Notes: a model not told the origin generated them from the sequence alone. A stretch of 32,845 bases of DNA from a bacterium (GCA_037143175.1 JBAWZF010000033.1:1-32845), one strand, 5' to 3'; positions 1-32,845 are shown, counted from the stretch's first letter. Program-made: numbers and translations.

Positions 1-1
1 C

Positions 2-97
2 ATCGACAAGCAATGCCTGACGGAAAAGGTCAAGAAGGTGGATCCGTCCGTGATGGCGGAAGTTGATAACGGACTCCGGCTTGTCTTAGCCATTTGA
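2..97 (+). CDS. MazF/PemK-type toxin, C-terminal fragment (cut by window edge)
   Basis: The reading frame is open from base 2 and ends at TGA 95-97, giving about 31 residues. It begins IDKQCLTEKV and ends LRLVLAI. This matches the usual end of MazF/PemK ribonuclease toxins: an 'IDK' strand, a helix with a 'M.EVD.aLr' pattern, and a short hydrophobic tail. The catalytic part lies off the left edge, so activity cannot be judged. The stop is followed within 10 bases by an attC-like site, as expected for a toxin-antitoxin cassette in an integron. The family call rests on a short C-terminus only. Confidence 0.55.
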   Translation: MDKQCLTEKVKKVDPSVMAEVDNGLRLVLAI

Positions 98-102
98 AAT
101 TC

Positions 103-163
103 GGCGAACCACACCTCGGAGTTTACGTCGCTGACGCGCCGAAACTCAAGGTGAACGTTCGGA
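103..163 (+). other. attC-like integron recombination site 1
   Basis: Outer arms CGAAC (105-109) and GTTCG (157-161) are complementary. Inside them CACCT pairs with AGGTG and GAGTTT pairs with AAACTC, around a 17-base loop. The unpaired spacers (CA against AAC) and extra bases on one arm (CG against A) are the layout of attC sites: R''-L''-L'-R' with extrahelical bases. The site near 1968 has the same architecture with compensating base changes. The R boxes depart from the RYYYAAC/GTTRRRY consensus but end in the required AAC and GTT. Confidence 0.65.
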
Positions 164-199
164 TAGAAGACAAACGGAAATGCCAGAAGGGGAATTGCG

Positions 200-1189
200 A
201 TGAACAAAACAATCAACGGTTTGATTTCCAGTAAAAGTGCGGCGCCATGCCTTTTCTATCCGGTTGTGAAAGAAATGGGGTTGTCCCTCATGGATGTGCT
301 CACAGACGGTAAAAAGCAAAAGGACGTCCTTTTGGAAATTGCGGATAAGTATCCAGTAAGCGCAGTTATTCGTATGACAGAACTCTGGTGTGAAGCCAAA
401 GCCTTCGGCATGGACTGCAAGATCGACGATGCGGATTTTCCAAAACTAGGAACAGTCTTGTATCCTGATATTGCCGCATTGGAATGCGCTGTCGTTCCGT
501 CGCCATTGAATGATACCCTTTTTCCTCTGATTGAAGCGGTCAGACTTGCAGTGCCATGCATGAAGAAACCGCTGATTGTCGGCGCGACTGGTCCATACAC
601 ATTGGGTTCCGTGCTCAATGGCTCCGAGGAGTTTATGGTGAATTGCATGACGGAACCTGACATCGTACATGCGTTCCTTGAGAAGACCACATCATTCCTG
701 ATTGCCTATGTGCTTGAATACAAGAAGGCAGGGGCAAGCGGTATTATTCTAGCTGAACCGTCCATTGCGATGATTTCACCCGACATGGCTGATGACCTAT
801 CACACCGTTATATTGAAAGGATCATTTCCGAAGTCCAAGACGATGCGTTCTCGGTTATTTATCACAATTGCGGAGCGGTCAATCCCCACGTAACATCCAT
901 TGTCAAACTTTCCGCACATGCATTCCATTTTGGAAGCGATGTTGATTTGGCGATCGCGCTGGATGGTTTGTCTTCCGACAGGATCGTCATGGGCAACATC
1001 GACCCGCAGCGTTTCCTTGCAGAGTCCCCTGAACAGATTGAGGCGGAAACCCGTGCATTGCTCTCCCGATATGCCCAATATAGCAATTATGTCTCTTCAA
1101 CAGGATGCGACTTGTCACCCAGCGCCAGGATTGATTCAATCTCCAGATTTTGCGTGACCGTAAAGCAGTGGGAAGGGAAAGACGGATGA
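200..1189 (+). CDS. UroD-family (MtaA/CmuA-type) methyltransferase
   Basis: This 329-residue protein belongs to the uroporphyrinogen decarboxylase superfamily. The branch is the corrinoid/coenzyme methyltransferases (MtaA, MtbA, CmuA type) rather than haem enzymes. It keeps the zinc-site pattern of that branch: His222-x-Cys224 in YHNCG and a distal Cys303 in STGCD. The N-terminus carries no obvious signal and length is normal for the family. A good ribosome site (AGAAGGGGAA) precedes ATG 200. It lies between two attC-like sites, so it appears to be carried as an integron cassette, which is unusual for a metabolic methyltransferase. Its stop overlaps (ATGA) the start of a truncated second cistron. 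The methyl donor and acceptor cannot be told from sequence. Confidence 0.85.
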   Translation: MNKTINGLISSKSAAPCLFYPVVKEMGLSLMDVLTDGKKQKDVLLEIADKYPVSAVIRMTELWCEAKAFGMDCKIDDADFPKLGTVLYPDIAALECAVVPSPLNDTLFPLIEAVRLAVPCMKKPLIVGATGPYTLGSVLNGSEEFMVNCMTEPDIVHAFLEKTTSFLIAYVLEYKKAGASGIILAEPSIAMISPDMADDLSHRYIERIISEVQDDAFSVIYHNCGAVNPHVTSIVKLSAHAFHFGSDVDLAIALDGLSSDRIVMGNIDPQRFLAESPEQIEAETRALLSRYAQYSNYVSSTGCDLSPSARIDSISRFCVTVKQWEGKDG

Positions 1190-1236
1190 CAAAGACACTT
1201 CAGGTATCATGTGTCCAGATGCACGGATGGGATTAA
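1186..1236 (+). pseudogene. Truncated start of a downstream cistron, possibly nitrilase-like
   Basis: ATG 1186 overlaps the methyltransferase stop by four bases (ATGA) and has a purine-rich ribosome site (GGGAAGGGAA). This is a normal translational-coupling arrangement. The frame gives only 16 residues, MTKTLQVSCVQMHGWD, before a stop. The beginning resembles the first strand of carbon-nitrogen hydrolases (..VAxVQM..), but that is a weak match. Up to the attC-like site at 1333 nothing recognisable follows. I read it as the broken end of an operon from which the methyltransferase was captured. Confidence 0.35.
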
Positions 1237-1332
1237 GGCGGCAGGGTTCGTCATTCGCCAATTGCTTCGAACAGGAGTTGGCTTGGAGAACGTACAAGCT
1301 CACAAGGGTCTTCGTTTGTGAGATAAGAAGAG

Positions 1333-1388
1333 GTCCAACCAACAAATGCCCGGTACGGCTTCGCCGCCCGAGATTTGCGCCGTTGGCC
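1333..1388 (+). other. attC-like integron recombination site 2
   Basis: GTCCAAC (1333-1339) fits the R'' consensus RYYYAAC exactly. It pairs through CCAAC with GTTGG in GTTGGCC (1382-1388). Inside, CAAAT pairs with ATTTG, CGG with CCG and CGGC with GCCG around a TTC loop, with unpaired bases between the blocks. The site falls after the methyltransferase cassette and before the relB/yafQ cassette. It is less regular than the other two sites but sits where an attC would be expected. Confidence 0.5.
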
Positions 1389-1436
1389 AGAAAGAATGTC
1401 TTGATAAATGTGTTGCGGATGTGACACACTGAAATC

Positions 1437-1694
1437 ATGAAAACAGCAGTTATCCATGCGAGAATAGAACCCCAGATAAAACGACAGGCTGAAGGCGTTC
1501 TGCATAATCTAGGAATCAGCCCGACAGAGGCGATTCGGATTTTCTACAGGCAGATCATGCTCAGGCATGGGCTCCCATTCGCCGTGGCCGTCCCCAACGA
1601 ATGCACGGCTGCCACCCTTGAAAAGAGCCGCCGCGGCGAGGATGTTCAGGAGTTTGAGTCATTGGATGCCATGTTTGAGAGCTGGAAGAAATGA
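1437..1694 (+). CDS. RelB/DinJ-family antitoxin
   Basis: This 85-residue protein has the N-terminal ribbon-helix-helix DNA-binding fold of RelB/DinJ antitoxins. A short strand (AVIHARIEPQIK) is followed by helices containing LGISPTEAIRIFYRQI. The acidic C-terminal half (EDVQEFESLDAMFESW) is the part that normally wraps the toxin. Its stop overlaps the start of the toxin gene by four bases, the usual antitoxin-first arrangement. DinJ homologues normally repress their own operon, but I did not identify an operator. No strong Shine-Dalgarno sequence is visible before ATG 1437. Confidence 0.88.
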   Translation: MKTAVIHARIEPQIKRQAEGVLHNLGISPTEAIRIFYRQIMLRHGLPFAVAVPNECTAATLEKSRRGEDVQEFESLDAMFESWKK

Positions 1695-1960
1695 AGAAGG
1701 TCTCCCAGACCACCCAGTTCGCCCGCGACATCAAGAAGATGAGGAAACGTGGGAAGGATCTGGCAAAACTCGAGGTGATTGTAAGGCTTCTGGCTACCGG
1801 ATCTCCGCTTGATCCCAAATACAGGGATCATCCTCTCGTCGGAGAATGGAAATCCTCGCATGACTGCCATGTGGAACCCGACTGGATCCTGATTTATACT
1901 GCCGATGATGATTCACTGCGGCTTGAACGAACTGGGACACATTCGGATCTGTTCAGATAA
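1691..1960 (+). CDS. YafQ-family mRNA interferase toxin
   Basis: This 89-residue protein lines up with YafQ of the RelE superfamily, a ribosome-dependent endoribonuclease. The family's conserved stretch is present: LVGEWKSSHDCHVEPDWILIY, then RTGTHSDLF at the end. It includes the His, Asp, Trp and final His positions used for catalysis in E. coli YafQ. Length is typical and the C-terminus is intact, so the toxin looks functional. It overlaps relB by ATGA and is followed seven bases later by attC-like site 3. This fits a stabilising toxin-antitoxin cassette in a chromosomal integron. Confidence 0.9.
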   Translation: MKKVSQTTQFARDIKKMRKRGKDLAKLEVIVRLLATGSPLDPKYRDHPLVGEWKSSHDCHVEPDWILIYTADDDSLRLERTGTHSDLFR

Positions 1961-1967
1961 AATAATC

Positions 1968-2029
1968 GGCCAACCACACCTCGCACTTTACAGCTCGTTC
2001 CTCGCCGAAAGTGAAGGTGACCGTTGGGG
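1968..2029 (+). other. attC-like integron recombination site 3
   Basis: Arms CCAAC (1970-1974) and GTTGG (2023-2027) are complementary. Inside, CACCT pairs with AGGTG and CACTTT with AAAGTG. Unpaired spacers are CA against ACC and CG against A. The block order and sizes match site 1 (103-163) almost base for base, while the inner stem has changed in a compensating way (GAGTTT/AAACTC to CACTTT/AAAGTG). Covariation of this sort is good evidence for a conserved folded recombination site. Confidence 0.68.
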
Positions 2030-2108
2030 AATGAAACTGAAGAGATGATGGATGGGAATTGATTCAATGTGGGAGGGGCACTCCGTGCCGCGAAGGGCAG
2101 GGTGGTGC

Positions 2109-2396
2109 TTGAAATGGACAAGAGTCGCCGCGACGGAGCGACTCAAGACGGAGCGAGGGCTCAGTTTTGAACAAATGGTGATGCATATTGAGGGGGGCGA
2201 TCTGCTGGCTGTGAATGAACACCCAAATCAGGGGCGATATCCCGGTCAGCAGATTCTGGTCGTTCGAGTTGGGGATTATGTGTACTTGGTGTCGTTTGTG
2301 GAATCGGCGGAAGGTCGCTTTCTCAAGACGATCATTCCAAGCCGAAAAGCAACACACCAGTTTTTGGGAGAATCCGATGAAGAAGACAAAACTTGA
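2109..2396 (+). CDS. BrnT-like toxin
   Basis: I place the start at TTG 2109, giving 95 residues from LKWTRVAATERLK. The upstream open frame beginning at ATG 2052 has no family resemblance, and AGGGTGG lies just before the TTG. The body matches small BrnT-like toxins of the RelE-like ribonuclease group: RGLSFEQMVMHIEGG, EHPNQGRYPGQQILVV, YVYLVSFVE and KTIIPSRKATHQFLG. The pair order is toxin first, with the antitoxin start overlapping the toxin end by 20 bases, which is normal for brnTA-type modules. Whether this subfamily cleaves RNA is known only by analogy with BrnT. Confidence 0.75.
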   Translation: MKWTRVAATERLKTERGLSFEQMVMHIEGGDLLAVNEHPNQGRYPGQQILVVRVGDYVYLVSFVESAEGRFLKTIIPSRKATHQFLGESDEEDKT

Positions 2397-2697
2397 TCCA
2401 GATGAGCAGGATATACTTGACTCTTTTGAGCGTGGCGAATGGAAGCCCGTAGCTAATCAAAAACAGGCGATTTCTCGCCATGTGCAGTACGCGAAGAACA
2501 CTTTGGCGAAAGACCAGAGAGTCAATATTCGAATATCATCAAAAGATCTGGAGCAACTTCAAACCATTGCGGTTGAAGACGGCTTGCCCTATCAAACACT
2601 CATGGCTAGTGTTTTACACCGATTCGTTTCCGGACGATTCGTGGAAATATCCAGCCGAACATCCGTTCGCAGCGTACGCGCTGCCGCGCGCCGCTGA
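2377..2697 (+). CDS. CopG/BrnA-type antitoxin
   Basis: Start ATG 2377 gives 106 residues beginning MKKTKLDPDEQDILDSFERG. The open frame upstream of this Met only shadows the toxin gene. The second half contains the ribbon-helix-helix unit of CopG-type antitoxins: VNIRISSKDLEQLQ followed by EDGLPYQTLMASVLHRFVSGRFVE. Family members usually end close to that 'GR.VE' point. Here a 16-residue basic tail (SSRTSVRSVRAAARR at the end) is added, which could be a read-through across a recombination junction. It should neutralise the overlapping upstream toxin and repress the operon. Confidence 0.8.
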   Translation: MKKTKLDPDEQDILDSFERGEWKPVANQKQAISRHVQYAKNTLAKDQRVNIRISSKDLEQLQTIAVEDGLPYQTLMASVLHRFVSGRFVEISSRTSVRSVRAAARR

Positions 2698-2702
2698 GAG
2701 AA

Positions 2703-3284
2703 ATGAGAAATGGAGACATGAAGGCTGGAATATTGGTGCTGGCAACGGTGGCGGGTCTTCTCACGGTCGCCGGTTGCCGGTATATCGGCGGTGGGATTGC
2801 TGGAGCGAGCTATGACCCGACCTGGCAGGTCAGGGCTGCCAGACTCTATGGTGAAGGCGTGGCGAGCAACAGACTTGCGGTCACCGTGGCACCCCTGACA
2901 GGGGAAGAACCTCCACAACTGTTCGGGGGGATCATGCATGCCTTCCCGATCCGCGAAGAAATGGTTGGGGAAACATTTGTTCCGGTTGCGGGCACGGGTC
3001 TTGCCGCCAGATACAGCAAGAATCGTTTTGAGATTCTGAGAGACAAGGTGACCGTGATCAGTGAGGAACTGCCGAGACTCTTCAACATGCATCCCGTACG
3101 TATGGGCATGTGCACGCTTTCGTCTCAGCCTGTGATCATGATCGTGAACAAGTCACGATCGAGCACCGGCCTGTACTTCGTTACGCTCTACACGGCGGCA
3201 GGAGTACCGCTCAATCATAGTCGTGAGCGAACTCACTCCCGATCCTTACACTCATCCGACCACTCATCCGGCAAGCCTGTATAA
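2703..3284 (+). CDS. Predicted lipoprotein, probably frameshifted near 3215
   Basis: The N-terminus is a lipoprotein signal: MKAGILVLATVAGLLTVAG then Cys25, with a V-A-G-C lipobox, so the product should be lipid-anchored. I do not recognise the family of the mature part. In this frame the last ~30 residues are basic and Ser/His-rich, unlike the rest. Shifting by one base near 3211-3220 gives a protein-like tail (SIIVVSELTPDPY, then ALDLDPEMGDGDGG) that ends at TAA 3367-3369. The gene is therefore either frameshifted or carries a base error, and its true end is probably 3369. It begins six bases after the antitoxin stop. Confidence 0.6.
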   Translation: MRNGDMKAGILVLATVAGLLTVAGCRYIGGGIAGASYDPTWQVRAARLYGEGVASNRLAVTVAPLTGEEPPQLFGGIMHAFPIREEMVGETFVPVAGTGLAARYSKNRFEILRDKVTVISEELPRLFNMHPVRMGMCTLSSQPVIMIVNKSRSSTGLYFVTLYTAAGVPLNHSRERTHSRSLHSSDHSSGKPV

Positions 3285-3525
3285 GGCGTTGGATCTTGAT
3301 CCGGAAATGGGAGATGGCGATGGTGGCGTTACCGATAGATCGTCTGTGGGTGATCCTGCGCCAGCCTAATGTTGAGACTTGTTGATTTATAACCTGCCGC
3401 AATTCCGGTGCAATGCCGGGCTGAGTAGCCATTGTTTGAGGCGGGGCTGATTTCATGGTGGTATTACGGAATTGCCAGACTATGGTGGTGTGGCTAGATT
3501 TTCAATACCAACTGTGTCAATTTTT

Positions 3526-4611
3526 TTACTGCCGGGTGGTCATGCGGCGGCCGCGTTCAAAGAAATATTGCAGGGTTTCGAATTTCACCTCGGGCGGAAT
3601 GGAATGGTCGGAATGGATGACGTAACTGCAGCCCATGGCCATCAACGGGGCTATGGTTCGATCCATTTCCGCATCAATGATGGTTCGATCGTTACTGATG
3701 AGGGCGCGGGCGTCAACGCCGCCGAAGAAGGCAATTTGTTTCCCGAATTGCTTTGCCAATCTGGGCATGTGCATTCCCGCCTTGACCTCCATTGCCTGAA
3801 GGCAGTTCATTCCGGCGCGGATCAGACCGGGAACCAGAGGTTCAACAAAACCGCAGGAATGTACGATGACTTTCAGGCCCTTCCCATGGAAAAAATCAAA
3901 TAGGCGCTTGTGGCCGGGTTCAACGATCTCTTCGTACATCTCGGGCGACATAAAGGGACGCTCCTTGAAGCCCATGTCCTCGTAAACGAAAGCCCCGTCC
4001 GGCAGCCCTTCTTCGGTGAAGAGAATCTCCAGGTGGCGTATGGTCATGTCGACATAGGTCATGACCATGTCTTTGACCCAGTCCGGATCCAGAGCCATGC
4101 CGACTAGCATGTGTTCGTGTCCACAGAGTGGGTGCATCTGTTCGAATGGGCCAACACCGGACCAACAGAAAAATTCCTGATTTTGGTCGGCCTGAGCGCG
4201 CGCCTTCCGATAATCAGCGACATTGATGCGGCGCCAGTCGGTCTTGAGAAGGTGAGGTTTGGCTATTTCCTCCCACGCGGGACGTTCAGTTACGCTGAAG
4301 TTGACGTGTTCAGGGGTGGTGGAGTGCTTTTTGTGGCGGCGGAGCTGAGCTCCATTTCCATCAAGAATCAATTGGGTATCCTCCGATTCCTCCAGTACAA
4401 CGGGCTTGAAATCGAGGTCAACGGTATTATTGGGCCAGCCGCCCATGCGCAAGTCGAGTTTAAATTGCTCTACGAAGTCTCCCGTGAGCAGGCCGGCGTC
4501 CTGCCATTGTTGATATGTCTCAGGCCACAGATCCTCGTGACAGGGACTATGGTCAACGGGTTTAAGGTCGAGGGTGTTGTTGAATCGCTCTTTGCCTGTC
4601 ATGGGGCTCAT
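3526..4611 (-). CDS. UroD-family methyltransferase-like protein
   Basis: I choose the Met at 4611 (MSPMTGKERFNNTL) because GGAG lies six bases upstream; Met 4644 and 4617 are also open. The 361-residue product is a member of the uroporphyrinogen decarboxylase superfamily. VIVHSCGFVEPL carries the His-x-Cys pattern, but the distal part reads YVIHSDHSIPPEV instead of a second Cys motif. This branch is common in Lentisphaerae/Verrucomicrobia-type genomes and is not functionally assigned as far as I know. It is divergent from an AraC regulator 147 bases away, which probably controls it. A methyl-transfer role is inferred from the fold and neighbourhood only. Confidence 0.85.
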   Translation of the reverse strand: MSPMTGKERFNNTLDLKPVDHSPCHEDLWPETYQQWQDAGLLTGDFVEQFKLDLRMGGWPNNTVDLDFKPVVLEESEDTQLILDGNGAQLRRHKKHSTTPEHVNFSVTERPAWEEIAKPHLLKTDWRRINVADYRKARAQADQNQEFFCWSGVGPFEQMHPLCGHEHMLVGMALDPDWVKDMVMTYVDMTIRHLEILFTEEGLPDGAFVYEDMGFKERPFMSPEMYEEIVEPGHKRLFDFFHGKGLKVIVHSCGFVEPLVPGLIRAGMNCLQAMEVKAGMHMPRLAKQFGKQIAFFGGVDARALISNDRTIIDAEMDRTIAPLMAMGCSYVIHSDHSIPPEVKFETLQYFFERGRRMTTRQ

Positions 4612-4757
4612 GGTCATCTCCGATTTGTATTTTAAAAATATCACATTTCATCTTCAAGAAATAACCCTTAGTATTTGATAAATAATTGAAAATGAAATGG
4701 ATGTTTCAGGCATATATTTGTAAGAATACGATAATTCAATAACAAAGGAGTCGGGAG

Positions 4758-5591
4758 ATGGCGGGTCTGGGGCAGGCGGAAATCATGACGGCGGCGGTGA
4801 CGGAGTGCGCTCCGGACTGGAGTTGGGATAGCAAGTTGTCACCTTGGCGTCATCTTATCTTGTGGATGGTGACGGCAGGGAAAGGGACCATGAATCACGC
4901 GGGCCAGGTCTATCCTGTGCATGCGGGTGACTGCTTTGTGTTCCGGATGTGGCATCGGTGTGTGGGCATGCATGACCCGAAAACACCCCTGACTGTCTAT
5001 TGGTGTGAATTTCGTTTTTTGGATGTAAAGGGAAACCCATTGACGCTTTCCGATGCTGTTGGCGCCCGATTGCCGGTTGTGCACCGGCGTCCACCTGATC
5101 TCCCCTTTTTAACTCAGGTGTTCGACCGGGCAATTCGCTATTCTCGCGAGTCAGGACGTCGCATGGAGGCAAATTTATGGATGGAGGCAACGCTTCAGGA
5201 GTTGTCTCGACAGGATGCCCGGTTGCCGCGAAGCGGGTTGGAGCTGGAGCACTATGAGGCAATCCGGGACGTAGTAGCCGCGATCCGCCGGGAACCTGGA
5301 AAGGCGTGGTCGGTGCGCGAACTCTCAAATCAACTGCATTATACTCCGGATCACTTCTCGAGGATGTTCCGTGCAGTACGGGGTGAGTCCCCTCGGGAGT
5401 TTTTGATCCGGACACGGATTGAGGAGGCGAAACATTTGATTTCCATGTCCAGCTACAGCATTGGCCGTATCGCCGATCTGCTTGGATATTCGGATATCTA
5501 TCATTTCAGTAAGCAGTTTAAGGAGAAAACAGGCATTCCGCCTTCCCTTTTTCGGGCACACCGAAAGGCGGGGGACCGCGTCATGGGTTAA
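4758..5591 (+). CDS. AraC-family transcriptional regulator
   Basis: This 277-residue regulator has an N-terminal cupin-like ligand domain (TAGKGTMNHAGQVYPVHAGD region). The C-terminal AraC double helix-turn-helix covers roughly residues 170-270. WSVRELSNQLHYTPDHFSRMF forms the first HTH and SIGRIADLLGYSDIYHFSKQF the second, followed by the usual G.PPS.FR. A strong ribosome site (AAAGGAG) sits before ATG 4758. It is divergent from the UroD-family gene ending at 3526, so it probably senses a substrate of that enzyme and acts on the shared AT-rich intergenic stretch (4612-4757). The ligand is unknown. Confidence 0.9.
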   Translation: MAGLGQAEIMTAAVTECAPDWSWDSKLSPWRHLILWMVTAGKGTMNHAGQVYPVHAGDCFVFRMWHRCVGMHDPKTPLTVYWCEFRFLDVKGNPLTLSDAVGARLPVVHRRPPDLPFLTQVFDRAIRYSRESGRRMEANLWMEATLQELSRQDARLPRSGLELEHYEAIRDVVAAIRREPGKAWSVRELSNQLHYTPDHFSRMFRAVRGESPREFLIRTRIEEAKHLISMSSYSIGRIADLLGYSDIYHFSKQFKEKTGIPPSLFRAHRKAGDRVMG

Positions 5592-5698
5592 TCCCGAGCG
5601 GAGTCCGGTTGCATGATGGTAATTCTATGGATGGATGATCCCTTGGATTTCTCGCGGGTGATCAAGCGTGTGATGCATCGGCCCACTGCTTCGGTTGG

Positions 5699-7066
5699 TC
5701 AGTTTTTAATGGGGCGGCGCTTCGTTGTCGGGGGGGGTTGAAGAGGGGCGGTTTCATCCAGATTTTTCAGGCCCGAAAGGAGCAGGGCCTCGTCGGGGAC
5801 GCGGAGTAATTTGCGGAATTCGCCGGGTGTAAGGTTGATGGCGCGCTTGAATTCCCTCGTGAAGTGGCTTTGGTCGAAAAACCCGCAGGTGTCCCCGATT
5901 TCGCTGATGTCGAGCGACGTGGTGGCGAGAAACTTTTTGGCCTCGGAAAGGCGGATCTCTGTGAGCAGTTGTTTGAAGGTTTTCCCGGCCTCCCGGCGCA
6001 GGCGGTGAACTAGGGTTGAGGTGCTGACCCCGATGGCGCGCGAGGCGTTGGCCAGGGTGACACTTTCCTGATAGTGGGATTGTTGCCAGTTAGTCACGCG
6101 CTCTGAAAGGGGGCGACCATCCTGGGCGGAGGGATCTTTACCCTCGAAATACTCCTTGATCCATTCTGCTACCTCGTAACAGCTTTCCTCCGTTGATGTG
6201 GCATGTTCCAGCCTGAGCATCTGGCGCATCTCCCGGCTGGTCGCCACGGTCCAGGGAGTTCCGCTCAGAATGTTCTGGCTGGTCATCACCGCCAGCAGGA
6301 CACGCACATGCGCCTTGAGCTTAGTCTGGTTCCAGTTACTGGCCATCAGGAGTTTTGCAAGGTATTTGGAGACGAAGGCCATCGCCCCCGGCTTGTCGTT
6401 CTGGTCGAGGCACGAAAGCAGTTGATAGGTGTCGCCGAGAATGTCCGGGGGCGTGGTCTCCTGCTGGCGAATGTCCGCTAACGCTTCCGCAATCCTGCGC
6501 TGCTGCAGATACTTCTCATTTTGGCGCCGGAAGAACTCGCTTGAATTGACACCCGACGAGCAGGATGTCTCCATGGCCAGAGTTCCCAGTCCACGCAGGG
6601 CGCTTGGAGTGATTTGATGGAGAGTTGGGATGAGTTTCAGAAATGCTTTTGGATCCGTGTTGGGCCAGGTCCCGGCAATCTGGGTCACGGCATCCCTGAT
6701 GTCGTTTTCTTCGCCTGCGATACAGAATCCGCCGAGTTCTACGCCCCCACAACATTTATTGTGGGGTGCGATGGGGATGGTAATGAAGAGAAGATTGGCC
6801 CAGCAGCGATAAAAATGGGGTTCCCCTGAGGCCGTGGCGTGAACCGTGGAGTTACAGCAGGCGATGCGGCATAAGGAGGCGGCTACGGGGTGGGACAGGG
6901 CGTGCCGGCAGAAGGGGCAGACCTTGTTGTTAAGCAGAAGTTGTGGCTCATACAGTCCGTGATAAAGGGCACCTTGTCCGGTCAATTGCCCGATCTCATC
7001 AAGAAGCCGATCTGTTTTGGAGACGGTATTGTTTTCCTTCATATTGCCATAATATTCAACACTCAT
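5699..7066 (-). CDS. AraC-family regulator with N-terminal PocR-like sensory domain
   Basis: The 455-residue protein starts with a PocR-type domain (about residues 18-140). This has Cys-rich segments CPFCRHAL and CRIACC, the FYRCWANLLF core and GGVELGGFCIAGE. The C-terminal AraC HTH pair follows (SVTLANASRAIGVSTSTLVHRL, then DISEIGDTCGFFDQSHFTREF). PocR domains occur in regulators of propanediol use, corrinoid and methyl metabolism. The gene is divergent from the methyltransferase-transporter-metFV operon, its likely target. A TATAAT lies at 7072-7077, only five bases before ATG 7066, so a downstream Met at 7042 is also possible. A central spacer of about 180 residues is unassigned. Confidence 0.87.
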   Translation of the reverse strand: MSVEYYGNMKENNTVSKTDRLLDEIGQLTGQGALYHGLYEPQLLLNNKVCPFCRHALSHPVAASLCRIACCNSTVHATASGEPHFYRCWANLLFITIPIAPHNKCCGGVELGGFCIAGEENDIRDAVTQIAGTWPNTDPKAFLKLIPTLHQITPSALRGLGTLAMETSCSSGVNSSEFFRRQNEKYLQQRRIAEALADIRQQETTPPDILGDTYQLLSCLDQNDKPGAMAFVSKYLAKLLMASNWNQTKLKAHVRVLLAVMTSQNILSGTPWTVATSREMRQMLRLEHATSTEESCYEVAEWIKEYFEGKDPSAQDGRPLSERVTNWQQSHYQESVTLANASRAIGVSTSTLVHRLRREAGKTFKQLLTEIRLSEAKKFLATTSLDISEIGDTCGFFDQSHFTREFKRAINLTPGEFRKLLRVPDEALLLSGLKNLDETAPLQPPPTTKRRPIKN

Positions 7067-7156
7067 GCCTTATTATACAAGAAAATTGTTGAAAAAGTGG
7101 GATGATGATGCCATTTCAGTGGTTGAGTTAGTAAGAAGAAAAATAAGGAGAACCGA

Positions 7157-7240
7157 ATGAGCACAGTGTTAGAGCAGATCAAAGAAAAGTTGATGAAAGG
7201 CAAAGCCAATGCAGATCTTGCCCGTACACTGGCCGCGTGA
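7157..7240 (+). CDS. 27-residue ORF with strong ribosome site, leader or truncated corrinoid protein
   Basis: ATAAGGAG precedes ATG 7157 with ideal spacing. The frame runs MSTVLEQIKEKLMKGKANAD then LARTLAA and stops 33 bases before the methyltransferase gene. The helix resembles the first helix of corrinoid-binding proteins, in which a 'l..i.e.v..Gk...v..l...al' pattern precedes the B12 domain. An intact corrinoid protein gene would be expected in exactly this position. It may be a remnant of such a gene, or a short leader peptide coupling translation. No domain can be proved from 27 residues. Confidence 0.4.
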   Translation: MSTVLEQIKEKLMKGKANADLARTLAA

Positions 7241-7273
7241 GGTGTTTTATCTCGATCGAATAGGATGTAAACC

Positions 7274-8335
7274 ATGAATCGTCAGTATTTCATTGATTTG
7301 ACCCGGAAAGATGTGCGAGTGCCCATTGGCGTAGATATGATTCTGCATCAATACCCTGATGTGGATGCCATTCTTGACAATGGGGAGCGGATGGGCCAAG
7401 TGCTGCTGGAGGCCGCGCGGTTCTATAACAGCCCGATCGTGATGCCCCACATGGATCTGATGCTGGAGAAAGACCATCTCCTGTCCCTGATGGGTATCCC
7501 CGCAGTGGATCGTCCGGCATATCATTTCCACGGTTGTCCATCGGATGACATGGTGAGTGAATTCAAGTCGAAGATAAAAGGCCCTCTTGGCAGGAGGATG
7601 GAGGCCCGGAATGATGCCATCCGGTATGTGGCGACCCATTCGACGCTCTTACCCATGGGAATTTCCATCGGCCCTTTTTCGTTGATGACCAAACTGTTGG
7701 CTGATCCCATCACACCTATTTTTCTTCATGGTATGGGCATTACCGGCGACGAGGATTCGGAAGTCAGGGCTGTAGAGATTTGCCTGGACTTGGCGCTGGC
7801 GGTGGTTTTGCGTGCCATTGAATCGCAACTGGATGCTGGTGCCCAGATCATCATCGTTGCCGAACCAGCCGCCAATTCCGTTTACCTCTCACCCAAACAG
7901 ATGGAGGAGGGGGCTGATATCTTTGACCGGTTTGTGCTGGCCCAGAATGCGGTCATGCGCAAGCTCGTGGCTGATCGCGGGGCGGCCTTGATTTTTCATG
8001 ATTGTGGTGCACTTACGCCCGGGATGATTCGTAAACTCGACACTCTTCGCCCAGAGGTTTTCAGTTTTGGTAGCCCCGTGAATTTATGGGAGGCGGCGGA
8101 CCTTGTATCTAAGGACACAGTTCTCTATGGGAATCTTCCCTCCAAACGGTTTATGTCCGACTCCCTGATCACGGTTGAACAGGTGAAGGAGATGTCCTGT
8201 GACCTGGCGGCACGGATGCGGGAAAAGAACCATCCTTTCATGCTGGGAACGGAATGCGACGTGCTTTGTGTTCATGAACATAAAGAGGTGATTGCACGCA
8301 AGGTGGAAGCCTTCATGACCTGTTCGTTACAGTAA
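7274..8335 (+). CDS. UroD-family corrinoid-linked methyltransferase (MtaA/MtbA-like)
   Basis: This 353-residue enzyme is of the MtaA/MtbA/CmuA type within the UroD superfamily. It keeps His242-x-Cys244 (FHDCG) and Cys328 (GTECD), the likely zinc ligands that activate the methyl-accepting thiol or other acceptor. Substrate-pocket segments such as LMGIPAVDRPAYHF are typical. It is the first full-length gene of a tight plus-strand operon with an OFA transporter and a MetF-MetV fusion. The methyl group is therefore most plausibly passed toward tetrahydrofolate, but this is inference. An AGGATG ribosome site lies nine bases before ATG 7274. The adjacent PocR/AraC gene is its probable regulator. 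Confidence 0.88.
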   Translation: MNRQYFIDLTRKDVRVPIGVDMILHQYPDVDAILDNGERMGQVLLEAARFYNSPIVMPHMDLMLEKDHLLSLMGIPAVDRPAYHFHGCPSDDMVSEFKSKIKGPLGRRMEARNDAIRYVATHSTLLPMGISIGPFSLMTKLLADPITPIFLHGMGITGDEDSEVRAVEICLDLALAVVLRAIESQLDAGAQIIIVAEPAANSVYLSPKQMEEGADIFDRFVLAQNAVMRKLVADRGAALIFHDCGALTPGMIRKLDTLRPEVFSFGSPVNLWEAADLVSKDTVLYGNLPSKRFMSDSLITVEQVKEMSCDLAARMREKNHPFMLGTECDVLCVHEHKEVIARKVEAFMTCSLQ

Positions 8336-8350
8336 TTGTTAGAGAGAAAT

Positions 8351-9664
8351 ATGTCATTAAACAACAAACGATGGTGGATTGCGGTTTCCGGAACCTGTCT
8401 CCAGATTTGTCTGGGCTCGGTATATGCCTGGAGTTATTTCCAGATGCCCCTGATGAACCGGTATCATTGGAGTAACACCCAGGTGTCGTGGGTATTCAGC
8501 CTAGCGATATGTTTTCTGGGTTTGGCGGCGGCATGGGGCGGGATGAACCTGGGCAAATGGGGGCCCCGTCGTCTGGCGATGCTAGGGGGGGTGCTGTTCG
8601 GGTCTGGCACCTTGATTGCGGCCCTGGCGTTGCATGTCGAGTCACTCATCCTGCTCTATGTGGGATACGGCATAGTGGGTGGAACGGGACTCGGACTTGG
8701 CTATGTCACTCCGGTGGCGACGGTGGCCAAATGGTTCCCCGATAAGAAAGGATTTGTCACAGGCATGGTGGTCATGGGGTTCGGGCTGGGTGCCATGCTG
8801 ATGAGCAAGGTGCTGGCACCGATGTTGATGGCGGCGACGGGGGGTAATCCAGTCTCTGTTTTCGCTTTTCTCGGCGTTTTCTTTCTGATTACGGTCACCT
8901 TGTGCGGTACGGTACTTCAGAATCCCCCGGCCGGGTATGTTCCGGAGGGTATGACCCCAACCTCCAGCACGGTGTGCGCCTTCAGTGATGAATACGTTCC
9001 CATCAGTTCCTATTTGCTGTCGCGGCGATTCCTGACCATGTGGGGCGTCTTTTTCTGCAACATCGTTGCAGGGATCGCTATCATCGGTTTTCAGTCCCCA
9101 CTGTTACAGGATTTGCTCAGGAAGGAGAATCCTGTCATGACAACTTCAGCCCTGGTTTCAACCGGGGCCACCCTGATCGCAGTGAGTTCCCTGTTTAATG
9201 GAATCGGGCGCTTTTTGTGGGGTGGGCTCTCGGATCGCATAGGTCGTATTCAAGTCTTTCGCATTATGCTGGCGACCCAGGGCCTGGCCTTCCTGATATT
9301 GTCCAGGGTGGAGAACCCTTGGCTCTTTGCCGTGCTGGTTTGTTATGTCCTGCTTTGCTATGGCGGTGGATTCGGGGCAATGCCCTCTTTCGTGTTGGAC
9401 GTGTTCGGGGGAAAGCGGATGCCATGGGTGTATGGCAGCATTCTCACGGCATGGTCGGCGGCGGGGATTGTCGGCCCGCAGATCGTAGCCTGGCTGAAAG
9501 ATCATTATGCCCAACAGGCTGGTCCGGTGTCATTTCTTGTGGGTGCGGGTTTCCTGATTATAGGGTTGGCGCTGTCGGGGTATGTAACCGATGAACCCTT
9601 CGCCTTGCGTGCGCCTGTGAACCCCAAAGGGTCCGTACTCAATGATGTGGTGGGTAAATGCTAA
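8351..9664 (+). CDS. OFA-family MFS transporter (oxalate/formate antiporter-like)
   Basis: I start at ATG 8351 (MSLNNKRWW), with AGAGAG just upstream; an in-frame ATG at 8336 is possible. The ~437-residue protein has twelve predicted membrane helices. It carries the OFA signature GSVYAWSYFQMPL in helix 1 and conserved GxGLGLGYVTPV in helix 4, and after the central loop GRFLWGGLSDRIGR in the loop between helices 8 and 9. OFA members exchange small organic anions such as oxalate, formate or lactate; substrates of most are unknown. Lying between a methyltransferase and a methylenetetrahydrofolate reductase, it may import a methylated substrate or export the demethylated product. Confidence 0.88.
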   Translation: MSLNNKRWWIAVSGTCLQICLGSVYAWSYFQMPLMNRYHWSNTQVSWVFSLAICFLGLAAAWGGMNLGKWGPRRLAMLGGVLFGSGTLIAALALHVESLILLYVGYGIVGGTGLGLGYVTPVATVAKWFPDKKGFVTGMVVMGFGLGAMLMSKVLAPMLMAATGGNPVSVFAFLGVFFLITVTLCGTVLQNPPAGYVPEGMTPTSSTVCAFSDEYVPISSYLLSRRFLTMWGVFFCNIVAGIAIIGFQSPLLQDLLRKENPVMTTSALVSTGATLIAVSSLFNGIGRFLWGGLSDRIGRIQVFRIMLATQGLAFLILSRVENPWLFAVLVCYVLLCYGGGFGAMPSFVLDVFGGKRMPWVYGSILTAWSAAGIVGPQIVAWLKDHYAQQAGPVSFLVGAGFLIIGLALSGYVTDEPFALRAPVNPKGSVLNDVVGKC

Positions 9665-9698
9665 ATAAAAAACCGCAGTCAACCATGGAGATTCGATC

Positions 9699-11219
9699 AT
9701 GTTAAGAGACGCACTTTTAAACGGCGAGTTTGTCATCACTTGCGAATTTGTGCCCGGTCGTGGAAAAGAGGGGGCAAGCCTGGATGCAGCACTTCTCTTC
9801 GCGCGGGATGTCGTAGGATCGCTTCCGAAAATTCATGCCGTCAGCTTGACCGACAATCCCGGCGGTAACGCGGCCATGATTCCCGATGCCTTGGCCCCGG
9901 AGATTCTCAAAACGGGAATGGACGTGTTGATTCATTTCTCCTGCCGCGACATGAACCGAAATGCCATGGAATCGCGCCTGATGGCCCTTGCCCGGGCGGG
10001 CGCCAATAATCTTCTGGTTATCTCAGGCGACTATCCATCGGGCGGATATGACGGTAATGCGGCTAGTGTGTTTGACCTTGATTCTGTGCAGGCCGTCAAA
10101 TACATCAAACAATTAAATGCCGGGCTTGAGATTTCCGGAGTCAAGAAAGGCACCGTGACCCGCATGCCGCCAACCAGTTTCCTGGTTGCGGCGGCGGTAT
10201 GTCCTTTCAAGGCGACTGAAGAGGAACTACTGCCCCAGTATTTCAAGATGGAGAAGAAAATCGCGGCGGGTGCCGACTTTATCATTCCTCAGCTCGGGTA
10301 TGACATGCGCAAGTTCCTGGAGATCAAACGTTATTTGCGGAGTCGAGGATTGAATGTGCCAGTGTTGGGAAACGTCTATGTGTTGAGTTATGGCGCGGCC
10401 AAAGCGATGAATGCAGGTATGGTCCCCGGTTGTGTCGTCACGGATGAGTTGTTGCGCGTGGTCGAAGCGGAGTCAAAAGAACCTGACAAAGGGAAGTCGA
10501 AACGTCTGGAGCGGGCGGCCAAGATGGTCGCCATGTTCAAGGGCATGGGCTTCAACGGGGTTCATATCGGAGGGTTTGCCCTCAAAACGGAAGACTTTCG
10601 TTTTATCATTAATCGCGCCGTTGAATTGGAGTCACGTTGGGAGGAGTTTATTCCCGAGGTATCGTTCGCTCGTGATGGCGAATATTATGCTTTCCCTCCG
10701 CCAGCCAACTACGTCGATTCCGATCAGGATAAGGATGTTGTCAAAGGCCTTGGAAAAGGGCGTCGTATCTGGGGTTATGAAATGTCAAAGCTGTTTCATC
10801 GTATTGTCTTTGAGCGTAGCAGCGTGGTCGCGCGTATACTTACCTGGTACTACAAAAGGATTGGCGATCAATCTGTTTTGGCTCGTCTCTCGCATGCCAA
10901 CGAGCATGCAGCCAAGATGTTACTTTATGGATGCCAGGACTGCGGGGATTGCGCGCTGACGGATATGGCCTTCTGTTGTCCCAAAGCCCTGTGTGCTAAA
11001 CAGCAGCGAAATGGTCCCTGCGGCGGCAGCGTGAACGGGATGTGTGAAGCGTATTCAGATTCCCGGCCTTGTGTGTGGACTCTGGTGTATAACCGCCTGA
11101 AGAGCGATGGAAAGCTCGATGAAATAAGGACCCATTACGTGCCCCCTCAACGATCACAGTTGGCGCATACGTCAGGATGGGCCAATTATTTTCTTCGGCG
11201 TGATCATAACGCAAATTGA
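9699..11219 (+). CDS. metF: Methylenetetrahydrofolate reductase fused to MetV-like Cys-rich domain
   Basis: The 506-residue protein begins with a MetF TIM barrel (about residues 1-300). Barrel markers include FVITCEFVPGRG, AVSLTDNPGGN and ADFIIPQLGYD. MetF interconverts methylene- and methyl-tetrahydrofolate using flavin. The C-terminal part (about residues 370-470) carries a Cys cluster: GCQDCGDCALTDMAFCCP, then CAKQQRNGPCGGSVNGMCE. This is the domain known as MTHFR C-terminal or MetV, which binds Zn or Fe-S and partners MetF in acetogens. Fusion in one chain differs from the common separate metV/metF genes. Position at the end of the methyltransferase operon suggests oxidation or assimilation of methyl groups through folate. 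Confidence 0.9.
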   Translation: MLRDALLNGEFVITCEFVPGRGKEGASLDAALLFARDVVGSLPKIHAVSLTDNPGGNAAMIPDALAPEILKTGMDVLIHFSCRDMNRNAMESRLMALARAGANNLLVISGDYPSGGYDGNAASVFDLDSVQAVKYIKQLNAGLEISGVKKGTVTRMPPTSFLVAAAVCPFKATEEELLPQYFKMEKKIAAGADFIIPQLGYDMRKFLEIKRYLRSRGLNVPVLGNVYVLSYGAAKAMNAGMVPGCVVTDELLRVVEAESKEPDKGKSKRLERAAKMVAMFKGMGFNGVHIGGFALKTEDFRFIINRAVELESRWEEFIPEVSFARDGEYYAFPPPANYVDSDQDKDVVKGLGKGRRIWGYEMSKLFHRIVFERSSVVARILTWYYKRIGDQSVLARLSHANEHAAKMLLYGCQDCGDCALTDMAFCCPKALCAKQQRNGPCGGSVNGMCEAYSDSRPCVWTLVYNRLKSDGKLDEIRTHYVPPQRSQLAHTSGWANYFLRRDHNAN

Positions 11220-11552
11220 ATCCGTTCAGGCTGTCGACCGTGCGGCCAATCAAGTCGAGTTCCACAGTGCGGAACAGATCCCGGGAAGATCAGACCATGA
11301 TCGGATTTCCGGTGGATGGCATTGGGTGAATTCGTTAAGAGAACCTATAGTTTCCACCGAAAGGTCTCGGTTGTCCCTTTATCCCAGCCATCCCACACAT
11401 GACTTGCGCCAGCAGGTGGCAAGGAAGCGGTAAGGCGGGATGGCAGTCGGAGCGGTTCGTAATAGGGGAGTAACCGTCGTATGACAAAAGCATAAATGGC
11501 ATCGCCGCTTCTCTTTTATTCCTTTCTGCAACGATCAACTTGATGACTCAAT
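11220..11552. other. Intergenic stretch after metF; structured, no firm gene
   Basis: No convincing gene is present on either strand. GCCATCCC (11387-11394) pairs with GGGATGGC (11437-11444) and encloses a smaller GCCA/TGGC hairpin, so an RNA from either strand would fold here. On the minus strand, directly downstream of a cobalamin riboswitch, a 55-codon frame (11335-11502) starts at an ATG with GAGAAG upstream. Its product (begins MPFMLLSYDGY) has no family resemblance or membrane segment. I see no intrinsic terminator between the riboswitch and the 3' end of metF. Confidence 0.4.
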
Positions 11553-11691
11553 ATGCGGGTCGGTATTCTGGTTTCCTGATCAACCTACTGATCGTGCCTT
11601 CCCATCTTACGACAGTGGCCTAAACGATGTTCGTTCCCGGTTACAGCGGCGGGACCGCGACGGATTTACACCGTCTTCCCGACAAACGCAT
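11553..11691 (-). promoter_or_regulatory. Cobalamin riboswitch, copy 1 (no clear downstream gene)
   Basis: Read on the minus strand, this holds the standard core of a B12 riboswitch. It has GACGGTGTAAATCCGTC, GCGGTCCCGCCGCTGTAACC, then GCCACTG and GGGAAGGC. The B12-box region reads AGGAAACCAGAATACCGACC. Paired ends (ATGCG/CGCAT) close it. It is nearly the same as copy 2 at 16116-16254. The transcript would run leftwards into a stretch without a recognisable gene and then antisense to metF. The stretch equivalent to the copy-2 -10 box (TATAAT) is not conserved here, so it may be a relic. Confidence 0.88.
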
Positions 11692-11762
11692 TGCAATTAC
11701 GTTACAATTATTATGTCAGGCTGGAGGAAAGTACAAGGTGAGCATTGGGTTTTTATCACAGT

Positions 11763-12400
11763 CTAATTGTAGTAACGGGGCAGGTAAATGGTGAACGTGG
11801 TGCCTTGGCTCGGCGTGCTGTGAACCTTGATGGCTCCGTCGTCCCGGAAGGTAACCACTACATAGTCGCCGGGTTGGAGGAAATTGGGTTGATGCTGGCA
11901 GTCGGCTGCGAGGAGCGTTCGATTGGCCGCTTCGATGGTAATATGTCCTGCTTTCAGGTATGACCTCGTTCAGGATCTGCATCGTTGGCGTGATGGTTTG
12001 TTTCCGTGAAAAAGTCAGCAATTGCTGCGCGAGTTCGGCGGCACGGTGTGCTGCTATCTGGATTCCGCGGAGGTCGGCAAGGATCGGATTGCCTGGTGTT
12101 AAATTTTCCGCGATGACGTCCGAAAAGCTCAGGATGATTTGGAGCTTGTTGTTGAAGTCGTGGGCTATACCACCTGACAACTGACCCAATGCCTCCAGCT
12201 TCTGGGCTTGGAGGAACTGGCCCTCTAGTTTTTTGCGTTCCGCTGCCGCCTGATTACGTTCCTCTTCTTTTTGGATGCCGGCCGCAATAATACTAAGGAA
12301 TTCAAGATCACTCTGCTTGGGCGCGAAGTCATGCTGAAAAACGACGCAGAGTGCCCCTGCAACCTCTTCTGCATTCCAGACCGCCTTTCGACGGTTTTGC
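11763..12400 (-). pseudogene. Sensor histidine kinase pseudogene (GAF-HisKA remnant)
   Basis: On the minus strand the end of a GAF-like domain and a coiled linker (AERKKLEGQFLQAQKLEALG) lead into HisKA. The phospho-acceptor is in GGIAHDFNNKLQIILSFSDV. After ...MQILNEVIP the frame shifts by one and jumps to the HATPase part (LKAGHITIEAANRTL). That part skips the N-box and, after TFRDDG, goes straight to AIKVHSTPSQGTTFTIYLPR, so the G-boxes are gone too. It ends at TAG 11763-11765. Two or more internal deletions make a working kinase impossible. The 5' end is ill-defined near 12400. Confidence 0.8.
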
Positions 12401-12428
12401 CCTTAACTCATTTCTTCTTTTCGGTATC

Positions 12429-12457
12429 TTATTCAATACCCGTAGTATTTTTGTCAA
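12429..12457 (-). promoter_or_regulatory. Candidate promoter for the histidine kinase remnant
   Basis: On the minus strand a perfect TTGACA (12457-12452) is followed after 17 bases by GAATAA (12434-12429), a weak -10. It sits in a short AT-rich gap between cbiB and the kinase pseudogene and points at the latter. Confidence 0.35.
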
Positions 12458-12470
12458 GGGTTCCTATCGA

Positions 12471-13412
12471 CTAGAATGAGCGGCGGGCCAGTAGGCCCAG
12501 GGCCAGAAACAGCGCCATGGTGGTGAACATGAGGAGATTGGCCTGGAGAATATGTTGGGCGGTGAGCGGTGTCAGGGCATCGCCGATGGTGGGTTTCTCA
12601 AGAGGTTCCCCGTCGTAAATAGCGGTGCCACCGAGTTGTACGCCCAGCGCGCCGGCCATGGCCGCTTCCGGTAAGCCGGAGTTGGGGCTGGCATGTTTTC
12701 GGCCATCCCTCCGGAGTATGCACCATGACTGTAGCGGGCGCATGTTCAGGAAGACTGCGGCCACGCCGATCAACGGTGCGGTGAGGCGGGCCGGGAGGTA
12801 ATTGGCAAGATCGTCAAGGCGGGCAGAGGCCCACCCAAAACGGCAGTAACGCGGCGTCAGGTAGCCAAAGGTTGAGTCCAAGGTGTTGATGGCACGATAG
12901 GTCATGGCGCCCAACGGGCCCGCAAGAAGGGCGAAAAAGAGGGGGGCGGTAACGCCGTCGACAGTGCTTTCGGCTACACATTCAACAGCCGCCCGGGTGA
13001 CGTCGGCTTCATCGAGGGTATCCGTATCGCGCCCGACAATCATGGCGACCCGCTTGCGGGATAGGGGGAGATCTCCAGCCTTCAGCTCGTGATAAACCGA
13101 CATGCTGTGCCTGGCGAGATCGCGGGGTGCGATCGCCGTGTAGATGGCCAGAATAGAGACGATATCGCTGGCGACAGGATGCAAGAGCATCGCACCATGA
13201 ATCAGCCCCCAGACCGCGAAGGCAGTTGAGCCAACCACCAGTAACACCACCAGCACGCCGGCCGCATATTCGTTTTTGAGGAGGCGCCGCAGGGGGGCTT
13301 CCAGCCGTTGTGCCAGCCAGCCGATGCCCCGGACAGGATGCGGCAACCAGCGGGGATCTCCAATCATGAGATCCAGGCCGACGGCGGCAAGTATGTGTAA
13401 TGTCAGGGTCAT
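12471..13412 (-). CDS. cbiB: Adenosylcobinamide-phosphate synthase CbiB
   Basis: This 313-residue membrane protein joins aminopropanol phosphate (or its precursor) to adenosylcobyric acid late in cobalamin synthesis. Family motifs are all present: [14 protein letters not shown] near the N-terminus, [33 protein letters not shown], and [23 protein letters not shown] with a following IYDGE. There are four or five hydrophobic segments. Its ATG overlaps the stop of the CobC-CobQ fusion gene (ATGA), so the two are translated together under the riboswitch at 16116. The fusion partner supplies the aminopropanol-phosphate arm and cobyric acid, the two CbiB substrates. Confidence 0.93.
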
Positions 13413-15988
13413 TTTCGTAATCCCATCAACCGGTAGATTTCGTCGATGCGCAGGGCTTTTCGCACGACCCCCGCCAATTCATTCAATGCCAGTTCGATAT
13501 CGTAGGCGGCATAGGTGCCTTCCATCGGCGCGAGCCCACGGCGGGTCCTCAGGCGATTGATGAACCAACGGCGGAAATCGTCGGCATCGAAGACGCCATG
13601 CAGATAAGTGCCCCAAATGCGGCCGTCGGTATCGACCACGCCAATCGACTCGCCATCAGTCCGGATGAATAGGGGGGGGGACGCCGCGGATTGGGTCTGG
13701 CCATGATGTATCTCGTATCCATGCACGGTGAGTTCGGAGGGAGCGTGCCGTGCCGAGACGCGAAGCAGGGTTTTTTCGCCCTTCATGATGGTTCGGATAT
13801 CAAGCAATCCCAACCCGTTGGCCCGGCCGCTGGCGGTTTCCACGCAATCAGGATCCTCAATCTCCCTGCCGATCATCTGGAATCCGCCGCAGATCCCGAC
13901 GATCTCGGTTTCGCCCATGGCGGCAAGTCGCAGAATGCGATCCGCCAGCCCTGTCTGTTTTAGGTAGGACAAATCATGCAGGGTATTCTTACTTCCGGGA
14001 ATGATCACGGCATCGGGTTCGCCCAGTTCGCCTGCGGAACGGACAATGCGCAAATGAACGTCCGGTTCCACCTTGAAGGCGTCGAAATCGGTAAAGTTGG
14101 AAATATGGGGAAGATCAATGACGGCAATCTCAATCGCCGCCCCGTCCTGTTTCGCGTGGACTATGACGCCGCTCTTGAATGACACCGAATCCTCTTCGGG
14201 AAGATTCAAGTTGGATAGGTTCGGCACCACGCCCAGCACCGGACGGCCGGTAACCCGCAGCATGTAGTCCAGGGCATCACACAGCAGGGATTCCTGGCCG
14301 CGGAAACGGTTGACCACGAACCCGGCGACGAGGGCGCGTTCCCATTCCGTCAGGACCTCCATGGTGCCGACAAATGCCGCGAACACGCCGCCGCGATCAA
14401 TGTCGCCCACCAGCAAGACCGGGGACTGGGCGTAGCGGGCCATGTTCATGTTGACGATGTCGTGCGACTTCAGGTTCACCTCGCCGGGACTGCCCGCGCC
14501 CTCCAGGACGATGACATCATGGTCGGCCGCCAGTTCGTCGTAGGCCCGGCAGATCGTCTTAAAGGCTTCCGGTTTATAGCGGATGTATTCGTCAACCGAC
14601 ATATTCCCCACAGGCTTGCCCATCACGATAACCTGGGAGCCTGTATGGGAGTTGGGCTTGAGCAGTACCGGGTTCATCCGAACGTCGGGTTCGATCCGGC
14701 AGGCCTGCGCCTGAACCACCTGTGCTCGGCCCATTTCACCGCCATCGCGCGTCACGAACGAGTTGAGCGACATGTTCTGGGACTTGAAGGGTGCCACCCG
14801 GTATCCGTCCTGAAGCAGAATGCGGCAAAGCGCGGACGTAATCACGCTCTTTCCAGCATTTGATGTCGTTCCCTGGAACATGATGGCGGGAGTGCGGCGC
14901 GGGGTGGGTGTGGGGCGCCGTGTTCTGGTGACGGATTGCAGTGCGCTGATGAGGCGCTCATTTTCCACCCTTGGCCGGACGGCCACCCGGAAGTAGCGGT
15001 TGTCCAGACCTCGGAAATTTCCACATGACCGGATGGCAATGCCGTGTTCCTTGAGTAGTTGTTTTGCTAGGGTATCGGCGTTGTTGGCGGAACCGGTTAG
15101 CCGGGCTAGAAGGAAATTGGCGGCACCGGGATAGGGAACGAGGCCGCTGATTTGACTCAATTCATTCAGCAACCAGTCCCGTTCCTGGCGGACCAGAGTT
15201 CGGGAACGTGCCACGTAAGCGGTGTCCTCAAGGGCGGCCGCGCCCACGGCCTGTGCCAGGGTATTGACACTCCAGAGCGGCTGGCGTTCGCGCGCCTTTT
15301 GAATCATGCTGGCATTGGCTACGAGGCATCCCAGCCGCAGCCCGGGGATGGCAAAGATCTTGGTCAGCGAGAGCAGGACGGCGACATTGGCGGGCCGATT
15401 CACTGTCAGACTGTCGAAATCCTCCACGAAATCGCCAAATGCCTCATCTACGATGAACAGGCTGTCAGGGTGGGCGGCGGCCAGCAAGTGCAGGGCCCCG
15501 GCGGGGCAGAGGCAGCCGGTCGGATTGTTGGGGTGGCCGATGAACACCGTGGCGGGGGTCTTCAACAAAGGGTTAAGCCGGGCGGGGTCGAGTTTGAATC
15601 CTTCGGATTCGTTCAGGGGCAATTCGATGAGGCTCATGCCGGCGAGACGGGCTGCACGGCCGTAATCACTGTAAGAGGGAACAGGGATGATGGCGCGAGC
15701 GGTTCCGGCGACCTGGGTCAGCAGGCTGAGCAACTCGGTGGAGCCGTTTCCGGTGAGGACTTCCTCCAGAGTGGCATGGTAGCGATCAGCGGCAGCATTT
15801 GCCAGGGCGGTGGCTCCAGGATCAGGGTAGTGGGCAAGATCAGAAATGTGGCGGCTGATTAGCGGACGAAGCCAGTCGGGCGGGCCGAGGGGATTGATAT
15901 TGGCGCTGAAATCAAGAATATTGCCCGGGGCTTGTCCTGCATCCTGTGCCAACTGTTTCAGATTTCCACCATGTTCAAACTCAGCCAT
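13409..15988 (-). CDS. Fused threonine-phosphate decarboxylase (CobC/CobD) and cobyric acid synthase (CobQ)
   Basis: The 859-residue chain contains two enzymes. Residues 1 to ~352 are a PLP aminotransferase-fold decarboxylase making aminopropanol phosphate. Its markers are [27 protein letters not shown] and the PLP-lysine motif [15 protein letters not shown] Thr/Pro/Arg linker follows. From Met370 there is full CobQ, which amidates adenosylcobyrinic acid diamide. It has a P-loop-like [29 protein letters not shown], the glutamine-amidotransferase Cys in [10 protein letters not shown] and His in GYEIHHGQT. No ribosome site precedes Met370, so this is one polypeptide. It is the first gene after the riboswitch-terminator leader and overlaps cbiB by ATGA. 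Confidence 0.93.
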
Positions 15989-16006
15989 TGTCAGAGTCCT
16001 TGATCC

Positions 16007-16048
16007 AAAAAAAAGGCATCCCGACGCCCTTTCGGGAGCCGGGATGCC
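16007..16048 (-). terminator. Intrinsic terminator in the cobalamin leader
   Basis: On the minus strand GGCATCCCG (16048-16040) pairs perfectly with CGGGATGCC (16023-16015) and is followed by eight T's (16014-16007). It lies between riboswitch copy 2 and the CobC-CobQ start at 15988, so it is the likely expression platform: B12 binding should favour it and stop transcription. A second hairpin (TTAACCCC/GGGGTTAA, about 16079-16103) lies between the aptamer and the terminator. Confidence 0.85.
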
Positions 16049-16115
16049 GATATTTCATCCCCAAACAGAGTTTCACTTTTAACCCCTCTCCACGGGGGTT
16101 AAGTCATGATTCACG

Positions 16116-16254
16116 ATGCGGGTCGGTATTCTGGTTTCCGGATCACTCTACTGATCGTGCCTTCCCGTATTTCGACAGTGGCCTGAACGATGTTCGTCCC
16201 CGGTTACAGCGGCGGGACCACGACGGATTCACACCGTCTTCCCGACAACCGCAT
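16116..16254 (-). promoter_or_regulatory. Cobalamin riboswitch, copy 2 (controls cob genes)
   Basis: On the minus strand this has GACGGTGTGAATCCGTC, GGTCCCGCCGCTGTAACC, GCCACTG, GGGAAGGC and the GGAAACCAGAATACCGACC box, closed by ATGCGG/CCGCAT ends. A TATAAT -10 box lies upstream at 16312-16307. Downstream come a hairpin and an intrinsic terminator, then the cobyric acid synthase fusion and cbiB. High adenosylcobalamin should therefore shut off cobalamin synthesis by premature termination. Confidence 0.95.
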
Positions 16255-16335
16255 TACAACTACAGCGGGAACAATATGTCAGGCAGGTGGAAAGCACAAG
16301 ATGAGAATTATATCTTACCCAGCGGAGCATGGTGA

Positions 16336-16366
16336 GGCCGCCGCCGCAAGGTTGCGGCCTTTTATT
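16336..16366 (+). terminator. Terminator-like hairpin of unknown parent gene
   Basis: GGCCGC (16336-16341) and GCGGCC (16354-16359) can pair, with an inner GCCGCAA/TTGCGGC register, followed by TTTTATT. No plus-strand gene precedes it. It resembles the terminator after the HU-like gene at 26416-26448 in stem sequence and tail. Confidence 0.55.
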
Positions 16367-16390
16367 CTTGGTGCGCCCTTCCGTACCATC

Positions 16391-16477
16391 TCATTTTTGG
16401 CTGGAACTCCGGACTGATATTTCCTCAAGTATTTCAACTGCATCCTCGATCAGCTTCTTGATCAAATCATTATCCAT
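16391..16477 (-). CDS. 28-residue ORF with strong ribosome site
   Basis: AGGAGAGGTG lies just upstream of the minus-strand ATG at 16477. The frame reads MDNDLIKKLIEDAVEILEEI then SVRSSSQK and stops. It is strongly helical and acidic, with no family I recognise. The good ribosome site and clean helix favour a real short peptide or the preserved 5' end of a lost gene. It sits just outside the left direct repeat of the putative integrative element. Confidence 0.35.
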   Translation of the reverse strand: MDNDLIKKLIEDAVEILEEISVRSSSQK

Positions 16478-17112
16478 GACACCTCTCCTTGTTTTTCCGC
16501 TGCGAAATATTTGTAGCGTTTAGAGCAGTCTTGCCAGGGAAGGCAGGTTTTTCAATTGAGATCTGAGCGGCAGAACCGGGTGGCTTACACGACCTAGCCG
16601 GGATGATTTAACTCAGTCCCTGGAAATTATCAGAGCGAAATATTCGTCAGGGCAGTGAGGGGAGAAGGTTATTCATCACGAAAATCGGATGAGAGGATAT
16701 GCCCTGCGAAAATTAGGTGTCAATTAGGTGTCAATATTGGTAGCTATTTTTGGGGTATTTGACGTACTTATGGTGCTTTACGGGTTTTGATGAAAACCCC
16801 AGCGAAAGCCACTCAAACCCTTGATTTCATTGGGGTTTAAGTGGTAGAAGTGCAGGGATTCGAACCCTGGACCGATGACTGTCTGAAGCAGTCCCGCCAG
16901 GCCCCTGGAATGCCTGTGGTCAGGGTGATGAGAAGGATTCCCCGGCGCAGATACCCGCCACCAACCCCATCCCCGTACCCCTTAGAAATCTCGATTACGG
17001 GCCGTACGATTCGCTTCCCCGCACGTACTTGGCCCTAATGCCTCCGGCATAGCTGCCAGCGACGCAACGATATCGCTTGCAGGCGGCATGGTGGCGTTAT
17101 TACCCTCTGGGT
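16478..17112. other. Gene-free stretch holding the left direct repeat
   Basis: No gene is supported here. An 11-base sequence (ATTAGGTGTCA) is tandemly doubled at 16712-16733. It is followed directly by the 143-bp repeat shared with the tRNA-Lys region (16737-16879). From 16846 to about 16873 this includes a copy of the last ~30 bases of tRNA-Lys without the rest of the tRNA. The remaining sequence up to 17112 shows nothing I can name. Confidence 0.6.
16737..16879 (-). repeat. Left direct repeat with tRNA-Lys 3'-end fragment (putative att site)
   Basis: Aligned without gaps against 27501-27637, I count about nine mismatches in 137 positions. The copy contains the last ~30 bases of tRNA-Lys (including encoded CCA) and about 110 bases that follow the tRNA 3' end on the minus strand. 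After ...GGACC(C)GATGA the two copies part. A tRNA 3' fragment repeated in the same orientation about 10.8 kb away is the usual footprint of site-specific integration. Confidence 0.75.
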
Positions 17113-17343
17113 ATGAACGAATCTGACCTCAATCGAATCCGCAGCGAGGCCGAAAACGTTTTCCGTTGCGGCGTAGATTCCATTCATGGCTTCGGTCACT
17201 GGTGTATTGTGGAGGATAATTTCCTGCTGATCGCAGAGACCAATGGAGCTGATGTATTCGTAGGGCGGTTGTTCGCCAACAACCATTTTGAGGGCTGTGC
17301 GCCGCTGACCATAGACCGACTTAAGCAGAGACTTGCAAAATAA
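17113..17343 (+). CDS. Hypothetical protein, 76 residues
   Basis: The start at 17113 (MNESDLNRIRSEAENVF) is chosen because the 12 codons before it look non-coding. The protein is compact, with mixed helix and strands (HWCIVEDNFLLIAE, DVFVGRLFANNHFE) and a basic end (LTIDRLKQRLAK). I do not recognise a family; the SIHGFG stretch recalls SET domains only superficially. It ends 80 bases before umuD, so it could share that region's transcription. No clear ribosome site is visible. Confidence 0.5.
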   Translation: MNESDLNRIRSEAENVFRCGVDSIHGFGHWCIVEDNFLLIAETNGADVFVGRLFANNHFEGCAPLTIDRLKQRLAK

Positions 17344-17399
17344 CACCCCCTTCTTTTTAGTCTTTCGCTTGCATTCCATCTGCTCTTCTTGCACGATTT

Positions 17400-17415
17400 T
17401 GTAATTATTGTTACA
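17400..17415 (+). promoter_or_regulatory. Candidate SOS-type operator upstream of umuD
   Basis: TGTAA-N6-TTACA is a perfect inverted repeat eight bases before the umuD ATG. A TTGCAC -35-like hexamer lies at 17389-17394. Position and symmetry fit an operator for a LexA-like repressor or for the umuD product itself, which carries an N-terminal DNA-binding-like segment. It does not match the E. coli SOS box (CTG-N10-CAG), but LexA boxes vary widely among phyla. Confidence 0.5.
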
Positions 17416-17423
17416 GTAATAGC

Positions 17424-18020
17424 ATGAAGACCAAAACCGTAACATCCCGTAAGCGGAGACCGGGCGCCGGGCGTAAAACAGGCTCAACGAAATATGGGGA
17501 ACCGACCCATGTGATTCGGCTGCCAGAATCGCTCCACAGGCAGGCGTTGGCGCTCCTGGCTGCCCGCACTGCTCCCCAGATTGGCGAAAATATTGTGGAG
17601 ATCACCGGGCCAGCACCCAATGCCCCGAAGTCTGAACGGCCATTATTCTTGTCCCAGGTAGCGGCCGGCTTCCCGTCTCCTGCTGACGACCACATTGAGC
17701 AGAGGCTGGACCTCAATGAATATATGATTCAGCATGACGCCGCGACCTACTTTGTGCGCGTCAAGGGTGATTCCATGATTGATGCCGGTATCAGGGATAA
17801 TGATGTACTGGTGGTCGACCGTTCCGTCACTGCCCGTGTGGGCTGTATTGTGGTGGCAGTTGTGAATGGCGAATTGACCGTCAAAACGTTGGGCCGGAGT
17901 AAGTCCGGACAACCTCGACTAGTCCCAGCCAACGCCAACTACACTGCTATTGAGATCAAGGATGGCATGAGTTTTGAAGTTTGGGGTGTGGTAACGGGCT
18001 CGGTCAGGAAATTCAAATGA
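17424..18020 (+). CDS. umuD: UmuD/LexA-like S24 family serine peptidase
   Basis: This 198-residue protein has the self-cleaving S24 peptidase domain in its C-terminal two thirds. Ser117 (KGDSMIDAG) and Lys154 (GELTVKTLG) form the dyad, and a likely Ala81-Gly82 cleavage site lies in QVAAGFPSP. The N-terminal ~60 residues are an extra segment: basic [20 protein letters not shown], then [17 protein letters not shown]. This type of N-terminus is seen in some UmuD/phage S24 proteins and looks able to bind DNA. E. coli UmuD is only ~140 residues. It overlaps umuC by four bases, so cleaved UmuD should form polymerase V with UmuC. Confidence 0.9.
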
Positions 18021-19297
18021 GCTCGCGTGTCATAGCGCTGGTGGATTGCAATAATTTCTACGTCAGTTGCGAGCGTGTGTTTAATCCCAAACTCGCCAAC
18101 CGGCCAGTAGTGGTATTGTCCAACAATGATGGTTGTGCGGTGGCCCGCTCGAATGAGGTCAAAGCACTTGGCGTTAAAATGGGAACCCCTTGGTTCAAAC
18201 TGAAAGATCTGGCGCGCCAAGAGGGGATCGTGGCCTGCTCATCCAATTACGCCCTGTATGCCGACATGAGCAATCGCGTGATGTCCATTCTGGCTCAGTA
18301 CAGTCCGTTTCAGGAGGTGTACTCGATTGATGAGTGCTTTCTGGATCTCACAGGCGGTCCTGGCGGGGATCTACAGCAATATGGGCAGGACATCAGGGAA
18401 CGGGTACGGCAATGGACGGGATTACCTGTGTGTGTTGGCATCGCCTCAACGAAGACACTGGCCAAACTGGCGAACCATATCGCTAAGAAGAATCCGCAGT
18501 TCAGCGGGGTCTGTGATCTTAACGCCATGACGACCGAGGAACGTGAGAACTGGTTCAGCAGGCTAGAGGTGGGGGAAGTCTGGGGGATAGGCAGACGGCT
18601 GGCGCCCAAATTGGCTGAACTGGGGATCCATACGGTACTGGAACTTATGCGGGCGAATTCCTCGATGTTACGCTCGCGTTTCTCTGTGATGATGGAGAAG
18701 ACTCATAGGGAGTTGAATGGCATGGTATGTATTGAGATGGAAGAGATCAGCCCGCCCAAGAAGCAGATCGTGAGTTCGCGCTCGTTCGGGGTAACGGTTT
18801 CCGATCTGCAGAGTCTGGAAGAGTCTGTGTCGCTATATGTTGCCCGGGCCGCAGAAAAGTTACGGCGCCAGAAGTCGTATACTGGTTCCGTGATGGTTTT
18901 CATTCATACGAGTCCATTCAATCCCAAGGTACCCTATTACGGCAACAGCATCACAGTTTCGTTACCTACTCCCACGGACGACACCATGCAAATCGCTAAG
19001 GCTGCGATGTGGGGGTTGAAACGCATCTACCGCGCGGGGTTCCGCTATCAGAAGGCGGGCGTGATGTTGTCGGAGATTGTACCGCCATGTTCGGTGCAGA
19101 CCGATTTATTTGCCGGGCGGACGGATGGCAGGAGCAAGATCGTGATGGGGTTACTGGACGGGATAAACCGCCGGTTGGGGCCCGGCACTTTGCATTCAGC
19201 GCGGCAGGGGTTTGCGCAACCCTGGCGGATGAAGCAGGAGCACAAGAGCCCCGGCTACACTACCTGTTGGGATGAATTGCCTGAGGCGGTGGCTTGA
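18017..19297 (+). CDS. umuC: Y-family DNA polymerase UmuC
   Basis: I start at ATG 18017 ([18 protein letters not shown]), which overlaps the umuD stop (ATGA), giving 426 residues. Catalytic parts are intact: [29 protein letters not shown] with the acidic pair, and [20 protein letters not shown]. The little-finger domain follows ([18 protein letters not shown]), then the family's C-terminus ([24 protein letters not shown]). Length and ending are normal for UmuC. It acts in error-prone translesion synthesis, probably induced by DNA damage with umuD. Carriage by mobile elements is common for umuDC. Confidence 0.94.
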
Positions 19298-19600
19298 ACG
19301 ATACGGGTACTTATGTCTGATTAAAATACATTATCAGATTGATGTACTACGCCTGCGGGAAGCGTTATAATTCAGGTATAGGGAGACGGGGATTCAGCCA
19401 AGTCATGAGTCGGCATACGGCTCACGAATGAATCATCTGTCCGGCTGTTCCTTGTTGAATGAAAAGTCTCCCTCGTGGACGGAGCGGCATTAGGTAGGCA
19501 AATCACAGATGCCGCTCCCGTTGTGTTTATCCAGGTTTCTGCTGATGGACAATGGCACTTCGGAAGCGTATGAATTGATCCATGAGTTCAGTTCTCCATA
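19298..19600. other. Gap after umuC with inverted repeats
   Basis: No gene is visible. TCTGAT and ATCAGA flank an 11-base AT-rich centre just after umuC. GGAGCGGCAT (19481-19490) and ATGCCGCTCC (19509-19518) form a perfect 10-bp inverted repeat with an 18-base loop. Neither has a clear T-tract, so they need not be terminators. Confidence 0.5.
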
Positions 19601-19921
19601 ATGTCCCAATCGCTTCCTCCGGCACCAGACATAAGTCGAATGGAGGTCAAGTCAGAACGAGGCTGGGCTCGGTTCAACAGGAAAGAGATCGAGGACCGAG
19701 TTAAGGCGATGGTCACAGGCTCTCTGAATATCCGTGCCCATAAGTTGGCCCGATCACAGTTGATCAGGGATGCTTCACGCAAGTCCGTTGAGAGCTCCCT
19801 TAAAAATTGGATTCCATGGTTACCTGATGAATGTAGGAACAAGGTTTTCATCATCCGGTTCGGTGACGAAACGGCGGGAGATGTTGCGACACGAGTTGAA
19901 CCAGAGCCAGTACGTCGCTGA
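19601..19921 (+). CDS. Hypothetical protein, 106 residues (uncertain)
   Basis: This plus-strand frame encodes a charged, helical product (SERGWARFNRKEIEDRVKAM and LKNWIPWLPDECRNKVFIIR) that looks more protein-like than the overlapping minus-strand frame, which is Ser/Arg-rich. No ribosome site precedes ATG 19601 and no family is recognised. A hairpin (19949-19966) follows it closely. Treat as tentative; it may be a remnant of a longer gene. Confidence 0.38.
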   Translation: MSQSLPPAPDISRMEVKSERGWARFNRKEIEDRVKAMVTGSLNIRAHKLARSQLIRDASRKSVESSLKNWIPWLPDECRNKVFIIRFGDETAGDVATRVEPEPVRR

Positions 19922-19948
19922 CGTGCCGCAGTTACGCTGAAACTTATG

Positions 19949-19966
19949 AATGCCCCTCCGGGCATT
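19949..19966. terminator. Short bidirectional hairpin
   Basis: AATGCCC-CTCC-GGGCATT forms a 7-bp stem followed by an AT-rich tail on the plus strand. It lies between the plus-strand ORF ending at 19921 and the minus-strand gene ending at 19990, so it could end both transcripts. Tails are weak on T's. Confidence 0.45.
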
Positions 19967-19989
19967 TATAATCATCAACCTTTGGCCGC

Positions 19990-20292
19990 TCAAGCGAGCA
20001 GTTCTGCTGCGTGCCCCTTGATCATTGATTTGAGCTTACCCTTGAAGAGCATGGCGGCAAGCGGAAGACTGCCGGTAATAATTACCTTCGAGGGCTCTAT
20101 TGCCAGCATACCGGAAACCCGGAAACCCATAACGGAGCAGGCGAATTTCCCCGTGTGGTTGTCCCACTCCTCCTTGAGATCGGTGATTTGTTCGCTGTGT
20201 TCTACCTTCATGTCGTTGAGCAGGCGGCGGATACGCGATGCGGCTTCAGCCTGAGTAAGGCTGTGAGGGATGGTGATGTTGAGTTTCGGCAT
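19990..20292 (-). CDS. PHA-granule-region family protein (PHA_gran_rgn)
   Basis: This 100-residue protein matches the small 'polyhydroxyalkanoic acid system' family. It starts MPKLNITIPHSLTQAEAASR and has EEWDNHTGKFACSVMGFRVSG. It ends with the family's LPLAAMLFKGKLKSMI. The family is named for its genes near PHA granule operons; its biochemical role is not established. No PHA synthase or phasin is in this window, so a PHA link is not supported here. It begins six bases after the repeat-protein gene stop, so the two are probably cotranscribed. Confidence 0.8.
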   Translation of the reverse strand: MPKLNITIPHSLTQAEAASRIRRLLNDMKVEHSEQITDLKEEWDNHTGKFACSVMGFRVSGMLAIEPSKVIITGSLPLAAMLFKGKLKSMIKGHAAELLA

Positions 20293-20298
20293 ATTGGT

Positions 20299-20808
20299 CT
20301 ACCGTTTACTTTTGCCAGTGATCTTCTTATCCACTGGCGCAGTCTTAGTAATGGGATACAGATAAGTCGCCACCTGCGCGGCCGTTGAAGTGGTTCCTCC
20401 TGATGGCCGGATCGTTAGCGGTAGCTGACCGGGGCGATCGACCGTGTAACTGCCACCAGACCCCAGCCGGATGTAGGTCGGCAGTTGCCCAGGAGTATTA
20501 ATGATGGCGCCTCCATTACTGGTGGGGCGCACGTTGACCGGTAGCTGGCCAGGAGAATCAATTGTCAATCCGCCGCCGGAACTGGGACGCACATAGGTTG
20601 GTAATTGGCCAGGCGAGTTGATCGTTGAGCCGCCCCCATAGGTTGACCTCACTGTGATAGGGAGTTGTCCCGATTTGTCGATGGTGACGCCGCTGGATGT
20701 GGAGCGTACATAGGTCGGAAGTTTGCCGGGTTCCTGAACGGTGTAGGACTGGGCGTGGAGCGTCAATGCATATACTGAGCTGATAAGAATCAAGACGATA
20801 CGTTTCAT
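20299..20808 (-). CDS. Secreted protein made of six ~21-residue repeats
   Basis: A signal peptide (MKRIVLILISSVYALTLHA, cleavage near Ala19-Gln20) is followed by six tandem repeats of about 21 residues. The pattern is [ITV]-[IV]-[DNQ]-x-x-G-[QK]-LP-x-x-[VI]-R followed by a Ser/Gly-rich linker. Odd repeats carry LPTYVR or LPTYIR, while even repeats carry LPITVR, LPVNVR or LPLTIR, so there is a 42-residue higher-order period. The tail is Lys-rich (KKITGKSKR). I do not recognise the family. Short strands separated by Gly/Ser turns suggest a beta-rich periplasmic or surface protein. It lies between recD2 and the PHA_gran-like gene on the same strand. Confidence 0.75.
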   Translation of the reverse strand: MKRIVLILISSVYALTLHAQSYTVQEPGKLPTYVRSTSSGVTIDKSGQLPITVRSTYGGGSTINSPGQLPTYVRPSSGGGLTIDSPGQLPVNVRPTSNGGAIINTPGQLPTYIRLGSGGSYTVDRPGQLPLTIRPSGGTTSTAAQVATYLYPITKTAPVDKKITGKSKR

Positions 20809-20854
20809 TGCATGTCCTCCATTTAGGTCATTATGACCCCTACGGGATAGGTTC

Positions 20855-23149
20855 TCAATTTTTATCGATCGCCTTCAGCCTTTCCAGCAAACCTGAAAAC
20901 CGCTGTTCCGTCTTATTATTTCGGATCGCGATCGACAGCGCCTTCGGTTGTCCGATGAGCACCACCATTTTCTTGCCCCGTGTGATGCCGGTGTAAACGA
21001 GGTTACGCTGGAGCAGCAGGTAGTGCTGGGTCGCCAGGGGGATAACGACAACGGGAAACTCACTACCTTGCGACTTGTGGATAGTGATGGCGTACGCGAG
21101 TGCTATTTCATCCAGTTCCCCGAAATCATAAACGATTTCGCGCTGGTCAAACTTGATCAGGACCTCACGTTCCACGGGATCGATTTCCATGATCTGGCCG
21201 ATGTCCCCGTTGAAAGCATCCTTGTCGTAGTTGTTCTCTGTCTGAATGACTTTGTCGCGAATCCGGAACAGCCAGCCGAATTTCTCCACTGTTGGCTCAT
21301 CCGGCCGGGGTGGATTCAGCTCAGTCTGCAATCGCAGGTTCAGTTCACGTATACCCAGCGAACCCCGGTTCATGGGGCATAGTACCTGAATGTCACGGAT
21401 GGGGTTCAGTTTGGACTTGGCCGGGATGCGGGACTTGACCATCTCAACCAACGTGTTGGCTATGGCTTCAGGCTCATTACGGTCGATAAAGTAGAAGTCA
21501 GACTCGGCGTTCTTGGCACTAAGCTCCGGCATAGAGCCCTCGTTAATTCGGTGGGCAGTGGTGATGATCTGGCTATTGGCGGCCTGCCGGAAGACTTCGG
21601 TCAATCGGACCACCGGTACTACGCCGCTATCGATGAGGTTTTTAAGGACCATGCCGGGCCCCACCGAGGGTAATTGATCCACGTCGCCCACCAACAGTAG
21701 GCTGGCATTCATGGGTAGGGCGCGAAGCAGGTTGTTCATCAACGGCACATCAACCATTGAGGTTTCGTCCACCACCAGTAGGTCGCATGACAGCGGGTTA
21801 GCTTCATTACGTAAAAATGAGCCCGTGCCTGGTTTTACTTCGAGCAGCCGGTGTATCGTCCTGGCCTCTAGACCGGTCGTCTCTGACAGGCGCTTGGCCG
21901 CCCGTCCCGTTGGGGCGCATAAGGCACAGCGCACTTTCTTGGCCTTCAGTATAAGTAGGATGGCGTTGACCAGGGTGGTTTTGCCGACGCCGGGACCACC
22001 TGTGATGATGAGTGCCCGAGTCGTTAAAGCCTGCTTCAACGCTTCCCGCTGGCTGGGCGCCAGATCCTTGCCGGTTTTCTGCTGGCACCACTCAACGGCT
22101 TTCTCAAAGTCGATAGCAGGGTACTGCACCGATGCCGCACACAGCTGCCGGATTCGGTTGGCAATGCCTTCCTCGGCCCGCTTCAAAGCAGGCAGGAAGA
22201 TTAGATCCTGACTGTCGATAGTATCCTTAACCAGTTCTTTATCGGCCAAAGTCCGTTCCATGGCGGTCTCGATAATCTTGGCATCTACCATGAGGAGTTT
22301 GCCAGCTTCCTCTTTCATGAACTCCATGGGTAATGCGCAGTGGCCATCACCGGTTGCCTCAAGCAGGATATGGTTCAGGCCAGCACATGCCCGAATAAGG
22401 GAATCGGCAGGAATGCCAACCTTTTGGGCGATCTGGTCGGCAGTCTTGAACCCTATTCCATGGATATCCCTGGCGAGAGAGTAGGGGTTGGCGCGAACCT
22501 TCTCGACAGCCTCCTCGCCGTAAGTCTTATAAATGCGTACTGCCCGGCTGGTGCTGACGCCGTGGCTATGGAGAAACACCATGATGCTCCGAATGACTTT
22601 CTGTTCAGCCCACGCCTCCTTGATGAGCTTTCGGCGCTTCGGTCCGATCCCGTCAACATCTTCAAGAAGGGCTGAAGTGGTCTCAATGACATTGAAGATG
22701 TTTTCGCCGAACTGGCCCACAAGCTTTTTAGCGTATACAGGCCCAATACCCTTGACCATGCCGCTGCCCAGATATTTCTCGATGCCCTCCCTCGTTGTGG
22801 GCGCGGTGCTGGTCAGCATCTCCGCTTTGAACTGCTGGCCGAACTCACGGTCCTGAATCCATTGGCCTTCCGCCGTGACCCATTCACCGGGGCTGACCGA
22901 GGCGAGAGATCCCACTACCGAGACCAGATCACGGTGGCCTTGGGCTTTGACTTTGAGTACGGCAAAGCCGGTGTCCTCGTTGTGAAACGTGACGCGCTCA
23001 ATCAAGCCGGACAGACTTTCGGCAAATGGTTTTGGGGGCTGCGGTTGCAAGAGGTGGAATGTACGAATCACAGGTAAGGCAGGCAAGCGTAGATTCAGAT
23101 GTGTCTGGATAATAATATTGCAGCTGCATGGTGCAGGTGTTTCACTCAT
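20855..23149 (-). CDS. recD2: RecD2-type SF1B DNA helicase
   Basis: The protein has the RecD2 layout: an OB-like N-terminal domain (SGLIERVTFHNEDTGFAVLKV), then helix-hairpin-helix motifs (VKGIGPVYAKKL, VDGIGPKRRKLI, IHGIGFKTADQI). The SF1B motor follows: Walker A TGGPGVGKTTLV, Walker B LLVVDETSMVD, LLLVGDVDQLPSVGPG, AITIHKSQGSEFP and YTGITRGKKMVVLIG. All motor motifs are intact. The start is unsure: Met at 23149 gives 764 residues, while a GTG at 23071 gives about 738, nearer the usual size. RecD2 works in recombination and repair without RecBC. It heads a minus-strand group with the repeat protein (46 bases away) and the PHA_gran-like gene. Confidence 0.92.
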   Translation of the reverse strand: MSETPAPCSCNIIIQTHLNLRLPALPVIRTFHLLQPQPPKPFAESLSGLIERVTFHNEDTGFAVLKVKAQGHRDLVSVVGSLASVSPGEWVTAEGQWIQDREFGQQFKAEMLTSTAPTTREGIEKYLGSGMVKGIGPVYAKKLVGQFGENIFNVIETTSALLEDVDGIGPKRRKLIKEAWAEQKVIRSIMVFLHSHGVSTSRAVRIYKTYGEEAVEKVRANPYSLARDIHGIGFKTADQIAQKVGIPADSLIRACAGLNHILLEATGDGHCALPMEFMKEEAGKLLMVDAKIIETAMERTLADKELVKDTIDSQDLIFLPALKRAEEGIANRIRQLCAASVQYPAIDFEKAVEWCQQKTGKDLAPSQREALKQALTTRALIITGGPGVGKTTLVNAILLILKAKKVRCALCAPTGRAAKRLSETTGLEARTIHRLLEVKPGTGSFLRNEANPLSCDLLVVDETSMVDVPLMNNLLRALPMNASLLLVGDVDQLPSVGPGMVLKNLIDSGVVPVVRLTEVFRQAANSQIITTAHRINEGSMPELSAKNAESDFYFIDRNEPEAIANTLVEMVKSRIPAKSKLNPIRDIQVLCPMNRGSLGIRELNLRLQTELNPPRPDEPTVEKFGWLFRIRDKVIQTENNYDKDAFNGDIGQIMEIDPVEREVLIKFDQREIVYDFGELDEIALAYAITIHKSQGSEFPVVVIPLATQHYLLLQRNLVYTGITRGKKMVVLIGQPKALSIAIRNNKTEQRFSGLLERLKAIDKN

Positions 23150-23152
23150 CCG

Positions 23153-23632
23153 ATGCCGATCAAAATGGCCCTTCTGGTAGATGATGGAGCGCCGGTCAAT
23201 CCGATGTTCTTCCATGACCCGCCATACGATCACGCGCTGCTGATGCCTAACTCGCTGGTTCGCGATTTCGCCGATCTCTGCGGGGAGTACGGGGTTAAGG
23301 GTAAATTCAGCGTTCTGCCTATGCCGTGCTGCTTGGGAGGCATTGACGGCAGCCTAAATCATGTGCCTGCGAGACACCTGTCAGATTTCCTCCGATTGGT
23401 GCGTGACCGGATTTCTCCCAGTTTCGATATCACGCCCGAAATTCTGACGCATCTTGCGGCATATCAACTGGATGGTGGGTTTGCACATTTGTACGAGGAT
23501 GAGTGGTTCGCAAGGGCCTCTGTGGAGGAGATGACTGACTACATCGCGCTTGGGTTAGAGATCCTCGACCATGTGGGCCTGCCAGCCAAAGGAGTGACTA
23601 GCCCGTGGAATACGGGTGAATCCAAAGTTTGA
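23153..23632 (+). pseudogene. Truncated polysaccharide-deacetylase-like protein
   Basis: From ATG 23153 the product begins MPIKMALLVDDGAPVNPMFF. It runs through FADLCGEYGVKGKFSVLPMP, SPSFDITPEILTHL and ILDHVGLPAKGVTSPW, then ends abruptly (NTGESKV). It resembles the first half of a large deacetylase-like/uncharacterised family found in Planctomycetes and Lentisphaerae, whose members I recall at about twice this length. The second half is missing, so this is most likely a broken gene. Its start lies three bases from the chosen recD2 start on the other strand, which suggests that one of the two starts is further in. Confidence 0.6.
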
Positions 23633-23704
23633 CCGGTCGGTCAGTTTGGGTGTATGACTCGGACGATATTTGTCCTATCAGTTGTAACCTTTGGAGGATA
23701 ATCG

Positions 23705-23965
23705 ATGAAAATACTTGGAATCTGTGGGAGTCCCCGAGGTGGCAAGAGCCAGATGCTGGAGGCGGATGGTATCGTGCTGGCATCCCCAGTCTATCTCGAT
23801 CACGTTACAGCCCAAATGAAGGCGCTCTTGGACCGGACCAGCCACTTTGTTCACTGCTTGCGACTGACCGGTAAATATATGGCCGCCTTGACCACCAGTG
23901 GCGGTGGGGGCGGTGAGGCGACGATGGCATTCATGAAACCGAATCTACAACCGTACCACCATTGA
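23705..23965 (+). pseudogene. NADPH-dependent FMN reductase-like gene with internal deletion
   Basis: The first residues (MKILGICGSPRGGKSQ) are the flavodoxin-fold start of iron-sulfur flavoprotein/FMN reductases, where the FMN phosphate binds. The next residues (MLEADGIVLASPVYLDHVTAQMKALLDR) belong about 50-60 residues further along in normal members. The intervening stretch, including the usual Cys-rich segment, is missing. After a Gly-rich TSGGGGGEATM the frame ends early in a non-family tail. A ribosome site (TTGGAGGATA) remains. An in-frame deletion plus C-terminal truncation make this a remnant. Confidence 0.65.
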
Positions 23966-24122
23966 TCTGTTCCAGTTGGGCCGGAGTAGGAAGTTGGGCT
24001 GTTTGGTCATGATGGTGGTGACGGGATTATTGGCTGCGGTGGATGCCCCGTTAAGACCCATGCATTCTTGAAACTAGTACTTGAATCATGCAGAATCCAA
24101 CGCAAATCAAATAGGATAATAG

Positions 24123-25175
24123 ATGAAAAACATACGATGGGGAATTATTGGCTGTGGCGACGTGTGTGAAGTCAAAAGCGGGCCCGCTTTTTCGAAAATT
24201 ACCGGGAGCAGTTTGCGCGCCGTTATGCGCCGTAATTCCGCAAAAGCTTCCGACTATGCCACCCGTCACAACGTACCTAAGTTTTACAGCAGTGCCGATC
24301 AATTGATCTATGACTCCGAGGTGGACATTGTCTATATTGCCACGCCACCCGGCACGCATGCCGCCTACGCTCTTCGTGTCTGCAAGGCTGGCAAACCTGC
24401 TTATATCGAAAAACCCATGGCCCGTAACGCCACTGAATGTGAATCCATGCTCAGCGCTTTTCGCGGGGCCGGTCTGCCGTTGTTCATTGCCTATTACCGA
24501 CGCTGCCTGCCCCGCTTTCTGCAAGTCCGAGACTGGCTGGTTGAAGGCTCCATCGGCGCGTTGACCCATATTAACTACCGTTACACCTCGCCTTGTCAAA
24601 AGGCCAGTGATCCTGCTGCATTACCTTGGCGGATGGATGTTGAACAATCAGGGGGAGGTCTGTTTCTCGATTTGGGCAGTCACACCTTGGATATCTTTGA
24701 TTATTTATTCGGTCCACTTGGGCATGTGATTGGCGACGCCGCCAATCTTGCAAAGAGCAACGCAGTGGAAGATGTTGTCACCATGCAGTTTCGGGTACCC
24801 TGTGGCGCATTGGGATCCGCTTCATGGAATTTTGCTGGACCATGCCGCGAGGACATTATTGAAATCAGCGGCACCCGTGGTCGGATCACGCTCACTTGTT
24901 TTGGTAACGAACCTGTACGGCTGGAGAACCAATCCGGGGTGCAAATTGCTGAACGTCCTAACCCGCCGCATATTCAGCAACCGCTTATTCAGACCATTGT
25001 CAACGAACTCAATCATCAAGGGGTATGCCCCAGCACCGGCGCAAGCGCTTTACGCACGACTAAGGTCATGGATACGGTTCTGGAACGCTACTATGGCGGG
25101 CGCACTGATGCCTTCTGGAGTCGTTCCGCCACGTGGTCGAATGCATCCAACCAGCAAGTGGGTGGGAATAGTTGA
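24123..25175 (+). CDS. Gfo/Idh/MocA-family oxidoreductase
   Basis: This 350-residue protein has an N-terminal Rossmann fold (IRWGIIGCGDVCEVKSGPA). The family's EKP motif is present (AYIEKPMARNA), and GGGLFLDLGSHTLDIFDYLFG lies at the position of the catalytic Asp/His region. Length is typical. The family oxidises or epimerises sugars, inositols and related polyols with NAD(P); the substrate cannot be told. It is followed one base later by the MtfA-like gene, so the two are probably cotranscribed. Unlike the genes just upstream it looks complete. Confidence 0.9.
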   Translation: MKNIRWGIIGCGDVCEVKSGPAFSKITGSSLRAVMRRNSAKASDYATRHNVPKFYSSADQLIYDSEVDIVYIATPPGTHAAYALRVCKAGKPAYIEKPMARNATECESMLSAFRGAGLPLFIAYYRRCLPRFLQVRDWLVEGSIGALTHINYRYTSPCQKASDPAALPWRMDVEQSGGGLFLDLGSHTLDIFDYLFGPLGHVIGDAANLAKSNAVEDVVTMQFRVPCGALGSASWNFAGPCREDIIEISGTRGRITLTCFGNEPVRLENQSGVQIAERPNPPHIQQPLIQTIVNELNHQGVCPSTGASALRTTKVMDTVLERYYGGRTDAFWSRSATWSNASNQQVGGNS

Positions 25176-25176
25176 C

Positions 25177-25941
25177 ATGTTCGGACTTGTCCATAGGCGC
25201 CGACAGCGGCTGATGGTTCAACCATTTACGGCCGAATGGGCCAGTATCATTCAGCGTAACGTTCCTTTTTATAGCCGCCTGTCGCCGGAAGATCAGCGCG
25301 AGCTTCAGGGTCACATTCAGATATTTCTGTCCGAGAAACGGTTTGAGGGATGTGCCGATCTGACTATTACCGATGAAATCCGGGTAACTATTGCCACGTA
25401 CGCTTGCGTCCTGCTACTCCATCGCACCACAGACTATTACCCTCTGCTTGTCACCATTCTGGTATATCCCCACACTTTCTTTGTTTCGCGATATCAGACT
25501 GGACCGGCCGGACAGGTACTTGAGACCGATGAACCTCTGGTGGGTGAGAGCTGGCGCCATGGTAACGTTGTGCTGGCATGGGATTCTGTGCTGCACAATG
25601 CCTTTGATCTTCACGATGGGCATAATGTGGTGTTTCATGAGTTTGCCCACCAGCTTGATGAAGAGGACGGAACGGCCAATGGGGCACCCGTACTGCCAAA
25701 TCGGGGCATGTATGGCGCCTGGGCCCGGATATTGGGGGCTGATTATGCCGAGTTGGTACGGGAAGCTGAGGATGGGCGCCCATCATTTCTTGATCAGTAC
25801 GGGGCTACGAATCCCGCCGAGTTCTTCGCCGTCGCCACTGAGGCGTTCTTTGAGACTCCCGTTAAGCTTCGTGCTAGCCATCCCCTGTTGTACGCGGAGT
25901 TGATGCTCTACTATCAACAGGATCCGGCGGCGAGCAGGTAA
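25177..25941 (+). CDS. MtfA-like zinc peptidase (DUF980)
   Basis: I take ATG 25177 (MFGLVHRRRQRL) as start, one base after the oxidoreductase stop; the longer open frame upstream shadows that gene. The 254-residue protein matches the MtfA family: PEDQRELQGHIQIFLSEKRFEG and then His154-Glu155-x-x-His158 in FHEFAHQLDEEDG. A downstream glutamate follows in NPAEFFAVATEAFFE, as in gluzincin-type peptidases. E. coli MtfA binds the Mlc repressor and has aminopeptidase activity; no Mlc or PTS gene is seen here. Family membership is firm, the partner unknown. Confidence 0.9.
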   Translation: MFGLVHRRRQRLMVQPFTAEWASIIQRNVPFYSRLSPEDQRELQGHIQIFLSEKRFEGCADLTITDEIRVTIATYACVLLLHRTTDYYPLLVTILVYPHTFFVSRYQTGPAGQVLETDEPLVGESWRHGNVVLAWDSVLHNAFDLHDGHNVVFHEFAHQLDEEDGTANGAPVLPNRGMYGAWARILGADYAELVREAEDGRPSFLDQYGATNPAEFFAVATEAFFETPVKLRASHPLLYAELMLYYQQDPAASR

Positions 25942-26137
25942 TTTATCCATCTAAGGATCATGTATCGGTGCTCAGATGGTGGAATAGATCTTGGAGAGCG
26001 CCGAGACTGACGCCGTAGAGCGCGATCTTGCGCTGATGATCGGAGGTCACGTAAATACCGGTTAGCTGATTATCCGCCGTCAGCCAAGGCTCGAAAACGC
26101 AATTTTGCAGCACTTGATGGCATAGAAATATGGGGTC

Positions 26138-26398
26138 ATGCTGCACAGGACGAGCGGCGTCCAGGTCGTAACGGATTCGCAGCGGTTCGTCGCCGAGCTG
26201 ATTGCGGCATTGGTTGGTTTGGCGTACAAGAATGCCAAGAACAGCTTCACCCTTCCCGGTCTGGGCAAACTGGTGCTGGTGAATCGTAAGGCGCGCATGG
26301 GCCGCAATCCTGCGACGGGCGAGACGATCAAGATCAAGGCCAAGCGCGTGGTGAAGTTCCGCGTCGCCAAGGCCGCGAAGGATGCGATCCTGGGCTAA
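26138..26398 (+). CDS. HU-family DNA-binding protein with atypical N-terminus
   Basis: From about residue 25 on, this is a standard HU: LVGLAYKNAKNSFTLPGLGK, then RKARMGRNPATGETIKIKAK and VVKFRVAKAAKDAIL. It includes the RNPxTG tip of the DNA-binding arm. The first ~18 residues (MLHRTSGVQVV...) do not look like HU helix 1, which normally starts M.K.eLv..ia. The 5' end was therefore probably replaced or frameshifted; 86 residues is a little short. It is followed by a strong terminator. It may be a partly decayed gene that still makes a dimerising core. Confidence 0.7.
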   Translation: MLHRTSGVQVVTDSQRFVAELIAALVGLAYKNAKNSFTLPGLGKLVLVNRKARMGRNPATGETIKIKAKRVVKFRVAKAAKDAILG

Positions 26399-26415
26399 TT
26401 GAATCCATGATTCAG

Positions 26416-26448
26416 AAGGCCGCTGCCGAAAGGTTGGCGGCCTTTTTT
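26416..26448 (+). terminator. Intrinsic terminator of the HU-like gene
   Basis: GGCCGC (26418-26423) pairs with GCGGCC (26437-26442), with an inner CC/GG and GAAA loop, followed by TTTTTTATT. It lies 18 bases after the HU-like stop. The same stem and similar tail appear at 16336-16366. Confidence 0.88.
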
Positions 26449-26830
26449 ATTGTTCGTTTTCTGTTTCGGTGGGCAGATCAGTAAGCATCTGCTGTTCACG
26501 AACAAGTTCGGCACGGAGTTCATCCTCAGTGGGTAGGATAAGCTTGTATTTAGTGGCGAAGAGCTGTTCGTTACCGTGAAGGACTGAATATCGGACGACG
26601 TACATATCCATCTGGCCCACGTCTTGATGGGTGAGCTCACTGGTTTTAAGATCAAATGAAGTCGCGGGGTGTGACGGGAAGTGTGGCGAGATTTGCTTTG
26701 GCCTCTTCCTTGACTGGTTGACGATCCTTACTGGCCAGAAGGCGTTCATAATAGAGCGTGCCGATCTGTACCACATCCACCGCACGCGCTGGCCAAAAAT
26801 TTAATCTGACGGACATCATCTGTACACCAT
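26447..26830 (-). pseudogene. Remnant of a DUF1016/YhcG-type PDDEXK nuclease
   Basis: On the minus strand one frame holds a middle piece of DUF1016 proteins (IGTLYYERLLASKDRQPVKE then LATLPVTPRDFI) before a stop at 26652. A second frame then gives the C-terminal nuclease part (FDLKTSELTHQDVGQMDMYV). It jumps to the family's C-terminal end (EQLFATKYKLILPTEDELRA). The connecting sequence (the usual 'RDPYVLEFLGL' region and part of the nuclease core) is gone. At least two deletions and a frame change make it non-functional. Its 3' end overlaps the HU-like gene terminator. Confidence 0.7.
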
Positions 26831-27066
26831 CAGACGGCATACTGTCCAAAGATAACGAGAGTGAAAGAATCGCAGCGCCTATGAAATCCGATATACCCCT
26901 ATCGACGGAAAGATGATTTTGCCTTGCCGGGGCGCCCATACTGCTGCGCCGCCGCCATGGCGATCCGGTTCCATCGGAAGACCCCCACGACCTGGGAAAT
27001 TCCTGAGACGGATACGAAACGGGTTAACGGGAAACTGGTTTTCAGATCAGTGTGAGCTGTGAGCCG

Positions 27067-27266
27067 ATGAGGGATCGGTCGGCCGAAGCTGGCTCTTATC
27101 CTCAGCAGGCGCCGCCGATTATCTGGGCATCACCTCACGGGAACTAAAGGGGTTGCGTGCGCGTAAGGCGCTTCCCTTCTACCGCATTGGGCATCGTACT
27201 GTGACGTACAGCCCAAAGGACCTCGATGCTTTTCTTGAGAAGTGCCGGGTCGCAGCAGCGGCTTGA
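27067..27266 (+). CDS. Excisionase-like HTH protein, start or frame uncertain
   Basis: The frame ending at TGA 27264-27266 gives a compact winged-helix product: SSAGAADYLGITSRELKGLR, then KALPFYRIGHRTVTYSPKDL and DAFLEKC. This is the pattern of MerR-like excisionases (HTH_17). That frame opens only after a stop at 27060-27062 and has no ATG, GTG or TTG before the domain. An ATG at 27067 lies in another frame (MRDRSAEAGS), so a one-base shift near 27095 would restore a normal gene. It is followed by a terminator and lies about 240 bases from the tRNA-side repeat, where xis genes often sit. Confidence 0.5.
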
Positions 27267-27273
27267 ACCGTAG

Positions 27274-27309
27274 GGGTGGGGGAGGCGACTCCTCTGCCCA
27301 TTTTTTTTA
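27274..27309 (+). terminator. Intrinsic terminator after the excisionase-like gene
   Basis: GGAG-GCGA-CTCC, extended by TGGG/CCCA (with a small bulge), is followed by eight T's at 27301-27308. It begins a few bases after TGA 27264-27266. Confidence 0.75.
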
Positions 27310-27500
27310 TTACGCCTTGGTGAAAATCGGACTATTGAATCCATCGCTGCGCTCTTTGAAGCCCATTCTAGAGTTGTCAGGTTCCTGAATACAATACTGG
27401 CTTCAGGATAGATTCGGGGATGGTGATTGGGCGTAATCTGAGGTGTCGGTATGTTTCCAGAATGAGCGCGGAAAATCCAGGGGACATTATGGGGACATTA

Positions 27501-27644
27501 TTGGTCGAGATTTTTGGGGTATTTGACGTACTTATGGAGCATTACGGGTTTTGAAGAAAACCCCAACGAAAGCCACTCAAACCCTTGATTCTATTGGGGT
27601 TTAAGTGGTAGAAGTGCAGGGATTCGAACCCTGGACCCGATGAT
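27501..27644 (-). repeat. Right direct repeat overlapping tRNA-Lys 3' end (putative att site)
   Basis: This is the partner of 16737-16879. It includes the 3' part of the intact tRNA-Lys gene and about 105 bases beyond it. On the tRNA strand, AAACCCCAA and TTGGGGTTTT pair across a ~30-base loop followed by TTTTCTT, so part of the repeat is probably the tRNA terminator. An 11-base tandem doublet (GGGGACATTAT, 27480-27501) lies directly beside it. Confidence 0.72.
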
Positions 27645-27681
27645 TAAGAGTCATCTGCTCTACCAACTGAGCTACACTTCC
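27606..27681 (-). tRNA. tRNA-Lys (anticodon CTT)
   Basis: The 76-base minus-strand sequence folds as a full cloverleaf: acceptor GGAAGTG/CACTTCT, D-arm GCTC/GAGC, anticodon stem GATGA/TCATC with loop CTCTTAA (anticodon CTT), and T-arm CAGGG TTCGAAT CCCTG. The 3' CCA is encoded. The first acceptor pair is G-U rather than G-C. Its 3' end is the boundary of the putative integrative element. Confidence 0.96.
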
Positions 27682-27687
27682 ATGATG

Positions 27688-27710
27688 ACCGGTTCGTAAA
27701 CCGAACCGGT
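27688..27710. repeat. Perfect hairpin between the two tRNA genes
   Basis: ACCGGTTCG (27688-27696) and CGAACCGGT (27702-27710) form a 9-bp stem with a 5-base loop in the tRNA-Gly to tRNA-Lys spacer. There is no T-run on the tRNA strand after it, so a processing signal is more likely than a terminator. Confidence 0.6.
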
Positions 27711-27719
27711 ACAAAAAAA

Positions 27720-27795
27720 TGGAGCGAGCGAAGGGATTCGAACCCTCGACAATCACCTTGGCAAGGTGACACTCTACCAACTGAGTTACGCTCGC
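27720..27795 (-). tRNA. tRNA-Gly (anticodon GCC)
   Basis: The 76-base minus-strand cloverleaf has acceptor GCGAGCG/CGCTCGC, D-arm ACTC/GAGT, anticodon stem TCACC/GGTGA with loop TTGCCAA (anticodon GCC), T-arm GAGGG TTCGAAC CCTTC, and encoded CCA. It precedes tRNA-Lys by 38 bases in the same direction, so the two are probably one transcript. Confidence 0.96.
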
Positions 27796-27853
27796 GTAAG
27801 AAAACGTGTGGGAATCTATCAGTTCCCACGATTGATTCAACCTTTATTTATTG

Positions 27854-28567
27854 TCACTGTAAAAAAGACTTTTCAAGCTTGGGTTCAGTCCGCTTTTTAA
27901 TAAGGTCAATTGTGGCTCTGGTGATCACATCGAGTTCAACTTTTCCAGTGTTCCAAACCATGTCGTAGAGCATGGGATCATCAATGTCGCGGTGAAAGAA
28001 AAGCTTAATCAGCTTCTTCCGGTCATCGTCTTGTTTGTGGATGAGTTCTCTCGCATCTTCCTTGTTTATTTTGAAGCGCTTCATCATCCAGACGAGGCGA
28101 TGGGCTTCCGGAGCAACCAGACGTATGTGAATTCCCTGCGGGAGATCTGCCGTGATGAGTGAGCCGCCGCGTCCGACGATAATTACTTTTCCAATCAATG
28201 CCAGCATGCGCACGACTTTGAAGGTAGTCTTATAGAGTGTGTGTTGCTCGGATTTCCCTGTATACAGGCTTTCGACAAAGTCATTGAATTGGGAACGATA
28301 TTTTTCAGCCAGTAAGACCTCCATGTCTTTTTGCAAAAGGGGATCACGGGCTACTAATTCACAGAGCTCCCTGTCAAATACGTGCCATCCTTCAAACAGC
28401 GGGTTGTCACGATGCTTTAGAAATTCGGTAAGGATCACATAGGATAACAAGTGTCCTCCAGCTCCAGACTGGCGGGACACAGTGACGAAGGGAAACCCGT
28501 ATTCGGGGAAATCATCAAAATCTCGTTTTTCACTTAGGAACTTTTGGATCAACTGTAAGTGTTTCAT
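27854..28567 (-). CDS. Cytidylate kinase-like family protein
   Basis: This 237-residue protein belongs to the cytidylate kinase-like family (PF13189 type). It has an N-terminal P-loop variant (VTVSRQSGAGGHLLSYVI), a central VIIVGRGGSLITADL, and a basic lid region (LVAPEAHRLVWMMKRFKI). Members differ from canonical Cmk and their substrate is not established, so nucleotide phosphorylation is inferred from the fold. It lies upstream of and in line with the two tRNAs and is divergent from recN. The start (MKHLQLIQKFLSE) has GGAGATAAG upstream. Confidence 0.85.
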   Translation of the reverse strand: MKHLQLIQKFLSEKRDFDDFPEYGFPFVTVSRQSGAGGHLLSYVILTEFLKHRDNPLFEGWHVFDRELCELVARDPLLQKDMEVLLAEKYRSQFNDFVESLYTGKSEQHTLYKTTFKVVRMLALIGKVIIVGRGGSLITADLPQGIHIRLVAPEAHRLVWMMKRFKINKEDARELIHKQDDDRKKLIKLFFHRDIDDPMLYDMVWNTGKVELDVITRATIDLIKKRTEPKLEKSFLQ

Positions 28568-28662
28568 GATCTTATCTCCTCTACATCAGTATTATTGGTT
28601 GATGGTGACGGGCCGTCAAATAAAAAGAATGATAACCTCGTCTTGCCTTCAGGTTTGAGGCC

Positions 28663-30342
28663 ATGTATTCTCCCGCCATGCTTCAGACGCTACGAGTAAG
28701 AAATCTAGCTTTGGTAGAGGATATATCCGTCGAATTCAAGCCTGGCTTGAATGTCATTACCGGTGAAACTGGCGCTGGAAAGTCGGTTATCATTGGTGCA
28801 TTGGGTCTCTTGCTGGGAGAGCGGGCCGATAAAAGCCTCATCAGGGCTGGTGCCGATCAATGCCTCGCCGAAGCGGTTTTTCAGCTTAGTGATTCAGCCG
28901 CAGTGGATGCCATTCTTGATGAGGTTGGACTACCTCCCTGTGAGGCTGGGCAGCTCCTTGTCCGGCGAACCCTGCTCGCTTCGGGTGTCGGCAAAAACTT
29001 CATTAACGACAGCTCTACAACCAGCCAGGTGCTGAAGCGGATGGGTGAACATTTGGTGGATATGCATGGTCCTTACGACCACCAATCGCTTTTGAATACA
29101 GATTTTCAACTGGATATTCTTGATGCCTTTGGGCATTTATGGGAATCCCGCAGTTTGTATGAGGCTGCCTATTCCACATACCGCGACGCACAAAATCAGC
29201 GAAAAGAGCTGGAAGGGGCCAGTGAGCAGGACGTGGCTCAGCAGATCGATCTGCTGGCTTTTCAGGTGAAGGAAATTGAAGATCTTGCCCCTGTTGAGGG
29301 GGAGGATGATGCCCTCGCGCAAGAACAGGTGCAAGTGGCCAATGCGCAACGGATTCTGGAATTGGCGGGTGGTCTTCAGTCTGCCTTGATGGAGGGGGAA
29401 AACGCAGCGTTTAATGGTTTGGCCTTTGCCCACAAGAATCTAGGCGAATTGGCAGGCTTGATTAGCGCGGCCGGGGAGTGGAAAGACCAGGCTCATTCCC
29501 TCATGGTGCAGATTCAGGATCTCGCAGAGACTGTGGAACGGGTTGTTCGTAACATCGAAGGCGATCCCTCACGCTTGCAGTGGTTGGAAGACCGGATGGC
29601 GTCGTATCATCGTCTGAAGCGAAAGTACGGCGGTTCGGTCGCGACGATTCTGGCTCATGTTGAGAAGGTCAGGGCTAAGTTGAAAGATCTTGAAAACCGC
29701 GGGGAACGCCTCGCTGAACTTGATAAGGCGATCGGTGTGGCGCGTGGTAAGGTGGATCAGGTCGGAACCAAGTTGGGCAAGGCGCGACGGCAGGCGGCAA
29801 CCACTCTGGCCAAAACGATCACTTCAGAACTAAAAGATCTGGGTTTCCAGCATGGGGCGTTTGGCGTTGAGCTTCAGGACGGGGCGCCTGCCCCGTCTGG
29901 TTTGGATTCGATAGAGTTTGTATTTGCTCCAAATGCCGGAGAACCTGCGCGTCCTCTGAGGGCGATTGCATCGAGTGGCGAGATTTCGCGTGTCATGCTG
30001 GCGGTGAAGGCGGTATTGGCTGATCATGATAGCATTCCCGTGCTGGTTTTTGATGAAATTGACGCTAATGTGGGGGGAGCAATGGGAACCGCCATTGGGA
30101 CCAAGTTGGATAAAGTGGGGCAGCATCACCAGGTGCTCTGTATCACGCATCTCCCGCAAGTGGCGGTTTTCGGTAAAACTCATTTTTCAGTTGCCAAGGA
30201 AGTCGTAGGGGGGCGTACCAGAACCTCGATTTCCTGCCTCACCCCCAATGAGCGCGTGGAGGAAGTGGCGCGAATGTTAGGCGGACGCGATCTCACCAGT
30301 GTGACGCTGAAGCACGCGAAAGAGATGTTGAAACTGCGCTGA
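28663..30342 (+). CDS. recN: DNA repair protein RecN
   Basis: RecN is an SMC-like ATPase that tethers DNA ends during double-strand break repair. The 559-residue protein has Walker A near the N-terminus (ITGETGAGKSVIIGALGLLL) and the RecN DMHGPYDHQSLL motif. A long coiled-coil middle is followed by the ABC signature (ASSGEISRVMLAVK), Walker B (VLVFDEIDANVGG) and ITHLPQVA. All are intact and length is normal. ATG 28678 (MLQTLRVRNLALVED) is an equally likely start, matching other RecN N-termini. recN is a typical SOS gene, but I saw no clear operator upstream. Confidence 0.94.
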   Translation: MYSPAMLQTLRVRNLALVEDISVEFKPGLNVITGETGAGKSVIIGALGLLLGERADKSLIRAGADQCLAEAVFQLSDSAAVDAILDEVGLPPCEAGQLLVRRTLLASGVGKNFINDSSTTSQVLKRMGEHLVDMHGPYDHQSLLNTDFQLDILDAFGHLWESRSLYEAAYSTYRDAQNQRKELEGASEQDVAQQIDLLAFQVKEIEDLAPVEGEDDALAQEQVQVANAQRILELAGGLQSALMEGENAAFNGLAFAHKNLGELAGLISAAGEWKDQAHSLMVQIQDLAETVERVVRNIEGDPSRLQWLEDRMASYHRLKRKYGGSVATILAHVEKVRAKLKDLENRGERLAELDKAIGVARGKVDQVGTKLGKARRQAATTLAKTITSELKDLGFQHGAFGVELQDGAPAPSGLDSIEFVFAPNAGEPARPLRAIASSGEISRVMLAVKAVLADHDSIPVLVFDEIDANVGGAMGTAIGTKLDKVGQHHQVLCITHLPQVAVFGKTHFSVAKEVVGGRTRTSISCLTPNERVEEVARMLGGRDLTSVTLKHAKEMLKLR

Positions 30343-30439
30343 GGAGCGCAGTAGTTATTGATTACTGGTTAAGGGGGAATGCGCCTGTAAATCTTCAAGG
30401 GCAGTCCCAATAACTCATCACTATTAACCAATAACCATG

Positions 30440-30931
30440 TTATTTTTCGACCGTCTCAAGCACCAGCTCAACTTTAGCGAGGCGACCGGAGGCGGGGCTT
30501 GCAGAAGCGGTGCAATCCAGGACAGCCCAGGGAGGGGACGCGGTGCTGGTGGCTTCAATAAAACGTCCTAGATCATCACCGGAAATGTCGACTATCCCCA
30601 GGCTTATTTTCCGCGCCGTCCATCCCGGGACGGAAGGATGCGTTTCGGTGGATCGTGTTATCAGTGCCAGTCCGGGTACCGCCGCACGCGCCAATTCTCC
30701 GAGTGAAGTAGATCCCGTTGGGTATTGACCATAGTGATTCAAGAGGCGCTGATGCTCTGCGGCAGTGGTACGCATGGCCACCATTTCATGAAGGTCATTT
30801 GTTTTTTTGTTCCAGATTTCAGACGTGCGACGGATATCACCCAATGTGTGAGCACTGAGCAGCACGCCGATTAATAGGGCGATGCCTGCCGCACTCCAGA
30901 GGCCGGTTAAGGAGGGGTTATTTAGTTTCAT
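30440..30931 (-). CDS. GspM/PilO-like secretion or pilus protein
   Basis: Start ATG 30931 (MKLNNPSLTGLWSAAG) overlaps the end of the GspL-like gene by 14 bases. The 163-residue protein has one N-terminal membrane helix (GIALLIGVLLSAHTL), a coiled segment (WNKKTNDLHEMVAMRTTAAEH) and a small alpha/beta domain. This is the layout of GspM/PilO proteins, which assemble with GspL/PilN at the inner membrane. The sequence itself is too divergent for a firm family name; the call rests on topology and position after GspK- and GspL-like genes. Confidence 0.6.
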   Translation of the reverse strand: MKLNNPSLTGLWSAAGIALLIGVLLSAHTLGDIRRTSEIWNKKTNDLHEMVAMRTTAAEHQRLLNHYGQYPTGSTSLGELARAAVPGLALITRSTETHPSVPGWTARKISLGIVDISGDDLGRFIEATSTASPPWAVLDCTASASPASGRLAKVELVLETVEK

Positions 30932-32282
30932 GTGGGCGTCCGAGTCCGATGACAAAAGCTACACGCTCTTCTCCGGAGGGGGCATCTTTTCGCTCCAGGG
31001 TCGCGACAAAACCGAGGGTGTTCAAGCGTCTGCTGGCCGTTTCGGCCTGCGACCATTTTTGTGCCAGGCTGTGAATGACCATGTTTTTGCGACTGAGTGT
31101 TAATGTTTCAATGGAGAGCCCCTCTTCCCGAGCCACGACCAGGATGGACTTAAGCGTTTGAGCAATAGGGGTGTCGGTGGCGGCCAGAAAAGGCTCCATC
31201 GCCTTGGTTTGGGCTTCGAGGGCTCGTCGGGCGGACAACACTTCCTGTCCGGCAGGTATGCCCAGCGGCGAGCCTGTAATCTCAATAGCGAGTGATCGGA
31301 ACGTTTTTTGGATTTGAGCCGTGCGATGCGACACAAAGCTGAGCCAGACTAAATTCACGGTACATAGCAGGAGTCCGGCAGCAAGGCAGGCGGCAGCCCA
31401 TTGGTAGGGGCGTTTGGCCTGACGTTGTGCCAGTGCGGGATGAAGAAAACGGCTGGTTCGCAGGTTGCATCTGAGTGCCCCGGGGGTCAGCGCCCGAATG
31501 GCAATCGCGCGGGCAAGGAAAGTTTTGGGTTCACGAGTTACTTTTACAGGGCCAGGCCAGCGTTTTGACAACGATTCCAGAGGCGATTCCCCGGTTTCCG
31601 GCAGGATGGCATGAGGACCGGTAATAAACCATTGGGTTAGGGGTGGTGGAGTTGGAAAATAGGATTTCAGAATACGGTGGATCTGTTCGGCATCTAATTG
31701 ACGCATGGTGTGGGCGCCCAGAAACTCGCCATTTTGGCCAATTGAAAGGGTTACCCTTTCAATCGAGAGATAAAGGATGAGTCTGGAATCCGTGCTGCCG
31801 GATAGAAAGGGCGCTTCTTCGAGCGCTTGAGACCAAAGTGCAAGCCCTTCCTGATCTAATACGTGGGGATTCACACCTAAGCTGGAAAAAAACGCTAGTC
31901 GTTTTTCAATGTCCACAGTCCGTGCCCCTGTGACAAGTCCACGGGTGCCGGTACGATCAAGTGTGGGGCGTGTTTGCAGAAGGGAGTATTCGCAATCTTC
32001 GATCGAGAAGGGAAGTTGGACATCCAGGAGGGCGGGGAATACTTTTTCGGCTTTTTTAGCAGAAGCGATGGGGGCGGTTAGCCAGCGGGTAAAACTTTCC
32101 TTTTGGAGAAGGCTGCCGGCAATCACTGAAGCATCGGAGGCGGTCGTTAAGGCGGCCAGATCTACGTTCTCAAGGGTCAGGGAGCGCCCGGATCTGGTTG
32201 CCTTGATGATGACGGGAGGCCCTTCGGTGCTGTCGAGGCCGAATGCGATATGAGCCCAAGGAGCCGTGGCGGGGGGATTCAT
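30918..32282 (-). CDS. GspL/PilM-like secretion assembly protein
   Basis: I start at ATG 32282 (MNPPATAPWAHIAFGLD), one base after the preceding stop, giving 454 residues. The N-terminal part is an actin-like domain of the PilM/GspL type (VFPALLDVQLPFSIEDCEYS, LILYLSIERVTLSIG). A single membrane helix near the middle (WAAACLAAGLLLCTVNLVWL) is followed by a periplasmic coiled and ferredoxin-like part. GspL recruits the GspE ATPase to the type II secretion platform. The divergence is large, so a type IV pilus-like machine is also possible. It is coupled to genes on both sides. Confidence 0.7.
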   Translation of the reverse strand: MNPPATAPWAHIAFGLDSTEGPPVIIKATRSGRSLTLENVDLAALTTASDASVIAGSLLQKESFTRWLTAPIASAKKAEKVFPALLDVQLPFSIEDCEYSLLQTRPTLDRTGTRGLVTGARTVDIEKRLAFFSSLGVNPHVLDQEGLALWSQALEEAPFLSGSTDSRLILYLSIERVTLSIGQNGEFLGAHTMRQLDAEQIHRILKSYFPTPPPLTQWFITGPHAILPETGESPLESLSKRWPGPVKVTREPKTFLARAIAIRALTPGALRCNLRTSRFLHPALAQRQAKRPYQWAAACLAAGLLLCTVNLVWLSFVSHRTAQIQKTFRSLAIEITGSPLGIPAGQEVLSARRALEAQTKAMEPFLAATDTPIAQTLKSILVVAREEGLSIETLTLSRKNMVIHSLAQKWSQAETASRRLNTLGFVATLERKDAPSGEERVAFVIGLGRPHETK

Positions 32283-32283
32283 G

Positions 32284-32742
32284 TCAGAACGTCTCCGCCC
32301 AGGCAAGGAGCCGGATATCGCCCGATGGGAGGCGGCAGGCCAACCCCCGGACGGCACTCGTTCTGGTGCCTGATTCAGCGCGTGAGATTACGGAAAAGAA
32401 CTGACCAAAAATGGGAACATCCGGACGTTGGAGGGGGGATGGGAGGGCGGTTCGCTCCAGGCCGTGGAGAGTGGTGCGTGTTCGGATACCTGATGGGAGT
32501 TGATGCTCAAATGACTCGGAATCCGATGCGCTTGAGCCCGCCTTCATGCCTATGCGCAGGGCATTCCAGGCCGCATCCATACTGGCAGCGCGTAGGATGA
32601 ATCGGGTGTATTGAATGTCGCCAGCCCGGAGATGCATCCGGGTCGAAATGAGGGACTGCATCACAACACCGGAAAGAAGTGCCAACAGGAGAATCACCAT
32701 CAGAAGCGCAAAGCCGTTATTGTTTGAGGTCGAGGATCCCAT
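32284..32742 (-). CDS. GspK-like minor pseudopilin, possibly shortened
   Basis: The N-terminus is a prepilin-type segment: GFALLMVILLLALLSGVVMQ follows a short polar leader (MGSSTSNNN), with cleavage expected after Gly10. It is of the GspK type. It then reads STRMHLRAGDIQYTRFILRA, as in GspK. GspK is usually near 300 residues, so this 152-residue form lacks most of the alpha domain. The frame stays open upstream to the window edge without an ATG, so an earlier alternative start cannot be excluded. It heads the GspL-like and GspM-like genes. Confidence 0.65.
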   Translation of the reverse strand: MGSSTSNNNGFALLMVILLLALLSGVVMQSLISTRMHLRAGDIQYTRFILRAASMDAAWNALRIGMKAGSSASDSESFEHQLPSGIRTRTTLHGLERTALPSPLQRPDVPIFGQFFSVISRAESGTRTSAVRGLACRLPSGDIRLLAWAETF

Positions 32743-32845
32743 GGCGTTGGTGTTTACTCGAAATTTGGGGTAGTTGCAATAAAATGAATCACTGCGATTC
32801 AGACACTGGGGAGGGGCTCGGGGGGTGCCAACCCTGACCGTTAAA

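Follow-up and report, generated by a model that had tools for sequence, protein, structure and literature searches.

The window analysed here (32,845 nucleotides) is the entire contig C33 of a 3.3-Mb bacterial genome, fragmented into 107 contigs. Its first 2,697 positions carry plus-strand gene cassettes separated by three attC sites (Table 1): the 3′ part of a MazEF-type cassette, a cassette with a gene of the URO-D superfamily, a complete RelB/YafQ toxin-antitoxin cassette and, at the end, a degraded gene-less palindromic cassette overlapped by a toxin-antitoxin-like gene pair.

Table 1. Cassettes, genes and attC sites at the left end of the window
Feature	Position	Strand	Details
MazEF-type cassette, 3′ part	1–157	+	Cut by contig start; MazF tail at 2–97
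attC site 1	103–163	+	R″ GGCGAAC, R′ GTTCGGA; crossover expected after G157
URO-D superfamily gene, MtaA/MtbA-like, 329 aa	200–1189	+	PF01208, E 6e-48
attC site 2	1333–1388	+	R″ GTCCAAC, R′ GTTGGCC; weakest of the three
RelB/YafQ toxin-antitoxin cassette, complete	1382–2025	+	Between the GTT crossovers of sites 2 and 3
RelB/DinJ antitoxin gene	1437–1694	+	TIGR02384, 67.9 bits (cut-off 45.65); PF04221
YafQ toxin gene	1691–1960	+	TIGR00053, 93.1 bits (cut-off 87.25); PF15738, E 2e-33
attC site 3	1968–2029	+	R″ GGCCAAC, R′ GTTGGGG
Terminal cassette start, degraded gene-less palindromic cassette	2030–2140	+	86% to positions 1–111 of the 156-bp body
Toxin-like ORF (2052–2396) and CopG-type antitoxin-like ORF	2052–2697	+	PF12441 CopG_antitoxin, 21.3 bits (under cut-off 28)

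The name MazF comes from a reading of the sequence. The tail peptide, IDKQCLTEKVKKVDPSVMAEVDNGLRLVLAI, matches the C terminus of a PemK/MazF-like ORF that is intact in the related genome G005 (L110, 747–1091), where an antitoxin-like ORF (517–753) precedes it, and the cassette DNA is 87–88% identical to cassettes in G005 and in a further relative, G007. The RelB/DinJ and YafQ genes overlap and both exceed the curated cut-offs of their families, which identifies them as a predicted RelB/YafQ pair. For the last pair, the toxin call comes from reading the translation of ORF 2052–2396, which has no family match and whose N terminus overlaps the gene-less repeat.

The gene between sites 1 and 2 encodes a protein whose best NCBIfam match, PRK06252 (E 3e-31), falls far under its cut-off, and it also misses the curated MtaA and MtbA cut-offs (108.6 and 79.9 bits versus 244 and 235). 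Judged by these matches, the protein can be assigned to the URO-D superfamily only and is probably MtaA/MtbA-like, of the methylcobamide methyltransferase type. Its PDB relatives include HemE and methylcobalamin:CoM methyltransferase; eight other genomes of the taxonomic family hold no relative at E ≤ 1e-30. Non-cassette URO-D genes lie nearby (window 3526–4644 and 7274–8335), and the window also contains two cobalamin riboswitches (11541–11724 and 16104–16267), in a region with genes for CobD/CbiB, a CobQ/CbiA-type protein, a PocR-like regulator, MTHFR and URO-D.

The earlier note on this DNA had placed three folded attC sites here, each following a plus-strand cassette. Their coordinates and anatomy were as it described, and all three lie on the plus strand 3′ of plus-strand genes. 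Each site has the R″/R′ pair (AAC...GTT), a spacer and an L-box stem, and an extra base on its 3′ side makes it asymmetric. The block order (R, 2 nt, CACCT, a 2-nt CG, inner stem) is common to sites 1 and 3, and two compensated pairs distinguish the inner stem of the one (GAGTTT/AAACTC) from that of the other (CACTTT/AAAGTG), as the note had seen. Folding energy alone is weak evidence, especially for sites 2 and 3, because their z scores are unremarkable (−3.1, −1.7 and −1.3 for sites 1, 2 and 3). In a geometric scan the sites scored 14.4, 11.1 and 14.4; shuffled windows gave about 0.02 expected matches at ≥14 and 0.33 at ≥11, so site 2 needs the support of covariance models.

Two such models were built from sites outside the window, R1 from ten sites on contigs C22 and C45 and R2 from thirteen sites on C59; one long attC that MAFFT misaligned was left out. 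The R1 training set includes a C45 site near-identical to window site 1, and the R2 set does not. Within the 32.8-kb window, R1 matched exactly the three proposed sites at E ≤ 5 (73.3 bits, E 4.8e-16; 25.5 bits, E 2.2e-4; 47.0 bits, E 1.3e-9, for sites 1 to 3), and R2, at E up to 5, returned the same three and no others (64.1 bits, E 1.3e-14; 33.3 bits, E 1.2e-6; 48.3 bits, E 1.6e-10). We conclude that the three window sites are genuine attC sites.

A search of the whole genome with R1 gave 44 matches at E ≤ 1, and searching the array contigs directly brought the tally to about 48 distinct attC sites. They are concentrated on C59 (26, on a 16-kb contig), C22 (9), C45 (5) and C33 (3), with one or two each on C12, C43, C9, C29, C42 and C60. 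The alignment behind these 48 sites has 50 rows, one being a second-strand match and one a weak match (E 0.6). Over the 50 rows, stem changes on both sides occupied 252 cells versus 122 in shuffles, and the covariation score was 0.559 versus at most 0.103 for slid partners; both counts lean towards structure because the alignment was fitted to structure. Across the genome, the sites have the conserved structure and the R″/R′ AAC...GTT core of attC. One lone match (G000:C29:156–214) lies near a tRNA-like sequence and is followed by an apparent antitoxin gene start.

A cassette that inserts into an array brings with it the bases after the G of GTT, so that the R′ of one attC is complementary to the R″ of the next. 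Among 38 adjacent attC pairs, the 7-base R′ was the exact reverse complement of the next R″ in 25, and the four variable bases matched at a mean of 3.29 of 4, versus 1.90 after shuffling (0 of 10,000 shuffles did as well). The set includes one pair that is an artefact of a contig edge and lowers the agreement. Within the window, the R′ of site 2 (GTTGGCC) and the R″ of site 3 (GGCCAAC) are exact complements. The R′ of site 1 (GTTCGGA) and the R″ of site 2 (GTCCAAC) mismatch, agreeing at one of the four variable bases. With its ends thus unmatched, the URO-D cassette between sites 1 and 2 may have arisen by fusion of two cassettes, or an attC may have dropped out of it. A collapsed attC near 1265 (TTCGAAC-AGGA-GTTGGCT), considered as an explanation of this mismatch, is a by-eye reading that we do not claim.

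The genome encodes an integron integrase, on a contig other than the window's own: C22:39615–40574 matches TIGR02249 at 387.1 bits (cut-off 265), within an intact ORF of 438 aa (L018:2604–3920). No match exceeded the cut-off in 14 control genomes. The nine C22 attC sites lie downstream of intI in a single orientation, divergent from it, and run off the contig end; the first cassette sites are about 570 bases from the intI start codon. Divergence of the cassettes from intI is the arrangement of other integrons. Between intI and the array lies a candidate attI core, GTTCCCC (L018:4301), three of whose four variable bases match the R″ of the first cassette. On the other side of intI, away from the array, R2 found no sites within the initial 39.8 kb of C22.

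The nearest named integrases come from a Kiritimatiellaeota MAG (61% identity) and from Desulfobulbales (about 49–58%); the former is consistent with a host from the PVC group, as the earlier note had supposed. At its N terminus the C22 integrase extends about 115 residues past the family model, a stretch over which the Desulfobulbales relatives align as well. Fragments matching the integrase model occur at G000:C60:7686–7875 and G000:C22:22853–23002, one of them directly adjoining an attC match, and are possibly remnants of older integrons.

Cassettes of the window recur in related genomes in other surroundings. The RelB/YafQ cassette is found on contig C12 of G005 (88% identity over window 1381–2028) and on contig C534 of G007 (89% over 1381–1976). 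In each case the homology begins at GTT, and the left attC differs in each of the three genomes. Cassette order differs as well: in G007, RelB/YafQ is followed directly by MazF, and in the window the order is MazF, URO-D, RelB/YafQ. These comparisons indicate that cassettes have been shuffled between related genomes. An empty-site comparison with G005 yielded a match for a single flanking gene.

Integrase genes are also present in related genomes. By the search tool's own tally, an integrase passes the cut-off in six of the nine genomes of the taxonomic family. R1 matches at E ≤ 0.01 occur in every one of the nine, in a scan run without an unrelated-genome control and in which isolated matches need care. 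At the level of the order, 10 of 17 genomes have an integrase, some with four integron integrase genes over the family cut-off in a single genome (G005, G016).

We conclude that positions 1–2,697 almost certainly form the distal stretch of a cassette array in a chromosomal integron, or else a small group of attC sites that descends from such an array. The attC family, the intact integrase, the boundary rule and the cassettes shuffled with exact breakpoints in relatives carry this conclusion. The earlier note had proposed an integron, a reading to be abandoned if no attC model matched and neither intI nor related palindromes were present; each of these was looked for and found. Its description of the array as one of toxin-antitoxin genes holds for RelB/YafQ and for many cassettes elsewhere, and fails for the cassette between sites 1 and 2, whose gene is URO-D/MtaA-like. 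Toxin-antitoxin cassettes are abundant across the arrays of the genome, which carry PIN, PemK, ParE, HicB, RelB/YafQ, HNH endonuclease and DUF4160/DUF2442 genes and genes for small unknown proteins. Defence-system models gave no matches to the cassette genes tested.

In the proposed mechanism, a cassette would pair one attC with either a single gene or two genes, and the attC would fold as a single strand. The C22 integrase is predicted to cut and join between the G and the TT of GTT, and we infer that it acts on the three window sites. Cassettes would leave as circles and reinsert at attI (candidate GTTCCCC on C22) or at another attC, and the array would store mainly toxin-antitoxin pairs and small proteins of unknown function. 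The toxin-antitoxin pairs presumably stabilise the array. The integron is likely sedentary, given its roughly 48 sites of a single family and their conservation across the taxonomic family; its array is assembled in several pieces.

C33 may close the array at its distal end, or it may be a cluster of its own without an integrase. We infer that it is, or was, joined to the C22 array. No contig-end overlap of C33 with C22, C59 or C45 was found. C59 breaks off in a gene-less cassette, and the attC of that cassette opens C45; this arrangement suggests that the two contigs are neighbours. Neither R1 nor R2 matched an attC 3′ of the terminal toxin-antitoxin-like pair in the rest of the window; the array therefore ends there. 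The missing intI on C33 is uninformative because the contig is cut inside a cassette.

The strongest alternative, to which we give somewhat less than an even chance, is that the C33 cluster is an independent CALIN and does not terminate the C22 array; it would be what remains of an old array or the product of off-target insertion. C33, C45, C12, C43 and C9 each seem to exit from an attC cluster into other sequence, which is too many exits for one array. The last cassette of the window lacks an attC, and in G005 the attC cluster lies inside C12 (127 kb), where integrase-like matches are weak only. Against this, the contig break falls inside a cassette, and more sites probably lie to the left. 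Like a CALIN, C33 as assembled has at least two attC and no intI; unlike one, it is cut inside a cassette on the array side. Assemblies are known to break at repeats rich in attC, which raises the number of CALINs counted (PMC9024848).

It is very improbable that the contig was mis-binned and the array belongs to another organism in the sample: the assembly is fragmented, and arrays and repeats bin poorly, but the same cassettes and attC family occur in other genomes of the genus and family, and C33 continues into 30 kb of other genes, among them one with 78% identity to a G005 gene. Less probable still are ordinary intergenic palindromes (REP elements, terminators) unrelated to an integron, a reading favoured by the unremarkable folding of sites 2 and 3 and by the dispersed palindromic repeats of the genome but ruled out by the covariance matches, the boundary rule, the GTT breakpoints and the presence of the same site family beside the genome's integrase, with neither model matching anything else in the window and R2 nothing in the first 39.8 kb of C22.

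The integron interpreted here is an example of a well-known gene-capture system and not a new kind. Sedentary chromosomal integrons, such as the Vibrio superintegron and those of Xanthomonas, Planctomycetota and Verrucomicrobiota, likewise combine an integrase divergent from a run of tens of cassettes with attC sites that form one family; toxin-antitoxin cassettes are numerous in them too, and gene-less ones occur. Unlike theirs, the present integrase is nearest to those of the Kiritimatiellaeota MAG and Desulfobulbales and bears the N-terminal extension. The predicted toxin-antitoxin pair of the window resembles DinJ/RelB-YafQ type II systems in that its two genes overlap and each exceeds its NCBIfam cut-off; it differs in being carried as an integron cassette. 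Integrons have already been reported in Verrucomicrobiota and Planctomycetota (PMC8618304; PMC2426708), and arrays of this sort are known to contain toxin-antitoxin cassettes as well as gene-less ones (PMC8618304; PMC11014356). In the library searched, no paper on a Kiritimatiellota integron came up; the papers matched, judged by title and abstract, only mention both words. The present data document an integron of about 48 attC sites, with moved cassettes, in a lineage that is probably PVC and in which few integrons have been described; other genomes of the order hold additional integrase copies. Models R1 and R2 could help to assign environmental cassettes to this lineage.

The 156-bp gene-less palindromic cassette is a testable oddity. 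Five intact copies occur on C22 and C59 (L018:7585–7740; L089, at G000:C59:11549, 9976, 8016 and 3672). Its palindrome folds at −34.5 kcal/mol (z −5.8), parts of it are also found outside the arrays, and similar stretches exist in relatives. One speculative reading, which we hold to be rather unlikely, is that REP-like palindromic repeats became integron cassettes and spread gene-less through the arrays, shaping them, and that the terminal repeat of the window became joined to a toxin gene and closed off the array. If so, the gene-less repeats could act as a promoter, a terminator or a recombination hot spot. The genome also holds four matches to a Y1-type transposase. Another gene-less cassette, which contains a long hairpin (TTTGAACAGAAG ... 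CTTCTGTTTAAA), lies directly 3′ of the candidate attI (L018:4301–4550) and recurs at array breaks, including the array-proximal end of L089.
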